Shown: in pieces, positions 1-64,000 of the stretch
Position numbering within the stretch: position 1 is the stretch's first letter
Layout of the letters: the number at the start of each line of letters is the position of its first letter
Assembly: GCF_900112605.1 (NCBI RefSeq)
Contig: NZ_FOMJ01000004.1
Span: 124,001 to 188,000, forward strand
Direction of reading: 5' to 3'
DNA from: Thiohalospira halophila DSM 15071
GTDB lineage: Bacteria; Pseudomonadota; Gammaproteobacteria; Thiohalospirales; Thiohalospiraceae
DNA length: 64,000 nt
Position numbers and translations under genes: made by a program
The notes under the pieces: model-generated
What the model saw: the letters and a program-made list of their open reading frames with translations, nothing else
Told to the model about the DNA's origin: nothing
Databases searched by the model: none

Positions 1-1122
1 GCGGCGCTCACCCAGGAGGTGGGGGACGTCGGCAAGAAGCTCCATACCGGCCGTTCGCGCAACGACCAGGTGGCCACCGATCTGCGGCTGTGGCTGCGCG
101 GCCAGGTGGACGCCATCGCCGGCGAGCTGGCCCGGCTCCAGCGCGGCCTCATCGAGGTGGCCGAGCGCGAGGCGGAGACCATCCTCCCCGGCTTCACCCA
201 CCTGCAGTCGGCCCAGCCGGTGACCTTCGGCCACCACATGCTGGCCTGGTTCGAGATGCTCCACCGCGACCACCAGCGGCTGCTGGACGCCCGGGAGCGG
301 CTCAACGTCTCGCCCCTGGGCGTTGCGGCGCTGGCGGGGACCACCTACCCGGTGGACCGCGAGGCGACGGCCCGCGCCCTGGGCTTCGACGGCGTGGCGG
401 CCAACTCCCTGGACGCCGTCTCGGATCGCGACTTCGCCCTGGAGTTCTGCTCCGTGGCCGCCATCTGCATGACCCATCTCTCCCGCATGGCCGAGGAGAT
501 GGTCCTGTGGAGCTCCGCCCAGTTCGACTTCGTCGACCTCGGCGACGCCTTCTGCACCGGCTCCTCCATCATGCCGCAGAAGAAGAACCCCGATGTCCCC
601 GAGCTGGTGCGCGGCAAGACCGGCCGGGTCAACGGCCACCTCTTCGCCCTGCTCACCCTGATGAAGTCCCAGCCGCTGGCCTACAACAAGGACAACCAGG
701 AGGACAAGGAGCCGCTGTTCGACGCCGTGGACACCCTGGCCGGCAGCCTGCGCGCCTTCGCCGACCTGGTTCCGCGCATGACCGTGAAGGCGGAGAACAT
801 GCGCGAGGCGGCCCGGCGCGGCTACGCCACCGCCACCGACCTGGCCGACTACCTGGTCCGCAAGGGGGTCGCCTTCCGCGACGCCCACGAGGTGGTGGGC
901 CGCGCCGTCCGCCACGGGATCAGTACCGGCCGGGACCTCGGCGAGATGGAGCTCACCGAGCTGCAGCAGTTCTCCGATGCCATCGGCGCCGACGTCTTCG
1001 AGGTCCTCACCCTGGAGGGCTCGGTGGCGGCCCGGGACCACATCGGCGGGACGGCCCCGGCGCGGGTGCGCACCGCCGCTGGCGAGGCGCGGCAGCGGCT
1101 GGAGCGGCTCACTGACGGCTGA
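1..1122 (+). CDS. argH: Argininosuccinate lyase, 3' part (5' end outside window)
   Basis: Cleaves argininosuccinate to arginine and fumarate, the last step of arginine synthesis, in the cytoplasm. The reading frame is already open at base 1 and runs 373 codons to a TGA; about 90 N-terminal residues are missing relative to the usual ~460. Visible signatures are the substrate-binding stretch HTGRSRNDQ near the window edge and the fumarase/aspartase superfamily signature [12 protein letters not shown] (bases about 559-594), whose serine loop carries the catalytic Ser. The internal GTG at base 19 should not be taken as the start because homology continues upstream of it. Identification is very secure. 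Confidence 0.97.
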
Positions 1123-1141
1123 GGACTTCCCCCCGCCGGTG

Positions 1142-1162
1142 AACCCGGCCGGCGCCCGGGTT
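1142..1162 (+). terminator. Possible weak terminator hairpin after argH
   Basis: AACCCGG and CCGGGTT form a perfect 7-bp stem around a 7-base loop, about 20 bases past the argH stop. It is followed only by TTGTTGG rather than a clear T-run, so intrinsic termination is possible but weakly supported. Confidence 0.3.
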
Positions 1163-1227
1163 GTTGGAGGAGTCGCTTGCGCTACGAGCCCGGGGCAGGG
1201 ACCGCGGACCGGCTGACCTGCTACGGT

Positions 1228-1255
1228 TTGAATCATATTCATGTATCGGTATATC
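1228..1255 (+). promoter_or_regulatory. Candidate sigma-70 promoter of the RND efflux operon
   Basis: The gap between argH and the efflux adaptor holds a conspicuous AT-rich patch in otherwise GC-rich DNA. TTGAAT (1228-1233) and TATATC (1250-1255), 16 bases apart, are plausible -35 and -10 elements. The patch sits about 55 bases before the adaptor ATG and could also hold a repressor site, but no regulator gene is adjacent. Confidence 0.35.
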
Positions 1256-1307
1256 CTTAAATAAATGGCGCCGACCCGCGCTCCGGGACCATCCGAGGAG
1301 GAACCCC

Positions 1308-2381
1308 ATGCCGTCACGCCTCCTGCCCCTGCTCGCCCTCTTCGCCCTGCTCCCCGTCGCCTGCGGCGGCGAGGGCCAGGAGACGCCCGCCGACGGGGGA
1401 AGCGAAGAGAAGACCGAAGCGGCGGCGGATGAGTCCCCGCGGGTGGTTCGGACCGTCACTGTGGAGGCCGGCGAACGGGCGGTCTGGTCGCTGGTGGGCA
1501 CCGTCCATGCGCGCCACGAGGCCGAGCGCGGCTTCCGCGTCGGCGGCGAACTCGCCGAGCGGCCGGCCGACGCCGGTGACCGCGTGGCGGCGGGCGAGGT
1601 CCTGGCCCGGCTGGACGACCGTGACCTGCAGCGCGAGTACGACGCGGCCGCCGCACGGGTCGCCGAGGCCGAGGCGCGAGCACTCTTCGCCCGCTCGGAG
1701 GTGGCGCGGCTGGCGGATCTCGTCGCCGACGAGAATGTCTCCCAGCGGGAGTACGACCGCGCCGAGTCCGAGGCCGAGGCCGCCCATCGGGCCGTCGAGG
1801 CCGCCCGGGCCGAGCGGGCGCTGGCGGAGAACCGCCTGGACTACGCCACCCTGCGCGCCCCGGCCGACGGCACCGTCATGGAGGTCCTGGCCGAGCCGGG
1901 CGAGGTGCTGGGCACCGGTGAGCCGGTGGTCCGGTTCGCCCGCGGCCCGCGCGAGGTGGAGGTGGCCATCCCCGCCGGCCGCCGGGAGGCCGCGCTGGAA
2001 CAGGCCCGGCTCCCCGGCGGCGGACGGGCCGAACTGCGCGACCTCGCCGCCGGCGCCGACCCCGCCACCCGCACCTGGCGCGCCCGCTACACCCTCCCCG
2101 AGGGCGCCGCCGACCACCCCCTGGGCAGTACCCTGCGCCTGACCTTCCAGCCCGCCGAGCCGGTGGTCCGCGTCCCCGCCGGGGCGGTGGCCGACGACGG
2201 CCAGGGTACCGCCGTCTGGGCCGTGGTGGACGGCGCCGTGGAGCGCCGGTCGGTGGAGGTGGTCGCCCTGGGGCAGGAGAGCGCCGAGGTCCGTGGTCTG
2301 GAGCCCGGGGTCGAGGTGGTCGCGGCCGGCACGCATACCCTGCAGCCGGGCCAGGCGGTCCGCGTCCGCACGGGGCGCTAG
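1308..2381 (+). CDS. RND efflux periplasmic adaptor (membrane fusion protein)
   Basis: A 357-residue HlyD/AcrA-type adaptor that would bridge the inner-membrane RND pump encoded directly downstream to a TolC-like outer-membrane channel. The N-terminus is a hydrophobic signal ending in PVACGG, suggesting a lipoprotein processed at Cys, followed by a low-complexity acidic linker. Then come a lipoyl half-motif, an Ala/Glu-rich alpha-helical hairpin (about residues 100-165), the second lipoyl half (LRAPADGTV) and beta-barrel domains. The ATG at 1308 is preceded by GAGGAG; an upstream in-frame extension lacks a signal sequence and is rejected. The permease starts 3 bases after the stop, so the two form an operon. 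Substrate cannot be told from sequence. Confidence 0.92.
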   Translation: MPSRLLPLLALFALLPVACGGEGQETPADGGSEEKTEAAADESPRVVRTVTVEAGERAVWSLVGTVHARHEAERGFRVGGELAERPADAGDRVAAGEVLARLDDRDLQREYDAAAARVAEAEARALFARSEVARLADLVADENVSQREYDRAESEAEAAHRAVEAARAERALAENRLDYATLRAPADGTVMEVLAEPGEVLGTGEPVVRFARGPREVEVAIPAGRREAALEQARLPGGGRAELRDLAAGADPATRTWRARYTLPEGAADHPLGSTLRLTFQPAEPVVRVPAGAVADDGQGTAVWAVVDGAVERRSVEVVALGQESAEVRGLEPGVEVVAAGTHTLQPGQAVRVRTGR

Positions 2382-2384
2382 GCC

Positions 2385-5300
2385 ATGGGCGGTTTCAACC
2401 TCTCGGCGCTCGCCGTCCGCCAGCGCGCCGTTACCCTCTACTTCCTCCTGGTGGCCGCCGTCACCGGCGTCTGGGCCTTCGTCGATCTGGGTCGGGCGGA
2501 GGACCCCGCCTTCACGGTGAAGGTCATGGTGGTCCAGGCGAGCTGGCCCGGGGCCACCGCCGAGGAGATGCAGGACCAGGTGGCCGACAAGCTGGAGCGG
2601 CGGATCATGGAGGTCGCCTGGCTGGACCGGGTGGAGACCACCACCCGGCCGGGCCAGGCCATCCTCAAGGTCGCCTTCGCCGAGGATACCCCCTCGGAGG
2701 CGGTCGACGACCTCTTCTACCAGGTGCGCAAACGGGCCGGCGACGAGGCGGTGAATCTCCCGGAGGGGGTTCGCGGCCCCTTCTTCGACGACGACTTCTC
2801 CGACGTCTACTTCTCCCTCTACGCCATCAAGTCCCCGGACCTGCCGCTGCGCCAGCTCACCCGGGAGGCGGAGGAGATCCGCGGCCACCTGCGCCGCGTC
2901 GAGGGGGTGAAGAAGGTCGACCTCATCGGCGAGCGCGAGCAGCAGATCTTCGTGGAGTTCGACCACGACCGCCTGGCCACCCTGGGCCTCTCCGCGGCGC
3001 AGTTCCGCGATGCCCTGGCGGCGGATAACGCCGTGGTCCCCGGCGGCCTCATCGAGACCGCGGGCCCCCGGATCCATCTCCGCCCCCGGGCCGACCTGGC
3101 CAGCCTGGACGCCATCCGCGATACCGCCGTTGCCACCGAGGCCGGCCGCCTGGTCCGGGTGGGCGATGTCGCCGACGTCCGCCGGGGCCACGCCGAGCCG
3201 CCCGCCTTCATCGCCCGCAGCGACGGCGAGGAGGCGGTCCTGCTGGGCGTGGTCATGGAGGCCGGTTTCAATGGCCTGGACCTGGCCGAGGAGCTGGATG
3301 CCTTCGAGGCGGAGCAGCGCAACCACCTGGCCGCCGGCGTGGCCATGGAGCAGGTCTCCAACCAGGCCAACGCCATCCGCCTGGCGGTGAACGAGTTCGA
3401 GCTGAAGTTCCTGGTGGCGGTGGTGGTGATCACCCTGGTGGGCTTCGTCGCCCTGGGGCTGCGCGCCGGGCTGGTGGTGGCGCTGGCGGTGCCGCTGACC
3501 CTGGGGATCACCTTCCTCATCATGCAGCTCACCGGCCGCAACCTGGACCGGATCACCCTGGGCGCGCTCATCCTCTCCCTGGGCCTGCTGGTGGACGATG
3601 CCATCATCGCCATCGAGATGATGCTGGTGAAGCTGGAGGAGGGCTTCGACCGCGTCGCCGCCGCCGCCCAGGCCTGGAACATTACCGCCGGCCCCATGCT
3701 GGCGGGCACGCTGGTCACCGCCGCCGGCTTCATCCCCATCGGCTTCGCCGAGTCCCGGGTGGGTGAGTACGCCGGGAACATCTTCTGGATCCTCGCCTTC
3801 ACCCTCCTCACCTCCTGGGTGGTGGCGGTGGTCTTCACCCCCTACCTGGGCGTGAAGCTGTTGCCGAAGATCGAGCCCCACCCCGGCGGCGCGGATGAGC
3901 TCTACGACACCCCCACCTACCAGCGCCTGCGCCGGCTGGTCACCTGGTGCGTGGACCACCGCCTGGTGGTCGGCGGCCTCACCACCCTGCTGATGGTAGC
4001 CGCCATCCTGGGGATGCGCTTCGGCGTGGAACAGCAGTTCTTCCCCACCTCCGACCGGCCGGAGCTGCAGGTGGACGTCCAGCTGCCTCAGGGGAGTTCC
4101 ATCGGCGCCACCCGCGAGGTGGCCAATCGGGTGGAGGAGTACCTGCGCCAGGCGGAGGAGAGCGAGCACGTGGCCACCTACATCGGCCGCGGCTCGCCGC
4201 GCTTCTTCCTCGCCCTGGACCCGGAGCTGCCCGACCCGGCCTTCGCCAAGCTCATCGTCCGGACCCACGGCAAGGAGGCGCGCCAGCGTCTGCGCGAGAA
4301 GGTCCAGGCGCGCATCGCCGCCGGCGACTTCAGCGAGGCCCGGGTGCGCGCCCACCCCCTGCTCTACGGTCCGCCGGTGCCGTGGCCGGTGACCTTCCGG
4401 GTCATGGGCCCCGACGTGGACGAGCTGCGCGGGATCGCCGAGCAGGTACGCCAGCGCATCGCCGATCACCCGAATACCGCCCAGGCCCACGCCGAGTGGG
4501 GGGAGCGGGTCTCCGCCCTGCGGCTGACCTGGGACCGCCAGCGGCTGCGCCTGCTGGGGCTCACCCCGCAGGCGGTGGCCCAGCAGGTCCAGGCCGCCAC
4601 CGACGGCGTGCGCGCCGCCGAGATCCGCGAGGACATCCGTACCGTGGACCTGGTCACCCGCGCCGACCCGGCGAGCCGCCCGGACCTCGACAGCCTCGGC
4701 AGCCTGGTCATCGAGACCGGCACCGGCCAGCGGCTGCCCCTGGAGCAGGTGGCCGAGCTGGAGGTGATCCAGGAGGAGCCGGTGCTCAAGCGGCGCAACC
4801 GCACCCCGGTCATGGAGGTGAACGCCGAGATCCGGGGAGACGTGCAGCCGCCCGATGTCACCGCCGAGATCGACCCCACCCTGGATCCCATCCGGGCCGA
4901 GCTGCCCCGGGGCTACCGCGTGGAGGTGGGCGGCGCCGTGGAAGAGAGCGGCAAGGCGCGCGCCTCCATCGCCGGTATGCTGCCGGTGATGGTCGGGGTC
5001 ATGGTCACCATCATCATGCTCTCCATGCGCAGCTTCCCCGGCACCATCATGACCCTGCTCACCGCGCCCCTGGGCCTCATCGGTGCCGTGGCCGGGCTGT
5101 TGCTGGCGGACCGACCCTTCGGCTTCGTCGCCATGCTCGGCCTCATCGGCCTGGCCGGGATCCTCATGCGCAATACCCTGATCCTCGCCGGCCAGATACA
5201 GGCCAACCAGGGCGCCGGCATGGACGACTACACCGCCGTCATCGAGGCGACCCTGCGCCGCGCGCGACCGGTGGTCCTTACTGCCCTGGCCGCGGTGCTG

Positions 5301-5450
5301 GCCTTCCTGCCCCTGACCACCTCCACCTTCTGGGGCCCGCTGGCGGTGGTCCTCATCGGCGGCGTCACCGTGGGCACGGCGCTCACGCTCCTCTTCCTCC
5401 CGGCCCTCTATGCCCTCTGGTTCCGCGTCCATCCGCCGGCCGGTGCCTGA
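2385..5450 (+). CDS. RND efflux transporter permease
   Basis: A 1021-residue inner-membrane proton-driven pump of the AcrB/HAE-1 superfamily, the normal size. The internally duplicated architecture is clear: an N-terminal TM, a large porter loop, a TM bundle with the proton-relay aspartates in LLVDDAIIAIE (about residues 400-410), a second porter loop and a second TM bundle. In AcrB the relay also uses a TM10 lysine; here the equivalent segment reads ILMRNTLIL, so Arg occupies that position, as in one subgroup of RND pumps. It is co-transcribed with the upstream adaptor. No outer-membrane channel gene is present, so a shared TolC is likely. Cargo is unknown. Confidence 0.94.
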   Translation: MGGFNLSALAVRQRAVTLYFLLVAAVTGVWAFVDLGRAEDPAFTVKVMVVQASWPGATAEEMQDQVADKLERRIMEVAWLDRVETTTRPGQAILKVAFAEDTPSEAVDDLFYQVRKRAGDEAVNLPEGVRGPFFDDDFSDVYFSLYAIKSPDLPLRQLTREAEEIRGHLRRVEGVKKVDLIGEREQQIFVEFDHDRLATLGLSAAQFRDALAADNAVVPGGLIETAGPRIHLRPRADLASLDAIRDTAVATEAGRLVRVGDVADVRRGHAEPPAFIARSDGEEAVLLGVVMEAGFNGLDLAEELDAFEAEQRNHLAAGVAMEQVSNQANAIRLAVNEFELKFLVAVVVITLVGFVALGLRAGLVVALAVPLTLGITFLIMQLTGRNLDRITLGALILSLGLLVDDAIIAIEMMLVKLEEGFDRVAAAAQAWNITAGPMLAGTLVTAAGFIPIGFAESRVGEYAGNIFWILAFTLLTSWVVAVVFTPYLGVKLLPKIEPHPGGADELYDTPTYQRLRRLVTWCVDHRLVVGGLTTLLMVAAILGMRFGVEQQFFPTSDRPELQVDVQLPQGSSIGATREVANRVEEYLRQAEESEHVATYIGRGSPRFFLALDPELPDPAFAKLIVRTHGKEARQRLREKVQARIAAGDFSEARVRAHPLLYGPPVPWPVTFRVMGPDVDELRGIAEQVRQRIADHPNTAQAHAEWGERVSALRLTWDRQRLRLLGLTPQAVAQQVQAATDGVRAAEIREDIRTVDLVTRADPASRPDLDSLGSLVIETGTGQRLPLEQVAELEVIQEEPVLKRRNRTPVMEVNAEIRGDVQPPDVTAEIDPTLDPIRAELPRGYRVEVGGAVEESGKARASIAGMLPVMVGVMVTIIMLSMRSFPGTIMTLLTAPLGLIGAVAGLLLADRPFGFVAMLGLIGLAGILMRNTLILAGQIQANQGAGMDDYTAVIEATLRRARPVVLTALAAVLAFLPLTTSTFWGPLAVVLIGGVTVGTALTLLFLPALYALWFRVHPPAGA

Positions 5451-5509
5451 CGATGACCGCCACCGCCGGCGGTGCTAGCCTGAATCCAGCGAGATAGCCG
5501 GAGGTGAAG

Positions 5510-5686
5510 ATGGCGAGTGACAAGGAGGAGACGGCGGCGCTCCTGGCACGCCTGCCGGAAGACAGCAGCTACGAGGACATCCAGTATCACCTCTACGTCC
5601 TCGAGAAGATCCGGCGCGGCGAGGAGCGTGCCGCGACGGAGGGCAGCCTGGACAGCACGCAGGCGAGGGAGCGCCTGGATGGCTGA
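5510..5686 (+). CDS. Small protein resembling an antitoxin of ParE-type modules; no toxin partner
   Basis: A 58-residue acidic cytoplasmic protein. The ATG at 5510 has GGAGGT six bases upstream; the GTG at 5504 overlaps that Shine-Dalgarno and is unlikely to be used. The stretch YEDIQYHLYVLEKIRRG is typical, from memory, of short antitoxin-like proteins that accompany ParE/RelE toxins. The next gene encodes an unrelated 139-residue protein and no ParE-like frame is seen nearby, so it would be an orphan or solo regulator. Assignment is tentative. Confidence 0.55.
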   Translation: MASDKEETAALLARLPEDSSYEDIQYHLYVLEKIRRGEERAATEGSLDSTQARERLDG

Positions 5687-5755
5687 GCTGACATGCTCAC
5701 CCCCGGCCGGTTATCCTGAGCGCCATACTCACCCATTCGGAAGCCGGGAGGCGCC

Positions 5756-6175
5756 GTGGCCGAGATCATCAATCCCTATGCCGACGAGGGGCCGGAGTCC
5801 AAGCACATCACCCTGCGGGCGCGCAGTGGCCAGGAGGTCTCCGCCGATTACACCCTGGAGGATCGGCGGGGGCGTCAGAGTGCGGCGGAGTACCTCTTCC
5901 ACCTCTACTCCACCATCAAGCAGAAGATGGACGAGCCGGTGCTGGATACCGAGGCGCCGCCGCCGGATGACCAGGGCGCCATGCAGCGGATGATCCTCTA
6001 CGTCGCCGGCGCCCACGACACCATGTTCGGCACCTTCAACGCCCGTTCGGAGATGCCCGAGGACGAGCGCAACGAGTTCGTGGAGATCTTCCTGCTGGCC
6101 TGCGCCACCGTGATCGAGGGGCAGCGCATCCTCATCGACCTCCAGCGCGGCCTGATCTCCGGCGAGGCGGCGTGA
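5756..6175 (+). CDS. Hypothetical cytoplasmic protein
   Basis: A 139-residue protein with no signal peptide or membrane segment. A GTG start is preceded by GGGAGG. Residues 1-40 look like a short beta region and the remainder is helical, ending in a hydrophobic helix with EIFLLACATVIEGQRILIDL. It is rich in Asp/Glu and Met. I do not recognise the family. It follows the small antitoxin-like gene and precedes an AGCS symporter, neither of which suggests a function. Confidence 0.75.
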   Translation: MAEIINPYADEGPESKHITLRARSGQEVSADYTLEDRRGRQSAAEYLFHLYSTIKQKMDEPVLDTEAPPPDDQGAMQRMILYVAGAHDTMFGTFNARSEMPEDERNEFVEIFLLACATVIEGQRILIDLQRGLISGEAA

Positions 6176-6241
6176 ACGGGGTGAGCCTGCCGTTTTGAAC
6201 TGGTAGCCTGAGGGTCACTTCACTTCCCGGGACCCGTGTAC

Positions 6242-7597
6242 ATGGAAGGCATCGTCGAATTCCTCCATCAGGTCAGTAGTGTCCTCTGGACCCCGGTCCT
6301 CCTGCTCCTCCTGCTGGGGACCGGCCTCTTCCTCACCATCGGTCTGCGGTTCATGCCCCTGCGGCGCATCGGTTACGGCGTGCGCATGGTCATCGCCGGG
6401 ACCCGGCACGACCAGCAGCGCGGCAGCGGCGACATCACCCCCTTCGCCGCCCTGATGACGGCGCAGTCCGCCACCATCGGCACCGGCAACATCGCCGGCG
6501 TGGCCACGGCCATCCACCTGGGCGGCCCCGGCGCCGTCTTCTGGATGTGGATGACGGCGCTGGTGGGGATGGCCACCAAGTATGCCGAGGCGGTGCTGGC
6601 GGTGAAGTACCGCGAAGTGGATGAGCGCGGCCGTTACGTGGGCGGGCCCATGTACTACATCCGCAATGGCCTGGGGCAGCGCTGGGCCTGGCTGGGCGGC
6701 GCCTTCGCGGTCTTTGCCACCATCGCCGCCTTCGGCATCGGGAACACCGTCCAGTCCAATTCCGTGGCCGACTCCCTGGAGACGGCGCTGGCCATCCCCA
6801 CCTGGGTGACCGGCCTGGTCATGGCCGGCCTGGTGCTGCTGGTGATCCTCGGGGGCATCCAGCGCATCGCCCGGGTGGCGGAGAAGCTGGTCCCGGTGAT
6901 GGGGCTGCTCTACATCGGCGCCGCGCTGGTGATCCTGGCGCTGAATCTGGAAGGGGTCCCGGCGGGGCTGGCGCAGATCATCACCGGCGCCTTCACCGGC
7001 CCTGCCGCCACCGGGGGTGCGGCCGGCGCCGGCATCATGCTCGCCGTGCAGTTCGGCGTGGCCCGCGGCCTCTTCTCCAACGAGGCGGGGCTGGGCTCGG
7101 CCCCTATCGCCCACGCCGCCGCGCAGACCGACGACCCGGTGCGCCAGGGCGTGGTGGGTATGCTGGGGACCTTCATCGATACCCTCATCGTCTGCACCAT
7201 GACCGCCCTGGTCATCGTCACCACGGGGGTCTGGGACAGCGGCGAGACCGGGGCCGAGCTGACGACCCTCGCCTTCGGCGCCGGCCTGGGCATGGAGGGC
7301 GCCGGCCAGCTCATCGTCGCCTTCGGCATGGCGATCTTTGCCTTCTCCACCTCCCTGGCCTGGGCCTACTACGCCGAGCGTTGTGTGGAGTACCTGGGCG
7401 GGGTGCGCGGCCTGACGGTCTTCCGGCTCATCTGGGGCGTGGCCCTGTTCATCGGGGCGGTGGCCGGCCTGGAGCTCATCTGGGCTCTGGCCGACGTGAC
7501 CCTGGCGCTCATGGCCATGCCCAACCTCATCGCCCTGCTGCTACTGGCGCCGGTGGTCTTCCGGATCACCCGCCAGTACTTCGAACGCGTGGGCTGA
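6242..7597 (+). CDS. AGCS-family sodium:alanine/glycine symporter
   Basis: A 451-residue inner-membrane carrier with about ten hydrophobic segments. The diagnostic signature is GLFSNEAGLGSAPIAHAAA (about residues 276-294), the sodium:alanine symporter pattern of AlsT/DagA proteins, together with an N-terminal TIGTGNIAGV helix. It would import a small neutral amino acid with Na+, fitting a high-sodium habitat. I chose ATG 6242 over GTG 6236 because the protein then starts at the family position; the ribosome site is poor in either case. A BCCT transporter starts 39 bases downstream, so both probably share a transcript ending at the terminator at 9256. Confidence 0.93.
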   Translation: MEGIVEFLHQVSSVLWTPVLLLLLLGTGLFLTIGLRFMPLRRIGYGVRMVIAGTRHDQQRGSGDITPFAALMTAQSATIGTGNIAGVATAIHLGGPGAVFWMWMTALVGMATKYAEAVLAVKYREVDERGRYVGGPMYYIRNGLGQRWAWLGGAFAVFATIAAFGIGNTVQSNSVADSLETALAIPTWVTGLVMAGLVLLVILGGIQRIARVAEKLVPVMGLLYIGAALVILALNLEGVPAGLAQIITGAFTGPAATGGAAGAGIMLAVQFGVARGLFSNEAGLGSAPIAHAAAQTDDPVRQGVVGMLGTFIDTLIVCTMTALVIVTTGVWDSGETGAELTTLAFGAGLGMEGAGQLIVAFGMAIFAFSTSLAWAYYAERCVEYLGGVRGLTVFRLIWGVALFIGAVAGLELIWALADVTLALMAMPNLIALLLLAPVVFRITRQYFERVG

Positions 7598-7636
7598 TAC
7601 CCGTCGATCCATTCGCAACCAGAGAGGGGACATCTC

Positions 7637-9217
7637 GTGAGCGATAACAACATGGAAGATCCTTACGATACTGACCACGAGCCGGGGGATCGCAATATCA
7701 ATCCCTTCGGGCTCGACCTGCACAACCCCGTCTTCATCGCCAGCGGCTTTCTGGTCGTCCTGTTCGTCATCCTGACCCTGGCAGCGCCGGGCCAGGCCAA
7801 GGAGATCCTGGACGGGGCCAAGTGGTGGAGCATCGGCCAGTTCGACTGGCTCTTCCTCATCGGCGCCAACATCTTCCTGATCTTCATCGTCGCCCTGCTC
7901 TTCCTGCCGGTGGGCAAGATCCGCCTGGGCGGCCAGGATGCCAAGCCGGAGTTCTCCACCCTCTCCTGGTTCGCCATGCTCTTCGCCGCCGGCATGGGCA
8001 TCGGCCTGATGTTCTGGGGCGTGGCCGAGCCGGTGGCCTACTACACCGGCTGGTACAAGACGCCGCTGGGTGTGGAGGCCAACTCGCCGGAGGCCATGCG
8101 CATGGCCATGGGCGCGACCATGTACCACTGGGGCCTGCACCCCTGGGCCATCTACGGCGTGGTCGCCCTCTCCCTGGCCTTCTTCGCCTTCAACAAGGGC
8201 ATGCCGCTGACCATCCGCTCCGCCTTCTATCCCCTGTTCGGGGAGAAGGTCTGGGGCTGGCCCGGTGACGTCATCGACACCCTGGCGGTGCTGGCCACCA
8301 TCTTCGGCCTGGCCACCTCCCTGGGTCTGGGGGCGCAGCAGGCGGCCTCCGGTATCGGCGTGATCTCCGGTGGCGAGGCCGGTCTGAATACCGAGATCGC
8401 CATCATCGTCGGCGTCACCGCCGCCGCCCTGGTCTCGGTGGTCCGCGGCCTGGACGGGGGCGTGAAGGTCCTCTCCAACCTCAACATGGCGCTGGCGGGG
8501 ATCCTCCTGCTCTTCGTCATCCTGGTGGGGGCCACGGCGACCTTCTTCACCACCCTGTTCACCACCGCGGTGGACTACGTCACCAGCTTCGCGGCGCTGT
8601 CCAACCCCTTCGGGCGCGAGGACGAGGCCTGGTTCCACGGCTGGACGGTCTTCTACTGGGCCTGGTGGATCTCCTGGTCCCCCTTCGTCGGCATGTTCAT
8701 CGCCCGCGTCTCCCGCGGCCGCACCGTGCGCGAGTTCATCACCGCGGTGCTCATCGTGCCGACCCTGGTGACCGTGGTCTGGATGGCCGCCTTCGGCGGT
8801 AACGGCCTGGAGCAGGCGAGCCAGGGCATCGGCGCACTGGCCGACGGCCTGGGTGCCGACGAGTCCATGGCCATGTTCCAGATGTTCGCCGAGATGCCGC
8901 TGTCCTTCCTGACCTCCCTGGTGGCGGTAATCCTGGTGCTGGTCTTCTTCATCACCAGCTCCGATTCCGGCTCCCTGGTCATCGACAGCATCACCGCCGG
9001 CGGCAAGATCGACGCCCCCCAGGCCCAGCGGATCTTCTGGGTGGTCATGGAGGGCCTCATCGCCGGCGTGCTGCTCTACGTGGGCGGTGACAAGGCGCTC
9101 GAGGCTCTGCAGGCGGGCGCGGTGACCACGGGTCTGCCCTTCACCGTCGTCCTGCTGCTCATGTGCATCGGCCTCTACAAGGGCCTGCACCACGAGCGCA
9201 AGCTGCTGGGGCTGTAA
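7637..9217 (+). CDS. BCCT-family betaine/choline/carnitine-type transporter
   Basis: A 526-residue, twelve-TM inner-membrane carrier for trimethylammonium osmolytes such as glycine betaine. Signatures are the glycine-rich TM3 motif AGMGIGLMFWGVAEP (about residues 117-131) and the Trp-rich TM8 signature WWISWSPFVGMFIARVSRG. The GMGIG form of the TM3 loop is the version known from Na+-coupled BCCT members. The N-terminal tail is acidic and short, and there is no long C-terminal osmosensory domain. A GTG start is preceded by GAGAGGGG. It lies directly after the AGCS gene, suggesting co-expression for osmoadaptation. Confidence 0.95.
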   Translation: MSDNNMEDPYDTDHEPGDRNINPFGLDLHNPVFIASGFLVVLFVILTLAAPGQAKEILDGAKWWSIGQFDWLFLIGANIFLIFIVALLFLPVGKIRLGGQDAKPEFSTLSWFAMLFAAGMGIGLMFWGVAEPVAYYTGWYKTPLGVEANSPEAMRMAMGATMYHWGLHPWAIYGVVALSLAFFAFNKGMPLTIRSAFYPLFGEKVWGWPGDVIDTLAVLATIFGLATSLGLGAQQAASGIGVISGGEAGLNTEIAIIVGVTAAALVSVVRGLDGGVKVLSNLNMALAGILLLFVILVGATATFFTTLFTTAVDYVTSFAALSNPFGREDEAWFHGWTVFYWAWWISWSPFVGMFIARVSRGRTVREFITAVLIVPTLVTVVWMAAFGGNGLEQASQGIGALADGLGADESMAMFQMFAEMPLSFLTSLVAVILVLVFFITSSDSGSLVIDSITAGGKIDAPQAQRIFWVVMEGLIAGVLLYVGGDKALEALQAGAVTTGLPFTVVLLLMCIGLYKGLHHERKLLGL

Positions 9218-9255
9218 GACGCCCCTCGGGCTCTACGGAGCCCGGCTAGCGAGAG

Positions 9256-9286
9256 GACCCCCGCACTCCGGTGCGGGGGTCTTTTT
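9256..9286 (+). terminator. Strong rho-independent terminator
   Basis: An 11-bp perfect stem (GACCCCCGCAC / GTGCGGGGGTC) with a TCCG tetraloop is followed by five T residues. It lies 39 bases after the BCCT stop and before the convergent LysR gene, and is the best intrinsic terminator in the window. Confidence 0.9.
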
Positions 9287-9309
9287 GTTGGGGGTACCCG
9301 GCGCCCGGA

Positions 9310-10200
9310 TCAGGCGGGGCCTTCCGGCCAGGCGAGCCGTTCCTGGAGGAGTTCCGCCAGTCGGGTGGCCGGCTCCGAGGGTCGGCCGGGGGCGCGATGG
9401 AGGGCGATATCCACTGCAGGCAGCGGGGGCAGCCCCTCCGCCTCTCCCAGGGCCCGCAGGCCCGGCTCGAACATGGAGGGGGTGAGGACCGTGACCGCCA
9501 GGCCGGCCCGGACCGCCGCCAGCAGCCCGGCCAGGCCGGTGCTGGTATAGGCCACCCGCCAGGGGCGGCCGGCGGACTCCAGGGCCTCCAGCGACTGCTC
9601 CCGGAAGATGCAGACCCCGCGACGGGAGAGCGCCAGGGGCAGGGGATCGCGCTCATGGGCGGCGTGGTCAGCGGCGCCGGCCCAGCGCAGGGGCTCCCGG
9701 CGCAGGGTCTCGCCCCCGGGGCTGCCGGGCTGGCGGGTGACCACGGCCAGGTCCAGCCCGCCGGTGCGGACCGCTCCCACCAGGTCCACGCTCAGACCGC
9801 ACTCCACGGTGAGTTCCACGCCGGGGAAGCGTTCCTCGAACTCCGCCAGGACCGCCGGCAGGAAGGCGAGGTAGTCATCCGGGATCCCCAGTCGCAGCCG
9901 CCCCCCGAGCCGCTGGGCGCGTAGCTCCTGCCAGGCCAGGGCGTGGTGGCGGAGGATCTCCCGGGCGTGGGCCAGCAGCCGCTCCCCCTCCGGGGTCGGC
10001 GCGAGGGTGCTCCGCTCCAGCAGGCGATGCCCCGTGCGCTCCTCCAGCCGCGCCAGGTGGGCGCTCACCGTCGACTGGGCGCGATGCAGCCGCCGGCCCG
10101 CCGCCGTGAAGCCGCCGCTGTCCACCACCGCCACCAGGGACTGGAGGAGTTCCAGGTCCAGGGGGTGGCCCTGGCTCATCACGTTGCGTGATTCATCCAT
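9310..10200 (-). CDS. LysR-family transcriptional regulator
   Basis: A 296-residue (or 289 if starting at the ATG at 10179) cytoplasmic regulator. The N-terminal winged helix-turn-helix is clear (LDLELLQSLVAVVDSGGFTA onwards, with AQSTVSAHLARLE as recognition region), followed by a periplasmic-binding-like effector domain starting at LRLGIPDDY. It is transcribed divergently from an EamA-type exporter whose start is only about 90 bases away, the classic arrangement for a LysR protein controlling its neighbour. The effector is unknown; an amino acid or metabolite exported by the EamA protein is a reasonable inference. Confidence 0.92.
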   Translation of the reverse strand: MDESRNVMSQGHPLDLELLQSLVAVVDSGGFTAAGRRLHRAQSTVSAHLARLEERTGHRLLERSTLAPTPEGERLLAHAREILRHHALAWQELRAQRLGGRLRLGIPDDYLAFLPAVLAEFEERFPGVELTVECGLSVDLVGAVRTGGLDLAVVTRQPGSPGGETLRREPLRWAGAADHAAHERDPLPLALSRRGVCIFREQSLEALESAGRPWRVAYTSTGLAGLLAAVRAGLAVTVLTPSMFEPGLRALGEAEGLPPLPAVDIALHRAPGRPSEPATRLAELLQERLAWPEGPA

Positions 10201-10286
10201 TACGAGAATTCGTTTCCATCATGCTCGGTCCGACCCTACCTTACGGCTGGAGAGTTCCACTGACCAGCGAGGAGGGCGATTCAGGC

Positions 10287-11192
10287 ATGAACGCCAGCGG
10301 GAGCGTACGGGGGTTACTGGCCGGGGTTTTTACCGTGGTCCTCTGGGGGAGCCTGCCCCTGCTGCGGCGGTTGGCGGGACTGCCGCCCCTGCAGGTTGCC
10401 GCCATCGCCCTGGCCGCAGCGGCCCTGCTGGCGGGAGTGGCTGCGCTGTTCGCCCGGGAGGGGGATGCCCGACCGGCACCCATGACCCGGAAGGCCCACT
10501 GGCTGGCCGGCGTGGGCGGTCTGGTGGGCGCGCTCTGGTTCTACTTCCTCGCCCTGGGGCGGGGCGATCCGGCGGTGGTGACCCTGGTGACCTATACCTG
10601 GCCCCTGGGCTTCGTCGTCGCCGCCGATGTGCTGGCCGGTCGCCGCCCCGCGGTGGCCGCCCTGCTGGGGGCGGGGATCGCCTTTGCCGGGATCGCGCCC
10701 CTGGTGGCCGGCGGCGGAGGCGGGGAGCCCACGCCGCCGGTGGCATGGCTGGCGGGGCTGGCCAGCGGCGCCTCCTGGATCGCCTTCTCCCTCTACCTGC
10801 GCGGTGCGGGGGCGCTGCCCTTGAGCGGCTATGCGCGGCTCTTTGGCCAGGCCGGCGTTGTCGCCCTGGTCCTGCACCTGGTTACCGAGACCACTGTTAC
10901 CGCGGCGGTGGGGGACTGGCTGGCCGCGGCCCTCATCGGGGTCGGCCCCTACGGGGTGGCCTTCATGGCCTGGGGCTACGCCCTGCGCCACGGCCCCGCC
11001 GGCCTGCTGGGGACGCTGACCTACGCCACTCCCGTCATCGCCACTACCGCCCTGGTGGCCGTGGGCTGGAGCGCCCCGGACCCCCGGCTGGCGCTGGCCG
11101 CCATCGGTGTGGTCGGCGGGGCGCTGGTGGCCAGTGGGCGGTTGCCGGCCCGGTGGCCGCGGCGGTCCCTGCGGCCGGGGTCAGCGGGGTGA
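10287..11192 (+). CDS. DMT/EamA-family transporter
   Basis: A 301-residue inner-membrane protein with about ten hydrophobic helices in two EamA repeats. The first repeat begins LLAGVFTVVLWGSLPLL; the second contains YARLFGQAGV and GPYGVAFMAWGYALRHGPAG, the usual PxxA/YALR-like ends. The ATG at 10287 has GGAGG about 11 bases upstream; the frame opens earlier at GTG 10188 but that extension is not family-like and overlaps the divergent LysR gene. Likely exports an amino acid or related metabolite under control of the adjacent LysR regulator. Confidence 0.88.
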   Translation: MNASGSVRGLLAGVFTVVLWGSLPLLRRLAGLPPLQVAAIALAAAALLAGVAALFAREGDARPAPMTRKAHWLAGVGGLVGALWFYFLALGRGDPAVVTLVTYTWPLGFVVAADVLAGRRPAVAALLGAGIAFAGIAPLVAGGGGGEPTPPVAWLAGLASGASWIAFSLYLRGAGALPLSGYARLFGQAGVVALVLHLVTETTVTAAVGDWLAAALIGVGPYGVAFMAWGYALRHGPAGLLGTLTYATPVIATTALVAVGWSAPDPRLALAAIGVVGGALVASGRLPARWPRRSLRPGSAG

Positions 11193-11195
11193 GGG

Positions 11196-12683
11196 TCAGT
11201 CGTCGTCTTCCTCGTCCTCGCGCTCGACCTCCGAGGCCTGGAAGGTGTTGCCCTCCCAGGAACCTTCCACCTCCAGGCGGTCGCCAACGCTGGCCGAGGT
11301 CCCGGTTCCGGACAGGTCGACGGTAACGCCGGCGATGACCACGGTATCGCCCCCGTTCTGGACGACGGTGACGGTGCCCTCGATCTCGGCTTCGCAGCCC
11401 TCGTCGTCTTCGCGCTCGAGCTGGAGGGCCAGGGCGCCCTCGCCGTCCGGCTGATTGCTGGCCGGCCGCAGGAGGACCTCCACGCAGTCGCCGGCGGTCA
11501 GCGCGCCGCCCTCGTCGTCCAGGTCGAGCCGGGTGCGCGGGGTGACGGCCATCTCCACGCCGAAGAGGGTCAGGTGGGTGACGCGGCCGTTGGGGTCCAC
11601 GGACCCAACCGCTTCCAGCGCGCCCTCGAAGGCGGTCTCGGTGGGCTCTTCGAGGAATTCGATCTCCTCGGCGGTGAGGGTCCCGTCCCGGTATTCGGCC
11701 TCCAGTTCTATCCGCTCGCTCGTTTTGAGATCGGCAGGTTTACGACTGTCCTCGAATTCGGTTCGGTCTGTGAGAGTAACCCTCGCGCCGTTGAAGCCGA
11801 AGGAGGCGGTCGATTCGTCCCAGTTCGAGGTTACGCGCCCGGTGGCCTCCACCTCGCCGTCTTCATCCGCGGGGAGTTCCAGCCCCAGGCCGGTGAGGCC
11901 GGTGATGGCGTCCGCCTGGAGCCCGCCGTTAGAGTGGTTGCCGCGGATGTGGACGACCCGTCCCGACCAGTCCTCCGGGGCCGCGGGGAGGTCGGTCAGG
12001 TCGGTTCCGGTGCCGTAGCGCACCTCCGTCTCGGATTGCAGGGTCACGGTATCTGCCGTTGCGGTCTCTACCGACCCGCTTACCGCGATGGCCCCGTCGT
12101 CGTTCAGGACTGCCAGCCGTGTTGCCCGGAAATCGTTCCCCTCCGGGTAGCCGCTGACCTCCACGGCTTGTTCGGTGGTGATCGCCTCGGGGCCGATCAG
12201 ACCCTTGCCGGTGCGGTCGGCGAAGACGGTGCCCCGGTCGATGATGACGGTGCGGCCCAGGACGGTGAGGCTCCCCAGACCGTCGACGTCCAGGCTGATG
12301 TCCGCTACCGGCCCGCGCAGCAGGGGCCGGTAGCGCACGGTCTCGGCGGTGCCGGAATCGCCCTGGGCGTCCCGGTTGCCGGTGACGGTGACCACCATGC
12401 CGACGCCCAGCGCTTCCCGCTCGTCCCGGTTGGATTTCGCCCCGTCGATGTAGAGCGTGGCATCGCCGGTGGCGTAGCGGATGCCGTTGACGTAGATGCT
12501 GCCGAAGCCATCCACCGGGCCGGAGGAGTAGCCGGTGCCGCTGATCCCGCCGTCGTTCTGCTGATTACCGGCGATGGTGGTGTCCTCCTGGGGCACGCAG
12601 GCGGCCAGGAAGATCGCCAGCAGGGTCATGAACAGCGGGATGGCCGCCTTGTGGACGGCACTACGAGGCAGGCGGGGCATCAT
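11196..12683 (-). CDS. DUF5666-domain lipoprotein, long (B)
   Basis: A 495-residue exported protein. It starts with a lipoprotein signal (FLAAC) and then carries several beta-rich repeats of DUF5666 type: each begins like GFGSIYVNG or GPVADI, has VGMVVTVTG-type strands, and contains an ILGRTV/TVLGRTVIID-like core. The C-terminus is almost entirely Asp/Glu. The start ATGATG has GAGGA at good spacing and lies inside the 3' end of the upstream DUF6502 gene (23-base overlap), so translation is coupled. It belongs to a leftward cluster DUF5666-A, DUF4382, DUF6502, DUF5666-B. Function unknown; an acidic OB-like surface protein anchored to a membrane is inferred. Confidence 0.85.
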   Translation of the reverse strand: MMPRLPRSAVHKAAIPLFMTLLAIFLAACVPQEDTTIAGNQQNDGGISGTGYSSGPVDGFGSIYVNGIRYATGDATLYIDGAKSNRDEREALGVGMVVTVTGNRDAQGDSGTAETVRYRPLLRGPVADISLDVDGLGSLTVLGRTVIIDRGTVFADRTGKGLIGPEAITTEQAVEVSGYPEGNDFRATRLAVLNDDGAIAVSGSVETATADTVTLQSETEVRYGTGTDLTDLPAAPEDWSGRVVHIRGNHSNGGLQADAITGLTGLGLELPADEDGEVEATGRVTSNWDESTASFGFNGARVTLTDRTEFEDSRKPADLKTSERIELEAEYRDGTLTAEEIEFLEEPTETAFEGALEAVGSVDPNGRVTHLTLFGVEMAVTPRTRLDLDDEGGALTAGDCVEVLLRPASNQPDGEGALALQLEREDDEGCEAEIEGTVTVVQNGGDTVVIAGVTVDLSGTGTSASVGDRLEVEGSWEGNTFQASEVEREDEEDDD

Positions 12684-13497
12684 CGGGGTCCTCGAAGTAG
12701 TAGATGGCCAGGCCGGCACGGTGGCGGTCGCCTTCCTCGGCACCGTCCTGCGCGGTATCGCGGTCCCGGGCGGCGAACCACTCGTTGAGTTCCAGCAGCA
12801 GCTCGCCACTGCGGTCGGCGGTGAGCCTGCGCAGGGCGGGCAGGGCCTCGGCGGGGAGGTTGTTGTAGGCCACCTTGCGCTGGAAGCGGGGCTCGCCGCC
12901 CTCTGCATGGAGATTGTAGTCGATGGTCGCCACCAGTTCGGCGACGTCGCTGCCCAGGATGTGCAGCTTTTCAACCTCGCCGCCGGGCACGTAGCCCTCC
13001 GCGGCCAGGTAGTGGAGCCCCTCGTCGCCGGCGTGGACGGCGCCGGTGCGCTCGAGTTCGTCGAGCACCGCCCGGGGTGGCATGTCGCCGCTGTGGGCAC
13101 GGACCAGCTCGGTGATGCTGGGCCCGCCCGCCTCCGCCTCGAAGGGGAGCGGGAGCGGGTGGCCGCCGTCATCGCGGAAGCGCGGATCCCGCAGCCAGCC
13201 GTTGATGACCCGGGTGGCGCGGTTGTGGCGCTGCTCGGCCACGGTGTCATCCGGCTGTTCCGTCGCCTGGAGGCGGCTGACCTCCTTGCGGTTGAGGCCG
13301 GTGAGCACCGAGACCCGCGAGACCGTCTGCTTGCGGCCGGGGATCGCGAATTCCCGGGAGGCCACATCGACGTAGGCCCAGCGCGCCAGGTCGGCGAAGG
13401 CCTGGTAGGAGACCCCGTAGCGCAGCAGCAGCCGCACCAGGGGGCGCAGGAGGCGGATGAGGGCGGCGGTCAGGGCCCGGTTGGCGGTCTCGGTCAT
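12661..13497 (-). CDS. DUF6502-family cytoplasmic protein, probable regulator
   Basis: A 278-residue protein without signal or TM segments. The N-terminal half has LLRPLVRLLLRYGVSYQAFA and SRVSVLTGLNRKEVSRL, which read as a winged or helix-turn-helix DNA-binding fold, and the middle includes VINGWLRDPRF, typical of DUF6502. It is the only cytoplasmic member of a cluster of exported DUF5666/DUF4382 proteins, so a regulatory role is the most economical inference. ATG at 13497 matches the family start; an upstream in-frame extension overlaps the DUF4382 gene in another frame and is rejected. Its stop lies 23 bases inside the downstream DUF5666-B gene. Confidence 0.85.
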   Translation of the reverse strand: MTETANRALTAALIRLLRPLVRLLLRYGVSYQAFADLARWAYVDVASREFAIPGRKQTVSRVSVLTGLNRKEVSRLQATEQPDDTVAEQRHNRATRVINGWLRDPRFRDDGGHPLPLPFEAEAGGPSITELVRAHSGDMPPRAVLDELERTGAVHAGDEGLHYLAAEGYVPGGEVEKLHILGSDVAELVATIDYNLHAEGGEPRFQRKVAYNNLPAEALPALRRLTADRSGELLLELNEWFAARDRDTAQDGAEEGDRHRAGLAIYYFEDPDDAPPAS

Positions 13498-13552
13498 GGC
13501 AGCCAAGGGTAGCCCGTGACGAGGGTCGGCGGCGAGGGCCGCCGGGCCCTCG

Positions 13553-14539
13553 TTACAGGTCCGCCTCGGTGACCTCCCCGGCGTTGACCGTGACCTCGGC
13601 CGGGTTCCCGAACGGCGGGGCATCGTCCGTCGCATCCGGCTGGTCGCCGCTGGCGTCGCAAGTGAAGGCGACGGTGTAATCGCCGGCATTCAGGAAGGCG
13701 GCGCGGTAGCGGTACTCGGCCCTCGTATCGTTGTAGCGGACCGGCGCTACGGTCACGGGGCTGTCGTTCCCCTCCGCGAGCTGGTCGCTGCTGTCGGCAT
13801 CGTCGCCCTCGGAGGTGTCCTCCACGTAGACGTCGCCCAGGGTCGTGAGATCGTGGCCGGAGTAGACGTAGACGGCGGCGCCGGCCGGGTCATCACCATC
13901 GCTGAAGCCACAGCCCTCGCTACTGATGGCGTTGTCCACGGAACCGGCGATGGCGCCGGTCTCGCTGGTATCCACCAGCCGCAGGGCCGGGCGTAGGCGG
14001 TAGTCGTAACCTTGCAGTGGTCCGGCGGGGGGCTGCGCGGCGATGGTGTGCACCGCCTTGCGCAGGTCGAAGTCCACGGTGAGCGACAGCGAGTCGTTGA
14101 CCGGCACGGTGAAGGGGGAGACGAGCTTGAGCCCGGTCTGCGCCCCGCTGGGGACCCAGACGTTGGGCTGGTCGATGGTCTCGCTCGCCTTCTCCAGGGT
14201 CACGGCCAGGTCGTGGAGCCGGATCCAGTTGTACTGGCCGGCCGGCAGATCGACCTCCTCCAGCAGGGCCTCCGCCCCGCCGCCGCTGAGCGTCAGCAGG
14301 TCGATACGGTCGGTCTCCTCGGGCTGGAAGGTGATAGAGGGCCCGTCCGCCGGTTTGAGTTCGATCTCGCCGAACTCCACCCAGACGTGTTCGGCCTGGT
14401 CCACCGGGGCATCGGTGACCTGGAGGCTCAGGGTGCCCTGAGTGCCTCCGCCGCCGCCATCACCGCTGTCGGTGCAGCCGGTTACGACCAGCGCCATGGC
14501 CGGGACCAGGGCGGTTGCAAGCATTGCGGAACGTTTCAT
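13553..14539 (-). CDS. DUF4382-domain lipoprotein
   Basis: A 328-residue exported protein with a lipobox (LVVTGC) after an N-terminal hydrophobic segment and a glycine-rich linker. Residues about 36-170 form the DUF4382 domain (LSLQVTDAPVDQAEHVWVEF, and DLPAGQYNWIRL). The C-terminal part (about 200-325) has a second beta-sandwich region containing two cysteines (EGCGFS and FTCDASG) and resembles a carboxypeptidase-regulatory or Cna-B-like fold ending with VTVNAGEVTEADL. GGGAGG precedes the ATG. Neighbours are DUF5666 and DUF6502 genes on the same strand. Function unknown; an envelope-surface role is inferred. Confidence 0.87.
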   Translation of the reverse strand: MKRSAMLATALVPAMALVVTGCTDSGDGGGGGTQGTLSLQVTDAPVDQAEHVWVEFGEIELKPADGPSITFQPEETDRIDLLTLSGGGAEALLEEVDLPAGQYNWIRLHDLAVTLEKASETIDQPNVWVPSGAQTGLKLVSPFTVPVNDSLSLTVDFDLRKAVHTIAAQPPAGPLQGYDYRLRPALRLVDTSETGAIAGSVDNAISSEGCGFSDGDDPAGAAVYVYSGHDLTTLGDVYVEDTSEGDDADSSDQLAEGNDSPVTVAPVRYNDTRAEYRYRAAFLNAGDYTVAFTCDASGDQPDATDDAPPFGNPAEVTVNAGEVTEADL

Positions 14540-14559
14540 GGTTTCCTCCCGATTCGGTG

Positions 14560-14580
14560 GGTGCCCCGTTTCGGGGCACC
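14560..14580 (-). other. Intercistronic hairpin between DUF5666-A and DUF4382 genes
   Basis: GGTGCCCCG and CGGGGCACC form a perfect 9-bp stem around TTT. It lies 16 bases beyond the upstream stop and about 20 bases before the downstream ATG. No T-run follows in the direction of transcription, so it is more likely an mRNA processing/stability or partial attenuation element than a full terminator. Confidence 0.5.
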
Positions 14581-14596
14581 ACCGGGGCGCTGGGGG

Positions 14597-15877
14597 TTAG
14601 TCGTCGTCGCCGTCCTCGTCCTCGACCTCGATCTCGGTGGCGATATTCTGCCCGTCGGCGTTCTCGTAGTATTCCACCTCTACGTTCATGCCGACTGCCA
14701 GGTCCGAGAGACGGCGGATCCCGTCGCCATCCAGCTCCGTGTTGGGCGTGATCATCAGGGTCAGGCCGTTGACCTCGATGGTGGGCGGCTGCGCCTCAAG
14801 GTCGATGGCGGTGATGGGGTAACCCTCGATTTCAAGTTCCTCGTCGTCGTCATCCCGCCCCAGGCGCTCGATCTCCTCGGCGTAGAAGCGGCGCTCGCCG
14901 TCCACGGTGCGGTAGCGGCCCTCCACCTTGACCCGGGAGGCGGTGTTGCCGGTCGTGCCGGCAGTCAGGGTCGACGGATCGACGTAGTCATCGTCGTCGT
15001 CTTCCTCGAGATCAAGGTAGATCCGGCGGTGGTTGAGCCGGAACCAGGCGGGGTCCTCCTCGAGGCCGCTGACGTCCCTGACCAGGCCGGCGAAGGTGCG
15101 CTCGCGATCGTCGTCCCGGCCGTCACCGCGCTCCTCTTCCTCTACCTCGGTAGCGATGAGCGTGTTGCTGCCGGTATCGAACTCGCTGGCCTCCACCTCG
15201 ACGAAGAGGCCGTTGGCCAGTTCGAGGTCGTCATCGAGTTCGGCGTTGCTGTAGTCGACGGTGATACGGCCGTTGAGGGTGAACTCCTCATCCACGGTAT
15301 TGAGGTCGCTGATGGTGCCGCGGACCTCGATATCGTCGTCATCGTCGTCCACCTCGATACGGGTGGCGGTGAGGGTCCCCTCCCCGTCGCCCCACCCGCT
15401 GACCTCCACGCGGGTGTTGGTGGTGAGCTGGTTGAGGCTGGTGATGCTGCCCTCTCCCTCGAAGCGGGTGTCGGCCGTGACCTCCACCGTGTGGCCGAGG
15501 ACGGCGATGGTCCCTTCCGTCACCCCGTCGGTGCTGGTGAGGCTGACATCGGTAACCGGCCCCTCCAGGTCGGCATCGAAACGGATGGCGGTGGCGCGAC
15601 CCTCGCCGGTGGCCGGGTCCACCTCGCCCTCCACGGTGACCACCATGCCGACATCCAGGGCCTGCTCGTCGGCGGCGATATCATCCACGCGGATCTCGGC
15701 CCCCCGGGTCTCGAACCGGGTCCCGTTGACGTAGACGCTGCCGAAGCGGGTGATCTCGCCGGAGCTGGTGATGGGCTCCAGGTCGCTGTTGCTGCTGCTG
15801 CCGCTATCGTTGCAGCCGGCCAGGGCGGCGGCCACGGCGAGGGCGGTGGCGCTCAGCGTGAGGGTGCGTACGGACAT
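14597..15877 (-). CDS. DUF5666-domain lipoprotein (A)
   Basis: A 426-residue exported protein with lipobox AALAGC followed by a Ser/Asp-rich linker. It contains about five repeats of the DUF5666 beta-barrel type; the first has ITRFGSVYVNGTRFETRGA and a VGMVVTVEGEVD strand, and later copies repeat the (V/I)xVxG(x)~15(A/T)xxIE(V/I) pattern. The C-terminus is a run of acidic residues. ATG 15877 has AGGAG upstream; the frame opens further upstream but only this start gives a signal peptide. Two palindromic sites lie 23-64 bases upstream and may control the cluster. Confidence 0.85.
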   Translation of the reverse strand: MSVRTLTLSATALAVAAALAGCNDSGSSSNSDLEPITSSGEITRFGSVYVNGTRFETRGAEIRVDDIAADEQALDVGMVVTVEGEVDPATGEGRATAIRFDADLEGPVTDVSLTSTDGVTEGTIAVLGHTVEVTADTRFEGEGSITSLNQLTTNTRVEVSGWGDGEGTLTATRIEVDDDDDDIEVRGTISDLNTVDEEFTLNGRITVDYSNAELDDDLELANGLFVEVEASEFDTGSNTLIATEVEEEERGDGRDDDRERTFAGLVRDVSGLEEDPAWFRLNHRRIYLDLEEDDDDDYVDPSTLTAGTTGNTASRVKVEGRYRTVDGERRFYAEEIERLGRDDDDEELEIEGYPITAIDLEAQPPTIEVNGLTLMITPNTELDGDGIRRLSDLAVGMNVEVEYYENADGQNIATEIEVEDEDGDDD

Positions 15878-15899
15878 GGGGGATCTCCTGTCTGGGTAT

Positions 15900-15941
15900 G
15901 GGAAATGTTTCCCAACGGATGCATTGGGATTATTTTCCCAA
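15900..15941 (-). promoter_or_regulatory. Paired palindromes upstream of the DUF5666/DUF4382 cluster
   Basis: Two related inverted repeats lie in an AT-richer patch: GGGAAA-TG-TTTCCC (15900-15913) and TTGGGA-TTATTT-TCCCAA (15924-15941). Their centres are 26 bases apart and both share the TTTCCCAAC sequence. The position just upstream of the first gene of the cluster suggests an operator; the protein bound is unknown. Confidence 0.5.
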
Positions 15942-16037
15942 CCAGGCTTCCTGTCAAGCGCCATCGGGCGAAGGGCAAGGCACTGACCGGTATCATGGTC
16001 GGTTGGTTACGAGGGGCCATTCATCCAGGGGGGGTAC

Positions 16038-16823
16038 GTGGAGGCCGTGATTCTCTATATCGCCGTCGGCGCCGGGTCCGGCCTGCTGGGCGGTCTGCTG
16101 GGGCTGGGTGGGGGACTGGTGACCGTGCCGGCGCTGGCGGCCTGGTTCGCCGCAGCCGGTTACGGGGAGGCGGCGATGCATCTGGCCGTGGGGAGCTCCC
16201 TGGCGGTGATCCCCTTCACGCTGGCCTCGGCGGTGGTCGCCCACGCCCGGCGCGGGGCGGTGGCCTGGCCATTGTTGAAGGGGCTGGTGCCGGGCGCCGT
16301 GCTCGGCGGTCTGGCGGGGGCCCTGCTGGTGGGTGGTCTGGACGGGGCACGGCTGGCGGTACTCTTCGGCACCTTCCTCATCCTGGTGGCGCTATGGATG
16401 GCGCTGGGGCGCAAGCCGTCCCCGGGTCGGCAGCCACCGGGACGGGTCGGGCAGGCGATGGCGGGTGGCGTGATCGGCCTTGTCGCCGCCCCCATGGGGG
16501 TGGCCGGCGGGACGCTCACCGTCCCCTGGCTGGCGTGGCACAACATCCCGCTCCCCCGGGCCGTCGCCACCTCCGCCGCCCTGGGGCTACCCATCGCCCT
16601 GGCCGGGGTGGCCGGTTTCCTGATCACTGGCAGCGGGGTGCCGGGACGGCCGGAGGGGGCGACGGGCTGGGTCCACCTCCCGGCCGTGGCCGCCCTGGCC
16701 CCGGCCGCCATCCTCACCGCGCCGCTGGGGGCCCGTCTGGCCCACGCCCTGCCGGTTACCCTCCTCCGCCGGATCTTCGCCGGGTTCCTGGTGGTCGTGG
16801 GCCTGCGGATGATGATCGGCTGA
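16038..16823 (+). CDS. TSUP (TauE/SafE)-family permease
   Basis: A 261-residue inner-membrane protein with about eight hydrophobic helices in two repeats. The N-terminal GLLGGLLGLGGGLVTVPAL and the second-half GLVAAPMGVAGGTLTVPWL are the paired glycine-rich signatures of the family. Members move sulfite, organosulfonates or other small anions; the exact substrate is not deducible. A GTG start is preceded by a GGGGGG tract. It is divergent from the DUF5666 cluster and convergent with the transposase-like gene, and appears monocistronic. Confidence 0.88.
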   Translation: MEAVILYIAVGAGSGLLGGLLGLGGGLVTVPALAAWFAAAGYGEAAMHLAVGSSLAVIPFTLASAVVAHARRGAVAWPLLKGLVPGAVLGGLAGALLVGGLDGARLAVLFGTFLILVALWMALGRKPSPGRQPPGRVGQAMAGGVIGLVAAPMGVAGGTLTVPWLAWHNIPLPRAVATSAALGLPIALAGVAGFLITGSGVPGRPEGATGWVHLPAVAALAPAAILTAPLGARLAHALPVTLLRRIFAGFLVVVGLRMMIG

Positions 16824-16838
16824 GTATTCCCCTCAGCC
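16818..16838. terminator. Possible bidirectional hairpin between convergent genes
   Basis: GGCTGAG and CTCAGCC form a 7-bp stem around TATTCCC and include the stop codons of both converging genes. There is no clear T-run on either side, so its terminator strength is doubtful. Confidence 0.35.
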
Positions 16839-17798
16839 CGTGAGTCGGGTGCGGGCGGCCTCGACGGCGCGCTGGAGGCGGCCCTCCTTCTGCAGTGCCT
16901 CGCCAAGGCGGCGGACGTGCTGGCTCACGGCGGAGTAGTGGATCCCGCCGAAGTGCTCGCCGATGGCGGCCAGGGTCCGGTCGGTCTCCTCCCGGCAGAG
17001 CCACATGGCCACCCGGCGCGCCTCGCGGATGGCCGGGCTGGCACCGTAGCCGCGACCGCCCAGGGCCACCGGCTCCACGCCCCACTCCGCTGCCACCGCC
17101 GCGATGACCGCCTCGGCGGTGTGGAGGGCCGGGCGTGCCGGCTTCGGGTTCTCCGGGGAGGGGGTGGTGCCGGCCAGGGCCCGTTCCCGGAAGGCCTCGT
17201 CGCCCAGGATCGGCGTGGCGCGCTGATTGGCGTAGAAGCGCTCGAGTTCCTCCTCCACGCCGGACTCCACGAAGCCCCGATAGCCGGTGGGGTCCGAAGG
17301 ACCCAGGGCGTTGAGGACGGTCCCGGTCTCCAGCCAGGCGGGCGCGGTGGCTCGACCCAGATAGGCGGGGTAGCTGGACCAGGGCCAGTCGGCAAGGTTG
17401 GCCACCAGGGGTGGGTCGGCCTCCACCGGAGCGCGGTGGATGTAGCGAGAGACGGAGAGGAGCCAGGCGTCGGCATCCACCAGGATGGCCTTGTACCGGC
17501 CCCGGAAGAGGGGGCCGTCGGTCTCCTCCAGGCGGTTGTAGCGCTGGGTGTAGAGGCCGTCGATGTGGCGCATGGCCCGGCTGAGGTTGCCCAGCGGGGT
17601 CTGCACCAGCAGGTGGTAGTGGTCGGGCATGAGGCAGTAGGCGTGGATCCCGACCCGGAAGCGGTGAACCGCCTCGGCCAGGGTCTCCAGGAAGGCCTCG
17701 TAGCTGGCCCGTCCGGGGAAGATGGTCTGTCTGGCCCGGCCACGGTTCGTCACGTGGTACCAGGCGCCGTCGTATTCGATGCGTAGTGGTCGGCTCAT
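16833..17798 (-). CDS. REP-associated tyrosine transposase-like protein with DnaA-like C-terminal HTH
   Basis: A 321-residue protein of the Y1/IS200-like HUH superfamily. The N-terminus MSRPLRIEYDGAWYHVTNRG is characteristic; the metal-binding HUH is H60-Y61-H62 in MPDHYHLLVQTP, and the probable nucleophile is Y119 in SRYIHRAPV. Beyond about residue 225 the protein carries an additional helical part with AMWLCREETDRTLAAIG and EHFGGIHYSAVSQHVRRL, which closely resembles DnaA domain IV. Such proteins are usually single-copy housekeeping relatives that act on REP palindromes rather than active insertion sequences. No flanking terminal repeats are seen. Confidence 0.85.
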   Translation of the reverse strand: MSRPLRIEYDGAWYHVTNRGRARQTIFPGRASYEAFLETLAEAVHRFRVGIHAYCLMPDHYHLLVQTPLGNLSRAMRHIDGLYTQRYNRLEETDGPLFRGRYKAILVDADAWLLSVSRYIHRAPVEADPPLVANLADWPWSSYPAYLGRATAPAWLETGTVLNALGPSDPTGYRGFVESGVEEELERFYANQRATPILGDEAFRERALAGTTPSPENPKPARPALHTAEAVIAAVAAEWGVEPVALGGRGYGASPAIREARRVAMWLCREETDRTLAAIGEHFGGIHYSAVSQHVRRLGEALQKEGRLQRAVEAARTRLTG

Positions 17799-17906
17799 GG
17801 CGATCATTGTGGCCGCCGACTGAGGGATTGCAAGACCTGACCCCTTGGGGCCGGGAGGCGAATGGTCCATCCTGCGCCCCTCTTGGGCTGGTCCACCCCC
17901 GGTCAT

Positions 17907-17936
17907 GGAATGCAATGGCGCGCTGCCGCGTCCTAC
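17907..17936 (+). promoter_or_regulatory. Candidate ECF-type autoregulatory promoter
   Basis: GGAAT (17907-17911) and CGTC (17929-17932) are separated by 17 bases, matching the general GGAAC / CGTC layout of many ECF sigma promoters. It lies about 65 bases before the sigma-factor ATG, which fits autoregulation. Sequence similarity only. Confidence 0.4.
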
Positions 17937-17998
17937 CCATGAGCCTCGGGATATGAGGGACCTGAACAGAGGCGCCCCAGGCGCCCGTGGGGGGAGTG

Positions 17999-18559
17999 AT
18001 GAGTGTACTGGACTGGCTGAGGGGGACCCGCTCGGCCCGCCGGCAACTGGTGGAGAGCCGACGACGGCTCTATCGCATGGCGCTCGCCTGGAGTGGCGAT
18101 CCCGCCCAGGCGGATGACCTGACCCAGGAAGCCCTGGCGCGGGCCCTGCAGAAGGCCCACCAGATCCGGGACCCGGAGCGGTTCGATAGCTGGCTCTTCG
18201 CCGTCCTCAATAATTGCTGGCGGGACCACCTGCGTCGTCGCCGGCCGGAGCCCCTGGAAGAGGGGGCCGAGGAGGAGATGGCCACCGAGGATCCGGGGCC
18301 CGAGGAGCTGGGGAGCAGCGACGAGATCGGCGCCCGGGTCCGTGCAGCGGTGGCTCAGCTACCCGCGGGACAGCGACAGGTGGTCAGCCTGGTGGACCTG
18401 GAAGGGATGAGTTACGCCGATGTGGCAAGCGCCCTGGATGTCCCGGTGGGGACGGTGATGAGCCGCCTCTACCGGGCGCGGCGTGCCCTCAAGGAGCGGC
18501 TGCTGGACCTGCATCCGGCGGAGGCGGCGGGACCCGCCCATTTACGGAGCGTGAAATGA
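17999..18559 (+). CDS. ECF-type RNA polymerase sigma factor
   Basis: A 186-residue sigma-70 family factor. Region 2 (about residues 22-90) contains YRMALAWSGDPAQADDLTQ and SWLFAVLNNCWRDHLRRRR; region 4 (about 115-170) contains LPAGQRQVVSLVDLEGMSY and VPVGTVMSRLYRARRAL. Region 3 is absent, as in ECF factors, and an acidic linker joins the two. The ATG is preceded by GGGGGGAG. The stop overlaps the start of the anti-sigma gene (ATGA), so the pair is translationally coupled. Its regulon cannot be seen, but a GGAAT-N17-CGTC promoter-like element lies upstream. Confidence 0.95.
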   Translation: MSVLDWLRGTRSARRQLVESRRRLYRMALAWSGDPAQADDLTQEALARALQKAHQIRDPERFDSWLFAVLNNCWRDHLRRRRPEPLEEGAEEEMATEDPGPEELGSSDEIGARVRAAVAQLPAGQRQVVSLVDLEGMSYADVASALDVPVGTVMSRLYRARRALKERLLDLHPAEAAGPAHLRSVK

Positions 18560-19254
18560 ACCACCCGAGCGAATCCGAAGAGATCCGGCTCAATGCCCTG
18601 CTGGATGATGAGCTGGATGAGGAGGAGCGCGCTGAACTCCTGCGGCGGATGTCAGCGGATCCGACCCTGCGCGAGGCCTACTGGCAGCTGGCGGTGAGCC
18701 GGGACCTGGTGGCCCATGCCTGGGACGGCATCGAGCCGCCGGAAGGGAGCGAGAGCCGGAAGAAGAGCCCGAGGGCCGGACAGCGCGCCCCCCTGCTCGC
18801 CGCCGCGGCCGTGGTCCTGCTGGCCGTGGGCTTTCTGGCCGGCCGGATGGTCGCCCTGGTGCCGGATATGGGGGGTGCCGGCCCGGTGGAAATGACCCAG
18901 GCCGCGGACGACAAGGTCGTCGTGCACATAACCGAGTCCGATCCCCGGAACCAGCGCCGGGCCCTGGACCGGGTGGACGCACTGCTGGCGGCCGGCAAGG
19001 AGCGGGTGGAGCTGGTGGCCCAGTCCCGCGGCCTCGATCTCCTCCGTACCGATCGCTCTGCCGCGGCCAAGCGGGTCCATCGCCTCCTGAGGGATCATGC
19101 CGGCCTGCGGGTCTACGCCTGCGGCAACACCCTCACCCGCCTCCAGGAGCGCGGCGAGGAGATCGAACTACTGGACGGAACCCGTCGCGCCTCCTCCGCC
19201 GAGGACCACATCGTCGACCGCCTCCAGGAGGGCTGGAGCTACATCCAGGCGTAG
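18556..19254 (+). CDS. Membrane anti-sigma factor with extracytoplasmic DsrE-like domain
   Basis: A 232-residue protein. Residues 1-57 resemble the RseA-type cytoplasmic sigma-binding domain (LNALLDDELDEEERAELLRR, then LREAYWQLAVSRDLVAH). A single TM helix spans about 79-101. Residues about 119-230 match the DsrE/DsrF-like fold: KVVVHITE, a VELVAQSRGLDLLRTD strand-loop, VYACGNTL with Cys189 at the conserved active-cysteine position, and the terminal QEGWSYI. DsrE proteins normally relay sulfur in the cytoplasm; here membrane topology would place the domain in the periplasm, implying that the anti-sigma factor senses a sulfur species or redox state. It overlaps the sigma gene by 4 bases. The fusion itself is read directly; the sensory role is inferred. 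Confidence 0.85.
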   Translation: MNHPSESEEIRLNALLDDELDEEERAELLRRMSADPTLREAYWQLAVSRDLVAHAWDGIEPPEGSESRKKSPRAGQRAPLLAAAAVVLLAVGFLAGRMVALVPDMGGAGPVEMTQAADDKVVVHITESDPRNQRRALDRVDALLAAGKERVELVAQSRGLDLLRTDRSAAAKRVHRLLRDHAGLRVYACGNTLTRLQERGEEIELLDGTRRASSAEDHIVDRLQEGWSYIQA

Positions 19255-19257
19255 AAG

Positions 19258-19707
19258 TCAGCCGCCGTGCCGGGTCAGCCAGCGGTCCAGGGCGTTGGCG
19301 AAGGCCTGGCGCTCCTTGGGGCCGGGGGCTGCCGGCCCGCCGGTCTGGACGCCGCTGCTGCGGAGTTCGTCCATCATGTCCCGCATGCCCAGTCGCTGAC
19401 GGATGGTCTCGGCGTCGAAGGCCTCGCCCCGGGGGCTGATGGCGTGGCCACCCTTTTCCAGTACTTCGGCTGCCAGCGGGATATCCCCGGTGATGACGAG
19501 ATCGCCCGCGGTCATGCGGGTGACGATGGCGTGATCCGCCACATCGAAGCCGGAAGGCACCTGCACGAACCGGATATGGCGCGACGGTGGGACTGACAAC
19601 CGGTGGTTGGCCACCAGCGTCAGCGACGTACCGGTCCGGTCGGCGGCCTTGAAGAGTACCGACTTGATATCGCCCGGACAGGCGTCGGCGTCGACCCAGA
19701 TCGCCAT
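19258..19707 (-). CDS. yaiI: YaiI/YqxD (DUF188, UPF0178) family protein
   Basis: A 149-residue cytoplasmic protein. The opening [20 protein letters not shown] and the internal [25 protein letters not shown] are hallmarks of the family, whose fold resembles PIN/NYN nucleases with clustered Asp residues; the biological substrate is not established. The ATG overlaps the stop of the upstream FapA-like gene by one base (TGATG), so the two are probably coupled, although no functional link is known. It converges on the anti-sigma gene three bases away. Confidence 0.92.
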
Positions 19708-21491
19708 CAGCCCTTCCCGCGCCGGAAGGTGATCCACTGGTCCTGAAGGGTGAAGACGCCGCCCTCCTCAATGTCCTCGTCGGTGGTCCGGCTCTTGGGG
19801 CCGAAGACGAGGGTAACGTTGGAGTAGACCTGCTTGCGAACCACCACCCGGGCGCGGCGCATGTGATCCAGGTCGGCCTCGAGCTCTTCCCGGTTGGCCT
19901 CCAGTTCCTGGCGCTCCTCCTCGGCCTGGCTCTGGGTCGCCACCAGCCGCTTCATCAGGCCGGGTTTGGCCTTTTCCGCCTGCTTGGCCTTCTCCGGGTA
20001 GGACCGGTAGTAGTTGAGCATGCGCTCCACGTCGGCGAGGAGCTTGTCCTTGTCAGCCAGGGCCTCCTGGCAGGTGCGCATGCGCTGGTGGAACTCGTGG
20101 TCGTAGCCGGCCTCTACCCGGGTGTGGGCGGAGCGCGGTGAGCCGAGGATGCTGGTCTCGACCTTGGTCGTCGCCCGGGTGAGGCCGCCGACGATCTGCG
20201 CCTTCTCGGAGCCGCCCTTGCCGCCCACCACGACCTGGTTCTCGCAGGTTACCTCGCTGTTGTTGAGCATGTCCTTGGCGATGACCGAGTCCCCGGCCTC
20301 CACCATGGTGTTCTGGACGAAGCGGGCGTGGAGCGAGCCCCCGGCCTTGATGTAGCCGGCCTCGGTGCGCGCCTCGCCGTGCTCGTCGCGGACATTGCCG
20401 CGGCCGAGGACGCCGCCGTTGACGACGATGTCGCCGTCGGCCAGGAGGCGAGCGGCCTCCACCGTCCCGCCGACGTTGATGTCGCCGGTGGCGGTGATGC
20501 GCATGGCAGCGGCCACGTCTCCCTTGACCACCACCGTGCCGTCGAAGTCGATGTGGCCGGTGGAGAGATCCACGGTGTCCAGCTCCACGAGCTGCTCCAC
20601 CTTGGCGCCGGTATCGGTAACCACCGGCATGCCGCCCATGGTGGCCACCAGGGTGTCAGGGTCGTCCTCGGCGATGCGGACGGAGCTGTCCGTCTTGAAG
20701 TCGATGTTCCGTCCCGGCCGGGGCTTGATGGGGTCGCCGGTGACGGTGCGCCCGGGCTCGCCCTCGGTGGGGGGCTGGCGGCGCACCAGGGGGTCGCCCT
20801 CGGCCACGGTCACCACGCCGCCGAATTCACGGTAGTCGACGACATCGTCGCCCAGGTCTCGCGGCTTGCGCTCGGGGGCGTCGGGGACGAGGCTCTCGAA
20901 GCGGGTATCCTCGCCATCCGAGGGTGGGATCCCGCGGGCGACGACCACCGGGTCGGTGAGGGTCCGGCCCTGATCCTGGATGAGCCGGTGGAACTCCTCC
21001 TCCAGCCAGCCCTCGGTGACGCCGGCGTTGGTGAGCGCCTCCCGGATCATCTCGTCATCGATGGCGCGCCCGTCCCCGCACGGGTGGCGGAGCTGGGCCT
21101 CGGCCGCGGCGCCGCGCTCGTCGATGGTCACCTCCACGGCGCCGTCCCGGTGGCCGCCGATGGCCAGGCTGAAGGGCTCCTTGCTGTCGCGCTGGCGGCG
21201 GATGAGCTCCGCCACCTTCTCACGGAACAGGCAGACCTCGCCGAATCCGGCCTCGTCGAGCATGCGCCGGAGGGCATCGCCATCCACGGCGACATTGCTC
21301 ACGCTGGGGGTGAAATCGGCGTGGAGGGTGCCCTCTTCGTCCTGACGAAAGGCGAGTCCTGCCTCCGCTCCGGGTGGGCCCGCCTGCTCCCCCTCCCCGT
21401 CTGCCTCGGCGCTGCCATCCCGGGGCGCCTCGTCTTCGGGGGCGGCTTCCGTCCCCGCCGGGGCGGTTTCTGGGTTTTCTTCGTCCGCCAC
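19707..21491 (-). CDS. FapA-like (DUF342) protein
   Basis: A 594-residue cytoplasmic protein of the DUF342/FapA family. After an acidic, Ala/Pro-rich N-terminal tail (to about residue 60) there are two N-terminal globular regions, then a right-handed beta-helix-like central part made of short repeated strands ([45 protein letters not shown]), and a C-terminal coiled coil (about 480-560). Some members take part in flagellar or cell-surface polarity and others are unassigned. A GTG at 21491 with GGAGGG upstream is chosen; the frame extends further but without a ribosome site. Coupled to the downstream YaiI-like gene. Confidence 0.88.
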
Positions 21492-21582
21492 CTTGACTCC
21501 CTCCGACCTCTTTCTCGGCGGCAACCGTAGCACAGCCCCGGCCCGCTCGTAAGCCACTGGCCGGCCGGGGAAGTGGTGGCGA

Positions 21583-22542
21583 TCAGCGGAGCATGAGCTC
21601 GGCGGGATAGGGGTCCAGGTAGACCTGGTCGGCCATGTAGTCGCTGGGGTGGTGGCGGAAGTGGTGCTTGAGCAGGGTCAGTGGCACGGAGAGCGGCACC
21701 AGCTCCTGGCGGAACTGTTCGAAGACCTCCAGTAGTTCGGCCTTGTCCCCCGGCTCCAGCTCGCGTTTGAGGTAGCCCATGATGTGCTGGAGGACGTTGA
21801 CGTGGCGCCGCCGGGTCGCCTTGTGGCGCAGGGCGCCCATGAAGTCGTGGAAGTACTCGGCACCGGCCGTTTCGATGTCGCGGCCGGTGGCCGCCGCCAC
21901 CCGCTGTCCCAGGCGCCGGTAGTGCTCCTGGCCGTGGGCCATCAGGGTCAGCTTGTGGCGGCGGTGGAAGTCCTGCAGCCGCGCCGGCGTCAGCCCCTCG
22001 GCCTGCAGCGTCTGCCAGCGGTGGTGGGCGAAGATCCGCTCCAGGAAGTTGTCGCGCAGGTCGGGGTCCCCCAGCCGGCCCTCCTCCTCCACCGGCAGAT
22101 CCGGATGGGCCTCCATGAGCGCCCGGGCGAAGACCCCCTGGCCCATGCGCGGTTGCCCGCCGCCCGGGCGGTAGACCTTGACCCGCTCCATGCCGCAGGA
22201 GGGGGATTTGGCCTTGAGGATGTAACCGGAGAGGCCCTCCAGGCCGGCGGCGGTCTCCCGGCTGTAGGCCTCCAGCTCCTCGGTCACATCCAGGGTCTCG
22301 TCCCGGACGCCGACCACCTGGGGTGAAGCCGGATCGCCCTGGAGCCGGATGGGCGGCCGCGGGACGCCCAGGCCGATGGCCATCTCCGGACAGACGGGGT
22401 GGAACTCGAACCAGCGGCCCAGGGTGCCGACGATCCAGGCGTCGCGCTTGTGGTTGCCGTCGAAGCGGACCTCCTCCCCCAGCAGGCAGCTGCTGATGCC
22501 AAGGGTGAGGGAGCGAGGGTGGTCGGAGCGATTCATTTCCAT
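21583..22542 (-). CDS. DUF523 plus DUF1722 fusion protein
   Basis: A 319-residue cytoplasmic protein. Residues about 14-165 form DUF523, recognised by GISSCLLGEEVRFDG, HPVCPEMAIGLG and the C-rich KAKSPSCGME; residues about 185-310 form DUF1722 (YbgA-like), recognised by HKLTLMAHG and the final SDYMADQVYLDPYPAELMLR region. The fused arrangement is a common one. In many bacteria YbgA-like genes sit next to photolyase genes, but none is present here. Biochemical function is not established; the conserved cysteines suggest metal or sulfur binding. Confidence 0.92.
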   Translation of the reverse strand: MEMNRSDHPRSLTLGISSCLLGEEVRFDGNHKRDAWIVGTLGRWFEFHPVCPEMAIGLGVPRPPIRLQGDPASPQVVGVRDETLDVTEELEAYSRETAAGLEGLSGYILKAKSPSCGMERVKVYRPGGGQPRMGQGVFARALMEAHPDLPVEEEGRLGDPDLRDNFLERIFAHHRWQTLQAEGLTPARLQDFHRRHKLTLMAHGQEHYRRLGQRVAAATGRDIETAGAEYFHDFMGALRHKATRRRHVNVLQHIMGYLKRELEPGDKAELLEVFEQFRQELVPLSVPLTLLKHHFRHHPSDYMADQVYLDPYPAELMLR

Positions 22543-22585
22543 GGGGTTAATCCTAGGACACGGAATCGCGACATGCGCTGCCCGG

Positions 22586-22903
22586 CTACTCCTCGTCGCG
22601 GTGCGCTCGCAGCTCCGCCAGGGTCTGCTGGCGCACCGGTTGCGGAACTTCCTGCCACAGCAGCAGCCAGTCGGCCAGCTCGTCCTCGCCGGCGTAGAAG
22701 AAGGCGACCGGGACCTCCAGGACCCAGGCCAGGCGGCTCAACGTCGAATAGTCCGGGGCGTGGCGACCCCGCTCGTAGTGGTTGATGCGCGGGCTGGCCG
22801 AGAGCTCGTCCAGGCCGGCATTCAGCCCCAGGCGGCGCTGGGAGAGGCCCTTGCGCTCGCGGGCCTGCCTCAGCCGCAGCGGAAGCGGGGAGTCATGGGA
22901 CAT
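22586..22903 (-). CDS. XRE-family helix-turn-helix regulator
   Basis: A 105-residue cytoplasmic protein with a Cro/CI-type HTH at residues about 8-68: LRLRQARERKGLSQRRLG, INHYERGRHAPDYSTLSRLA, and VLEVPVAFFY, which is the normal end of the fold. The C-terminal helical tail (about 70-105) is short. It lies 43 bases before the DUF523/DUF1722 gene start on the same strand but is transcribed first, so it may share that transcript. A direct repeat in the upstream intergenic region is a possible operator. Confidence 0.9.
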   Translation of the reverse strand: MSHDSPLPLRLRQARERKGLSQRRLGLNAGLDELSASPRINHYERGRHAPDYSTLSRLAWVLEVPVAFFYAGEDELADWLLLWQEVPQPVRQQTLAELRAHRDEE

Positions 22904-22974
22904 GCGTCCGACGGTCCTTGTTGTTCCATTCTTGCCAAGACTGTTCGAGAATTCTGCTTCGGCTACAATGAAGT

Positions 22975-22995
22975 AATCCTAAATAAAGCAATCCT
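22975..22995. promoter_or_regulatory. Direct AATCCT repeats in the XRE divergent promoter region
   Basis: AATCCT occurs at 22975-22980 and 22990-22995, spaced 15 bases, in an AT-rich island; a TACAAT -10-like hexamer lies just upstream on the plus strand (22964-22969). This could serve as the XRE operator between the divergent genes. Weak evidence. Confidence 0.3.
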
Positions 22996-23014
22996 TAGTG
23001 GGTCGTAGGACGTG

Positions 23015-23218
23015 ATGCAGGGCAATGGGTCCGGCGAGAGCGGTGGTCAGCTCCAGCAATTGCTCAAGGTCCTTACCGACCTGCGCGAGGCCGCGGAGGC
23101 TGCCCGGCGGGAAGGGGATCTCACTCGCGCACGGGAGCTGGGTGAACGGATCGGCGAGAGCGAGCGGCGCCTGGATGCCCTGCTGCGTGCCCGCCACGGC
23201 CTGGGCGGTCTCGACTGA
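23015..23218 (+). CDS. Small hypothetical helical protein
   Basis: A 67-residue protein that is predicted almost wholly helical: QLLKVLTDLREAAEAARREG followed by ARELGERIGESERRLDALLR has heptad-like Leu/Ala spacing and could dimerise as a coiled coil. ATG at 23015 has TAGGA upstream; GTG at 23012 is an alternative. It is divergent from the XRE gene and may be its target. I do not recognise a family. Confidence 0.6.
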   Translation: MQGNGSGESGGQLQQLLKVLTDLREAAEAARREGDLTRARELGERIGESERRLDALLRARHGLGGLD

Positions 23219-23281
23219 CGGGGGCGGTGTCCCCGGGCGGCTACGGTCGGCTATGATGGGGTCAGACTCCGGAGGCCGTCC

Positions 23282-23860
23282 ATGTCGCAAGCGCTTCGCC
23301 CTGCCCTCTCTCTGTTGTTGCTGATGCCGGTGACCGCGCCGGCGGCCGGCTTCAACTACCACTATACCGAGGGCCGGGGTGCGCAGGTCGAGCACGAGAG
23401 CGGCGTCTCCGGCACCGCCTGGCGGATCGAGCAGTCCAAGGATACCGGCAACCGGCGGGTGGTCCTGGAGTACGGCGAGCGCAGCTGGGACAACGATATC
23501 GAGTCCAGCCGCCTGGGATTCGGCCTCGGCTGGATCAGCCGCTACGACCGCAACGCCGAGCTGCGCTTCGAGGCGCGCTACCTGCGCCTGGATGTCGATG
23601 CCCCCGCCGGTCTGCCCGCGGGCTGGAATGCCTGGGGCGGCTCCGGTAGCGGCTTCGAGTATTCCGCGGGGCTGCGCTTTGCCACCGACCGGACCGTGGA
23701 GCTGGATGCCGGCATCCACCATCAGGTCATCGGGGAGGACAACACCGGCTATCACGCCGGCCTGCTCTTCAACCTCAACCGGCGCATCACCCTCGGCGTG
23801 CAGTGGCAGACCGACGATTACACCACGGCGCGCGGCGCCCAGCTGCGGTGGCGGTACTAG
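23282..23860 (+). CDS. Probable outer-membrane beta-barrel protein
   Basis: A 192-residue exported protein. It has a signal peptide (cleavage after APAA), then about eight amphipathic beta strands with alternating hydrophobic residues (for example RVVLEYGERSW, LGFGLGWISRYDRNAELRFE, ITLGVQWQTDDYTT) and ends in LRWRY, an aromatic C-terminus typical of BAM-assembled barrels. It therefore probably forms a small OmpA/OmpX-size barrel. A Sel1-repeat protein gene follows after 3 bases, forming a two-gene operon. The physiological role is unknown. Confidence 0.75.
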   Translation: MSQALRPALSLLLLMPVTAPAAGFNYHYTEGRGAQVEHESGVSGTAWRIEQSKDTGNRRVVLEYGERSWDNDIESSRLGFGLGWISRYDRNAELRFEARYLRLDVDAPAGLPAGWNAWGGSGSGFEYSAGLRFATDRTVELDAGIHHQVIGEDNTGYHAGLLFNLNRRITLGVQWQTDDYTTARGAQLRWRY

Positions 23861-23863
23861 GCG

Positions 23864-24817
23864 ATGACGGCACACCGTGTAATCCCGGTCCTCCTGGCGT
23901 TCCTCCTGACCCTGTTCCCGCCCGCCGTGCTTGCCCAGGCCGGCGAGACGGCCTCGGGCTCGGCGAGCGGTCTCGACCTCGACATGGATGCTCTGGGCCT
24001 GGAAGAAGAGCGGGGACCGACCCGGGACGAGCTGACCCAGCTCGAGCGCGAGAAGCTCATCATCCGTGGTGAGGAGGGGGAGCGGATCAGCCAGGTCCGT
24101 CTGGCGCGCTACTACGAGACCGGGGAGCGCGGTTTCCCCCGGGATATCGAGGCCGCCTACCGCTGGTACCGGGCGGCGGCCAGGAACGGGGACCTGGAGT
24201 CCCAGGCCCAGGTGGCGGCCATGTACCTCACCGGCACCGGGGTCCGCCGCTCGCCCACCCACGCCTTCACCTGGTTCAAGCGGGCCGCCGAGCGGGGCCA
24301 TCCGGACGCGGCCAAGGCGCTGGGGGAGATGTACTACCAGGGGGTGGGGACGGAGCAGAACTTCGACGCCGCCTATACCTGGTTCCGCCAGTCGGCGGAG
24401 GCCGGCGATCCCCTGGCCCAGCTCCGGGTGGGTCGCATGCACCGCGAGGGTCAGGGCACTCGGGAGAGCGATTTCCAGGCCTACCTCTGGCTGAATCTGG
24501 CAGCCATGGCCGAGGGCGAGCTGGCGGAGACCGCCGCCACCGAGCGCGACGCCCTGGAGGCCGAATTCAGCGAGGCCGAGAAGCTGGGGGCGAAGCTGGT
24601 CAGCCGGGAATACATCCAGCTCTACGCCGACCCCGCCCTGCGCCGGGCGCACGAGGAGGAAAAGGCGCGCGAGGAGCAGCCGGGGCCGCCGGGGGTGGAG
24701 ATGACCAGCGATCCCATCGACCTCCCCGGTCCGGATGTCGAGCCTCCGGGCGAGGGCGAAGGTAGTGGCGGTGATGGTGGCGAGGATGGCGAGGGAGCGG
24801 CCGGGACCGGGAATTAG
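23864..24817 (+). CDS. Sel1-like repeat (TPR-type) exported protein
   Basis: A 317-residue protein with a signal peptide (cleavage after VLAQA) and four to five Sel1 repeats (about residues 75-215): QVRLARYYETGERGFPRDIE, QAQVAAMYLTGTGVRRSPTH, AKALGEMYYQGVGTEQNFD and LAQLRVGRMHREGQGTRES, each followed by A-W-hydrophobic helices. The C-terminal 60 residues are a Pro/Glu/Gly-rich disordered tail. Such solenoids act as protein-interaction scaffolds, here presumably in the periplasm alongside the upstream outer-membrane barrel. The stop overlaps that of the convergent GGDEF gene by 4 bases. Confidence 0.9.
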   Translation: MTAHRVIPVLLAFLLTLFPPAVLAQAGETASGSASGLDLDMDALGLEEERGPTRDELTQLEREKLIIRGEEGERISQVRLARYYETGERGFPRDIEAAYRWYRAAARNGDLESQAQVAAMYLTGTGVRRSPTHAFTWFKRAAERGHPDAAKALGEMYYQGVGTEQNFDAAYTWFRQSAEAGDPLAQLRVGRMHREGQGTRESDFQAYLWLNLAAMAEGELAETAATERDALEAEFSEAEKLGAKLVSREYIQLYADPALRRAHEEEKAREEQPGPPGVEMTSDPIDLPGPDVEPPGEGEGSGGDGGEDGEGAAGTGN

Positions 24818-26139
24818 CGGCTCCCTTCCGACGCCGGGGAGGTATCGCTGACCCGGTCGCGGCCCGCCGCCTTGGCCGCGTAGAGGGCATCGTCCAGCCG
24901 CTGCAGGGTCGCCGCCACCGACTCCTCCGGTGCGAGGTGGGCAACGCCAGCGCTGATGGTGATCTGCCCCACCGGCGGGAGTTCCAGGCCGCGCACCGCG
25001 TTTCGGAGGCGATCGGCAAGGGTCGCCGCACCCGCCGGGTCGGTATCCGGCAGCAGCAGCAGGAACTCCTCGCCACCCCAGCGCCCGGCCTGGTCCACCC
25101 GGCGCAGCTGCTGCTCCAGGCACTCGGCCAGAGCGCGCAGCACCGCATCCCCGGCCGGATGGCCGTGGGTGTCGTTGACGACCTTGAAGTGGTCGATATC
25201 CAGCAGCACCAGGGCGCAGCTCCCGCCGGAGCGCCGGATCCGTTCGTGTTCGTATTCCAGCAGCTCCTCCAGCCGGGCGCGATTGAACAGGCCGGTGAGT
25301 CGGTCGTGGGTCGCCTGCTCCGATAGCGCCTCTTCCAGCCGTTTCTGCTCGGAGATGTCGTGGAAGACGGCGACGTAGTGGGTGACCTTTCCCCGGCGAT
25401 CGTGCAGGGCGGTGATGGACTCCCACTGGGGGTAGAGGCTCCCGTCCCGTCGCCGGTTCCAGACCTCGCCGCTCCACCAGCCCTGCTCGTGCAGGGCCGA
25501 CCACATCCCGGCGTAGAAGGCGGTGTCGTGGCAGCCGGACTGGAGCACCGCCGGCGTGCAACCGATGACCTCTCCGGCCGGATAGCCGGTGACGGCCTCG
25601 AAGGCCGGATTCACCCGCTGGATGAGGCCCTCGGCGTCGGTGATGATGATGGCGTGGGCGGACTCGAAGGCGGCAGCCAGCAGGCGCTTCTCCTCCTGGG
25701 CGCGGGAGCGCTCCCGGGCGTAGCGAACCACCCGGCCCAGTAGCGCCGGTTCCAGCTGGTTCTTGAGCAGGTAGTCCTGGGCGCCGAGCTGGATGGCGGC
25801 CACCCCCGTGTCGACGTCCTCCTCCCCGGTGAGGACGATGACCGGGACCTCCTCGACCTCGGCCAGGAAGCGCTCCACCGTGGCCAGGCCGGTGCTGTCG
25901 GGGAGCCCGAGGTCCAGGAGGACGGCGTCCACGAGGCCGTGGCGGGTGGCCTCGATGGCCGCCTCCAGCCGCGCCGCGCGTTCGATCTCCACCTCCAGTG
26001 CCTCGGCCAGGTCGAGATACTCCGCCACCAGCTCGGCATCGGCGGGGTTGTCCTCCACCAGGAGCAGGCGCAGCGCTGCCGGGTCGGCCGCTTCGGTGGT
26101 GGTAGGGTGGCACGGCGATGTACGGGAGGGTTCGGCCAT
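24814..26139 (-). CDS. Response regulator with PAS and diguanylate cyclase (GGDEF) domains
   Basis: A 441-residue cytoplasmic signalling protein that would make c-di-GMP. Order: receiver (about 22-140; acidic pocket LLVEDN, phosphoacceptor Asp76 in LLDLGLPD, Lys in LLKNQL), PAS (about 160-275; NPAFEAVTGYPAGEVIG), then GGDEF (about 290-435) with active-site RWGGEEF and a product-inhibition RxxD (RRVD) exactly five residues before GGEEF. Thus catalysis and feedback inhibition both look intact. No histidine kinase is encoded nearby, so phosphorylation would be by an unlinked kinase. The start is uncertain: ATG 26139 is the best family fit but its ribosome site is weak. Confidence 0.93.
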   Translation of the reverse strand: MAEPSRTSPCHPTTTEAADPAALRLLLVEDNPADAELVAEYLDLAEALEVEIERAARLEAAIEATRHGLVDAVLLDLGLPDSTGLATVERFLAEVEEVPVIVLTGEEDVDTGVAAIQLGAQDYLLKNQLEPALLGRVVRYARERSRAQEEKRLLAAAFESAHAIIITDAEGLIQRVNPAFEAVTGYPAGEVIGCTPAVLQSGCHDTAFYAGMWSALHEQGWWSGEVWNRRRDGSLYPQWESITALHDRRGKVTHYVAVFHDISEQKRLEEALSEQATHDRLTGLFNRARLEELLEYEHERIRRSGGSCALVLLDIDHFKVVNDTHGHPAGDAVLRALAECLEQQLRRVDQAGRWGGEEFLLLLPDTDPAGAATLADRLRNAVRGLELPPVGQITISAGVAHLAPEESVAATLQRLDDALYAAKAAGRDRVSDTSPASEGSR

Positions 26140-26250
26140 GAAGACCCATCGCGTTACTGCGGAACCGCTCATTATAGGATGCTTATCCCGCGATGACCGT
26201 CTCGGCACGCGGGCGGCCGCCCTGGTTTAACAAGCGGTAGGAAGAACCCT

Positions 26251-26973
26251 TCAGGCGGTCCCGAACATCTCGCGAACGGCGTTCATGCGCCGGCGGCTGA
26301 CCGGGATCAGGGGGCCCTCGTCGTCGCCGAGGCGTACGGCGTGGCCCCCCTCGATGGGGGTCAGGGCGGTGATCCGGCCGGCATTGACCAGGTAGCTGCG
26401 GTGGACGCGCAGGAAGGCGGCCGGGAGCTGGCGCTGGAGCGCCCCCAGCGGCAGGCTGGCCAGCACCACCTGATCCCCGGCGTGGATCCGGGTGTAGTGG
26501 CCGTCGGCGGCCAGGTAGTCGATGGCGGCCGGATCCAGGAAGCGGGTCTCCTGGTAGACCGGCACGGCCAGCCGTTCCAGGGGGGCCTCGTCGTCCGCCA
26601 CCATGGTCACCGGCCCGTGGCGGGGGATCATGAGGGCCACGATCCCCTGGGAGGACTCCCGGTTGCCGCCCTCGGCGATGAGGGTGATATGGACCGGGAC
26701 CGCCTCGGCCCCGCCGTCGAGGCTGACCTCGCCCTCCCACAGGCCCTCTTGCCGGGCACTGGGCAGACCCTCCTCGGTAAGGCGCTGGCGCGCCCAGGGG
26801 CGGAAGAGCTCCGTGAAGTACCGGGCCGAGTCACTACCCGGCCGCCGACAGAGGGCGGCGTTCCGGTGGATGAGGCGGTCCTGCTCGTCGAGGACGGCGA
26901 TGAGGACCGGAGCCTCCTCCAGGGGGCCCAGGCTCGGGGGACGGCGGATGGGTTCGGCGGTGTCCGTCGACAT
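26251..26973 (-). CDS. PAS-LytTR transcriptional regulator
   Basis: A 240-residue cytoplasmic protein. Residues about 20-115 resemble a PAS domain (VLIAVLDEQDRLIHRNAALC). Residues about 140-237 form a LytTR DNA-binding domain: IDYLAADGHYTRIHAGD, the FLRVHRSYLVNAGRI core and the terminal IPVSRRRMNAVREMF. The PAS-LytTR order is the one seen in the RcoM carbon-monoxide sensors, but whether this PAS binds haem cannot be read here. It is followed, 65 bases beyond its start on the other side, by the end of the zinc-transport operon. Target genes are unknown. Confidence 0.88.
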   Translation of the reverse strand: MSTDTAEPIRRPPSLGPLEEAPVLIAVLDEQDRLIHRNAALCRRPGSDSARYFTELFRPWARQRLTEEGLPSARQEGLWEGEVSLDGGAEAVPVHITLIAEGGNRESSQGIVALMIPRHGPVTMVADDEAPLERLAVPVYQETRFLDPAAIDYLAADGHYTRIHAGDQVVLASLPLGALQRQLPAAFLRVHRSYLVNAGRITALTPIEGGHAVRLGDDEGPLIPVSRRRMNAVREMFGTA

Positions 26974-27038
26974 GCGGCGGTTCTCCAGTGAGGACCGCCG
27001 GGATGGTGTTCCGAACCGGGTGGCTGGTCAACCGTCGA

Positions 27039-27848
27039 TCAGTCGGCGGGGATCCCGCGGCGCAGACCGGTGGCGGTAGCCAGCAGCAGGGCAACCACCA
27101 GGACCGGGGCAAAGGGCTGGTCCAGCGCCACGGCGGCGACGAAGGCCAGCAGATAGACCGCCACGCCCACCGCCGGGCCCAGGATCAGCGCCCACCGCCA
27201 GGAGGGGGCCCGGCGGAAGGCGACCCAGGCCGGGAGGAAGGCCAGGGCGAAGGCGGCCATGAGCCCCAGGCTGGTGGCGGCCAGGGTCAGACCCGCCGCC
27301 ACCAGGGCGTCGAACCCCCGGTGCCACTGCCACGCCGGCCGGCCGTTGGCGCGATCCCCCTCCGGGAAGAGGCGGGAGCGCAGCAGTCGCGGCCCCAGCC
27401 ACGGTAGCGCCACCGCGGCGACGGCCGCGATCCCGGCGAGCGCCAGGAGGTGGACGGGGCCGGCGAAGTAGAGCTGGCCCTCCACCAGGGCGTGGCTGGC
27501 CGCCTCGCCCAGGCCGGTATTGGCGCCCACCAGCAGGCCCGCGGCCCAGCCGCCGAGGATGAGCACCCCCCAGCCGCTGTTGCCGGCCCGCCCCAGCACG
27601 GCCTTCAGGGCGACGGCGATCCCCGCCCCGATGAGGCCGGCGGGCAGGACCCCCAATCCCAGGGCGCCGCCCGCCATCACCGTGGCGGCCCCCACGTGGC
27701 CGATACCCAGGGCCGCCAGCCACTCCTCCCGCAGCCGCAGCCACAGGCCCAGCAGCGGCAGCAGGGCCGCCGCCACCAGGCCGGTGACAAGCGGGATGCG
27801 GAACATCGGGTCCCAGAGGGGGCTCAGGTCCAGGGGGGTCAGCTCCAT
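27039..27848 (-). CDS. znuB: Zinc/manganese-type ABC transporter permease
   Basis: A 269-residue inner-membrane permease of the ABC-3 family with about eight hydrophobic segments, including LREEWLAALGIGHVGAATVM, LLALAGIAAVAAVALPWL and SLGLMAAFALAFLPAWVAF. With the upstream znuC and znuA genes it would import zinc (manganese cannot be excluded). The ATG has an excellent GGGAGGTGG site and lies inside the 3' end of znuC, giving a 10-base overlap and translational coupling. The sequence is Ala/Gly-rich relative to E. coli ZnuB, in line with the high GC. Confidence 0.9.
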   Translation of the reverse strand: MELTPLDLSPLWDPMFRIPLVTGLVAAALLPLLGLWLRLREEWLAALGIGHVGAATVMAGGALGLGVLPAGLIGAGIAVALKAVLGRAGNSGWGVLILGGWAAGLLVGANTGLGEAASHALVEGQLYFAGPVHLLALAGIAAVAAVALPWLGPRLLRSRLFPEGDRANGRPAWQWHRGFDALVAAGLTLAATSLGLMAAFALAFLPAWVAFRRAPSWRWALILGPAVGVAVYLLAFVAAVALDQPFAPVLVVALLLATATGLRRGIPAD

Positions 27849-28399
27849 GGCGCCACCTCCCGGGTCCGGTGGCAGGTCCGCGCCAGGAAGGCGGCCTCGT
27901 GGCTGACCACCACCACGCCCCGGCCGGCGGCGGCGGCGAGGTCGATGGCCTCGGCCACCCCCTCCGCCGCCGCGGGGTCGAGGTTGTTGGTGGGCTCGTC
28001 CAGCAGCACCACGGCCGCCCCCGCCCCCAGCCGCGCCTGGGCGGCCAGGAGCTGGAACTGGCCGCCGGAGAGGGCATCCACCCGGCGGTCCAGCCACGTC
28101 GCCATGCTCGCCAGGGGGCTGGCCCCGGTGAGGCCGAGATATTCCCGGGCCGTGAGGGGAACCTCCGCCGGCCGGGGCGGCTTCTGGGGCAGGAGCGCCA
28201 GCTCGCCGCCGGCCCGCCGGATGCTCCCGCCGTGGACCAGCGGTTCCCCGGCCAGGGACCGGAGCAGGGTGGACTTGCCGGCGCCGTTGGGGCCGGCCAG
28301 CCCCACCACCTCGCCGGGCTCCAGGGCCAGGTCCAGGGGGCCGGCTACCGGTCGGGCGTAGCCGGCCACCAGGCCGGTGGCCTCCAGCAGGGCCGCCAC
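27839..28399 (-). CDS. znuC: Zinc ABC transporter ATP-binding protein
   Basis: A 186-residue ABC ATPase, short for ZnuC (about 250) because the C-terminal regulatory part is absent. Motifs are all present: Walker A GPNGAGKST, Q-loop region LLPQKPP, signature LSGGQ, Walker B VVLLDEPTNNLD and switch His in VVSHE. A GTG start is inferred at 28399, 7 bases past the znuA stop; longer in-frame extensions overlap znuA and do not resemble ABC proteins. It powers the ZnuB permease and overlaps it by 10 bases. Confidence 0.9.
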   Translation of the reverse strand: MAALLEATGLVAGYARPVAGPLDLALEPGEVVGLAGPNGAGKSTLLRSLAGEPLVHGGSIRRAGGELALLPQKPPRPAEVPLTAREYLGLTGASPLASMATWLDRRVDALSGGQFQLLAAQARLGAGAAVVLLDEPTNNLDPAAAEGVAEAIDLAAAAGRGVVVVSHEAAFLARTCHRTREVAPWS

Positions 28400-28406
28400 G
28401 GGCTCG

Positions 28407-29285
28407 CTACCGGGCCTGTTCCAGGGCCGCCACCCAGTCCTCGATGAGATCGAGGTATTCCCGGGTGCCGGCGTCGATGGCGGGCTCCAGGGGGACCTCC
28501 ACCACCGGCCAGCCGAGATGGTCGGCCAGCCGGCCGGGGGCCGCACCGTCCTGGAAGTTCGTGTGGATCACCACGCCGTCACCGCCTTCGAGCTGGCGGA
28601 CCAGGTCGCGGATGTGGCGGGCCGTGGGCGGGATCCCCGGCTTGGGTTCGGCGTAGCCGAGGACCGGAACCTCGAACCGCTCCAGGAGGTAGTTGCCGTC
28701 CTTGTGGTAGAGGATGGCCCCCGGGTGGTCGGCCAGGCGCCGGCGCCAGTCGGGCAGGCGCTCCTCCACGGCGTCGCGGAAGTCGCTGGCCGCCTTCCAG
28801 TAGCCATCGGCGTTGGCCGGATCCAGGCGGGCCAGGCGGTCGGCCAGCGCCCCGGCCACCCGCTGCATGCGTACCGGGTCCATGTGGACGTGGGGATTCC
28901 CGGCGGGGTGGACGTGGCCCTGGCTGCGGTCGGCCGCCTCCTGGCCGATGAGTTCCACCTGGGCGGCGGCCTCGAAGTAGCCGGTGGCACCCACCTGGAT
29001 ATCGGGGTTGCCGGCCCGTCGGAGGGCGGCGGGGAGCCAGCCCACCTCCAGGTCGGCGCCCTCGGCCACCAGGAGGTGGGCGTCGCGCAGGGCGCGGACC
29101 ATGGTGGGCCGCGCCTCCAGGGCGTGGGCGTCCCGGTCCGGCGGGGTGAGGACGTCGACGTTCACCGTCTCGCCCCCCACGGCGCGGGTGACGGCCCCCA
29201 TGCTGGCGGTGGTGGCCACGACCTCCAGGGCGGCGGCGCCGCTGGAGGCGAGGAGGAGGATCAGGGTCAGTAGTATGCGCATCAT
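28407..29285 (-). CDS. znuA: Zinc ABC transporter substrate-binding protein
   Basis: A 292-residue periplasmic cluster A-I (TroA-like) binding protein. A signal peptide ends near GAAA; the mature protein begins LEVVATTASMGAVTRAVGGE. Metal ligands are expected at the His of DRDAHALEARP, the His of GNPHVHMDP, the His of ILYHKDGNY and an acidic or His residue near VVIHTNFQDGAAP. A short His-containing loop (GHVHPAGNPHVHMDP) stands in for the longer His-rich loop of enterobacterial ZnuA. It delivers Zn2+ to ZnuBC and is followed closely by znuC. Confidence 0.93.
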   Translation of the reverse strand: MMRILLTLILLLASSGAAALEVVATTASMGAVTRAVGGETVNVDVLTPPDRDAHALEARPTMVRALRDAHLLVAEGADLEVGWLPAALRRAGNPDIQVGATGYFEAAAQVELIGQEAADRSQGHVHPAGNPHVHMDPVRMQRVAGALADRLARLDPANADGYWKAASDFRDAVEERLPDWRRRLADHPGAILYHKDGNYLLERFEVPVLGYAEPKPGIPPTARHIRDLVRQLEGGDGVVIHTNFQDGAAPGRLADHLGWPVVEVPLEPAIDAGTREYLDLIEDWVAALEQAR

Positions 29286-29309
29286 GGTTTTCTCTCCTTG
29301 AGCCCGGGC

Positions 29310-30635
29310 CTAGAAGCTGTGGGCGCCGTGGCTGCCCAGGCTCGCCTCGTACTGGAGGTAGAGCTGGTTGAAGGACTGGTTCTCGCCGCCGTAGGCGAGG
29401 TCGGCGCGCGCCGCCTGCAGGCGGAGCTGCGAGAACTCCGAGGGGCGGAAGGTCACCGCCGCCGTCATCCGGTCGGAGGCATCCCACTCCGAGGTGCTGC
29501 CGGGGACGGCCTTCTCGTTGGTGAGGCCAGTGACGTCATACCGGAGTCCGGCCTCCCAGCGCGGGGCGAGGCCGTAGACCCCCTGGAGGTAGGCGCCGTC
29601 CTGGGTGAACTCCCGCTTGTCACCCACCAGGGCGCTGTCGGCCTGGTGGTAGGCGATGTCCAGGTCCTTCACCTGGTAGAGGTACTCCGCCTGGAGGGTG
29701 AGGTCCCCGGCGCCGTAGTCGGCGGGGTGGTCGTACTTGTAGACGGCCTCCAGGCCGGCGGTCCAGGCATCCCCGTCCAGGAGGTGGACCGGCGGTTCGC
29801 CGGAGCTCTGGAAGTCCGGATCGCCGTGGAGCTCCTGGTGGTCCGGGGCGTACGCCAGGGAGGTGCCCAGCTGCAGGGCGTGGTCGAAGCCGAGATCCGG
29901 GCTCCACTCGGCGAAGGCGGTGTAGAGCCGGGGGCCGAAGGTCTCCTTCCAGGCGCCTTCCAGGGCCTCGCCATCGGTGAGTTTGGTGTTGTCCGCCGTT
30001 TCGTGGACGGTCTCCTCCTCCACGGTCTGGCCGATCTTGCCGGCGTTCTCCGCCTGCAGGGCCTCCACGCCCACCCGCAGGTAGGTGGGCAGCGGGGTGA
30101 GCCAGGCGAGCTGGACGCCGGTATCCATGATCCCGTGGCCGCCCAGGAGGTTGCCGTAGGCCAGGTTCTGGTCCACGAAGTCCCACTGGTGGGGGTGCTT
30201 GACGTTGTGATAGCCGAAGTCGGAGAGGAAGCGGCCGGCCTTTACCGTCAGCCCCGCCGGCAGGCGGCGGGTGGAGAGGTAGGCCTCCTCCAGCTCAACG
30301 CCGCCGCCCTCGGAGACGGTGAGGTAGGTGAAGCCGTCGAAGTAGGGGCCGATGCTGCCGGAGAGGGCGATCTCGGTCTCCCGCAGGCTGAAGCCCTGGG
30401 GCGGACCGCCGTGGTCGTGGCCCTCGTGGGCATGGTCGTGGCCGTGGGCGGCGTGGATGCCGTCCACCTGGCCGGCCCGTTCGGCGCCGTTGCCGTCGGC
30501 GGAGTCGCGATAGTAGACCCCGTCGAAGATCACCGAGATCTCGGGGTTGAAGGCCGTGCCGGCGGTCACCGTCTCCCCGGCCTGGACCGGCGAGGCGATG
30601 AGCGCGGCGGCGGCCGCGATGAGCGTGCGTCGCAT
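29310..30635 (-). CDS. Outer-membrane beta-barrel with His-rich loop, probably zinc-linked
   Basis: A 441-residue exported protein with a signal peptide (cleavage after VQAG or nearby) and many amphipathic strands ending in GAHSF, the aromatic terminus of an outer-membrane barrel. Residues 61-75 form a histidine-dense loop containing HGHDHAHEGHDHGG, with seven His in fifteen residues, well suited to bind Zn2+. It lies 24 bases upstream of znuA on the same strand, so it is likely a porin-like zinc entry or capture protein of the operon. No TonB box or plug domain is seen. Function is inferred from context. Confidence 0.8.
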   Translation of the reverse strand: MRRTLIAAAAALIASPVQAGETVTAGTAFNPEISVIFDGVYYRDSADGNGAERAGQVDGIHAAHGHDHAHEGHDHGGPPQGFSLRETEIALSGSIGPYFDGFTYLTVSEGGGVELEEAYLSTRRLPAGLTVKAGRFLSDFGYHNVKHPHQWDFVDQNLAYGNLLGGHGIMDTGVQLAWLTPLPTYLRVGVEALQAENAGKIGQTVEEETVHETADNTKLTDGEALEGAWKETFGPRLYTAFAEWSPDLGFDHALQLGTSLAYAPDHQELHGDPDFQSSGEPPVHLLDGDAWTAGLEAVYKYDHPADYGAGDLTLQAEYLYQVKDLDIAYHQADSALVGDKREFTQDGAYLQGVYGLAPRWEAGLRYDVTGLTNEKAVPGSTSEWDASDRMTAAVTFRPSEFSQLRLQAARADLAYGGENQSFNQLYLQYEASLGSHGAHSF

Positions 30636-30664
30636 GGTGTCTCTCCCTTGTGCGCGCTGGATCC

Positions 30665-30685
30665 GGCCCCCGCCGCGCGGGGGCC
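30665..30685 (-). other. GC-rich hairpin between small His/Cys gene and the barrel gene
   Basis: GGCCCCCGC and GCGGGGGCC form a perfect 9-bp stem with a CGC loop, 30 bases before the barrel ATG. No T-run follows, so it may act as an intercistronic stability or attenuation element rather than a terminator. Confidence 0.45.
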
Positions 30686-30732
30686 ACCGTTATGGCTGTA
30701 CGGACCCGGCTGCCCCGATCGGGGGCCGGGGA

Positions 30733-31044
30733 TCAGGCGCGCGGGGGAGCCCGCGGGGGGTGGGCGTAACGCGGGGCCGGAGCCGCCGGGGTGGTTACGG
30801 CCGCGACGGCCGGTGCCTCGACCGTGGCCGTGGTGGTCGGCAGCGCCACCGGGGTGCCGGTGGGCGCCGGTTGATGCTGGGCGTGGAGGCAGAGTTCGCA
30901 GACCCCGCCGTCGTGGGCACCATCGTCGTGGGCGTGGCCGGCGTGGTGCAGGGCCAGCGCCGTCTGGCCGACGAGCAGCGCCAGCGCCAGGGCGAGGCCC
31001 AGCGAGGTCGGCAGTCGGTGAAGGCGGTGGCGCCAGGCGGTCAA
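30733..31044 (-). CDS. Small exported His/Cys-rich protein (DUF2946-like)
   Basis: A 103-residue protein with a TTG start carried by a strong GGGAGGGG ribosome site. A TM/signal segment spans about residues 13-32, followed by ALHHAGHAHDDGAHDGG and CELCLHAQ with Cys49 and Cys52, and a Pro/Ala-rich tail. The hydrophobic helix followed by a CxxCL(H/x)A element is the pattern of DUF2946-type proteins found near metal-transport genes. It would be the first gene of the zinc operon and may bind or buffer Zn2+ (or Cu) in the periplasm. The function is inferred. Confidence 0.6.
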   Translation of the reverse strand: MTAWRHRLHRLPTSLGLALALALLVGQTALALHHAGHAHDDGAHDGGVCELCLHAQHQPAPTGTPVALPTTTATVEAPAVAAVTTPAAPAPRYAHPPRAPPRA

Positions 31045-31150
31045 GTCGGGGTCCCCTCCCGGATGAGAACGGTTCGCTTTCGCGAAGAGTTCAAAAGGCT
31101 AGCGCAAGTGATGCTATCGGACAAGCGACCCCGATCCCGGCCCGGCGGAT

Positions 31151-31597
31151 TCATTCGTCCTCGCCGCCCTGGGCATCGGCGCCGCCATCGCCGCCCAGTT
31201 CACCCTCGACCGTGACCACTGGCTCGCTTCCCGGGCGGGGACGGGCCCAGACCGGCAGCTCCTCGTTATCCACCGCGGGTTGGTAGTAGCGAAAGCCGCT
31301 GGCGTCCCGCAGCCGAAGGGTGCAGGCGTAGGTGGCGGCAGCGGTGGGATCCTGGCCGGGGTCGGTGTCCACCTCCACGGTGACCTCCTCCTGGAAGGTG
31401 CCCCCCTCGACCCTGACTTCCCGGCGTTCGCGGCCGAGCACGACCTCGTCGGCATCCTCCACGGCGCAGGTGATCTGCAGCCGGTCGACGGCCTTCATCA
31501 GGCGGTCGGCCTCCACCGGGACGGTGAAGGTGAAGTCGGCCGCGCCCGCCATCGGGGCGGTCAGGGCCAGCCCGGCGGCGAGGAGCAGCCGCCTCAC
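31151..31597 (-). CDS. Exported hypothetical protein
   Basis: A 148-residue protein with a signal peptide (cleavage after GAAD) and a single beta-sandwich-like domain: DFTFTVPVEADRLMKAVDRL, ITCAVEDADEVVLGRE, YACTLRLRDASGFRYY. Two cysteines could form a disulfide. The C-terminus is acidic and Gly-rich. The GTG start overlaps the stop of the upstream small exported repeat peptide (GTGA). Not recognised as a known family. Confidence 0.7.
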   Translation of the reverse strand: MRRLLLAAGLALTAPMAGAADFTFTVPVEADRLMKAVDRLQITCAVEDADEVVLGRERREVRVEGGTFQEEVTVEVDTDPGQDPTAAATYACTLRLRDASGFRYYQPAVDNEELPVWARPRPGSEPVVTVEGELGGDGGADAQGGEDE

Positions 31598-31755
31598 GAG
31601 CCGCTCCCGGCGGCCCGGCCGGTGAAGCGCAGGGGCTCGGTGGTCACCGTGACCGACTCCGCGCCGCGGCCGGTGAAGGTGAGCGGGTCGGTGGTCACCG
31701 CCAGGGCCGTGGCCGTGGCGGCCAGCCCGGCCAGTGCCAGGAGCCAGCGGCCCAT
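31594..31755 (-). CDS. Small exported peptide with TT-PL-FTGR repeats
   Basis: A 53-residue ORF not large enough for usual gene calls. It begins MGRWLLALAGLAATATALA, a signal peptide, and continues VTTDPLTFTGR and VTTEPLRFTGR, two near-identical 11-residue repeats separated by GAESVT. It ends with a GTGA overlap into the following exported hypothetical gene and starts 3 bases after the stop of the preceding gene, so coupling and the signal peptide argue for a real gene. The mature peptide would have about 34 residues. Function unknown. Confidence 0.6.
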   Translation of the reverse strand: MGRWLLALAGLAATATALAVTTDPLTFTGRGAESVTVTTEPLRFTGRAAGSGS

Positions 31756-31758
31756 GGC

Positions 31759-32049
31759 CTATTCCACCTGGTCCAGGGGGTCGTTGTGGTCCGCGGAGTG
31801 GGGTGGCTCCTCGGTGTCGCCCATGTCGTCGGCCTCCAGATCGTCGAAGGGGCCGGACCAGTCCTCGGGCGCGGCGATCTGCTCCATGCCCATCTCATCC
31901 CAGGTCTCGAAGTCCACCTCCTCGACCTCGCCGCCGAAGTACTGGATCTCGATGGTCTGTTCATCCCCGTCCACGGCGACGATCTCGAAGCGGTCGCCCT
32001 CTTCGGTGATGTACCACTCGCCCACATCGGGCAGGGGGTTGTCGGCCAT
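31759..32049 (-). CDS. DUF6763-like acidic cytoplasmic protein
   Basis: A 96-residue, strongly acidic protein with no signal or TM. It contains VGEWYITEEGDRFEIVAVDG, TIEIQYFGGEVEEVDFETW and APEDWSGPFDDLEADDMGDT, which agree with my memory of the DUF6763 family of gammaproteobacteria. ATG 32049 has AGGAGAGG upstream; a longer in-frame start lacks a site. It is first in a leftward run with the small repeat peptide and the exported hypothetical. Function unknown. Confidence 0.75.
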   Translation of the reverse strand: MADNPLPDVGEWYITEEGDRFEIVAVDGDEQTIEIQYFGGEVEEVDFETWDEMGMEQIAAPEDWSGPFDDLEADDMGDTEEPPHSADHNDPLDQVE

Positions 32050-32142
32050 GGTCCTCTCCTGATTGCGGTTTTCGATGGTGCTGCACCCGGGCCGGATTAC
32101 CATCCCGGGCCTGTTCTCGAGGTTCCGTGAAAGGCCTTCGTC

Positions 32143-32162
32143 ATTCCCGCGAAGGTGGGAAT
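32143..32162. repeat. dRS3-like inverted repeat
   Basis: ATTCCC-N8-GGGAAT, here with GCGAAGGT as the loop, in the context CGTCATTCCCGCGAAGG. This matches the consensus of dispersed repeats known as dRS3 in Neisseria and found more widely in proteobacteria. It lies in the gap between the DUF6763-like and tesA genes. Only one copy was noticed here. Confidence 0.6.
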
Positions 32163-32193
32163 CCCGAAAGCGTAGCCCCTGGTGGCGAACCCA

Positions 32194-32850
32194 TCACGGG
32201 GCCTGCTCCGGGAGATCCCCCGTAAGATCCCGGGTCGCCTCCAGTAGCGGCTCCAGCGCCGGCCACATATTGTCGAGCATAGTCGGTTGTGCTGCTGCCG
32301 TGGGATGGATCCCGTCGCCCTGCATGAGTTCCCGGCGTTCGCCGACCCCTTCCAGTAGTTGTGGCACCAGTGCGGCACCGGTCGTGTCGGCTACGGCCCG
32401 GTAAACCTCGGCGAAGCCCTCGACATAGCCGGGTCCGTAGTTGGGTGGCAGCCGCACGCCCAGCAGCAGGACCTCCGCCCCGGCCTCCTGGCCGCGCTCG
32501 ACGATGGCGGCGAGATTCTCCCGCAACGCCGATAGCGGCTGGCCGCGCAGGCCGTCGTTGCCGCCGAGTTCTACAATGAGCACGGCCGGTTCGTGATCGG
32601 CGAGGACCCCGTCCACCCGGTCCCGGCCGCCGCGGCTGGTCTCACCGGAGATGCTGGCGTTGACCACCTCGTGGGGGAACCCCTCCGCGGCCATGCGGTC
32701 TTCCAGCAGGGCGACCCAGCTATCGTCACGGTCCATGCCGTGGGCGGCGCTGAGGCTGTCGCCCAGGACGGCGACCACCGGCGCGGCGGCGACGGGCGCG
32801 GCGAGCACCGGGAAGAGCGACAGGACCAACAGGAGACGCAGGATGAACAC
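32194..32850 (-). CDS. tesA: Arylesterase / lysophospholipase TesA-like SGNH hydrolase
   Basis: A 218-residue periplasmic esterase. A signal peptide (about 1-22) is followed by block [12 protein letters not shown] with the nucleophile Ser, block III GGND, and block V DGIHPTA with the catalytic Asp and His. It hydrolyses thioesters and lysophospholipids in homologues. A GTG start at 32850 gives the signal peptide; ribosome site poor. It is divergent from ybbA, whose ATG at 32843 overlaps it by 8 bases, the same arrangement as the tesA-ybbAP locus of E. coli. Confidence 0.9.
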
Positions 32851-33529
32851 GACGGGGAGTTCCACGGTGGCCGCGACGGGACTGCGGCGGGAGGTTAGCA
32901 GCCCCGAGGGTCGCCTGACCATTCTCGATGGCGTGGATCTGGCTATCGCCGCCGGGGAGACGGTGGCCATCGTGGGCGCCTCCGGCTCCGGGAAGTCGAC
33001 CCTGCTGGGGCTGCTGGCAGGGCTGGATCGGCCCACTGCGGGCCGGGTGGAGCTGGCCGGGACCGACATTACCGACCTGGACGAGGATGGCCGGGCGGCG
33101 GTGCGCGCCGGCCGGGTGGGCTTCGTCTTCCAGGCCTTCCATCTGCTGCCGGCGCTCACCGCGCGGGAGAACGTCCTCCTGCCCATGGAGGTGGCCGGGA
33201 TCGCCGAGGCCGGCGCGCGGGCGGATTCCACCCTGGAGCGGGTGGGGCTCGCCCAGCGCGCCGAGCACCGGCCGCATCAGCTCTCCGGCGGCGAGCAGCA
33301 ACGGGTGGCCATTGCCCGCGCCTTCGCCCCGGGCCCGGCGGTGCTCTTCGCCGACGAACCCACCGGCAACCTGGATCAGCTCACCGGCGAGCGGGTCATC
33401 GACCTCCTCTTCGGGATCAACGCCGAGGCCGGCACCACCCTCATCCTGGTGACCCACGACGAGGCCCTGGCGGCGCGCTGCGATCGCCGGGTCACGCTGG
33501 ACGCGGGCCGTGTCTCGGAGGCGGCGTGA
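32843..33529 (+). CDS. ybbA: ABC transporter ATP-binding protein, LolD/YbbA type
   Basis: A 228-residue ATPase: Walker [18 protein letters not shown], signature [15 protein letters not shown], Walker [13 protein letters not shown], and switch His in LVTHDEALA, typical of the MacB/LolD/YbbA class that pairs with FtsX-like permeases. ATG 32843 follows GGAGACGCAGG. It ends in a GTGA overlap with the permease gene, so the two are coupled. Together they form the YbbAP transporter, whose substrate is not settled; TesA next door suggests lysophospholipid or lipid-related work. Confidence 0.93.
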
Positions 33530-36030
33530 CCGCCTCCCTGCGCATCGGGCTGCGCGCCCTGGGGCGGGAGTGGCGCGCCGGGGAACTCCGGATCATGGCC
33601 CTGGCCCTGATCCTGGCCGCCGCCGGCATGGGGGCGGTGGGGCTCTTTACCGACCGGGTGGAACGCGCCCTGGAGCGCCAGGCCGGCGAGGCCCTGGCCG
33701 CCGATCTGGTGGTGGAGTCCAGCGAACCCCTCTCCGATGCCTGGGAGCAGCGGGCCCGGGAGCGCGGGCTGGCCGTCGCCCGGACCCTGACCACGGTCAC
33801 CATGCTCCCCGCCGCCGAAGGCCCGCCGAAGCTCGCGCGGCTCAAGGCGGTGGACCCCACCTACCCCCTGCGCGGCGAGATCGCCATCGCCGAGGAGCCC
33901 TGGGCCCGGGAGGAGGTCGTTGCCGGCGGCCCGCCCGCTGGGGCGGTCTGGCTGGAGTCGGGGCTGACCAACCGGCTGGGCCATTCCGTGGGCGACACCC
34001 TGCGAGTGGGTGAGGCGGCACTTACGCTGGGGGCCATCCTGGTGCGGGAGCCGGATGCGCCGGTGGGCCCCAGCGGTTTCGCGCCCCGACTGCTCATGAA
34101 TCGCGCCGATCTGGCGGCTACCGGGCTGATCACCGAGGGCAGCCGGGCCGAGCGGCGGCTCCTGGTCGCGGGGGATCGGGCAGCCGTGGACGACTTCCGC
34201 GCCTGGCTGGAGCCGCGCCTGGCCAGCGGCCAGGAGGTGACCACGCCCCGGGAGGCCCAGCCGGCCCTGGACGATGCCCTGGAGCAGGCGCAGCGCTACC
34301 TCGCCCTGGCCGCCCTGCTGGCGGCCGCCCTGGGCGGCGTGGCCGTGGCCCTGGTGGCACGGCGCTACGCCGAGCGCCACCGGGACACCGCCGCCATCCT
34401 GCGCGCCATCGGCGCCAGCAGCCGACTGGTGGGCCGGGCCTTCGCCTGGCAGCTGGGCCTGCTGGGCGTTGTGGCCGCCCTGGCCGGGATGGGGCTGGCC
34501 TGGGCGGCCCAGGCGGGGCTGGCAGTCCTGGCTGCGGATCTGCTGGCGGTGGAGCTGCCCGCGCCCTCCCCGTGGCCGGCGGCCGCCGCGGCCCTGGCGG
34601 CGGCCGGGCTGCTGGTGGCCTTCGGCCTGCCGCCGTTGAGCCGGCTGGCGAAGGTCCCTCCGGCCCGGGTCCTCCAGCGCGACCTGGAGCCGCCGCCGGT
34701 AGCGAGCTGGATCCTGTGGGGGCTGCCGGCCGTCGCCCTGGTGGCGGTGGTGGGCCAGGCGGCCGGCGAGCCGGGACTGGCCCTGGCCCTGCTGGGCGGG
34801 CTGCTGGCGGCGGTGGCCCTGCTGGCGGCCGCCGGTTACGGGCTGCTCGCCCTCCTGGCGCGAGTGGGGCGGGGGCGCGGTAGCGCCTGGCGCTACGGCC
34901 TGGCCAACCTCGGCCGCCGGCCCGGGACCAGCGTGACCCAGGTGGTGGGGCTGGGAACGGGGATCGCCGCCCTGCTCATCCTCACCCTGGTGCGTACCGA
35001 TCTCCTGGAGTCCTGGCAGGCCAGCCTCCCCGAGGATGCCCCGGACCACTTCCTCATCAACATCCCGCCGGCGGAGGTGCCGGCGCTCCGCGCCTTCTTG
35101 CGGGAGGGGGGCGTGGCCGAGCCGGATCTCCACCCCATGGTCCGGGGGCGGCTCACCGCCATCAACGGCGCGGAGCTGGAGCCGGCGGAGTACGAGGAGC
35201 CCCGCGCCCGGCGGCTGGCGGAGCGGGAGTGGAACCTCTCCCGGGCGGCGGAGCCGGGCGCCGGCAACCGCGTGGTCGAGGGGGAGTGGTGGTCGGCGCC
35301 CCGGGTGGCGTCGGGTCCGTGGGTCTCCCTGGAGTCGGGGATCGCCGAGACCCTGGGGATCAAGGTGGGGGATCGCCTCTCCTACCGCATCGGCGGGCGC
35401 GAGCTGGAGCTTCTGGTCACCAACCTGCGCGAGGTGAACTGGGACTCCTTCCGCGCCAACTTCTTCGCGGTGACCCCGCCGGGGGCGCTGGCCGACTACC
35501 CGGCGACCTGGATCACCTCCTTCCGCCTGCCGGACGGGGACGAGCGCCTGCTGACCCAGCTCAACCGGCAGTTCCCGGCGATCACCATCCTGGATACCGG
35601 CCGGATCCTGGAGCAGGTGCGCTCCATCACCGAGCGGGTGGCCCTTGCCGTGGAGTACGTCTTCGGCTTCACCCTTATCGCGGGGGTGCTGCTGCTCTAC
35701 GCCGCCCTGGAGTCGACCCTGGACGAGCGGCGGCGGGAGGGGGCGATCCTGCGCGCCCTGGGGGCCGGTCGCGGCCTGCTCACCCGGGCCACCCTGGCGG
35801 AGTTCGCCACCCTGGGCGCCACCGCCGGGCTGGTGGCCGGGCTCACCGCCAGCGGCCTGGGCATGGCGCTGGCGGTCTTCGCCTTCGACCTCCCCTGGCA
35901 GCCGGCACCGGAAATCATCCTCATCGGCGTGGTCGCCGGGGCGGGAGGCGCCGCCCTCACCGGCTGGCTGGGTGCCCGCGGCGTGGTCCGCGAGCCCCCC
36001 CTGGCGGTCCTCCGGCGGACCGGGGAGTAG
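33526..36030 (+). CDS. ybbP: FtsX-like ABC transporter permease, YbbP type
   Basis: An 834-residue inner-membrane permease with the YbbP layout: a TM near residues 20-40, a large periplasmic domain, four TMs (about 265-480, [20 protein letters not shown] onwards), a second periplasmic domain, and C-terminal TMs (about 710-815) including [20 protein letters not shown] and the FtsX-type [14 protein letters not shown] helix. A GTG start overlaps the ybbA stop. It partners with YbbA; likely handles a lipid or membrane-derived substrate. Confidence 0.93.
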
Positions 36031-36033
36031 GGC

Positions 36034-36951
36034 CTACTCCGGAAGCGGCACGTCGAAGAAGCGGTGGGCGTTGGTCAGCCGGACCCGGCGGGCCAGGTCG
36101 TCGGGGAGCTGGTCCAGCCAGCCGCGGTGGAAGGCCATGATGTCGTCGTACATCGACCAGCCGTCGTTGGCCTCGTGCCAGCGGTAGGTCTCGTGGGCGT
36201 TGGCCACCGGGTCGGTGCCGGTCATGAAGCGATCCGGGTAGTCGGCGATGAGTTCCTCCCAGCCGTCGCGCAGGGTCTTCCCCTCCGGACCGGCGTCGGC
36301 CAGGCGGCCGTAGTGCCACGGGTCGCGGGCGGAGAATTCCACCCAGAGGTTGTCACAGGCGGCCACGGCCCGGCGGACCTCGTCGGGGCCGAGGATGCCG
36401 CCGGCATGGGCCCAGAGGAACTCCACGTCGGGATGATCGCCGCAGATCTCCATGGCGTAGTCGGCGCTGCCCGCCTCCACGTGGAGCAGTACCGGGACAT
36501 CGAACTCCGCCGCCAGCGCCAGCAGGCCGGCAAAGTTCCCGTTGTCCGGGCCGAAGCCGCTCCCGCCGATGTGGACCTCGCCGATCCCCTGGTATTCCCC
36601 GGCGGCCAGACCCGCGCGGGCCTCCTCCAGCACCCGCTCGTCCAGGTGCCAGCGGGGGCGGATACCGGGGCGGATGTAGGGGCTGAACAGCGGGACCACG
36701 GTGGTGGTCTCGGTGCTCGGGATCTTCAGGGCATTCTCGCTGGGCTCGGCGACCACCACCGCCAGGGAGACGTTGTGGCGCGTGAAGGCGGCGGTGACCT
36801 CCTCGGGTTCGGTGATCTCCGCCTGGTTCCAGTTGTAGTGGGTGTGGATATCGGCGAAGGGGGGCGGGTGCTCTCCGCCACCGCCCGACCCGGCGCAGCC
36901 GGCGAGCAGCAGGGCGGCGGAGAGGAACAGGCTGGTACGGAACGGGTTCAT
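36034..36951 (-). CDS. Lipoprotein amidohydrolase-like (TIM-barrel) protein
   Basis: A 305-residue exported protein with lipobox LLAGC and a Gly-rich linker. The domain begins FADIHTHYN, a metal-binding HxH at strand 1 of the amidohydrolase-2 fold, followed by VLLHVEAGS, LWAHAGG and MTGTDPVANAHE, which provide further His/Asp ligands. Membership of the amidohydrolase_2 type is secure but the substrate is unknown, and a surface or periplasmic lipoprotein form is unusual. GGAAGGA precedes the ATG. It converges on ybbP from the other side of position 36030. Confidence 0.82.
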   Translation of the reverse strand: MNPFRTSLFLSAALLLAGCAGSGGGGEHPPPFADIHTHYNWNQAEITEPEEVTAAFTRHNVSLAVVVAEPSENALKIPSTETTTVVPLFSPYIRPGIRPRWHLDERVLEEARAGLAAGEYQGIGEVHIGGSGFGPDNGNFAGLLALAAEFDVPVLLHVEAGSADYAMEICGDHPDVEFLWAHAGGILGPDEVRRAVAACDNLWVEFSARDPWHYGRLADAGPEGKTLRDGWEELIADYPDRFMTGTDPVANAHETYRWHEANDGWSMYDDIMAFHRGWLDQLPDDLARRVRLTNAHRFFDVPLPE

Positions 36952-37000
36952 GGTGGTCCTTCCGGTGCGGTGGGTTCCTTGTCTGAGGATAGCTCCCTTT

Positions 37001-38701
37001 TCAGCCCTTGCGGCGCGCCGCCTGGACCCGGCGGTAGACTTCGAGGACGGCGCGGTGGTCGCCGGCATCGGGGCTGTCCACGGCCAGCGTTCCCATCTCC
37101 CAGGGGGAGCCCGCCAGCGCTGCCTCCGCCCAGGTCAGGGCGGGGCCGCCGTGGGCCCATTCCAGGGCCGGCCGCAGCCGGGTCGAGGCGCCCTGGCGGT
37201 GCCACTCCAGCAGATCCGCCAGGGCGCGGTAGGCGCGATCCCGGCGGGCATCCCGTGGCGTCTCCCGGGCGGCCTCCAGGCTCTCTTCCAGGGCGTCGAG
37301 GTCGCCGGCGGTGGCCGCCAGGCGCAGCTTGAGCTCGCCCAGGGTCAGGCCGGACCAGCCGCTGCCCTTGTCAGCGGCGATGCCGATGAAACCGGTCACC
37401 GGCTGCAGTTCGCTGTAGCCGCCGTTCTCCAGCCGGGCCAGTAGCGCCCCCGCCTCGGCCGCCGACAGTTCGGGGCCGGCGGCGATGGCATCGCGGAAGG
37501 CGCGGCCCTCGTTATGGTTCTCGAACAGCAGGTCCTCCCGCGGGTAGACCTCGGACAGCCCCGGGACCAGCAGCCGGCAGACCGGCAGGCCCAGTTCCGG
37601 GTAGTCGGCGACCCAGACATCGAGCCCCTGGCGTTCCAGGTCGGCGCACATGGCCTGAAAGGCGGCCTCGTTGTCCCCCGGCGAGGCCCAGGGGGTGAAG
37701 TCGGGGTCCTGCTCCCCGGCCAGGTTGCTCCAGCCCAGGCGGCCGCTGCCGTCGGTGAAGTGGAGCTCCAGGTTGTGGGGCTCGGCCAGTTCGGCATCGT
37801 CGAAGGTGGGGGCCTCGAAACCGGCCAGGTGCGTGCCCCGGCCCTGGAGGAGTTCGGTGGTCGCCCGTTCCAGGGCGACGCCGAAGTCCGGGTGGGCGCC
37901 AAAGGAGGCGATGACGCCGCCGTCCCGCGGGTGGCGCACCACCACGCCGGCCACCGGGAAACGGCCGCCGGCGGAGGCATCCACCGCCCTCGGCCGGAAG
38001 CCGCGCTGGCGCAATGCCGCCAGCGCCCGGGTAACAGCTGGATAACGCTCGACGATGGCCTCCGGCAGCGGCGGCATGGGCGCCGCCTCCGCCAGCAGAG
38101 TGGCCCGGGCCGCCCGTTCCAGCACCTCGGAGAGCGCCTGGACCCGCGCCTCCGCCGGGGTGTTGCCGGCGGCCATGCCGTTACTGGCATAGAGGGAGGC
38201 GAGGATATTGGCCGGGAAGTAGCGCGTGGCCCCGTCCCGATGCCGGGTAAAGGGCAGCGCGGTAATCCGGTCGCCGTCGCTGTTGCGCTCGTGCAGCGCG
38301 GCCGCATCCAGCTCGCCGTCGGGGTCGTACCAGGCCAGCAGTTCCGGATCCAGGCACTGCTCGCGCCAGCGCGCCGGGTCCACCGAGCGCTCGTCGGGGT
38401 GGAAGAGGAAGTCGCCGGCCGCCGGGGCCAGGTAGTAGTCCGTGAAGAAGTAGCCGGTGGCCAGCCGCTCCACGAACTCCCCCAGGGCGCTGGCCAGGCA
38501 GGCGCGCCGGCCGGTCCCCTTGCCGTTACTGAACAGGCGCCCGCAGTCACGGGCACGCAGGTGCAGGGACCAGACGCCGGGCACCGGTCGTTGCCAGCCG
38601 GTGGTGCGTACGCCAATACGAAGCCCGCGCAGGCTGTGGCCCACGCGGGCGACGGTTTGTTCCGGGGCGGCGTCCTTGCCGGGGATCCGTGTTGTGTGCA
38701 A
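37001..38701 (-). CDS. ycaO: YcaO-domain protein (RimO accessory factor type)
   Basis: A 566-residue protein close in length to E. coli YcaO (about 586), which supports beta-methylthiolation of ribosomal protein S12. The YcaO ATP-binding signature SNGKGTGRRACLASALGEFV lies at about residues 58-77, with the ATP/Mg acidic residues in EFVERL and later NTPAEARVQALSEVLERAA. The C-terminal part is helical as in the E. coli protein. A TTG at 38701 is assumed; GTG 38644 is the alternative and neither has a good ribosome site. No RiPP precursor or partner cyclodehydratase gene is nearby, so the RimO-accessory role is preferred. Confidence 0.9.
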   Translation of the reverse strand: MHTTRIPGKDAAPEQTVARVGHSLRGLRIGVRTTGWQRPVPGVWSLHLRARDCGRLFSNGKGTGRRACLASALGEFVERLATGYFFTDYYLAPAAGDFLFHPDERSVDPARWREQCLDPELLAWYDPDGELDAAALHERNSDGDRITALPFTRHRDGATRYFPANILASLYASNGMAAGNTPAEARVQALSEVLERAARATLLAEAAPMPPLPEAIVERYPAVTRALAALRQRGFRPRAVDASAGGRFPVAGVVVRHPRDGGVIASFGAHPDFGVALERATTELLQGRGTHLAGFEAPTFDDAELAEPHNLELHFTDGSGRLGWSNLAGEQDPDFTPWASPGDNEAAFQAMCADLERQGLDVWVADYPELGLPVCRLLVPGLSEVYPREDLLFENHNEGRAFRDAIAAGPELSAAEAGALLARLENGGYSELQPVTGFIGIAADKGSGWSGLTLGELKLRLAATAGDLDALEESLEAARETPRDARRDRAYRALADLLEWHRQGASTRLRPALEWAHGGPALTWAEAALAGSPWEMGTLAVDSPDAGDHRAVLEVYRRVQAARRKG

Positions 38702-38754
38702 GTTACGGTCTGCCGTTGGGGTAACAGACCGTCATGCTACTCCCCGGGGCGGTC

Positions 38755-39054
38755 TCAGGCCATGTTGTAGCGCTTGAGCTTGGTGCGCAGGGTACCGCGG
38801 CTGATGCCGAGGATCTCCGAGGCGCGGCTCTGGTTACCGCGGGTGTAGATCATCACCGTCTCCAGCAGGGGCGGCTCCACCTGATCCAGTACCCGGCGGT
38901 AGAGTTCGTTGGGGGCGTGGCCGTCGAGTTCGGCGAAGTAACGCGACAGCGCCTTCTCCAGACAGACGTCCAGGCGCGGGGGGCGGTGGGTCCCCATCTC
39001 GGTGGTGGGGGTCGGCTGCTCGGTATTCAGTCCATGGTGAGTCTGGGTATACAT
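38755..39054 (-). CDS. fis: DNA-binding protein Fis
   Basis: A 99-residue nucleoid-associated factor, the normal Fis size. The C-terminal recognition helix-turn-helix NQSRASEILGISRGTLRTKL with KRYNM closely matches enterobacterial Fis, and the central helix LDQVEPPLLETVMIYT carries the dimer core. ATG 39054 has AGGAGG at good spacing; a longer form is less likely. It is not preceded by dusB, unlike in enterobacteria, and is followed by ycaO. The upstream 185 bases hold repeated CCGTTA boxes. Confidence 0.95.
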   Translation of the reverse strand: MYTQTHHGLNTEQPTPTTEMGTHRPPRLDVCLEKALSRYFAELDGHAPNELYRRVLDQVEPPLLETVMIYTRGNQSRASEILGISRGTLRTKLKRYNMA

Positions 39055-39110
39055 CACTGATTCCTCCTGGAAGGACATTGCCGCTAGGGACGTGAGAGAA
39101 ACTAGCAGCC

Positions 39111-39154
39111 GACCGTTAGATGACCGTTATTTCGCCTCTCGTGCCCGGTAACGG
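39111..39154. promoter_or_regulatory. Cluster of three CCGTTA boxes in the fis / glutamate dehydrogenase divergent region
   Basis: GACCGTTA occurs twice in direct orientation at an 11-base period (39111-39118 and 39122-39129), and an inverted copy TAACGG lies at 39149-39154. The 11-base spacing places the boxes on the same face of the helix. It could be a regulator site for either divergent gene. Confidence 0.4.
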
Positions 39155-39239
39155 CCGATGTTCGCTCGATCGGTACCATTGCTTGCCGCCCCCCTGTGGC
39201 GGGGTTAGGGTCGGATCCAGAGACGGGTGAGGAGGGTCC

Positions 39240-42200
39240 ATGGAACGCGAACCCGAACAGCAGTGGATAACGATACGGCGCCGGGCCGAGGAGGAGGCCA
39301 GCGCCGGCTTCGTCGCCTTCGTGGAGGCGTGCTACGCCGGCATGGCGGCGGAGGACCTGGCCGAGCGCAGCCCCGAGGATCTGGTCGGCGCCGCCCGCGC
39401 CCACTGGGCCCTGCTCCACCAGCCGCGCCGCCCCGGGGAGCGCCACCTGCGCGTCCACAACCCGGATCGGGAGGTCGATGGCTGGTGGAGCCCCCACACC
39501 GTGGTGGAGCTGGTCCAGGCCGATCGCCCCTTCCTGGTGGACTCCCTGCGCCTGGCCCTGAATCGCCACGGCCTCGCCATTCACTGGACGGTGCATCCCG
39601 TGGTCGCCGTGGAGCGGGATGCCGAGGGCGCCGTCCTCGCCACCGGCCGGGGCGAGCCGGAGGCGGTGCTGCGCCTGGAGGTGGATCGCCGCGCCGACAC
39701 GGATAACGCCGCCCTGGCCGGGGAGCTGGAGGCGGTCCTGGCGACGCTGGACGCCGTGGTGGACGACTGGCAACCCATGGTGGCCCGGCTGGAGGAGGCT
39801 GCGGCCGCCATGGGAGGAGCGCCGGTGGCCGGTGCCGGGGAGGCCGCCGAGTTCCTGCGCTGGCTGGCCGGCGACCACTTTACCCTCCTGGGCTATCGCG
39901 CCCACACCCTGGAGATGGATGCCGACGGCCCGCACCTGTGCGTGGAGGCGCACTCGGGGCTGGGCATGCTGCGCGGGCCCGAGGCCCATCGGCGCTCCAC
40001 CACCTTCGATGCCCTGCCCCGCGCCTACCGGGAGGAGGCCACGCGGCCGGAGCCGCTGCTCATCACCAAGAGCCGGCGCCGCTCCACCATCCACCGCCAG
40101 GGCTACCTGGACATGGTCGGCGTCCGTCGCTTCGACGAGCAGGGCCGGGTGGTCGGGGAATGGCGCTTCCTGGGCCTGTTCACCTCCAACGCCCACCACG
40201 AGCGCCCCCACCGGATCCCGCTGCTGCGGGAGAAGGTCGCGGCGGTGATGGAGCGCTCCGGCCTGGAGCCGCGCAGCCACGCCGGCAAGGCGCTCTACAA
40301 CACCCTGGAGACCCTGCCCCGGGACGAACTCTTCCAGGCCGATAGCGAACAGCTCCTGGCGGCGGCGCGAGCCATCGTCCAGCTGCAGGAGCGCCAGCGG
40401 GTGCGTCTGGTGCTGCGCCCGGACCCCTTCGGCCGCTTCATGGCGGCGCTGGTCCACGTCCCCCGGGAGGACTTCGACACCCGCCTGCGCCTGGCCATCC
40501 AGTCCCTGCTTACCGCCGAACTGGGTGCCCACGGCGTGGACGTCAGCGTCTGGCTGGACGACTCGGAGCTGGCCCGGGTCTATCTCCTGCTCCATACCGA
40601 CCCGGCCGCCTTCCCCGAGCCGGATGTCCGCGAGCTGGAGGAGCGGCTGGCGGCGCTGGCCCGGGGCTGGGGCAAGCGGCTGGGGGCCGAGCTCATCCAG
40701 CTCCACGGCGAGGCCCGGGGGCTGGCGCTGGAGGAGCGCTATCGCGACGCCTTCCCCGCCTCCTATCGCGACCAGCACCGGGTGGAGACCGCCGCCGCCG
40801 ACATCGATCGCATGGAGCGGCTGGCCGCCTCGGGCGGCATGGCCACCGCGCTGGAGCTGGGCGGCCCCGGCGGTCTGCGGCTGCGCCTGCTGCGGACGGA
40901 GCGGCCCTTCGGCCTCTCCGATCTGCTGCCGGTGCTGGAGCACCTGGGTGTGCGGGTGGCGGACCAGCAGTCCCACGCCCTGCGCCCGGCCGAGGGCGGT
41001 GTGATCTGGCTGCAGGACCTGGGGCTGGAAGGCGGTCCGGCGGAGGATGCCAGCGGCGAGCGGGCGGATGCCTTCCGGGAGGCCTTCCAGCGGGTCTGGA
41101 ACGGCGAGGCCGAGGACGACGACTTCAACCGCCTGGTCCTCCACGCCGGCCTGGACTGGCGCGAGGCGGATCTGCTGCGCGCCGCCCACCGCTGGCTCCA
41201 CCAGACCGGCCTGCCCTTCGGCCAGGGTTTTACCGCCCGCGCCCTGGCGGAGCAGGGTCAGATCGCCCGGCTCCTGGTGGACCTCTTCAATACCCGCTTC
41301 GACCCGGCGCTGGACGAGGCGACCCGGACCCAGCGGACCGAGCGGCTCACCGACGGGATCGAACGCTCCCTGGAGGCGGTCCCCGGGGCCGATACCGACC
41401 GCGTCCTGCGCCGGCTGCTGGCACTGGTCCAGGCCACGGTGCGCACCAACCGCTTCCGCAGCGACGTGCCGGCCCTGGCGCTGAAGATCGAATCCCGCCG
41501 GCTGAGTGAGCTGCCGGAGCCGCGCCCCGCCCACGAGATCTTCGTCCACGCCCCCCACGTGGAGGGCGTCCACCTGCGCGGCGGTGACGTCGCCCGGGGC
41601 GGGATCCGCTGGTCCGACCGGCGGGCCGACTACCGCACCGAGGTCCTGGGACTGATGAAGACCCAGATGGTAAAGAATGCCGTCATCGTGCCGGTGGGCG
41701 CCAAGGGCGGCTTCGTGGTCAAGGGCCCGCGCCCCGGCGAGGAGGAGCCGGTGGCCGGCGAGGCCGCCTACGCCGACTGGATCCGCGCCCTCCTCTCGGT
41801 GACCGACAACCTGGATGGCGAGGATCGGGCCGTGCCGCCGGCGGAGGTAGTCCGCCACGATGGCGATGACCCCTACTTCGTGGTGGCCGCCGACAAGGGC
41901 ACGGCCACCTTCTCGGACACCGCCAACGCCATCGCCACCGAGGCCGGCTTCTGGCTGGGGGACGCCTTCGCCTCCGGCGGCTCCGCCGGCTACGACCACA
42001 AGGCGCTGGGGATCACCGCCCGGGGTGCCTGGGAGTCGGTGCGCCGCCACTTCCGCGAGCTGGACCGCGACCCCGAGCGGGACCCGGTGACGGTGGTGGG
42101 GATCGGCTCCATGAACGGGGACGTCTTCGGCAACGGCCTGCTGCGCTCGCGCACCGTGCAGCTCGTCGGCGCCTTCACCCACCGCGAGATCTTCCTGGAC

Positions 42201-43994
42201 CCGGATCCCGATCCCGAGGCCAGCTACCGCGAGCGGGAGCGCCTCTTCCACGCCGGCCGCGGCGGCTGGAGCGAGTACGACCCCGCCGTGATCTCCGAGG
42301 GCGGCGGCGTCTGGCCCCGCAGTGCCAAGGCCATCCCCCTCTCGCCCCGGTTGCGGGAGCGGCTTGGGGTCGAGGCCGAGGAGCTGCCGCCGGAGGCCGT
42401 GATCCGGGCCCTGCTCGCCGCGCCGGTGGACCTCCTGTTCAACGGGGCCGTGGGGACCTTCATCAAGGCCGTGGACGAGGGCCACGAGGCCACCGGCGAT
42501 CGGGCCAACGACGCCCTGCGCGTGGACGCCACCGAGCTGCGCTGTACCGTCATCGGCGAGGGGGGCAACCTGGGGATGACCCAGCGCGCCCGGGTGGAGG
42601 CGGCTCGCCACGGCGTCCGCGTCTTCGCCGACTTCATCGACAACGCCGCCGGCGTGGACACCTCCGACCACGAGGTGAACGTGAAGATCGGGGTGGATGG
42701 CGCCGTGGCCGCCGGGGAGCTGCCGGCCGCCGAGCGCGATCCCCTCGTCGGCGGGGTCGCCGACGAGGTGGCCGAGCAGGTCCTCACCAACTGCCGGGAC
42801 CAGGCCCAGGCCCTGGGCGTGGCAGCCCACACCGCCGTGGACCGGCTGGACGTCCATGCCCGGCTGGCGCGGCGCCTGGAGCGGGCCGGCTACCTGGACC
42901 GGCGCGGCTGGGCCTTCCCCGACGAGGCCGAGATCGCCGATCGTCGCCGCGACGGCGAGGCCCTGGCCGCCCCGGAGCTGGCGGTCCTCATGGCCCTGGC
43001 CCGGCAGGAGTGCCAGGACGCACTGGCCGCCGACGCCCTCTGCGGGGATCCGGACCTGGACGAGGAGGTGAGCGCCTACTTCCCTCGCGGCATCGTGGCG
43101 CGGCTGCCCGACGTCGGGGCGCGCCACCGCCTGCGCAACGCCATCGCCGCCTGCATGGTGACCAACCAGCTCATCAATCGCATGGGCCCCTCCTTCCCCC
43201 TGCGGATGGCGGAACAGACCGGTGCGAGCTACCCGGAGGTGGCGCGCGCCTTCCTGGTCGCCCGGCAGGTCTTCGATCTCTCCGCCCTGTGGCAGGAGGT
43301 GGAGGCGCTGGAGGGTGAGCTGCCGGCGGCGGTGATCTACGACCTGCTGGGCGCGCTGCGCCAGCTCGGCCGCCGCGCCACCCTCTGGCTGTTGCGCAAC
43401 CGGCCCGACAGTCCCCCCATCGGCGAGACCGCCGAGCCCCTGCGAGCCACCGTTGCCGCCCTGGTCAACGAGCTGCCCGGCTGCGCCGATCCCGCCGCCG
43501 CCGACCGCATGGAGCAGGAACGCGCGGCACTCATCGAGCGTGGCGTCCCCGAGGGGCTGGCCGGACGCATCGCCGGCCTGCCCTATCTGCTGCCGGGACT
43601 GGACATCGCCGAGCTGGCCGGGGCCCACGGGCTGGCAGCGGACATCGTGGGCACCCTCTACTTCCGCCTGGGCCACTATCTGGGGCTGGACTGGCTCCGC
43701 GACCGGATTGCCGAACTCCCCGCCGAGCCCTACTGGGAGCGCATGGCCCGCAATGCCCTGCGCGACGATACCGCCCGGCTGCACCGCATGGTGACCCAGG
43801 CGGCCCTCGAAGAGGCCGGCGACGCCGGGGACGCCGAGACCATCCTGACCCGCTGGACCGAGACCCACGCCGGCCCGGTGGAACGCCTGCGCGGCCGCAT
43901 GGAGGAGTTGAGTGCCACCCCCGGGGACCTCGCCCGCCTCACTGTGGCCGCGGACGCCGTGCGTCGGCTGCTAAGGGCGACCGAGGGGGGATGA
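39240..43994 (+). CDS. gdhB: NAD-specific glutamate dehydrogenase, large (180-kDa) type
   Basis: A 1584-residue cytoplasmic enzyme deaminating glutamate to 2-oxoglutarate, the size of the L180 class. The N-terminal half holds ACT-like regulatory regions (RPFLVDSLRLALNRHGLAIH); the catalytic core follows at about 780-1230, with GGIRWSDRRADYRTEVLGLM, PVGAKGGFVVK (substrate Lys), VAADKGTATFSDTAN and VVGIGSMNGDVFGNGLL (dinucleotide binding), then EGGNLGMTQRARVE. The C-terminus (about 1270-1584) is the helical domain found in the family. ATG has GGAGGG upstream. It appears monocistronic, divergent from fis. Confidence 0.96.
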   Translation: MEREPEQQWITIRRRAEEEASAGFVAFVEACYAGMAAEDLAERSPEDLVGAARAHWALLHQPRRPGERHLRVHNPDREVDGWWSPHTVVELVQADRPFLVDSLRLALNRHGLAIHWTVHPVVAVERDAEGAVLATGRGEPEAVLRLEVDRRADTDNAALAGELEAVLATLDAVVDDWQPMVARLEEAAAAMGGAPVAGAGEAAEFLRWLAGDHFTLLGYRAHTLEMDADGPHLCVEAHSGLGMLRGPEAHRRSTTFDALPRAYREEATRPEPLLITKSRRRSTIHRQGYLDMVGVRRFDEQGRVVGEWRFLGLFTSNAHHERPHRIPLLREKVAAVMERSGLEPRSHAGKALYNTLETLPRDELFQADSEQLLAAARAIVQLQERQRVRLVLRPDPFGRFMAALVHVPREDFDTRLRLAIQSLLTAELGAHGVDVSVWLDDSELARVYLLLHTDPAAFPEPDVRELEERLAALARGWGKRLGAELIQLHGEARGLALEERYRDAFPASYRDQHRVETAAADIDRMERLAASGGMATALELGGPGGLRLRLLRTERPFGLSDLLPVLEHLGVRVADQQSHALRPAEGGVIWLQDLGLEGGPAEDASGERADAFREAFQRVWNGEAEDDDFNRLVLHAGLDWREADLLRAAHRWLHQTGLPFGQGFTARALAEQGQIARLLVDLFNTRFDPALDEATRTQRTERLTDGIERSLEAVPGADTDRVLRRLLALVQATVRTNRFRSDVPALALKIESRRLSELPEPRPAHEIFVHAPHVEGVHLRGGDVARGGIRWSDRRADYRTEVLGLMKTQMVKNAVIVPVGAKGGFVVKGPRPGEEEPVAGEAAYADWIRALLSVTDNLDGEDRAVPPAEVVRHDGDDPYFVVAADKGTATFSDTANAIATEAGFWLGDAFASGGSAGYDHKALGITARGAWESVRRHFRELDRDPERDPVTVVGIGSMNGDVFGNGLLRSRTVQLVGAFTHREIFLDPDPDPEASYRERERLFHAGRGGWSEYDPAVISEGGGVWPRSAKAIPLSPRLRERLGVEAEELPPEAVIRALLAAPVDLLFNGAVGTFIKAVDEGHEATGDRANDALRVDATELRCTVIGEGGNLGMTQRARVEAARHGVRVFADFIDNAAGVDTSDHEVNVKIGVDGAVAAGELPAAERDPLVGGVADEVAEQVLTNCRDQAQALGVAAHTAVDRLDVHARLARRLERAGYLDRRGWAFPDEAEIADRRRDGEALAAPELAVLMALARQECQDALAADALCGDPDLDEEVSAYFPRGIVARLPDVGARHRLRNAIAACMVTNQLINRMGPSFPLRMAEQTGASYPEVARAFLVARQVFDLSALWQEVEALEGELPAAVIYDLLGALRQLGRRATLWLLRNRPDSPPIGETAEPLRATVAALVNELPGCADPAAADRMEQERAALIERGVPEGLAGRIAGLPYLLPGLDIAELAGAHGLAADIVGTLYFRLGHYLGLDWLRDRIAELPAEPYWERMARNALRDDTARLHRMVTQAALEEAGDAGDAETILTRWTETHAGPVERLRGRMEELSATPGDLARLTVAADAVRRLLRATEGG

Positions 43995-44024
43995 CGCTGA
44001 GCGGGAAGCGCCGGTATCAGGTGA

Positions 44025-44369
44025 TCATGTTGCCGGGCGCTGAAGAGCTTCCAGCGCTGTAATCAGTGGCGCGAGGTCATCCTGGATGATGCTCCAGAGG
44101 GTGTCGTCATCAATTCCCAGGTAACCATGGATGAGGCGATTACGAGTCGCGATCACTTGTCGCCACGGGATGTCCGGATGGTTGTTTCGAACGGCCTCGG
44201 GGACATGAGTGGCGGCCTCCCCGATAAGCTCCAGATTCCGGAGCGTAGCATCATAGATAAGCTGGTTATTCACGAATCCCGCCTGGTCCAGTTCGGCAGT
44301 ATAGCTCTGTGCCGCGCGGGCAAAACGCAGCATGTCATCGATATAGAAGCGCCATTCGCGCTCAGGCAC
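44025..44369 (-). CDS. hepT: HepT-like ribonuclease toxin (DUF86)
   Basis: A 114-residue all-helical HEPN protein. The catalytic RX4HXY motif is intact as RNRLIHGY (about residues 76-83), followed by the typical GIDDDTLWSIIQDDL. In the HepT-MntA systems the toxin is an RNase neutralised when MntA adenylylates the Tyr of this motif. A GTG start lies 8 bases inside the end of the upstream nucleotidyltransferase gene, giving antitoxin-first order and coupling. It is convergent with the glutamate dehydrogenase gene. Confidence 0.93.
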   Translation of the reverse strand: MPEREWRFYIDDMLRFARAAQSYTAELDQAGFVNNQLIYDATLRNLELIGEAATHVPEAVRNNHPDIPWRQVIATRNRLIHGYLGIDDDTLWSIIQDDLAPLITALEALQRPAT

Positions 44370-44652
44370 GGATGGCCTCGTGCTCGATGAACGGGCGTAG
44401 CTCCGGCCGGAGGGCCTTGTCCGTCACCAGATCCACTGGCTTGCCCAGCAGGTCTTCGAGGTAGAATTGCACGCCGAAGTAGCGACTGGACGTGGCCGGG
44501 CCATCGAACCGGACCAGGATGTCGATATCGCTCCCGAGGGTCGCCTCGTTGCGGACCACGGAACCGAACAGAGCAAGGGAGTCCACGCCGAATCGGTCGT
44601 GGAGTTCGTCCCGGTGCTCGGCCAGTACTTTCAGGATCTCGTTTCGGTCCAT
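44362..44652 (-). CDS. mntA: MntA-like nucleotidyltransferase antitoxin
   Basis: A 96-residue minimal nucleotidyltransferase. The GSX10DXD catalytic motif is complete: GS of ALFGSVVRNEATLGSDIDIL followed ten residues later by D-I-D. It would transfer AMP groups to HepT Tyr and neutralise it. ATG 44652 is chosen as the family start; in-frame upstream codons to 44814 overlap the neighbouring YbaN-like gene and are rejected. Overlaps hepT by 8 bases. Confidence 0.92.
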   Translation of the reverse strand: MDRNEILKVLAEHRDELHDRFGVDSLALFGSVVRNEATLGSDIDILVRFDGPATSSRYFGVQFYLEDLLGKPVDLVTDKALRPELRPFIEHEAIRA

Positions 44653-44739
44653 GCCTCGGTACTCCGTCCGGTCTTCTCCTACATGACAAGCTATATTCCC
44701 CCGGCTGTCCAGTAGCCGGGATCGGGCTACCCTGAGGCC

Positions 44740-45141
44740 ATGGATGAGGAGAGAGAAGGTCATGACTCGCTGCCGCCACGGCCGGTCCGCTGGTTGCTGC
44801 TGGGGCTGGCGCACCTCTTCGTCGGCTTAGGGATGCTCGGGGTCGCGCTGCCGGGGGTGCCCACCGTCCCCTTCCTGCTGCTGGCGGCGTGGACGGCCGG
44901 CCGCAGCTCGCCGCGCTTCCATCGCTGGCTCTACAACCACCCCCGCCTGGGCCCGCCGCTCATCCAGTGGCGGGACCGCCGCGCCATCGGCCGCCGCAGC
45001 AAGGCGCTGGCGGTGACCCTGCTGCTGGCGAGTTGGTCGATCCTCTACTGGCAGGGCCTCCACCCCTGGCTACTGGTCGGCCTGGCGGCCTTCTTCGTGG
45101 TTCTGGGAAGCTGGCTGGTGACGCGGGCGGAGCCGGGGTAG
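44740..45141 (+). CDS. YbaN-like (DUF454) inner-membrane protein
   Basis: A 133-residue membrane protein with two to four hydrophobic segments. LGMLGVALPGVPTVPFLLLA followed by AWTAGRSSPRFHRWLYNH and GPPLIQWRDRRAIGRRSKAL is the DUF454 signature. The function is unknown in the family. It is divergent from mntA, 87 bases away, so the two promoters lie in that gap. Confidence 0.9.
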   Translation: MDEEREGHDSLPPRPVRWLLLGLAHLFVGLGMLGVALPGVPTVPFLLLAAWTAGRSSPRFHRWLYNHPRLGPPLIQWRDRRAIGRRSKALAVTLLLASWSILYWQGLHPWLLVGLAAFFVVLGSWLVTRAEPG

Positions 45142-45208
45142 TACGAGGCAGCTACTTGCCCGGGTCAGGAGGAGCCATTGGATGGGGACTGGAATTCCCT
45201 CGCGGTCT

Positions 45209-45223
45209 CTGCAAGCCTTGCAG
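45209..45223. promoter_or_regulatory. Palindrome upstream of the DUF4258-like/DUF2283 pair
   Basis: CTGCAAG-C-CTTGCAG is a perfect 7-bp inverted repeat with one central base, located 32 bases before the first gene of the pair. A site of this type and position would suit autoregulation by a toxin-antitoxin complex. Confidence 0.45.
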
Positions 45224-45255
45224 TAGAGGGGCGTGAAATCTGCACAGGGAAGTGC

Positions 45256-45492
45256 ATGAAGACGACGCGTTACTTTGCCGAGGTCAGTAAGCGACCCGAT
45301 CGCGCTACTATCCAGTGGGAGTGGATCGAGCGCGTGGTGCGAGATCCCGTCCGGGAGGTTGTGCAGGAGGATGGTCGGATACGGCGCTGGGCTCCCATCG
45401 CCGAAGCCGGTGATCGCTACTTGCGGGTCATCCTTCTGGACGACGGGGAGACGGTTCACAACGCCTTTTTCGATCGGAGCATGAGGCCATGA
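45256..45492 (+). CDS. DUF4258-like small protein, putative toxin of a pair with DUF2283
   Basis: A 78-residue protein. The pattern ERVVRDPVREVVQEDGRIRRW followed by RYLRVILLDDGETVHNAFFD is that of DUF4258/BrnT-like short alpha-beta proteins commonly encoded next to DUF2283. ATG 45256 has GGGAAG upstream; the frame is open further upstream without a good site. The stop overlaps the next start (ATGA). Toxin activity is inferred from context and is not established for this subgroup. Confidence 0.7.
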   Translation: MKTTRYFAEVSKRPDRATIQWEWIERVVRDPVREVVQEDGRIRRWAPIAEAGDRYLRVILLDDGETVHNAFFDRSMRP

Positions 45493-45686
45493 AGGTCCAG
45501 TATTTTCAGGATACCGACACGCTCTATATCGAGTTCAGGCCCGGCGAGATCGCCGAGAGCCGGGATCTGGATGAGAACACCCTGCTCGAGCTGGATGCGG
45601 ACGGCGCGATCTGCGCCATGACCATCGAACATGCCAGCACCCGAGCCGATATGCCCCGATTCTCCTTCGAGCCGATTGCGGCTTAA
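45489..45686 (+). CDS. DUF2283-family protein
   Basis: A 65-residue protein matching DUF2283: KVQYFQDTDTLYIEFRPGEI, then DENTLLELDADGAICAMTIE and a C-terminal strand. It is translationally coupled to the DUF4258-like gene, and pairs of this kind are widely distributed in proteobacteria and cyanobacteria. An antitoxin role is plausible but unproven. Confidence 0.85.
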   Translation: MKVQYFQDTDTLYIEFRPGEIAESRDLDENTLLELDADGAICAMTIEHASTRADMPRFSFEPIAA

Positions 45687-45698
45687 CGGGGCGGAGCC

Positions 45699-46178
45699 TC
45701 AGTAGGGTGTCCCGTCCTTGTGGGTGAAGCGCCAGGCGCTATCCACCCATTCCGCCTGCAGATCGTCATCGGGGTAGACCACCCGGTCGCCCGGGGAGCG
45801 GTCGCCCACTTCCAGGTAGACCACCTCCACGTCGGACTCATTGACCAGCTGGTGGCCGTCCCCGGTGCCGGCGGGGGAGCCGACACACATGCCCGGCTCC
45901 AGCGGGGTTCGACCCGCATCGGTCACCAGGGTGGGCCGGCCCTCGAGGATGTAGAGGAACTCGTCCTGCTCGGAGTGGGCGTGGCGCAGGGCGGAGATCG
46001 CCCCCGGCGCAAGGCGGGTGAGGTTGACCCCGAAATGGCCCAGGCCGAAGAAGTCACCGAGCGGCCGCTTCTCCCGGCCCGCCATGCGCGAGGCGAAGGG
46101 CTCGGGATAGTTGGAGGGCCGGGTGCGCGGCGGCACCTCTTCGGCGGGGATGGCGGGGCGCGAGGGGGTATCTGCCAT
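45699..46178 (-). CDS. Cupin-domain protein
   Basis: A 159-residue cytoplasmic protein with a single cupin fold. Motif 1 ISALRHAHSEQDEFLYILEG supplies two His and a Glu for a metal; motif 2 PAGTGDGHQLVNES supplies a further His. The C-terminal region PGDRVVYPDDDLQAEW and HKDGTPY resembles sugar-binding or isomerase-like cupins of unknown specificity. It is convergent with the DUF2283 gene and divergent from a small ORF and C39-like gene. Confidence 0.88.
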   Translation of the reverse strand: MADTPSRPAIPAEEVPPRTRPSNYPEPFASRMAGREKRPLGDFFGLGHFGVNLTRLAPGAISALRHAHSEQDEFLYILEGRPTLVTDAGRTPLEPGMCVGSPAGTGDGHQLVNESDVEVVYLEVGDRSPGDRVVYPDDDLQAEWVDSAWRFTHKDGTPY

Positions 46179-46241
46179 GGGCGGCTCCTTCCAGTAGCGG
46201 TAGGCTGTCTTCCAGCGAGACCCTTTTCAGGACGGAGTACT

Positions 46242-46334
46242 ATGCCCATCGCCCACGATCAGGTCGACGCCTTTGCCGATCGCCTCTTCACCCACAAGTC
46301 GGCCGGGACCCTGGAAAGGGGAGAAGCGACATGA
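46242..46334 (+). CDS. Tiny ORF overlapping the C39-like gene
   Basis: A 30-codon ORF, MPIAHDQVDAFADRLFTHKS followed by AGTLERGEAT, preceded by GGACGGAG and ending in an ATGA overlap with the next gene. The peptide has no signal sequence and no double-glycine leader motif. The overlap suggests translational coupling; it may be a leader peptide or a small partner of the papain-like protein. Confidence 0.45.
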   Translation: MPIAHDQVDAFADRLFTHKSAGTLERGEAT

Positions 46335-46762
46335 AGCCGGTGGTGCAGGAAGAGGAGACCGGCTGCGGGCTGGCCTGCGTGGCCATGCTGGCCGGGGAGA
46401 GCTACCAGGCGGTACGGGAGACGGCCGTCGGCCTGGGCATCCATGCCAGCGACGAGGCCCTGTGGTCCGATACCGACTACGTGCGCCGCTTACTGGCCCA
46501 CTACGGCATCGAGGCGGCCCCGGGAGAGCGGCCCTTCACTTCCTGGGCGGAGCTACCCGATTGCGCCCTGCTCGCCACCAAGCACCACTACGAGAAAGGT
46601 CGGCCCTTCTGGCACTGGACGGTGTTCACCCGGGCGCCGGAGGGCGCGGTTGCGCTCGATCCGGCCGCCTATCTCGCCGATAACCGGGGTACGGACTGGG
46701 CCGACATCGACGTGGCGTGGTTCATCCCCGTGAACCGAAAGAACGGCGGGCCCTTCCAGTAA
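46331..46762 (+). CDS. Stand-alone C39-like papain-fold protein
   Basis: A 143-residue cytoplasmic protein. The catalytic-type Cys12 in EETGCGLACVAMLAG, His95 in FWHWTVF and Asp110 in VALDPAAY match the Cys-His-Asp triad of peptidase C39 and related papain-like proteins. Unlike bacteriocin exporters there is no transmembrane or ABC domain, so it is probably a free-standing papain-like hydrolase or a non-exporter relative. It overlaps the preceding tiny ORF by 4 bases. Substrate unknown. Confidence 0.72.
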   Translation: MKPVVQEEETGCGLACVAMLAGESYQAVRETAVGLGIHASDEALWSDTDYVRRLLAHYGIEAAPGERPFTSWAELPDCALLATKHHYEKGRPFWHWTVFTRAPEGAVALDPAAYLADNRGTDWADIDVAWFIPVNRKNGGPFQ

Positions 46763-46784
46763 GGGGCAGGGGCCAATTCCCCTT
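46761..46784. terminator. Possible hairpin between convergent genes
   Basis: AAGGGG and CCCCTT can form a 6-bp stem around a 12-base loop directly after the C39-like stop and before the end of the convergent exchanger gene. No T-run; weak evidence. Confidence 0.25.
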
Positions 46785-46790
46785 GACCGC

Positions 46791-48410
46791 TCAAGCCGCC
46801 CCCAGACTCACCAGCGCCAGGTGCATCCCCTGCACTAGCGCAATCACCAGGATGAGCGCGACCGGATAGACGGAGGAGTAGGCGACCACCGGCCGGTCGG
46901 AGCTGTCCACCTGGCGGATGATGTCCAGGCCGGGGGTGAAGGTCATGCCGCCGCAGATCACGCCGAAGCACTCGCTCACCGGGATCTTCATGAGGAAGTG
47001 GCCGACGAGGAAGCTGCCGGCCATGGGGATCACGGCGAAGAGGACGGCGTAGAAGGCGTAGTAGATGGCGTTCCAGTCCAGGGACTCGACGAAGCTCTGG
47101 CCGGTCTCCAGCCCCACCTGGACGAAGAAGAGCGCCAGTCCCAGCTCCTTGAGCACGGCGGTGGCGTTGCGCGGGAAGCGGCCGATGAAGTTGCCGATCC
47201 GCCCGAAGTGGCCGAAGAGCAGGCCGGCTACCAGGGCGCCGCCGGCGATCCCCAGGGAGAACGGCCCCAGCCCGGGGATGGGCACGACAAGCCCGCCGAT
47301 GGAGAAGGCCAGGAAGAGGACGGCGGCCAGGGAGCCGATGTCCACCCGGCGCTGGACGGTGTGGTGTTCGTGGCCCAGGAAGAGCTCCAGCTGGTCGAGC
47401 TGGTAGGGGGTGCCCACGGCGATGACCACGTCACCGTGGGCCAGGGCATCGTCCTCGGCGGGGACGAACTCCACGTTGGCGCGCACCACGCGGGTGACGG
47501 TGGCGTTGAAGCGCAGCCGGATGCCGAGGTCCCGCAGGGTCCGGTTCACCACCGAGGTGTTCTCCACCACGATGGAACGGCTGTCCAGCTCCGAGCCCTC
47601 GTCGAAGGCCTCCTGCACCTCCTCGCCGAGCTGCTCCCCCACGGTGGCCACCGCCTCCGGCTCCCCCTCCAGGCGCAGGATGTCTCCCTGCTGGAGGACG
47701 GTGCTGCTGCTGGCGGTGCGCACGGAGAGATCGCGCAGGAGCCCGGAGATCACCACGTCGTGCTCCTGGAAGAGCGGCACGTCGCGTACCTGGAGACCGT
47801 GGAATTCGGGGGTGTCCAGCTTGTAGACGGCGGCGTGGAGCTGGCTGCGACCGGCCAGCTCCCGGGCCATGCGGTCGCGCAGGAGGTGGACGGAGATGCT
47901 GATGAAGAGGATGACCCCCAGCAGACCGAAGGGGTAGGCGATCCCGTAGCCGAAGATGACCTCCTCCTCCGGCGAGAACTGCATGGCGCTGATGAGGGCC
48001 GGGCTGGAGGTGAAGGAGCCGGCGAAGAGGCCCAGGCCGATGCCGGTGGCGACGCCGGTGATGGCGATAAGGCCCACCACGGTGACCCCGGCCACCGCCA
48101 GCAGCACCAGGACGTTGCTGATGTAGCGCCGGCCGTGCTGCTTGAAGGCGCGGAAGAAGCTCGGCCCCGCCTCCAGCCCCACGCAGAGCAGGAAGAGCAC
48201 GATGCCCAGGTCCGCCAGGATGGGCACCGGCTCGAACCCGTAGAGGTACCCCCCGACCATGGCGGCGATGAGGACCCCGCTGGAGCCGAAGCCCACCCCC
48301 TTGATGGTGAGGTTGCCGAAGGCGATGCCCAGCAGGGTGAGGAGAAAGGTAACTACCAGATCCGAGGTCTGGAAGTAGATCTCGATGGGGACCAGCGGGT
48401 CCGTCTCCAT
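46791..48410 (-). CDS. AspT/YidE-type exchanger with RCK_C domains
   Basis: A 539-residue membrane protein with about ten TM segments in two blocks, separated by two TrkA_C (RCK_C) domains (about residues 190-360; EFHGLQVRDVPLFQEHDVVI and NRTLRDLGIRLRFNATVTRV). The N-terminal LTLLGIAFGNLTIKGVGFGSSGV and GIVLFLLCVGLEAGPSFF, and the C-terminal GGMTFTPGLDII, fit the aspartate:alanine exchanger family. ATG 48410 is chosen because upstream codons are not family-like. Substrate could be an amino acid or dicarboxylate. Confidence 0.9.
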   Translation of the reverse strand: METDPLVPIEIYFQTSDLVVTFLLTLLGIAFGNLTIKGVGFGSSGVLIAAMVGGYLYGFEPVPILADLGIVLFLLCVGLEAGPSFFRAFKQHGRRYISNVLVLLAVAGVTVVGLIAITGVATGIGLGLFAGSFTSSPALISAMQFSPEEEVIFGYGIAYPFGLLGVILFISISVHLLRDRMARELAGRSQLHAAVYKLDTPEFHGLQVRDVPLFQEHDVVISGLLRDLSVRTASSSTVLQQGDILRLEGEPEAVATVGEQLGEEVQEAFDEGSELDSRSIVVENTSVVNRTLRDLGIRLRFNATVTRVVRANVEFVPAEDDALAHGDVVIAVGTPYQLDQLELFLGHEHHTVQRRVDIGSLAAVLFLAFSIGGLVVPIPGLGPFSLGIAGGALVAGLLFGHFGRIGNFIGRFPRNATAVLKELGLALFFVQVGLETGQSFVESLDWNAIYYAFYAVLFAVIPMAGSFLVGHFLMKIPVSECFGVICGGMTFTPGLDIIRQVDSSDRPVVAYSSVYPVALILVIALVQGMHLALVSLGAA

Positions 48411-48540
48411 GGGGCTTCCCGTGATCGCCTTGGGTGATTCGCAGCCTAGCAGGCCGGCGGCCCTCCGCCACACCCTTGTCTTTATCCCACCCTGCTACTA
48501 GGCAATTGGATGGAGAACGAGGATGTGAGGAGGAGTGATC

Positions 48541-49338
48541 ATGACCACCGAGACCCTGACCGGACCCGTGGGGTCCCATCTCACCATCCGCCACGTGGGG
48601 GTTGGCGCCATCGGCCACTGGCTCGCCCGCGGGGTGGCCGATCTGCGGGCGGCGCCGGTCCCGGCCCTGTTCTGGGGGCTGCTCTTCGTCGTGGTGGGCC
48701 ATCTGCTCACCGGCTGGCTGGCCGACCGGGCGCTGACCACCGTGGCCTTGCTCGGCGGCTTCCTGCTGGTCGGCCCCATCCTGGCCGCTGCCTTCTACGA
48801 CATCAGCCGGCGGCTGGAGGTTGGCGAGCGCGCCGGCCTGGGGGTGGAGCTGCGCGCCTGGAGCGGCAACATCGCCAGTATCGTCGCCTTCTCCGGCCTG
48901 GTGCTCATCATGATGGCCGCCTGGCTGATGCTCTCCGGGATCCTGGCCAGCCTCTTTCTGGAGACCAGCCGGTCGCTAATGATCGGGGAGGCGGCTACCC
49001 TGGGCGAGCTGGTCGGCGGGATCCTCGACAGCCCGGGCGGGCTCGCCTTCGCCGCCGCCTACCTGGCGGCCGGGGCGGCGGTGGCCGGACTGCTCTTCGC
49101 CATCGGCGTGGTCGCCCTGCCCCTGATGGTCCACCGCCACGTTGACATCGCCACGGCCATCGTCACCAGCCTGCGCACGGTGCGCGCCAACCCTGGCCCC
49201 ATGGCCCTGTGGGCGGTGACCATCGTCGCCATCACCCTGGTGGGCATGGCGCCCTACTTCGTTCTGCTCGTCGTCGCCATGCCGCTGCTGGGCCACGCCA
49301 CCTGGCACGCCTACCGCGACCTGGTGGCGGAGGAGTAG
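48541..49338 (+). CDS. DUF2189 membrane protein
   Basis: A 265-residue inner-membrane protein with about six hydrophobic segments. IRHVGVGAIGHWLARGVADL, PAPALFWGLLF-like and LLGGFLLVGPILAAAFYDIS sequences are typical of DUF2189. GGAGGAG precedes ATG 48541. Its function is unknown in the family; members often lie next to respiratory or energy-related genes, which is not the case here. Divergent from the AspT-type exchanger. Confidence 0.88.
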   Translation: MTTETLTGPVGSHLTIRHVGVGAIGHWLARGVADLRAAPVPALFWGLLFVVVGHLLTGWLADRALTTVALLGGFLLVGPILAAAFYDISRRLEVGERAGLGVELRAWSGNIASIVAFSGLVLIMMAAWLMLSGILASLFLETSRSLMIGEAATLGELVGGILDSPGGLAFAAAYLAAGAAVAGLLFAIGVVALPLMVHRHVDIATAIVTSLRTVRANPGPMALWAVTIVAITLVGMAPYFVLLVVAMPLLGHATWHAYRDLVAEE

Positions 49339-49342
49339 TGCT

Positions 49343-50593
49343 TCACCGGTCGTCGGCGGTGGCGCGCAGGGCCTCTACGACGGCGGCGACGGCGCCGGCG
49401 TGGGGGGCGGCGACGGCCTGGGCGGCCTGGCCCATGGTCTGGCGGCGCTCCTTGTCCGCCAGCAGGGTGGCCGCCCCCTCTTCCAGGTAGTCGCGGCCGC
49501 CCACCACCAGTAGGGCGCCGGCGTCGTGCAATGCGGCCGCCGCCGGGGTGATGGCGGCGAGGCTGCGCCCGGAGATGAGGGCCCGGCCGGCGGCCGCCGC
49601 CGGGGCGGGGTTGTTACCGCCGTGGTGGAGGCTGCCGCCGATGAAGACCAGGTCGGCGGTGTGGCAGGCCAGGGGCCAGTCGTGGGGGCGGTCCTCCAGG
49701 TAGACGTCGGTGTCGATGCGCGGCTCGCCCCCCTTGCTGCGGTGGTAGACGCGGTAGCCGGCGTCCGTGGCCGGGGCGACGGCCTCCTCCGCCCGGCCGG
49801 GGTCGCGCGGGGCCAGGGCCAGCAGGAGGTTGTGCCAGCGCCCGCGCAGGCTCTGAAAGACCTCGAAGACCGCCTTCTCCTCCCCCGGCTCGGTGGCCAG
49901 GGCCAGCCACACCGGCCGGGCCGGGCCCCAGGTCTCGCGCAGCTCGTCCCCCTTCTGGGCCTGCTGGGTGGTGGGCGCCGGGGCGTCCAGGCGCAGGTCG
50001 CCGATGACCCGCGCCTCGCCCCCGGGGGCGAGGTCGGCGAAGGCCTCGGCGGTCTCGCCGTCGGCCACCCAGACGCCGCCGCTCTCGGCCAGGGCGGCGC
50101 GCAGGGCGCGGCGGCGCCGGGGCGGCGGGTCGTCGGGGTCGATGATGAGTGGGGCGAGGCCGGCATCGGCGGCAGCGAAGAGGAGTTCGGACCGGTTGGG
50201 CAGGCCGGCGAAGAGGGCGGCCAGGGGATCGGCCCGGCGGAGGAAGCGGCGGACCGGGCCGGGGTCGTCATCCGGGGCGAGGACGGCAGCGCCCTCCTCC
50301 TCGTCCTCGAAGAGGGCCTCGGCGCGGGCGACGGCGGCCGGCTCGCCGGTGGTAACCAGGAAGGTTGCGCCCCGCTCCGCCTCGCGCAGGGCGCGGATGA
50401 CCGGCTCCACCAGCCCCAGGTCGCCGGCCTCCTCGGCGTGGAACCAGTAGGGCTGCTCGGGCAGGTCGGCCACCAGACCCAGCCGCTGGCGGGCGTCGGC
50501 GCGATGGCCCCCGCGGGCCAGCCCCGCCAGGTGGCAGAGCAGGCGGAAGGGCCGGCCCGGCATGCGGACGAGATGGTGCCACCAGCGGATCAT
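49343..50593 (-). CDS. Degenerate WaaA (KDO transferase)-like paralogue
   Basis: A 416-residue protein that aligns end to end with the WaaA encoded just upstream, but lacks its key motifs. WaaA WVHAASVGE becomes WFHAEEAGD, replacing the Glu reported as catalytic base; IVEMELWPN is replaced by ALFAGLPNRSE; and GGQNVLEPAA becomes GGNNPAPAAA. The N-terminal TM anchor is also missing, being replaced by a basic RWWHHLVRM segment. It is the third gene in a heptosyltransferase-waaA-paralogue operon and overlaps waaA by 4 bases (ATGA). It may be a glycosyltransferase with altered chemistry or a non-catalytic partner. Confidence 0.8.
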   Translation of the reverse strand: MIRWWHHLVRMPGRPFRLLCHLAGLARGGHRADARQRLGLVADLPEQPYWFHAEEAGDLGLVEPVIRALREAERGATFLVTTGEPAAVARAEALFEDEEEGAAVLAPDDDPGPVRRFLRRADPLAALFAGLPNRSELLFAAADAGLAPLIIDPDDPPPRRRRALRAALAESGGVWVADGETAEAFADLAPGGEARVIGDLRLDAPAPTTQQAQKGDELRETWGPARPVWLALATEPGEEKAVFEVFQSLRGRWHNLLLALAPRDPGRAEEAVAPATDAGYRVYHRSKGGEPRIDTDVYLEDRPHDWPLACHTADLVFIGGSLHHGGNNPAPAAAAGRALISGRSLAAITPAAAALHDAGALLVVGGRDYLEEGAATLLADKERRQTMGQAAQAVAAPHAGAVAAVVEALRATADDR

Positions 50594-51888
50594 CCTCCCT
50601 CCTCCCGGGGTGCGGCCCCGGTTTTCAGTATTGCGGCCACCTGTGCCGCCAGACGCTGGGTCGCCCCGCGATGGGCGGCCACCAGCTCGGCCCCGGCGGC
50701 GCCCATGGCCGCCCGGCTTTCAGGGTCGGTCAGCAGCTCGGTTACCGTCCGCCCAAGGGCGTCGGCATCGGCGACCTCCGTCAGGGCGCCGGCGGCCTCC
50801 AGTCCTCGAGTGATGGTAGCGAAGTTGTAGCGCGATGGCCCGGTGATTACCGCCCGGCCCACCGCCGCCGGCTCCAGGACGTTCTGCCCGCCCAGGGGGA
50901 CCAGGCTGCCGCCGACGAAGGCGAGATCCGCCGCGGCGTAGAGCAGCGGCAGTTCGCCCAGGGTATCGGCCAGGTAGACCGGCTGGTCGGCGTCCGGGAC
51001 CTCGCCCCGGCTGCGGCGGGCCGGTTCGCCGGTGTGATCACGGATGAGGTCGGCTACCTCGTCGAAGCGCTGGGGGTGACGCGGGGCCAGCAGCAGCAGG
51101 GCGTCGGGGTGGGTCCGGCGGACGGTCGCGTGGGCGGCCAGGATCGATTCCTCCTCCCCCTCCCGGGTGCTGGCGGCGATCCAGGCCGGGCGCGCCCCCA
51201 GGGAGGCGCGGAGTTCGGCCCCGCGCTCGGCCAGGTCGGCCGGCAGCGCCAGGTCGAACTTGAGATTGCCGGCGACCTCCACGCGCCCGGCGGGGGCCCC
51301 CAGTTCGGTGAGCCGTGAGGCGTCGTCCTCGGCCTGGGCGAGGATCCGTGTCGGCGTGGCCAGCACCGGGGCGATGAGCCGGCGCAGGCGGGCGTAGCGG
51401 CGGGCGCTCCGCGCCGACATTCGCGCGTTGGCCAGGAGGACGGGGATCTCCCGCCGCCGCAGGGCGGCGAAGAGGTTGGGCCAGAGCTCCATCTCCACGA
51501 TGACCGCCAGCCGGGGGCGGGCCCGATCCAGGAAGCGGGCGACGGCGCCGGGGCAATCCAGGGGGAGGTAGGTCTGACGGTCTTCCGGGCGCAGGAGGCC
51601 GGCGGCCTGCTCCGCCCCGGCGGGGGTGGTGGTGGTCAGCAGCAGCGGGGTGTCGGGGTGGTCGGTCTGCAGTTGCCGGATGAGGGGGGCGATGGCGCGG
51701 ACCTCGCCCACCGAGGCGGCGTGGACCCAGAGGGGCGGGGTCTGTGTTCGCGCGCTTGGTGGCAGCCAGCCCAGCCGCTGGCCCCAGCCGCGGCGGTAGG
51801 CCGGCTCGCGGAGGCCGCGCCGGGCCAGGTGGGCGAAGATCAGGGGCAGCGCCAGCCCCAGCAGGGCGGTGTAGAGCGCCCGCATCAT
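50590..51888 (-). CDS. waaA: 3-deoxy-D-manno-octulosonic acid (KDO) transferase
   Basis: A 432-residue inner-membrane-associated GT-B enzyme that adds KDO to lipid A. The TM anchor at residues 1-22 is followed by LWVHAASVGEV (catalytic Glu), VIVEMELWPNLFAALRRREI, ARMSARSARRY and GGSLVPLGGQNVLEPAAVG near the CMP-KDO site. The length agrees with the family. The ATG overlaps the upstream heptosyltransferase stop (ATGA), and its own stop overlaps the paralogue gene. Part of LPS inner-core assembly. Confidence 0.95.
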   Translation of the reverse strand: MMRALYTALLGLALPLIFAHLARRGLREPAYRRGWGQRLGWLPPSARTQTPPLWVHAASVGEVRAIAPLIRQLQTDHPDTPLLLTTTTPAGAEQAAGLLRPEDRQTYLPLDCPGAVARFLDRARPRLAVIVEMELWPNLFAALRRREIPVLLANARMSARSARRYARLRRLIAPVLATPTRILAQAEDDASRLTELGAPAGRVEVAGNLKFDLALPADLAERGAELRASLGARPAWIAASTREGEEESILAAHATVRRTHPDALLLLAPRHPQRFDEVADLIRDHTGEPARRSRGEVPDADQPVYLADTLGELPLLYAAADLAFVGGSLVPLGGQNVLEPAAVGRAVITGPSRYNFATITRGLEAAGALTEVADADALGRTVTELLTDPESRAAMGAAGAELVAAHRGATQRLAAQVAAILKTGAAPREEGG

Positions 51889-52988
51889 GGCTGCGGCGGC
51901 GCCAGCCGCTGGTCGGCCGGGGTGGCCAGGAGTTCGTCCAGCCGGCCGGTAACGTCGGCCACGGTGATGAGATCCATGGCGGCGGGGTCGCGCACGCGCT
52001 GACCCCAGGCCACCTCGTCCACCCCCTTGCCCAGGGTCCGCTGGAGGGCGTCGGGGTAGCGGTTCACCACCCAGCGGCGGCTGAGGTAGGGCCCGGTGCG
52101 ATCGGGGTTGCTGGTGGCGTAGAGGCCGATGACCGGGGTGCCGGCGGCGGTGGCCATGTGGGCCGGGCCGGAATCGGGGCAGAGGACGGCGTCGGCCCGG
52201 CCCAGCAGGCCCAGGAGCTCCTTGAGATCGGTGGCACCGATGAGGTCGGTGACCGGGGCATCCGCCAGCCGGGTGATGGCCTCGGCGTAGCGGCGCTCCT
52301 CCTCCGTGGGGCCGCCGGTGAGGACCGTCTGCAGGCCGTGGGCGCGGTGGGCGTGCTCGGCCACGGCGGCGTAGGCCTCCGGCGACCAGTTGCGGAAGTT
52401 GTTGATCCGCTGGCTGGAGCAGGGGCTGATCACCAGCGCCGGGCGGTCGTCGGGGATGACCCGGGCGGCCCGCTCGGCCGCCGGCTCGGGGACCGGGATG
52501 TCCCAGACCAGGTGGCGCTCCTCCACACCCAGGGCGCGGAGGAAGTCGAAGAAGCCCTCCAGCACGTGGGTGCGGGGGTTGGGGGCGATGCGCCGGTTGA
52601 TGAAGGCGCCGTGGCCGTCGCGGCTGCGGGCCCGGTCGAAGCCCAGGCGCAGCGGGGTGCGCACGGCGGTGGAGAGGCCGCCGGCGCGCAGGGCCACCTG
52701 CATGAGTGCCAGGGCGTCGAAGCGCCGGTCGGCCAGCTGGCGGCGCAGGGCGCGGTAGCCGGCCAGGCCGCTGCCCTTCTTGAAGGGCACCATCTCCACG
52801 CCGTCGAGATCGCCGAGGAGCTTCGCCTCGGTCCCGCCGATGACCCAGGTCAGCCGCGTCTGCGGCCACGCCCGCTGCAGGGTGCGCACCATCGGCACCA
52901 TGTGGGTGGTGTCGCCGATGGCGGAGAGCCGCAGGAGGCAGAGGGATTCCGGCGGTTCGGTGAAAAGCGGCGGGGTCTCGGCGGTCAT
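51885..52988 (-). CDS. GT9 heptosyltransferase
   Basis: A 367-residue cytoplasmic enzyme of the ADP-heptose:LPS heptosyltransferase family. LCLLRLSAIGDTTHMVPMVR at the N-terminus, ALVISPCSSQRINNFRNWS in the middle and DAVLCPDSGPAHMATAAGTP near the C-terminus are the GT9 signatures; it is closest in feel to heptosyltransferase I, but I or II cannot be settled by eye. First gene of the leftward LPS operon, divergent from kdkA 72 bases away. Confidence 0.93.
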   Translation of the reverse strand: MTAETPPLFTEPPESLCLLRLSAIGDTTHMVPMVRTLQRAWPQTRLTWVIGGTEAKLLGDLDGVEMVPFKKGSGLAGYRALRRQLADRRFDALALMQVALRAGGLSTAVRTPLRLGFDRARSRDGHGAFINRRIAPNPRTHVLEGFFDFLRALGVEERHLVWDIPVPEPAAERAARVIPDDRPALVISPCSSQRINNFRNWSPEAYAAVAEHAHRAHGLQTVLTGGPTEEERRYAEAITRLADAPVTDLIGATDLKELLGLLGRADAVLCPDSGPAHMATAAGTPVIGLYATSNPDRTGPYLSRRWVVNRYPDALQRTLGKGVDEVAWGQRVRDPAAMDLITVADVTGRLDELLATPADQRLAPPQP

Positions 52989-53060
52989 GGCGCGACTCTA
53001 CTAGGGGGAATGGCCATGATGCCACTGCCGCCGCGGAGGCGGGACCGGTAGACTGGGACC

Positions 53061-53864
53061 ATGCAGATCCAGGCAAGCGACGACGAGATCTACCAGCGCG
53101 ACCCGGTTCGGGATCGGGAGGGGGAGGGCGACGGGGTCATCCTCCACGATGGCCGGCTGGGTGCGGTCTTTCCCGCCGAACTCTTCCGCCCGGAGGCCGC
53201 GGCCATCCAGGGCGGCGGTACGGGGCGGGGCGAGGCGGTCTTCCTCTCGGCCACCCGGAAGACGGAGGCCGGCGAGGAGGAGGTGGCGCTGGTCCTGCGC
53301 CATTTCCGCCGGGGCGGCCTGCTGGGCCGGATGCTCGGGGATCGTTATATCCGCAACGGGTTGGCGCGTAGCCGCCCGGTGCGGGAGTGGCGGCTCATGC
53401 GGGAGCTGCGTCGGCAGGGGCTGCCGGTGCCGGCGCCGGTGGCGGTGCGGGTGGCCCCGCGGGGGCTCATCTACCGCGGGGACCTCATCACCGAGCGCCT
53501 GGAGGGGGCCGTGCCGCTGGCCGATCTGCTGGAGGCCGGTAACGCCTCCCTGACGCTGTGGGAGTGGGTGGGGGCGACCATCGCCCGCTTCCACGCCGCC
53601 GGCGCCTGGCACGCCGATCTCAACGTCCGCAACATCCTGGTGGATGACGCCTCCGGGATCTGGCTCATCGACTGGGACCGGGGGCGGCTGGGCGTGCGCC
53701 GGGCCGGTCCCCTGCGGGCGAATCTCCGCCGGCTGCGCCGCTCCCTGGACAAGGAGGTGAAGAGCCATCCGGCGGGCAGCAATACCGCCCTGCTGGAGCG
53801 CTCCATCCACGAGGGGTGGCCGGCGCTGGAGCGCGGATACTATCGAGGGGCCGGCAATGGGTGA
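53061..53864 (+). CDS. kdkA: KDO kinase
   Basis: A 267-residue protein of the 3-deoxy-D-manno-octulosonic acid kinase family, which phosphorylates the KDO of LPS. Kinase-like elements: VALVLRHFRRGGLLGRMLGD, ITERLEGAVPLADLL, the catalytic loop WHADLNVRNILVDD and the Mg-binding WLIDWDRGRLG, ending with LRRSLDKEV. The length is slightly above the usual ~240. It is divergent from the heptosyltransferase/waaA operon and overlaps the following glycosyltransferase by 8 bases, linking LPS core with the sulfotransferase island. Confidence 0.93.
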   Translation: MQIQASDDEIYQRDPVRDREGEGDGVILHDGRLGAVFPAELFRPEAAAIQGGGTGRGEAVFLSATRKTEAGEEEVALVLRHFRRGGLLGRMLGDRYIRNGLARSRPVREWRLMRELRRQGLPVPAPVAVRVAPRGLIYRGDLITERLEGAVPLADLLEAGNASLTLWEWVGATIARFHAAGAWHADLNVRNILVDDASGIWLIDWDRGRLGVRRAGPLRANLRRLRRSLDKEVKSHPAGSNTALLERSIHEGWPALERGYYRGAGNG

Positions 53865-55008
53865 GCCATCGACGGCGCGCCCCCGGGTCGCGGTGCTCAT
53901 CGCCTACACCGGCGATGGCGGCGTGGAGAAGATGGTCAACAACCTCCTGCGCGGCTTCGTGGATGCCGGGGTGACCGTGGACCTGCTCCTCCTCAAGGCG
54001 CGTGGAGGTCATGTGGCGGGGATCCCGCCGGAGGTGAATACCCACTATCTCAACGCCCGCACCTCCCTGCTCGCCCTGCCGGCGGTGGTCCGCTACCTGC
54101 GCCGGGTGCGGCCGGATGCCCTGCTGGCGGCCAAGGACCGCGCCGCCCGGGTGGCGCTGCGCGCCCGGCGCTGGGCGGGGGTGGCGACCCGCGTGGTCCC
54201 GCGCATGGGCATGCACCTCTCCGGCTCCCTGGCGGACAAGTCGGCCCTGCGGCGCTGGTCGCGCTTTCGGCCGGTGCGCCGGCTCTATCCCGAGGCCGAC
54301 GCCATCGTCGCCGTGGCCGGGCCGGTGGTCGACGACCTGGCCGCCATCGGCGGGATCCCGCGGGAGCGCTTCGCCGTCATCGCCAACCCCACGGTGACCC
54401 CGGAGCTGGCGGCCCGGAGCCGGGAGCCGGTGGACCATCCCTGGATGGGGTCTGGCCTCGGAACGGAGCGGGACCGGCCGGTGATCGTCGCCGTGGGCCG
54501 CCTCAAGGGGCAGAAGGACTTCCCCACCCTGCTGCGCGCCTTCGCCGCGCTCAAGCGGCCGGCGCGGCTCATCATCCTGGGCGAGGGGCCGGATCGCGAG
54601 GCGCTGGAGCGGCTGCGCGGTGAGCTGGGGCTCACCGACTCCGTGGACCTGCCCGGCTTCACCGACAATCCCTACGCCTGGATGCGGGCGGCGGACCTGT
54701 TCGTCCTCTCCTCCCGCTACGAGGGCTCCCCCAACGTGCTGGTGGAGGCCATGGCGGTGGGCACGCCGGTGGTGGCCACCGACTGCCCCAGCGGGCCGCG
54801 GGTTCTGCTGCGCGGTGGTGAGCTGGGGCCGCTGGTGCCGGTGGGCGACAGCGATGCGCTGGCGGCGGCCATGGATCGGGTCCTGGCGGCGCCGCCGGAC
54901 GGCGAGGCGCTCAAGGCGGCGGTGGCCGACCACACCGTGGCCGAGAGCAGCCGGCGCTACCTGGACACCCTGCTGGGCCGCGATGCCCCGCCGGCTGGCG
55001 GCTGCTAG
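53857..55008 (+). CDS. GT4-family glycosyltransferase
   Basis: A 383-residue retaining GT-B glycosyltransferase. The N-terminal domain opens with VAVLIAYTGDGGVEKMVNNL; the C-terminal GT4 domain has VAVGRLKGQKDFPTLLRAFA, LIILGEGPDREALERL and the nucleotide-sugar motif SSRYEGSPNVLVEAMAVGTP with the EX7E glutamates. It is coupled to kdkA by an 8-base overlap. A paralogue lies at 58309-59406; both share the arrangement of motifs. Product sugar unknown, likely LPS core or surface glycan. Confidence 0.93.
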   Translation: MGEPSTARPRVAVLIAYTGDGGVEKMVNNLLRGFVDAGVTVDLLLLKARGGHVAGIPPEVNTHYLNARTSLLALPAVVRYLRRVRPDALLAAKDRAARVALRARRWAGVATRVVPRMGMHLSGSLADKSALRRWSRFRPVRRLYPEADAIVAVAGPVVDDLAAIGGIPRERFAVIANPTVTPELAARSREPVDHPWMGSGLGTERDRPVIVAVGRLKGQKDFPTLLRAFAALKRPARLIILGEGPDREALERLRGELGLTDSVDLPGFTDNPYAWMRAADLFVLSSRYEGSPNVLVEAMAVGTPVVATDCPSGPRVLLRGGELGPLVPVGDSDALAAAMDRVLAAPPDGEALKAAVADHTVAESSRRYLDTLLGRDAPPAGGC

Positions 55009-55038
55009 AATGGCGCCTCGCTGACAGGGTCCGTCCGC

Positions 55039-55710
55039 ATGCTCATCTCCTATTCGCACAACTTCCTCTTCGTTCACATCGCCAAGACCGGCGGGACCAG
55101 CGTGCGCGCGGCCCTGCGCCGCTATCGCTGGGGCGGCTGGTACTCCCTCCCGCTATGGCTGGCCGCCCAGGTGGACCAGATCACCCGGCCGAGGCACAAG
55201 CTGGGGCTGAAGTTCCCCCGCCACGGCAAGGCCATCGCGGCGAAGGAGATGCTGCCGGAGCCGGTCTACCAGGGCTTTTTCAAGTTCACCATCGTGCGCA
55301 ATCCCTGGGACCTGCAGGTGAGCTCCTGGCACCACATCCGCCGGGAGAAGCCCCACGTGCTGGCGGGCATCGACACCTTCGCCGACTTCCTGCGCTACAA
55401 GTTCGACCCCGAGCGCGACTACGACTACATGCTCGATATCTCTGCCGAGCGGCAGCACGAATACCTGGTGGACCTGAACGGGGAGGTCATCGTCGACTAC
55501 ATCGGCCGCTACGAGCGCCTGGGCGACGACTTCGCCGAGATCTGCCAGCGGATCGGGATCCGGCAGCCAGAGCTGCCCCACCTGCGCCGCGCCACCGAGC
55601 GCGAGGACTACCGCGCCTACTACACCGACGAACTGGCGGAGCGGGTGGCGGAGCACTACCGGCGGGATATCGAGATCCTGGGCTACACCTTTGACGGGGG
55701 AGCGGCATGA
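55039..55710 (+). CDS. Sulfotransferase family 2-type protein
   Basis: A 223-residue protein of the family including carbohydrate sulfotransferases. The 5'-phosphosulfate loop is HIAKTGGTSVRAALRRY with FLFVHIAK upstream, and the 3'-phosphate motif is FTIVRNPWDLQVSSW. It ends in EILGYTF, the common C-terminus of this group. It would transfer sulfate from PAPS to a hydroxyl of a glycan. It is coupled to the next sulfotransferase-like gene by ATGA. Confidence 0.88.
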   Translation: MLISYSHNFLFVHIAKTGGTSVRAALRRYRWGGWYSLPLWLAAQVDQITRPRHKLGLKFPRHGKAIAAKEMLPEPVYQGFFKFTIVRNPWDLQVSSWHHIRREKPHVLAGIDTFADFLRYKFDPERDYDYMLDISAERQHEYLVDLNGEVIVDYIGRYERLGDDFAEICQRIGIRQPELPHLRRATEREDYRAYYTDELAERVAEHYRRDIEILGYTFDGGAA

Positions 55711-56699
55711 ATACCGGGCGACCCAAGGTCCTGCTGCACATCGGTCTGCACAAGACCGGGACGCGCTTCCTGCAGCGGGAGGTCTTCGGCCAGCTCGACC
55801 CGGCCGAGTTCAACGTAAACCCCGAGCCGCTCTGGCCGGCGGTGCGCCAGGCGGTCCGCCATCCCGACGACCCGGAGCGGGTGGAGGCCGCCCGGCAGGC
55901 GGTGGCCGAGTGGCGGGCCTCCGGCGACGACCGGACCCTGGTGATCTCCGAGCCCCACATCTCCGGGGACATGTACGGCAGCCACCACGACTACGCCGAC
56001 AACCTGGCGCTGATGCGGGAGTTCTTCCCCGAGGCGCGGGCGATGTTCTTCGTCCGCAAGCAGTCGGACTGGCTGCAGTCGGCCTACCGCCAGCACCTGG
56101 CCAAGGGCAGGCCGGTGCCCATTGAGGTCTTCCTGAACTTCTACGACGGCGAATTCCGTTCCCGGCTGGGGCGGGAGGTCTATGGGGCCCGCAACGTGGA
56201 GGCGCTGACCCTGCGCTTTCTGGCGATCTATCGCGCCTGGGCGGAGGCCTACGGCGAGGAGAGCGTCTACCTGCTGCGCCAGGAGGACCTGCGCCGGCGC
56301 CCGGCGGCGGTGAAGGCGCTCATCGCCCGCGCCCTGGGGCTGGAGGCGCTACCGGAGCCGCCGAAGGAGCGCGGCCACAACCGCAGCTACTCCGCCCTGG
56401 CCATCCACCTCTTCCACCCCACCGTGCTGCGCCACTACCCGGCGCCGGGGCCCGAGGACGTCCACGGCCGGCGGATCCCCCAGTGGCTCAACGACCTGCT
56501 GGGCCCCTTCCGCCGCATCCGCCGGAGTCTCATCCAGCACGCCTTCGACAAGGTGGTCTACAAGGACTGGGATCTCCTCGCCCGCCACGGCATGCGCGCG
56601 AGGATCGAGGACCACTACGCCGAGGAGAATGCCGAGCTGGAGCGGATCGCGCATCAGCAGCTGGCGGCGGTGGTCGGTAAGGCGTCGCCGGGCGGATAA
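55707..56699 (+). CDS. Sulfotransferase-fold protein
   Basis: A 330-residue protein. VLLHIGLHKTGTRFLQREVF at residues 7-26 is the PAPS loop type GxxKTGT, and EARAMFFVRKQSDWLQSAYR resembles the 3'-phosphate-binding Arg-Ser segment. The C-terminal half is helical and basic. It overlaps the preceding sulfotransferase by 4 bases. Sulfotransferase activity is likely but the acceptor is unknown. Confidence 0.82.
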   Translation: MNTGRPKVLLHIGLHKTGTRFLQREVFGQLDPAEFNVNPEPLWPAVRQAVRHPDDPERVEAARQAVAEWRASGDDRTLVISEPHISGDMYGSHHDYADNLALMREFFPEARAMFFVRKQSDWLQSAYRQHLAKGRPVPIEVFLNFYDGEFRSRLGREVYGARNVEALTLRFLAIYRAWAEAYGEESVYLLRQEDLRRRPAAVKALIARALGLEALPEPPKERGHNRSYSALAIHLFHPTVLRHYPAPGPEDVHGRRIPQWLNDLLGPFRRIRRSLIQHAFDKVVYKDWDLLARHGMRARIEDHYAEENAELERIAHQQLAAVVGKASPGG

Positions 56700-56707
56700 C
56701 CGCCGGC

Positions 56708-57571
56708 TCAGTATCCCTGCTCTGCCAGGGCCGCGGCGTGGCCGTCGGCGAAGCTGGCCAGCGCCGGGTCGCCGCGATGGGCGAAGGCGCGGGAGGGATC
56801 GAAGCGCGCCGCCTGCTCCCGCAGGGCGGCATCCCCCACCTCCAGGCCACAGAAGTCGACGATCCGCCGTAGACCCGGTTCCGGGTCGGCCAGCAGGTCC
56901 TCGTAGCGCAGCTCCAGGGCCTGCTCGCCCATCTCGGCCACATGGGCCCGCGCCCGAGCGGTATAGGCCGCCCAGAGGTCCAGTCCCCCCTCCAGCGTCC
57001 CTACCGACGGGGAGTGGCCGAAGCCGCCGCGCTTGGGTGCCAGCGGATTGTTCACGTAGCTCCGGCGCCGACGGCGGTAGCGGTGGATGGAGGCGGCCAC
57101 CGCCCGCTCCCGCCGCACCCGCAGGCTCTCGGCGACATCCACGCCGTGGCGGGTAATATGTAACACCCGCAGATCCGGGAAGACCGCGCGCCACAGCGGC
57201 AGCGTGTAGGTGGTGCGCGGGTCCTTGAAGCCCCAGGGCTCGGCGATGCGGTGCATGGAGCGATAGCGCAGGAAGCGTTGGAGGCCCAGATAGCGGGCCG
57301 CGGCCGGACCGTCGGTAACGCCGGCCAGGTAGTCGACGACCCAGGGGCGGACCTCGTCATCCGCCAGCAGGGCGTCGATCCCCTCCGGCCGCTCCCAGGT
57401 GGCGCTGGCCTGGCCGAAGACCCAGTAGTTGAGCCGATTGGTGAAGCGGCACTCCTCGTTGCGCGTCGTCCCCCGCCCCATCCAGAGACCGAAGCCCTGC
57501 AGGGTGCGGGTGAGCATGCTGGTGCCGGAGCGGTGCATACCGATGAGGAGGATGGGGGGGCGTGGGGTCAT
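56708..57571 (-). CDS. Sulfotransferase_3-type protein
   Basis: A 287-residue protein with PAPS loop ILLIGMHRSGTSMLTRTLQG near residues 7-26, an HITRHGVDVAESLRVR segment for the 3'-phosphate, and WGFKDPRTTYTLPLWRAVF in the middle. ATG 57571 gives a clean start; the in-frame upstream extension is rejected. It is transcribed against the two preceding genes. It represents a third subfamily of sulfotransferase in this island. Confidence 0.85.
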   Translation of the reverse strand: MTPRPPILLIGMHRSGTSMLTRTLQGFGLWMGRGTTRNEECRFTNRLNYWVFGQASATWERPEGIDALLADDEVRPWVVDYLAGVTDGPAAARYLGLQRFLRYRSMHRIAEPWGFKDPRTTYTLPLWRAVFPDLRVLHITRHGVDVAESLRVRRERAVAASIHRYRRRRRSYVNNPLAPKRGGFGHSPSVGTLEGGLDLWAAYTARARAHVAEMGEQALELRYEDLLADPEPGLRRIVDFCGLEVGDAALREQAARFDPSRAFAHRGDPALASFADGHAAALAEQGY

Positions 57572-57681
57572 GGGTACCTGGGTATGGTGTCGGCAGCAGG
57601 AGGGTAGCACGGCCGCGGGGTGGCGCGGATGTAACGCGTTTGTCATACTTACCGCTCAGTCAGTATATGGGGATCGGCCGC

Positions 57682-58290
57682 ATGGAACGCCTCCTGTTGA
57701 ACCTCGACCCCGCGTCCATCACTGAATACATCTCCATCCGGACGCCGGTGGAGAAGGCCCGTTTCAACCTGAGCGGCCTCTTCCTGCCCCAGCCGGTTCG
57801 GCGGGGGAGCTGGGATCGGCAAACCTACCCCATGGAGGACCACCCCACCTTCCGCCTCATCCGCCGGCTCTACGAGAGTGATTACGACCTGCCGACGGGG
57901 ATGGTGGCACTGGAGCAGTACTTCGGGGAACGTGGCCTTTCACCGCTGAAGGCTCGGGACAAGGCCGAGCGCAAGGGTGCGGAAATCCTCTGGCGCTACG
58001 CCGAGCTGGCGAGAGGCATGGCCGACACCGGTTACCAGCCCGGGCTGGCCCGGGACGAGATCGGCGTGGCCATTGCTCGCGACGGGACGCTCCTCAAGGC
58101 TCCCGGGGGCCAGCACCGGTTTGCCGTCGCCCGGATGCTCGGGTTGGACTGCGTGACGGCCGAGGTCCGCTACATCCATCGAGCCTGGCAGCGTGCCTGC
58201 AAGGGCGCCGATCTCGAGAGCCTGCGCACCTGCACCCGGGAACAGATCCCGATGTATTACCCCTCCTGTGAGCCAACGGAAAAAGCCTGA
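57682..58290 (+). CDS. ParB-like nuclease-fold protein of unknown function
   Basis: A 202-residue cytoplasmic protein. The central IGVAIARDGTLLKAPGGQHR and FAVARMLGLDCVTAEVRYIH match the ParB/sulfiredoxin-like fold (I-x-V-DG-x-H-R). Neither partner ParA nor a plasmid context exists. ATG 57682 is preferred because GGGGA precedes it, though ATG 57667 is possible. Its position between sulfotransferase and glycosyltransferase genes suggests a role in the surface-glycan pathway, possibly as a kinase or nucleotide-binding enzyme rather than a DNA-binding factor. Confidence 0.65.
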   Translation: MERLLLNLDPASITEYISIRTPVEKARFNLSGLFLPQPVRRGSWDRQTYPMEDHPTFRLIRRLYESDYDLPTGMVALEQYFGERGLSPLKARDKAERKGAEILWRYAELARGMADTGYQPGLARDEIGVAIARDGTLLKAPGGQHRFAVARMLGLDCVTAEVRYIHRAWQRACKGADLESLRTCTREQIPMYYPSCEPTEKA

Positions 58291-58308
58291 GCAGTTCCCT
58301 CCGGGCGT

Positions 58309-59406
58309 CTAGCCCAGTGCGGCGAGATAGGCCGTTGCCGAATGGCCTGCGCGGAATGGTTCCGCCGCGGCACGCAGGGCTCCCGCCGTTGGAGGCTGGC
58401 TCAGAGCCTGCTCCAGTCCCGCTGCAATGCCCGCCTCATCGCCCATCGCGATCAGGGGGCCGATAGCACCGCCCTGAAGGATTTCGCCCGGCCCTACCGG
58501 GCAGTCGGTGGCTACCACCGGGGTGCCGCACGCCAGGGCCTCGACGAGCACGGCCCCGGAGCCTTCCCGGAGCGAGGTCAGGGCGAAGGCATCGGCGCGA
58601 CTCATCCAGCGGTAGGGGTTGGCCTCGAAGCCCGGGAGCCGGACGTCGTCACTGATCCCGAGCTCGGCTGCCAGTGCCTCCAGCCGACCGCGCTCCCGGC
58701 CCTCGCCCAGGATCACGAGCCGGGCCGGGCGCTGCTGGCGGAGGCGGGCGAAGGCGCGGATCAGCGTCGCGAAGTCCTTGCGCGGCTCCAGGGAGCCGGC
58801 GCCCAGGATGACCGGCGGACCCTCGTCGGTGAACCAGGGGTCGTCCAGGGGCTCTCTGGCCTGCTCCAGGAAGGAGTCGGTGACGATGGGGTTGGGGATG
58901 ACGTGCAGCCGCTCTCGCGGGACGCCGGCCAGCTCGTGGAGCTCCCGGCCAAGCCCCTCCGAGGGGCAGATCACGGCGTCGGCCCGGGGATACCAGAACC
59001 GCATGGACCGGATGAGTCGCCGCCCCTTGCGCGGTCCCAGGATCTCCTGCTGTCCGGTGAGGGTCATGCCCATGCGGATGGCGACCCGCGTCGGCACGCG
59101 CGCCAGCCAGCGCGCCTGGAGAGCGGCGCGGTTGAGCCGATGGCTGGCGGTGAGCAGGGCTGCCGGCTGTTCCCGCCGGAGGTAGCCGACCAGGCCGGGG
59201 AGGACCGTGTTGCGATGGGCCGCCGGGAGGCGAATGTCCCGGGCATTGGACGGTAGCTTCTCCAGGTACGGCCCGTGCCCCTTGATCCGGAGGAGATCGA
59301 ATTCGTGAGCCGTTCGGCCGAATTCCGGGAGCAGATTCGCCACGATCCGATCCACGCCGCTGTGGCCGGAGGTGGCGAAGAGGAGGGCCAGGCGGTTGCG
59401 GCTCAC
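58309..59406 (-). CDS. GT4-family glycosyltransferase (paralogue)
   Basis: A 365-residue GT-B retaining glycosyltransferase, similar in layout to the one at 53857-55008: LALLFATSGHSGVDRIVANL, LGAGSLEPRKDFATLIRAF, LVILGEGRERGRLEALAAEL and the EX7E motif region LTSLREGSGAVLVEALACGT. A GTG start overlaps the upstream sulfotransferase stop (GTGA). Probably adds a sugar to the same glycan. Confidence 0.92.
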   Translation of the reverse strand: MSRNRLALLFATSGHSGVDRIVANLLPEFGRTAHEFDLLRIKGHGPYLEKLPSNARDIRLPAAHRNTVLPGLVGYLRREQPAALLTASHRLNRAALQARWLARVPTRVAIRMGMTLTGQQEILGPRKGRRLIRSMRFWYPRADAVICPSEGLGRELHELAGVPRERLHVIPNPIVTDSFLEQAREPLDDPWFTDEGPPVILGAGSLEPRKDFATLIRAFARLRQQRPARLVILGEGRERGRLEALAAELGISDDVRLPGFEANPYRWMSRADAFALTSLREGSGAVLVEALACGTPVVATDCPVGPGEILQGGAIGPLIAMGDEAGIAAGLEQALSQPPTAGALRAAAEPFRAGHSATAYLAALG

Positions 59407-60290
59407 GATGCCGATTCGTCGGTGTAGCCGAGGTAGCGCTGATAGAAGGGGTCGAGCCGTTCGTTGATGACCCGCTCGACGTGGGCGAGGTTCTCGCCCT
59501 GGAGGTAGTCTCGATAGCCGCCGACCTCGCCCTTGCGCGTCTTGAAGCTCTCCGGGTCACTGGTGTCCCGTGCGGCCAGGCGGCTGGTGCCCAGGGCGTT
59601 GCTGGCCTCGAGCTTGCGCATGTTGTTGAAGTCGCAGAACTCCACGGCCTCCTGAATGACGGAATCGGAGACGCCGTGGATGCCGAGGAACTCCAGGGCC
59701 GCCCGCAGCCCGCCGGCGGTGTCGGCCTTGAGATCCTCATAGGCGACCAGGTGGAACCCGGAGGGGACCTCCCGATTCGCGGCCCAGATGTTGTAGAAGG
59801 TCACGATGGTCTCGATGCCGCCCCGGCGCTGATGGACGAACTCGTCCATGGAGCCGGAGAAGTTCGCGTTGCGCCGGGTGTTCTGGAAGTAGGAAGAGAC
59901 CAGCACGTCACGCGGGTCGCGGACCATGAACAGGACCTTGCGACCGGCGTACTCCGACTTGTCCCGGGGCAGCTCCTCCGGCTCGCAGAACTCCGGTCCG
60001 CCGTCGTGATGCTGTAGAATAAAGGGCACATCTCGCCAGGGACGGACGAATTGCCGGAGCTTCATGGGATTCCGTACACGCTTGCCCAGGTGCCCCTCCA
60101 GCGCCTTGCCGATGAGCATGACCAGCCAGGTCCGACCGCACTTCGGGTACGAGATCAGGTGTGCCCCGGCCCGCCACTTGCGCCAGCGGCGGCGAGCAAG
60201 CTGGACGGCGCGGCGGACGGGACCGCGGCGGCGAACAATCGCAGTCACAAAGGAGAATCCAGTTGCAATTACCAATGGGTATTGAATCAT
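59403..60290 (-). CDS. Sulfotransferase_1-type protein
   Basis: A 295-residue protein with PAPS loop HLISYPKCGRTWLVMLIGKA (the YPKxGxTW form of the cytosolic-type family), the 3'-phosphate segment VLFMVRDPRDVLVSSYFQNT and the late KGEVGGYRDYL, matching the RKGxxGDW-like C-terminal motif. The N-terminal 35 residues are basic and slightly hydrophobic. It is coupled by 4 bases to the GT4 gene. The start, ATG 60290, has no good ribosome site. GC content is still high here and drops just upstream. Confidence 0.9.
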   Translation of the reverse strand: MIQYPLVIATGFSFVTAIVRRRGPVRRAVQLARRRWRKWRAGAHLISYPKCGRTWLVMLIGKALEGHLGKRVRNPMKLRQFVRPWRDVPFILQHHDGGPEFCEPEELPRDKSEYAGRKVLFMVRDPRDVLVSSYFQNTRRNANFSGSMDEFVHQRRGGIETIVTFYNIWAANREVPSGFHLVAYEDLKADTAGGLRAALEFLGIHGVSDSVIQEAVEFCDFNNMRKLEASNALGTSRLAARDTSDPESFKTRKGEVGGYRDYLQGENLAHVERVINERLDPFYQRYLGYTDESAS

Positions 60291-60396
60291 ATGATAACGA
60301 GCTATGCGAGAGCTTTCTGATTAGCTCAGAACGATTTAGTGTCAATCCGTGAGCACACGCTTGATGCTTCCGGTAACATTACACAAAAAGGGCGCC

Positions 60397-61125
60397 ATGA
60401 TTGTATCGCATCGGAACAGATTCATCTTCCTGAAAACGAGAAAGACTGCGGGTAGTAGCACCGAGATCGCTCTTTCCCGTCTCTGCGACACCAACGACAT
60501 TGTAACCCCCTTGATAGAAAAGCGGGGAGAAGAAGAGTTAAGGAAGGCAGAGGGCGGGTATGGGCCAGTCAACGCTTTAAAAAAACCTCTCCAGCATTAT
60601 GGGCGCAAAGAGTGGCAACGTCTTCTCCTTAAGGCGCAACGAGCCCCTTGGAAAACTCATAGTCGCCCCCACCACATCCGTAGAGGGATAGGCAAGAAAA
60701 AGTGGGATCAGTATTTGAAGGTCACCATAGAGCGAAATCCTTGGGATAGGGCTATATCTAGATATTACTGGATGAAAGCAAGGGCACTCGAAGCCGGAGA
60801 AAAAGAGTTCCCTTCAATCACGAATTTCCTGCTGAAACTCGAGAAAGAAAAGCCTGCCCTTTTGTCGAATTGGGGTTTGTATACAATAAAAGATACAGTT
60901 ATTGCGGATAAAGTAATTTTTTACGAAAGCCTTAACGAGGGGCTTTCGGATCTTGAACGTTGCCTTGGTCTTTCGGAAGGCTTGTTGAGTCTCCCGAGCG
61001 TGCACGCTAAAAGTGGCTTCAGAGAAGATAAGCGGCCGTACCAGGAGGTGCTTTCCGAAATTGACAGAGAGATCATCGCGCGTGTCTGTAGGAATGAGAT
61101 AGAGGCGTTTGGCTATACTTTCTAA
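60397..61125 (+). CDS. Sulfotransferase family 2-type protein, low GC
   Basis: A 242-residue protein. MIVSHRNRFIFLKTRKTAGS with SSTEIALSRL supplies the PAPS loop KTRKTAGSS; LKVTIERNPWDRAISRYYWM is the 3'-phosphate motif; the end EIEAFGYTF is the same type of terminus as the sulfotransferase at 55039. ATG 60397 has AAGGG upstream and gives the family start; upstream codons to 60349 are extra. Base composition is much lower in GC than the genes to the left, pointing to transfer. Confidence 0.88.
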   Translation: MIVSHRNRFIFLKTRKTAGSSTEIALSRLCDTNDIVTPLIEKRGEEELRKAEGGYGPVNALKKPLQHYGRKEWQRLLLKAQRAPWKTHSRPHHIRRGIGKKKWDQYLKVTIERNPWDRAISRYYWMKARALEAGEKEFPSITNFLLKLEKEKPALLSNWGLYTIKDTVIADKVIFYESLNEGLSDLERCLGLSEGLLSLPSVHAKSGFREDKRPYQEVLSEIDREIIARVCRNEIEAFGYTF

Positions 61126-61212
61126 TATATTTAGGCGAGGTTGTTAAACTGGGGACTGCTCTCTCAGGACTCGACGTTTTAAAGGTAAGACCTCATTTGG
61201 TCAGGAGTTATT

Positions 61213-62121
61213 ATGCGAGTGTTTGTTTTTTCTTACAATAGAGGGCAATACCTCAAAAACTGCATCCAATCTCTTTGGCGGCATATGCCTAACTACCCGA
61301 TAACAATCGTTGATGATGGAAGTACAGATCCTGAAGTGATAGAAACGCTTGACTGTGTCCGCGGGTACGCAGACGTGATCGTAAACGATAGAGAGGAGAA
61401 GTCTTATCTAGGTGGCCTATACAATAATATGCAGTTCGCCCTAGATTCATCCGTAAATTGCGACCTCGCCCTTTTTATTCAAGACGACCAACAAATTGTG
61501 CGGCCCATTGAGCGTTTTGACGAAAAACATTGGGACGATTACTTTTCGCGTAATCCGACTGCTCATGAGCTAGGTACAACCTTCCTAAAACGAGGGTCGA
61601 AGGCTGATTCCGATGGGATAACTATTGACTGTGCAACGGGAGTTTACTTTCGAGATCCACGCGTGAGCAAACGAGCCTATTTCACGGCTACGGGGATTTT
61701 TAATGTGGCCCGCATGCGAAAAGTCAGCTGGCGATTTGGGGCTACCGAAGGTGAGAACAATCTTAAAGCACACGACGAAAAGTTCTCGTTGGGTTTTTCA
61801 GCATATCCTTTTATGATGTGGTTGCCGAACGCGAAGAGTTCTAAGTTTCAGCGAAAAGGGCATCTTCATGCTCTCGCAGAGTGGTATCGCTGCTCTGGCT
61901 TTTATCCGTACCGAGACATGACGTCTGACGAGGTCAATTGGTTAAAATATAGATCTATAGAAAAATTGCCCTATGCGCAAGATATATTGCATCCTTTAGG
62001 TCTAAAACCAAATCAGGACTGGCTTTTTGAAGACGCAACTAAATCGATCCGTTGGATCCATAGGCGATTGAAAAAAAGAAAGAAGAAAATGGCGCGAAAT
62101 CAAGCCCTGAATAGAGAGTAG
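61213..62121 (+). CDS. GT2-like glycosyltransferase (copy 1), low GC
   Basis: A 302-residue inverting GT-A glycosyltransferase-like protein. MRVFVFSYNRGQYLKNCIQS, ITIVDDGSTDPEVIETL and ALFIQDDQQIVRP (DxD-like DD) show the GT2 start; the second half has FSAYPFMMWLPNAKSSKFQR and WYRCSGFYPYRDMTSDEV. AGGAG precedes the ATG. A clear paralogue lies at 62876-63790 with the same length and motif positions. AT-richer than the rest of the window. Confidence 0.87.
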   Translation: MRVFVFSYNRGQYLKNCIQSLWRHMPNYPITIVDDGSTDPEVIETLDCVRGYADVIVNDREEKSYLGGLYNNMQFALDSSVNCDLALFIQDDQQIVRPIERFDEKHWDDYFSRNPTAHELGTTFLKRGSKADSDGITIDCATGVYFRDPRVSKRAYFTATGIFNVARMRKVSWRFGATEGENNLKAHDEKFSLGFSAYPFMMWLPNAKSSKFQRKGHLHALAEWYRCSGFYPYRDMTSDEVNWLKYRSIEKLPYAQDILHPLGLKPNQDWLFEDATKSIRWIHRRLKKRKKKMARNQALNRE

Positions 62122-62189
62122 GCGATCCTGGGTTTTGTTCGAGATGCTCCTGCGTTCGCAGCAGATAGTCTGGTGTTGGTCAACGGCAT
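62122..62189. other. Intergenic stretch before the IS481 relic
   Basis: Sixty-eight bases between the glycosyltransferase stop and the possible left end of the IS481 relic. I see no promoter, hairpin or coding potential here. Confidence 0.5.
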
Positions 62190-62776
62190 TGAGGGACCCG
62201 GTTACGCGGAGTAGGTAATTGGCGGGTCCGGAGTGATTCCGTGGTTTTTGATAAAGAAGATCAGGCCGCTCGGCATACGAGCTGTCCATCGCTTGGAAGT
62301 GCCTCCACGGCCGCTGGCGCTTGGTTTCGGTGGGCATGATCGAAATCCCGTGGCGCTTGAGCAGCCGATGGACTGCCGAGCGGGAGGCGTTCTCGTTGAG
62401 GAACTCCCGGGTGACGGCGAGCATGTCCTCCAGGGCGAGCCACAGGGTCCGGCGCAGGCCCACCACCACCGCCTCCTGCTCCGGCGTCAGGGCTGTGCGC
62501 AGTCGGTGGGCGGTATGCGAGCCGTCTTCGGTGGTCTCTCACTTACGCCAGCGGCGGATGGTGTCCTCGGAGACGCCGAACTTCCGGGGCAGCTCCCGGA
62601 TCGGTTTGTCCGAAGCCTCTATGGCCGCTCGTCGGCCCGGCGTGGTGGCCGTGTTCTTTGCAAGCGAATGTCCATCAGGCCCGTCTCCGTCGCTGGCAAC
62701 GATGTCTCGCATCACGGCGCGACTGGTGAACAGTGCCTGGCGTCGGCGGGTCAATGCAATCATCGGGGACCTGACA
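62190..62776 (-). mobile_element. Internally deleted IS481-family insertion-sequence relic
   Basis: High-GC DNA with IS481 transposase remnants lies inside AT-richer glycan genes. Its possible ends are TGAGGGACCCGG (from 62190) and TGTCAGGTCCCCGA (complement, ending at 62776), imperfect inverted repeats. Only about 590 bases remain, against roughly 1 kb or more for a complete element, and the catalytic DDE part is missing. No target-site duplication was evident. The exact ends are tentative; family identity rests on the pseudogene. Confidence 0.5.
62280..62675 (-). pseudogene. IS481-type transposase fragment, frameshifted, with in-frame stop and truncated
   Basis: ATG 62675 begins MDIRLQRTR in one frame, while the next part, TTPGRRAAIEASDKPIRELP with RKFGVSEDTIRRWRK, is in another frame, so a frameshift lies near the start. 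A TGA (complement of 62539-62541) then interrupts the frame; reading through gives HTAHRLRTALTPEQEAVVVG and FLNENASRSAVHRLLKRHGI, the usual IS481 N-terminal helix-turn-helix region. After TETKRQRPWRHFQAM the sequence loses similarity, so the DDE catalytic core is gone. Three independent lesions make this clearly non-functional. Confidence 0.82.
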
Positions 62777-62875
62777 ATTACATCGCAACATTTTGAGCGG
62801 TAGGCGAAGCAATGTCGCACTTGAGGCAAGCTTTTTAGAATGTAATGCTAACGAAATTATTGGAGGTTAATTGAG
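62777..62875. other. Gap before the second glycosyltransferase, with its ribosome site
   Basis: An AT-rich 99-base stretch between the IS relic and the next glycosyltransferase; it ends in TGGAGG at good spacing to the ATG at 62876. No clear promoter can be defined. Confidence 0.4.
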
Positions 62876-63790
62876 ATGTTAGAAATATTTTTGTTCTCGT
62901 ACAATCGCGGCAAGTACCTGAAAAACTGCCTAGATTCAATAAAGAAGCATGCCCCTAACCTGAAGGTAACAATCTTCGATGACGGCAGTAGCGATCCGGA
63001 AACACAGGACGCGCTCGCGGAGTATAGTGAAGCGTACCAAGTGGTTGTTACAGACAAAGTGAATAATGGCCACTACGTTGGTGGGCTTTATGATAACATG
63101 AATAAGGCATTAGCTAGTGCGCAAGAAGAGTTCGCGTTATTCATTCAAGAAGACATGCAGCTCGTCAGAGATGTTAACGAGCAAGATATCGAACACGTGA
63201 AGAGGTTTTTTGATAAGTATCCGGATTCTATCGAGCTACATAATGCCTTTCTAAAAGGTCGCCAAAGGGCGAAGGACGGCGAAGTCCTTGAGATTGACGA
63301 AAATGGGCCATTTTATTTTCGCGCGCCTGGCGGTAAAGGCTCTGTTAATTTTTCCGCCGTTGGTGTGATAAACGTGGGTCGATTAAAACGAGATTCGTTT
63401 GAATTTCGTCCCTTTGAGGCGCAAAATGACGAAATCATTGGCCAGCAGTATACCAGAATGGGTATCACGCCATACCCTTGGATGATGTGGCTGCCCTTTT
63501 CTGAGACGTCGAAGTTCAAGAGGAAGGGGATTTTGCAGAGGTATGCCGAATGGAAGACGGCAGCGGGTTTTTATCCATACCGTCCAATGACTTCCGCGGA
63601 AGTGGAAAACCTCTTGTCGCGAGGCCCTGAGGAGTTCCCTTACGCAGAGGACTGGTTAAGCCCTCAAGGATTAGAGGGGCGGTCTGTGTGGAATTTTTCA
63701 GATGCTGCGAAGTTTGTTCCTTTTACCAAAAAAGTCCTTAAGTTTAGAAAGAAGCTTGATAAAAGACGTAATTCTGTGACGAGGCATTAA
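62876..63790 (+). CDS. GT2-like glycosyltransferase (copy 2), low GC
   Basis: A 304-residue protein paralogous to the one at 61213-62121: MLEIFLFSYNRGKYLKNCLD, VTIFDDGSSDPETQDAL, FALFIQEDMQLVRDVNEQDI, and YPWMMWLPFSETSKFKRKG with AGFYPYRPMTSAEVE. The two share length and motif order throughout, so they arose by duplication or joint transfer, and are separated only by the IS481 relic. TGGAGG precedes the ATG. Four bases after its stop the next sulfotransferase-like gene begins. Confidence 0.88.
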   Translation: MLEIFLFSYNRGKYLKNCLDSIKKHAPNLKVTIFDDGSSDPETQDALAEYSEAYQVVVTDKVNNGHYVGGLYDNMNKALASAQEEFALFIQEDMQLVRDVNEQDIEHVKRFFDKYPDSIELHNAFLKGRQRAKDGEVLEIDENGPFYFRAPGGKGSVNFSAVGVINVGRLKRDSFEFRPFEAQNDEIIGQQYTRMGITPYPWMMWLPFSETSKFKRKGILQRYAEWKTAAGFYPYRPMTSAEVENLLSRGPEEFPYAEDWLSPQGLEGRSVWNFSDAAKFVPFTKKVLKFRKKLDKRRNSVTRH

Positions 63791-63794
63791 GAGT

Positions 63795-64000
63795 ATGAAT
63801 AATCCCAGCGACGGGGTTCTGACCCTCCATTTGGGGCTGCCAAAGACAGCGAGCACTTGGTTACAAAAATCGGTGTTCCCGGCGATGGGGGGTATAGATT
63901 ATTTGGGGCATATGAGTTGGAAATCTATTCGTATTCCGCCTCGTAACAGAAAGACGCGTTTAGACAAGATTTTTCGGATGCACCCTCGCGTTTGGGATAA
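63795..64000 (+). CDS. Sulfotransferase-fold protein, 5' part (cut by window end)
   Basis: The first 68 codons are in the window. GVLTLHLGLPKTASTWLQKS at residues 7-26 is a PAPS-loop variant (GLPKTASTW) similar to that of the protein at 55707. No stop is reached by base 64000. Low GC like its neighbours. Confidence 0.75.
   Translation, partial: MNNPSDGVLTLHLGLPKTASTWLQKSVFPAMGGIDYLGHMSWKSIRIPPRNRKTRLDKIFRMHPRVWD

Follow-up and report, generated by a model that had tools for sequence, protein, structure and literature searches.

The periplasmic parts of the anti-sigma factors RseA and MucA are controlled by proteolysis and are not DsrE domains. To our knowledge, the sensing of thiosulfate, tetrathionate and sulfane sulfur in the periplasm of chemolithotrophs is poorly understood, and most of the known sulfur-responsive regulators are cytoplasmic. 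The ECF26 sigma factors of S. meliloti respond to sulfite-generating compounds (PMC3511301; PMC6527743), and promoters of the RpoE1 type have been mapped in this organism as GGGAATAAAT...GTGTCTTA (PMC6180224). In Metallosphaera, the protein DsrE3A reacted with tetrathionate to form a Cys-S-thiosulfonate, and showed no reaction with sulfide, polysulfide, thiosulfate or sulfite (PMC4175335). In the open-access literature, to which our search was confined, we found no description of an anti-sigma factor carrying a DsrE domain; the author of an earlier note on this DNA likewise knew of none. Here we describe such a predicted protein from Thiohalospira halophila DSM 15071, encoded next to an ECF sigma factor within a stretch of 64,000 nucleotides (the window).

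Organization of the locus

The sigma factor contained the Pfam domains Sigma70_r2 (3e-15) and r4_2 (3e-18), and the start of the anti-sigma gene overlapped the sigma stop codon as ATGA (Table 1). Together with the open reading frames and the topology, these data bore out the earlier description of an ECF sigma factor coupled to an anti-sigma factor with one transmembrane helix. Cotranscription with an ECF sigma gene, as indicated by the overlap, and a single helix with a predicted N-in orientation are traits of class I anti-sigma factors. The best match to the sigma factor in S. meliloti was 40% identical and was located in a locus with the order sigma, anti-sigma, sulfite oxidase, cytochrome c and pseudoazurin, which corresponds to RpoE4. 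Motif statistics, compared with the mapped RpoE1 promoters (PMC6180224), revealed an ECF26-type promoter (GGAATAAA...GTCT). The sigma factor thus looks ECF26-like, as placed by its nearest S. meliloti relative and its promoter type.

A gene for a TauE/SafE-type permease (16038-16823, plus strand; Pfam 2e-48), possibly an exporter of sulfite or a sulfur compound, was located about 1.2 kb upstream of the sigma gene. Between these two genes, the minus strand (16833-17915) encoded a RAYT-like protein that combines an IS200-type Y1 transposase domain with a DnaA-C-like helix-turn-helix. At positions 60001-64000 of the window, the G+C content dropped from about 0.72 to 0.48-0.51, and the open reading frames appeared sulfotransferase- and glycosyltransferase-like by eye; this region was probably acquired.

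Table 1. Features of the sigma/anti-sigma locus, in window coordinates
Feature	Position	Strand	Remarks
Predicted autoregulatory ECF promoter, GGAATGCAATGGCGCGCTGCCGCGTC (GGAAT-N17-CGTC)	17907-17932	+	about 70 nt upstream of sigma start
ECF sigma factor gene	17999-18559	+	186 aa; apparently ECF26-like; Sigma70_r2 and r4_2 (Pfam), S. meliloti match
Membrane anti-sigma factor gene with predicted periplasmic DsrE-like domain	18556-19254	+	232 aa
Cytoplasmic class-I-like anti-sigma domain, residues 1-56	18556-18723	+	three helices; conserved D17, L20, D21
Single transmembrane helix, residues 78-100	18787-18855	+	model and sequence topology
Predicted periplasmic DsrE/MTH1491-like sensor domain, residues 118-232	18907-19251	+	family profile and predicted fold
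Cys189 codon, candidate sulfur-reactive residue	19120-19122	+	kept in 81/81 homologues reaching the column

Cytoplasmic domain and topology of the anti-sigma factor

The AlphaFold2 model, run on an alignment of 18 rows (pLDDT 87), consisted of three cytoplasmic helices (residues 6-16, 22-34 and 36-55), one transmembrane helix (78-100) and an alpha/beta domain (118-232). Residues 2-56 matched MucA from the AlgU complex (8z6g_E) with a modest Z score of 6.1 over 54 residues, and the modelled helices and this match point to the helical sigma-binding domain of class I anti-sigma factors. The earlier note had called this part RseA-like. A class-I-like fold was indeed predicted, but Pfam RseA_N had no match in the window protein and was found in only 4 of 18 homologues (best 0.006). 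A zinc-binding anti-sigma domain was also considered and rejected, as the zf-HC2 matches were below threshold and no ligand set was conserved. The sole frequent cytoplasmic cysteine of the family (62 of 82 sequences) was missing from the window protein. This part is better named a class-I-like anti-sigma domain without zinc ligands.

Around the transmembrane helix, the mean number of Lys and Arg residues in 81 homologues was 4.2 before the helix versus 1.6 after it, corresponding to an N-in orientation. Because the positive charges lie on the N-terminal side, the DsrE domain is predicted to be periplasmic, in agreement with the placement proposed in the earlier note.

The DsrE-like domain and Cys189

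The window protein alone had no match to DsrE, or to any other family above threshold, in Pfam or NCBIfam, and the assignment made by eye in the earlier note therefore needed evidence from its relatives. PF02635 was matched by 8 of 18 homologues (best 1e-6), and the profile of the family domain matched PDB 1l1s (MTH1491) with an E value of 1e-27. Structure prediction yielded the DsrE fold: the modelled domain resembled MTH1491 (Foldseek TM 0.88, VIA Z 17.8), as well as DsrE (Z 13.0) and TusD (Z 12.9) in VIA-align, and the top ten VIA rows were all DsrE/YchN/TusD-type folds (Z 17.8-11.9), followed by unrelated folds at 7.2 or lower. The DsrE/YchN-type alpha/beta fold and the sequence match at the family level place the domain in the DsrE/DsrF superfamily (PF02635).

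The window protein had no periplasmic cysteine other than Cys189. This residue was retained in all 81 alignable homologues, which removed the possibility, raised earlier, that it might not be conserved. The residues W227, G226, G159, L20 and D17 were also nearly invariant in the joint alignment. In the model, Cys189 was located at the end of a strand and before a helix, and it aligned on Cys78 of TusD in a non-significant profile alignment (hhalign probability <1%). Its position apparently corresponds to that of the active cysteine in DsrE/TusD.

Distribution, origin and gene neighbourhood

A whole-genome search showed the full three-part architecture (sigma-binding domain, transmembrane helix and DsrE domain) in 15 of 95 relative genomes from many families, with 26-35% identity. 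A second locus search of named genomes, using a five-sequence alignment, gave 66 loci, whereas a single-protein query gave none. These loci belonged mainly to Thiobacillus, Thiohalobacter, Thiogranum, Thioalkalivibrio, Sulfuricella, Sulfurisoma, Thiotrichaceae and unclassified Gammaproteobacteria, and the nearest homologue (53% identical) came from a MAG labelled Thiohalomonas denitrificans. The cross-genome search suggested in the earlier note thus recovered the architecture repeatedly, and its recurrence in 15 of 95 relatives and about 65 loci of named organisms argues that it did not arise by chance and excludes an orphan pair unique to this genome. No relatives of the pair were found on plasmids. 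In a FastTree phylogeny of 79 fused and 43 stand-alone, mostly exported, DsrE domains, the two sets were parted by one branch with a support of 97, which is consistent with one fusion event. The fusion is apparently a conserved family of one origin in sulfur-oxidising Gammaproteobacteria and their relatives. Among the 95 relatives, SoxB scored above the cut-off in 14 of the 15 genomes with the fused protein versus 18 of the 80 without it (Fisher p 3e-7). Some genomes hold two such sigma/anti-sigma pairs, so the assignment of targets is not unique.

At many loci the pair was divergent from genes for an exported DsrE, a porin (weak Porin_O_P match) and sometimes a PEGA/SHOCT lipoprotein. Stand-alone DsrE genes were near the pair at 33 of the 66 named loci and directly divergent at 18, and the products of 40 out of 42 such genes had a hydrophobic N-terminus. 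A porin was nearby in 24 of the 66, and soxA/B/X/Z genes adjoined the pair in 8, with examples of SoxA, SoxB, SoxX and SoxZ confirmed at the NCBIfam equivalog level. In T. halophila itself, no stand-alone DsrE adjoins the pair. Five further DsrE-type domains were encoded elsewhere in this genome (C10:64177, C1:110223, C1:383796, C5:124086 and C7:22102), at least one of them with a Tat-like signal peptide. The porins (L036, L045, L047 and others) formed a family of about 450 aa with an N-terminal AANWLMLQGTE motif and a weak Pfam match or none; the family is apparently co-regulated with the exported DsrE and is a candidate outer-membrane channel for sulfur compounds.

Promoter element and predicted regulon

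The upstream regions shared the element GGAATA(A)-N-CGTC with fixed spacing, and the sigma and divergent promoters both carried GGAATA-N16-CGTC. The exact motif GGAAT-N17-CGTC was present upstream of 11 of 19 sigma genes (shuffle mean 0.02). In the named set of 60 regions, which partly overlaps the 19-region set, 33 exact and 47 relaxed matches were found, compared with means of 0.07 and 0.7 after shuffling; 25 to 32 regions also had a divergent copy, and 13 lacked the motif. The sigma upstream regions of six Thiogranum loci (L081, L095, L104, L110, L117 and L128) were without GGAAT-N16-18-CGTC/CATC, and this subgroup may use a variant promoter.

The full consensus, GGAATAAA-N14-CGTC, occurred at 21 sites in a scan of 15 genomes versus 4 for the reversed control. 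Sixteen of these sites preceded the module itself or genes annotated, by gene content, for sulfur or related functions: sigma (4), exported DsrE and/or porin (6, including the DsrE of G078), a SoxB-like metallophosphatase divergent from sigma, soxXY, soxB, a YeiH-type permease, a Sulf_transp (YeeE-type) transporter adjoining tusA and dsrH, and an operon in T. halophila. The remaining five preceded nothing recognisably sulfur-related.

The T. halophila genome (2.69 Mb) was SoxB positive, and a RuBisCO-like gene was seen. A loose scan of this genome with GGAAT-N15-19-CGTC returned 93 sites, mostly background, and the stricter consensus was used instead. Its single full consensus site lay 121 nt upstream of the operon, which encoded a dihaem cytochrome c, a TsdA-like thiosulfate dehydrogenase (PDB 1e-49; PF21342 above threshold) and a porin of the family that adjoins sigma elsewhere, of which this genome has a single copy. 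By our own estimate, the chance of such a site in that 300-nt stretch was about 6e-5. Since just one other sigma factor of this genome matched at E<0.001 (35%), attributing the tsd site to this sigma factor is reasonable, not proven. A near-consensus site, GGAATAATAGCCCAATCTTCAACGTCT (L051:11818; C1:461817), preceded an EAL-HDOD signalling gene by about 46 nt, 6 kb from the tsd operon, and this gene is a possible extra target. The link to sulfur that the earlier note had proposed was strengthened by the sox and exported DsrE neighbours, the co-occurrence with soxB, the shared promoter elements and the apparent ECF26 kinship.

Proposed mechanism and alternatives

The architecture, the fold, the conservation of the cysteine, the topology, the promoter motif with its targets and the co-occurrence were all computed. 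Taken together, they make it fairly probable, in our judgement, that tetrathionate or sulfane sulfur is sensed through Cys189 of the periplasmic DsrE domain and that the sigma factor is thereby freed, in a one-step transmembrane sulfur switch, for which we infer the ligand, the direction and the release step as follows. The cytoplasmic domain of the anti-sigma factor would hold the ECF sigma factor until thiosulfate metabolism delivers oxidised or sulfane sulfur species to the periplasm. Cys189, the presumed reacting residue, would then be modified, either by these species themselves or through an exported DsrE partner. The first candidate signal would be tetrathionate, giving a Cys-S-thiosulfonate as in Metallosphaera DsrE3A, and the next would be polysulfide or persulfide. 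The signal might cross the membrane through a change in the conformation, oligomer state or protease sensitivity of the sensor, upon which the sigma factor would be released. The freed sigma factor would transcribe its own operon and periplasmic sulfur-handling genes, namely cytochrome c-TsdA-porin here and exported DsrE-porin, soxXY, soxB and a YeeE-type transporter in relatives. Because tetrathionate is either a product or a substrate of TsdA, the proposed signal would itself be processed by the predicted regulon. For the wider picture, we see even chances of a system widespread in sulfur-oxidising Proteobacteria, in which a single fusion joined a sulfur-trafficking fold to an anti-sigma factor and covalent loading of Cys189 with tetrathionate or sulfane sulfur leads, across the membrane, to expression of the sox, tsd, sulfur-transport and porin genes.

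The DsrE domain could instead be a docking site, to which an exported neighbour DsrE binds, with the amount or sulfur load of this partner as the signal in a feedback loop. The stand-alone DsrE genes at the 33 loci, 18 of them directly divergent, are under the same promoter element, and DsrE proteins form trimers and hexamers, related ones being trimeric (PMC4175335). However, half of the loci, including that of the window, lack a DsrE partner beside the pair, and docking alone leaves the invariant cysteine unexplained; we regard it as unlikely. Docking of the exported DsrE is compatible with direct sensing, and the two may belong to one loop.

Sulfite, as for RpoE4 and RpoE1 of S. meliloti, would be the signal if the DsrE domain bound or reacted with it. 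RpoE4 was the most similar S. meliloti sigma factor, the promoter type was the same, and the TauE/SafE permease gene lies upstream; yet the sensors differ, as no DsrE domain was detectable by Pfam or BLAST in the S. meliloti anti-sigma factor, the targets here are thiosulfate and sulfane-sulfur genes rather than a sulfite dehydrogenase, and a DsrE protein assayed elsewhere was unreactive to sulfite (PMC4175335), which together render sulfite improbable. We give marginally less credit again to a general periplasmic thiol-stress sensor on a DsrE scaffold, responding to oxidants, electrophiles, arsenite or other metals: a single reactive cysteine would fit, and DsrE/F-like genes of Thioalkalivibrio change under arsenite (PMC6620896), but the gene neighbours, the regulon as recognised and the range of carrier genomes all point specifically to sulfur oxidation. 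It is very improbable that the DsrE domain is a structural leftover, with another membrane cue freeing the sigma factor, because Cys189 and W227 are nearly invariant at 25-35% overall identity.

If direct sensing through Cys189 is true, the protein would be a sensor that faces the periplasm and contains a sulfur-carrier fold of its own, for which both a promoter and a regulon are predicted, and an example of sensor-domain swapping within the apparent ECF26 group. The system is present in the cultivable Thiobacillus denitrificans and Thioalkalivibrio denitrificans, so it is directly testable, and a biosensor part for tetrathionate or polysulfide could follow.

Comparison with known systems

RseA and MucA share with the protein described here the class I cytoplasmic domain, the single transmembrane helix and the position of the gene after that of the sigma factor. 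MTH1491 (1l1s) and ST0148 (2pd2) have the same fold and the conserved AC-NT motif, but are stand-alone proteins without a transmembrane helix or an anti-sigma domain. DsrE of DsrEFH and TusD of TusBCD also have this fold and a conserved cysteine after a strand; in contrast, they are cytoplasmic sulfur-relay enzymes, not regulators, with 14-16% identity. The RpoE4-EcfR4-SorT system of S. meliloti (ECF26 group) has in common with the present locus the N-terminal anti-sigma motif LxAxxDxEL and a near-identical promoter type (GGGAATAAA...GTCT), and governs the oxidation of periplasmic sulfur compounds. In S. meliloti, however, the reported signal is sulfite and the target is a sulfite dehydrogenase, whereas tsd, sox and porin genes are the predicted targets here. 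Neither Pfam nor BLAST detected a DsrE domain in the S. meliloti anti-sigma factor, which suggests that the present locus combines an ECF26-like chassis with a different sensor.

Follow-up and report, generated by a model that had tools for sequence, protein, structure and literature searches.

The window (the whole stretch of 64,000 nucleotides that was analysed) carries an island rich in sulfotransferases (STs) beside lipopolysaccharide (LPS) core genes, which confirms the central claim of the initial annotation. The best reading, held at a rough probability of 0.62, is that this LPS-core type locus with its island of glycosyltransferases (GTs) and STs serves to make a sulfated oligosaccharide that forms the outer LPS core or is linked to the core. 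Five complete STs and the 5' part of a sixth lie within the window, and on the same contig past it (locus L005) there follow the rest of the sixth gene (ST_F), a seventh ST, an O-antigen-ligase-like gene and a third GT4, until the island ends at coq7. In total, 7 STs and 5 GTs are found in about 15 kb, adjoining waaA, a heptosyltransferase gene and kdkA. Since seven STs and sugar-joining enzymes adjoin inner-coat genes, the coat probably carries many sulfates. A multiply sulfated glycan, either LPS-attached or capsular, had been proposed earlier, and its LPS-linked version is favoured here by the core neighbours, the WaaL-type gene, the glycan-ST-like fold predicted for ST_B, and a PAPS-forming enzyme accompanied by no detected reductase. 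The genes are listed below, with the labels ST_A to ST_G and GT4a to GT4c coined in the present analysis.

49343..50593, minus strand: second KdtA/WaaA-type Kdo transferase-like protein (PF04413, 54.7 bits)
50590..51846, minus strand: WaaA Kdo transferase (PF04413, 224 bits)
51885..52988, minus strand: LPS heptosyltransferase, GT9 (PF01075, 149.9 bits; TIGR02193, 99 bits, under its cut-off)
53061..53864, plus strand: KdkA, Kdo kinase (NF002475, 213 bits, cut-off 142; PF06293, 127 bits)
53857..55008, plus strand: GT4a glycosyltransferase (PF13692, 123 bits)
55039..55710, plus strand: ST_A, Sulfotransfer_2 (PF03567, 52.0 bits; motif HIAKTGGTS)
55707..56699, plus strand: ST_B (no Pfam or NCBIfam match above cut-off, Pfam 17.0 being below it; motif GLHKTGTRF; predicted fold)
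56708..57574, minus strand: ST_C, Sulfotransfer_3 (PF13469, 77.9 bits; motif GMHRSGTSM)
57682..58290, plus strand: ParB/sulfiredoxin-like small protein (no Pfam or NCBIfam match; weak structural likeness to Srx/ParB)
58309..59406, minus strand: GT4b glycosyltransferase (PF00534, 116.7 bits)
59403..60290, minus strand: ST_D, Sulfotransfer_1 (PF00685, 82.0 bits; motif YPKCGRTWL)
60394..61125, plus strand: ST_E, Sulfotransfer_2 (PF03567, 29.7 bits; motif KTRKTAGSS)
61213..62121, plus strand: GT2a glycosyltransferase (PF00535, 29.3 bits)
62220..62776, minus strand: internally deleted insertion-sequence copy between both GT2 genes (identity to the copy at L006:14826-15800)
62876..63790, plus strand: GT2b glycosyltransferase (PF00535, 41.7 bits)
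63795..64000, plus strand: start of ST_F, of which the window includes 68 codons; complete gene at L005:7795-8775 (motifs KTASTW, in GLPKTASTW, and VRRQDHWLAS; no Pfam match)
L005, past the window: ST_G, the seventh ST (PF13469, 52.8 bits)
L005, past the window: Wzy_C (WaaL-type) protein (Wzy_C, 61.9 bits)
L005, past the window: GT4c, the third GT4

Genes for Kdo transferase, heptosyltransferase, Kdo kinase and core-type GTs are adjacent, as in an LPS core (waa) locus. The two GT4 enzymes (53857; 58309, minus strand) and two GT2 enzymes (61213 and 62876) annotated before are borne out by Pfam profiles, and the solved structures that GT4b resembles include, among other GT4s, the LPS-core enzymes RfaG and LPS 1,6-galactosyltransferase. 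Like enterobacterial LPS core (waa/rfa) loci, the locus combines a Kdo transferase, a heptosyltransferase, a kinase, GT4 enzymes and a putative WaaL-type ligase; unlike in those, STs make up a large share of it, and classical enterobacterial waa/rfa loci are not known to hold such STs. In the pathway that we infer, with its acceptor, its number and placing of sulfates and its order of steps, the Kdo transferase, heptosyltransferase and Kdo kinase would produce a phosphorylated inner core, to which the GT4 and GT2 enzymes would add sugars in the cytoplasm. The seven STs might sulfate different positions of this oligosaccharide with PAPS from Sat-CysC, and the WaaL-type protein would join an O-polysaccharide to the core oligosaccharide (or polymerise a short chain) in the periplasm.

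Alternatively, the STs might act on an O-polysaccharide repeat, a short polymer being made on a lipid carrier with the Wzy_C protein as polymerase and ligation taking place elsewhere, which is unlikely but the most credible of the alternatives. The Wzy_C family covers ligases and polymerases alike, and either of two further Wzy_C proteins encoded in the genome could be the ligase. A glycan locus of the pseudaminic-acid type contains a second ST cluster, so sulfation is not confined to the island. The island Wzy_C protein reaches 27.5 bits with the RfaL model (cut-off 277) and finds only chance-level Cas1 matches among PDB sequences. In favour of the core reading, 8 of 12 further loci also carry a WaaL-type Wzy_C gene (Pfam-tested in 7). 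However, genes for an initiating transferase, a flippase or sugar nucleotides were not seen from kdkA to coq7, and kdkA leads directly into GT4a, which argues against an O-repeat as the sulfated part.

The PAPS for a sulfated core would be provided by Sat-CysC (ATP sulfurylase fused to APS kinase), which is encoded at G000:C1:213 kb, while the island is on C4. The second ST cluster lies about 31 kb from Sat-CysC. The search for a PAPS/APS reductase (CysH) found no PF01507 member in the genome and was positive in 14/14 controls; likewise, Halorhodospira neutriphila has two APS kinases and no CysH was found in it, its single PF01507 match being CysD. A PAPS enzyme without a detected PAPS/APS reductase supports the sulfated-glycan reading and, if this is true, the PAPS pathway is kept without the usual sulfate-assimilating reductase. 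A look for genes for PAPS synthesis, polymerisation and export past nucleotide 64,000 had been proposed, and the extension yielded a ligase/polymerase-type gene; PAPS synthesis genes are absent from the island, and no export gene, including KpsMT/KpsE/KpsSC-type capsule export/priming genes, was seen from kdkA to coq7.

A capsule is less likely than LPS because no export gene was seen in that stretch. Capsule clusters with GTs, STs and PAPS synthesis are described for the marine bacteria Vibrio sp. KMM 8419 and Cobetia marina KMM 1449 in PMC11641403 and PMC11766843, and the present genes are predicted to resemble them in serving a surface glycan with the same kinds of enzymes. A sulfated capsule or exopolysaccharide of this kind is nevertheless very unlikely, since no capsule export gene was seen in the island, PAPS genes are absent from it and a WaaL-type gene is present. 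Those clusters are for capsules with ABC export, whereas here the STs adjoin LPS-core genes. As described there, the large locus of Vibrio KMM 8419 includes cysCND and has 3 ST genes at scattered positions, in contrast to 7 in 15 kb with the PAPS enzyme elsewhere, and unlike in the sulfated-polysaccharide cluster of PMC11641403, PAPS genes and STs are not clustered together here. The LPS reading finds a counterpart in LpsS of Sinorhizobium meliloti, a PAPS-type ST that modifies LPS (PMC12445080, citing Cronan and Keating 2004); LpsS is one gene annotated as Stf0-family, whereas a seven-gene island with other ST families is found here in a core-type locus. In a literature collection from which most subscription journals are absent, no title on sulfated LPS, on ParB and glycan genes or on LPS core and sulfotransferase describes the island, and no paper combines Halorhodospira with sulfotransferase. 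Sulfated surface glycans are already known, and the seven-ST LPS-core-type island is a new form; a heavily sulfated LPS core would, if true, join the few known bacterial sulfated glycans.

A PAPS loop (5'-phosphosulfate, K/R) and a 3'-phosphate R..S motif are readable in all seven STs, and the six PAPS-loop motifs noted at the outset were all found in place by sequence inspection. Five of the seven STs lie above Pfam cut-offs, at strengths where chance is not an issue, ST_B is assigned by its predicted fold, and ST_F has neither a profile match nor a predicted fold of its own. The PAPS motifs are retained among homologs of ST_A, ST_B, ST_D, ST_E and ST_G, with both motifs of ST_A identical in 8/8 homologs and the PAPS loop of ST_E in 4/4. 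The motifs of ST_C are kept in two of three rows, the third row being incomplete (its gene aligns over residues 2-288); ST_F has no homolog at the threshold of this comparison and is weakly similar to ST_B homologs. In a 38-row ST alignment (40 of 45 ST loci processed, 37 of >200 aa kept), R117 is invariant and S125 is conserved in at least 90%, the PAPS loop itself being part of the search pattern.

The AlphaFold2 model of ST_B (pLDDT 93.1) gave VIA Z scores of 15.7-14.5 against heparan sulfate NDST/3-OST and 3rnl, and all 50 matches listed are STs; among these, Z is about 15 to oligosaccharide STs versus at most 12 to other STs. ST_B is thus predicted to be a sulfotransferase with a fold like that of heparan sulfate N- and 3-O-sulfotransferases, from which it differs in being bacterial and in its 12-18% identity. 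ST_D matches sulfotransferases among PDB sequences (best E 8e-13), and its closest solved structures by sequence are cytosolic STs from plants and animals whose substrates are small molecules, as might be expected if the STs modified lipids, peptides or small molecules instead of the glycan and were placed here by accident. This is highly improbable, as ST_B is nearest to glycan STs and in 9/13 loci these ST types are again accompanied by GT4 and Wzy_C genes. If a sulfated oligosaccharide is indeed the product, seven distinct STs, two of them outside Pfam's reach, would be candidates for sulfating oligosaccharides. The number of STs had been called unusual, which holds for the local density and not for the genome-wide count: 7 of the 13 ST genes found in the genome are in the island, PF13469 has 8 rows in the genome with 5 of 55 relatives having more, and PF03567 with 3 is the highest of 56 genomes.

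Halorhodospira neutriphila has an island of this type, also with 7 STs, five of them common to both, and is the closest named match for ST_B (77%). The dN/dS values against H. neutriphila are 0.27-0.38 for ST_A to ST_D and 0.48 for ST_G, a pattern of sequence change that indicates purifying selection on the five common STs. The H. neutriphila island lies between glnE and folK, away from kdkA/waaA, neither of which has a match in its loci L104 or L164, and the link of the island to core genes is therefore not fixed. Related islands are found in Aquisalimonas and other Ectothiorhodospiraceae-type genomes. The source bacterium is probably salt-loving, and a 'halophile coat', as suggested earlier, would fit some named relatives (Halorhodospira, Aquisalimonas). 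A role in salt would pose a testable question, namely whether sulfate helps Gram-negative outer membranes withstand strong brine. A 1992 LPS analysis, cited in PMC8877833, reportedly included Ectothiorhodospira (now Halorhodospira) halophila.

Gene order was compared over 13 loci (the island's own, L089, L090 and the best 10 of 45 ST loci), with L091, L092 and L093 left out because they share their contigs with L109, L110 and L112. GT-ST pairing was dropped as a general rule because same-strand GT-ST neighbours number 18 against a shuffled mean of 18.1, with 2862/5000 shuffles reaching the observed count. Type-specific gene pairs number 23 versus 8.8 by shuffling (0/5000 reach this), and 13 versus 6.7 (14/5000) without the close relatives L104 and L108, the shuffles ignoring common descent in both cases. 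The pairs of L104 are undercounted, since this locus ends short of the WaaL-like gene of H. neutriphila. Of the 6 loci with both genes, 5 have GT4a immediately upstream of ST_A.

Between 60 and 67 kb the GC content is 0.45-0.56, down from about 0.70, and the insertion-sequence remnant is 88.9% and 81.6% identical to its L006 copy with about 500 bp missing. A reading of the island as debris, decaying or peculiar to the strain, with its low-GC half a recent import without function, would suit this GC fall and the broken insertion sequence but is hardly credible, since all ST and GT reading frames are open and ST_A to ST_D are constrained against H. neutriphila, a comparison outside which ST_E, ST_F and the GT2 pair fall.

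The ParB-like call for the small protein at 57682-58290 is weakly supported, by a faint structural likeness and no Pfam or NCBIfam match. The best of its models has pLDDT 81 and the other four 46-59, Foldseek gave E 0.3 or worse, and VIA rows have Z 2-5.5, the best being 5.5 over 85 residues with rmsd 4.6, a lack of better rows carrying no weight either way; no match was found among solved-structure sequences. A viral source was considered and rejected, with 23 pattern matches in viral contigs and 0 confirmed. A bolder version of the sulfated LPS reading, in which a polyanionic heparan-like core would have its own ST per position, the genes would form a portable, exchangeable set, the PAPS pathway would serve no assimilation and the ParB/Srx-like protein would act either as a glycan kinase that depends on ATP or as a regulator of the set, is quite unlikely. 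The ParB-like protein has a weak partial match in just 4 other genomes of 369 in the class, and its gene adjoins GT4b in 3/3 loci.

The island lies beside waaA and a heptosyltransferase gene, and all six sulfotransferase (ST) motifs that the initial annotation placed from kdkA (53061) onward are present, five in whole genes and the sixth in a gene beginning at 63795. The window corresponds to G000:C4:124001-188000. Within a genome of 2.69 Mb in 23 contigs, its contig extends another 27.9 kb past the window, where the island is completed (stretch L005; window position = 56000 + L005 position). The genes discussed are:

53857-55008 (+), glycosyltransferase GT4a
55039-55710 (+), ST_A
55707-56699 (+), ST_B
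56708-57574 (-), ST_C
57682-58290 (+), ParB-like protein
58309-59406 (-), glycosyltransferase GT4b
59403-60290 (-), ST_D
L005:7795-8775, complete ST_F
L005:8789-10039, Wzy_C protein
L005:10079-11269, third GT4 (GT4c)
L005:11266-12075, seventh ST (ST_G)
L005:12158, coq7, bounding the island; beyond it reads as ordinary chromosome

GC content is ~0.70 up to 60 kb, 0.45-0.56 at 60-67 kb and ~0.68 thereafter, and because of this drop the right half appears to have been acquired later. An insertion sequence with an internal deletion (window 62220-62776) separates two diverged GT2 paralogs in the low-GC half; an intact-looking relative lies at the contig end (L006:14826-15800). In addition, two Kdo-transferase-like genes are adjacent in window 49343-51846, of which the much diverged one may encode an additional transferase, for Kdo or a related sugar.

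Pfam cut-offs were passed by five of the seven island STs, ST_B not being among them. The AlphaFold2 model of ST_B (pLDDT 93.1, from 38 sequences) had STs in all of its best 29 Foldseek rows and in all 50 rows listed by VIA, a structure comparison made after Foldseek. The top VIA rows were heparan sulfate N-deacetylase/N-sulfotransferase, heparan 3-O-sulfotransferases and 3rnl (Z 14.5-15.7, 219-234 residues, rmsd 3.4-4.1), with other STs no higher than Z 12; by the fold of its predicted model, ST_B matches a sulfotransferase. ST_F is a putative ST, on the strength of its motifs and a weak resemblance to homologs of ST_B.

The ST number had been called unusual, which holds for local density, as seven of the 13 ST genes counted genome-wide are in the island (three in a C1 cluster, one each on C6, C10 and C13), but not for the total: among 56 genomes, PF13469 rows (8 here) were more numerous in five others (up to 13) and tied in two. 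PF03567 rows (3) were the highest of the 56. The C1 cluster is:

L008:1-11211 (G000:C1:236001-247211), three STs, after pseudaminic-acid-type PseG, PseH and NeuB-family genes

Another C1 surface-polysaccharide region (L100:1-20000, G000:C1:290001-310000) carries a gene for a Wzy_C protein together with several that are GT4-like, and gave no matches to the ST queries.

The one APS kinase of the genome lies ~31 kb from the C1 cluster, with an RfaH-type gene between them (L054:16806-17330), inside a 699-residue frame (L054:6558-8657, G000:C1:211558-213657) identified as bifunctional Sat-CysC (NF004040, 947 bits, cut-off 669). A MarR_EPS-like part (TIGR04176, 78 bits, under the cut-off of 88) precedes Sat-CysC with no stop between, while such frames in most relatives are about 570-590 aa; a regulator-enzyme fusion is possible. 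PF01507 (CysH or CysD) was not found in the genome (completeness given as 99.99%). It was present in all 14 control genomes, and in the relatives search 33 of 56 had a match (this genome counts among the 56 and had none). Since Sat-CysC is present and PF01507 was not found, this gene content allows PAPS to be made, with no PF01507-family reductase to consume it. No CysH was found in Halorhodospira neutriphila either, its sole PF01507 match being the CysD of its PAPS cluster:

L163:10890-18612, cysNC-cysD-anion permease-like-cysC-WecA-like-ilvE

Among ten related genomes with ST_B, PF01507 was matched in seven and APS kinase in eight, and by these matches PAPS synthesis without the reductase is not general there.

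Earlier reports describe three ST genes with cysCND inside a Vibrio KMM 8419 capsule cluster, PAPS and ST genes together being called a hallmark (PMC11641403), PAPS genes, CysQ and a permease for a Cobetia capsule (PMC11766843), the LPS sulfotransferase gene lpsS of S. meliloti (PMC12445080) and sulfated polysaccharides from six bacterial genera (PMC11625862). In a portion of PMC4052302, 'sulfate' concerns a sponge compound and no bacterial LPS core, and a portion of PMC8877833, on the taxonomy of the family, leaves sulfotransferase unmentioned. No account of this island was found in literature on sulfated LPS, LPS-core STs, Halorhodospira STs or ParB with glycan genes, a search covering a minority of subscription journals.

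ST_B-type genes occurred in 13/369 class genomes, six strongly (this one included), and a GTDB genome scan yielded 45 loci, of which ten had 45-77% identity, under the labels H. neutriphila, Aquisalimonas, Thioalkalivibrio, Ectothiorhodospiraceae, Gammaproteobacteria or Proteobacteria. H. neutriphila shares the order and strands of ST_A, ST_B, ST_C, the ParB-like gene, GT4b and ST_D. After these come two low-GC STs of other kinds (PF17784, 67.7 bits; PF03567, 90.6 bits), a gene weakly resembling WaaL, GT4c types, ST_G and a GT4a; the two islands thus have five STs in common, with two replaced. The dN/dS values were 0.31 (ST_A), 0.38 (ST_B), 0.33 (ST_C), 0.27 (ST_D) and 0.48 (ST_G). More distant islands combine mixtures of these ST and GT4 types with a gene for a Wzy_C protein; several adjoin glnE or ilvE, and one (L090) is bounded by the heptose gene hldE. 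As well, kdkA was found in 6/11 other family members with a heptosyltransferase alongside, and with waaA too in five of the six stretches, none of which carried the queried ST types.

GT4a is followed by ST_A in five of six loci having both, ST_D by GT4b in 4/4, and the ParB-like gene faces GT4b in 3/3. As a general rule, every glycosyltransferase having its own ST was unsupported by gene adjacency. Because specific pairs are conserved and general adjacency is not supported, our proposal is limited to the outer core, several positions of which would be sulfated by the island STs, and the best-supported candidate sugar-sulfate couples would be GT4a/ST_A and GT4b/ST_D.

The ParB-like protein had no family match and is kept in H. 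neutriphila (62%) and stretch L111 (32%). Its structure model is unsure; with that model, the best 17 Foldseek rows (E 0.3-1.7) were Srx, ParB, Noc, KorB, PadC, SbnI, Spo0J or serine kinase, as were the best 22 VIA rows except 2hwj. Its GGQHR resembles GGCHR, the Srx motif, with the cysteine lost. The GGCHR string occurs in PMC8071185, and the ParB/Srx fold, as PMC12704722 describes, serves ATP-using enzymes (SerK, Srx) and CTP switches. The ParB-like protein is a possible glycan kinase.
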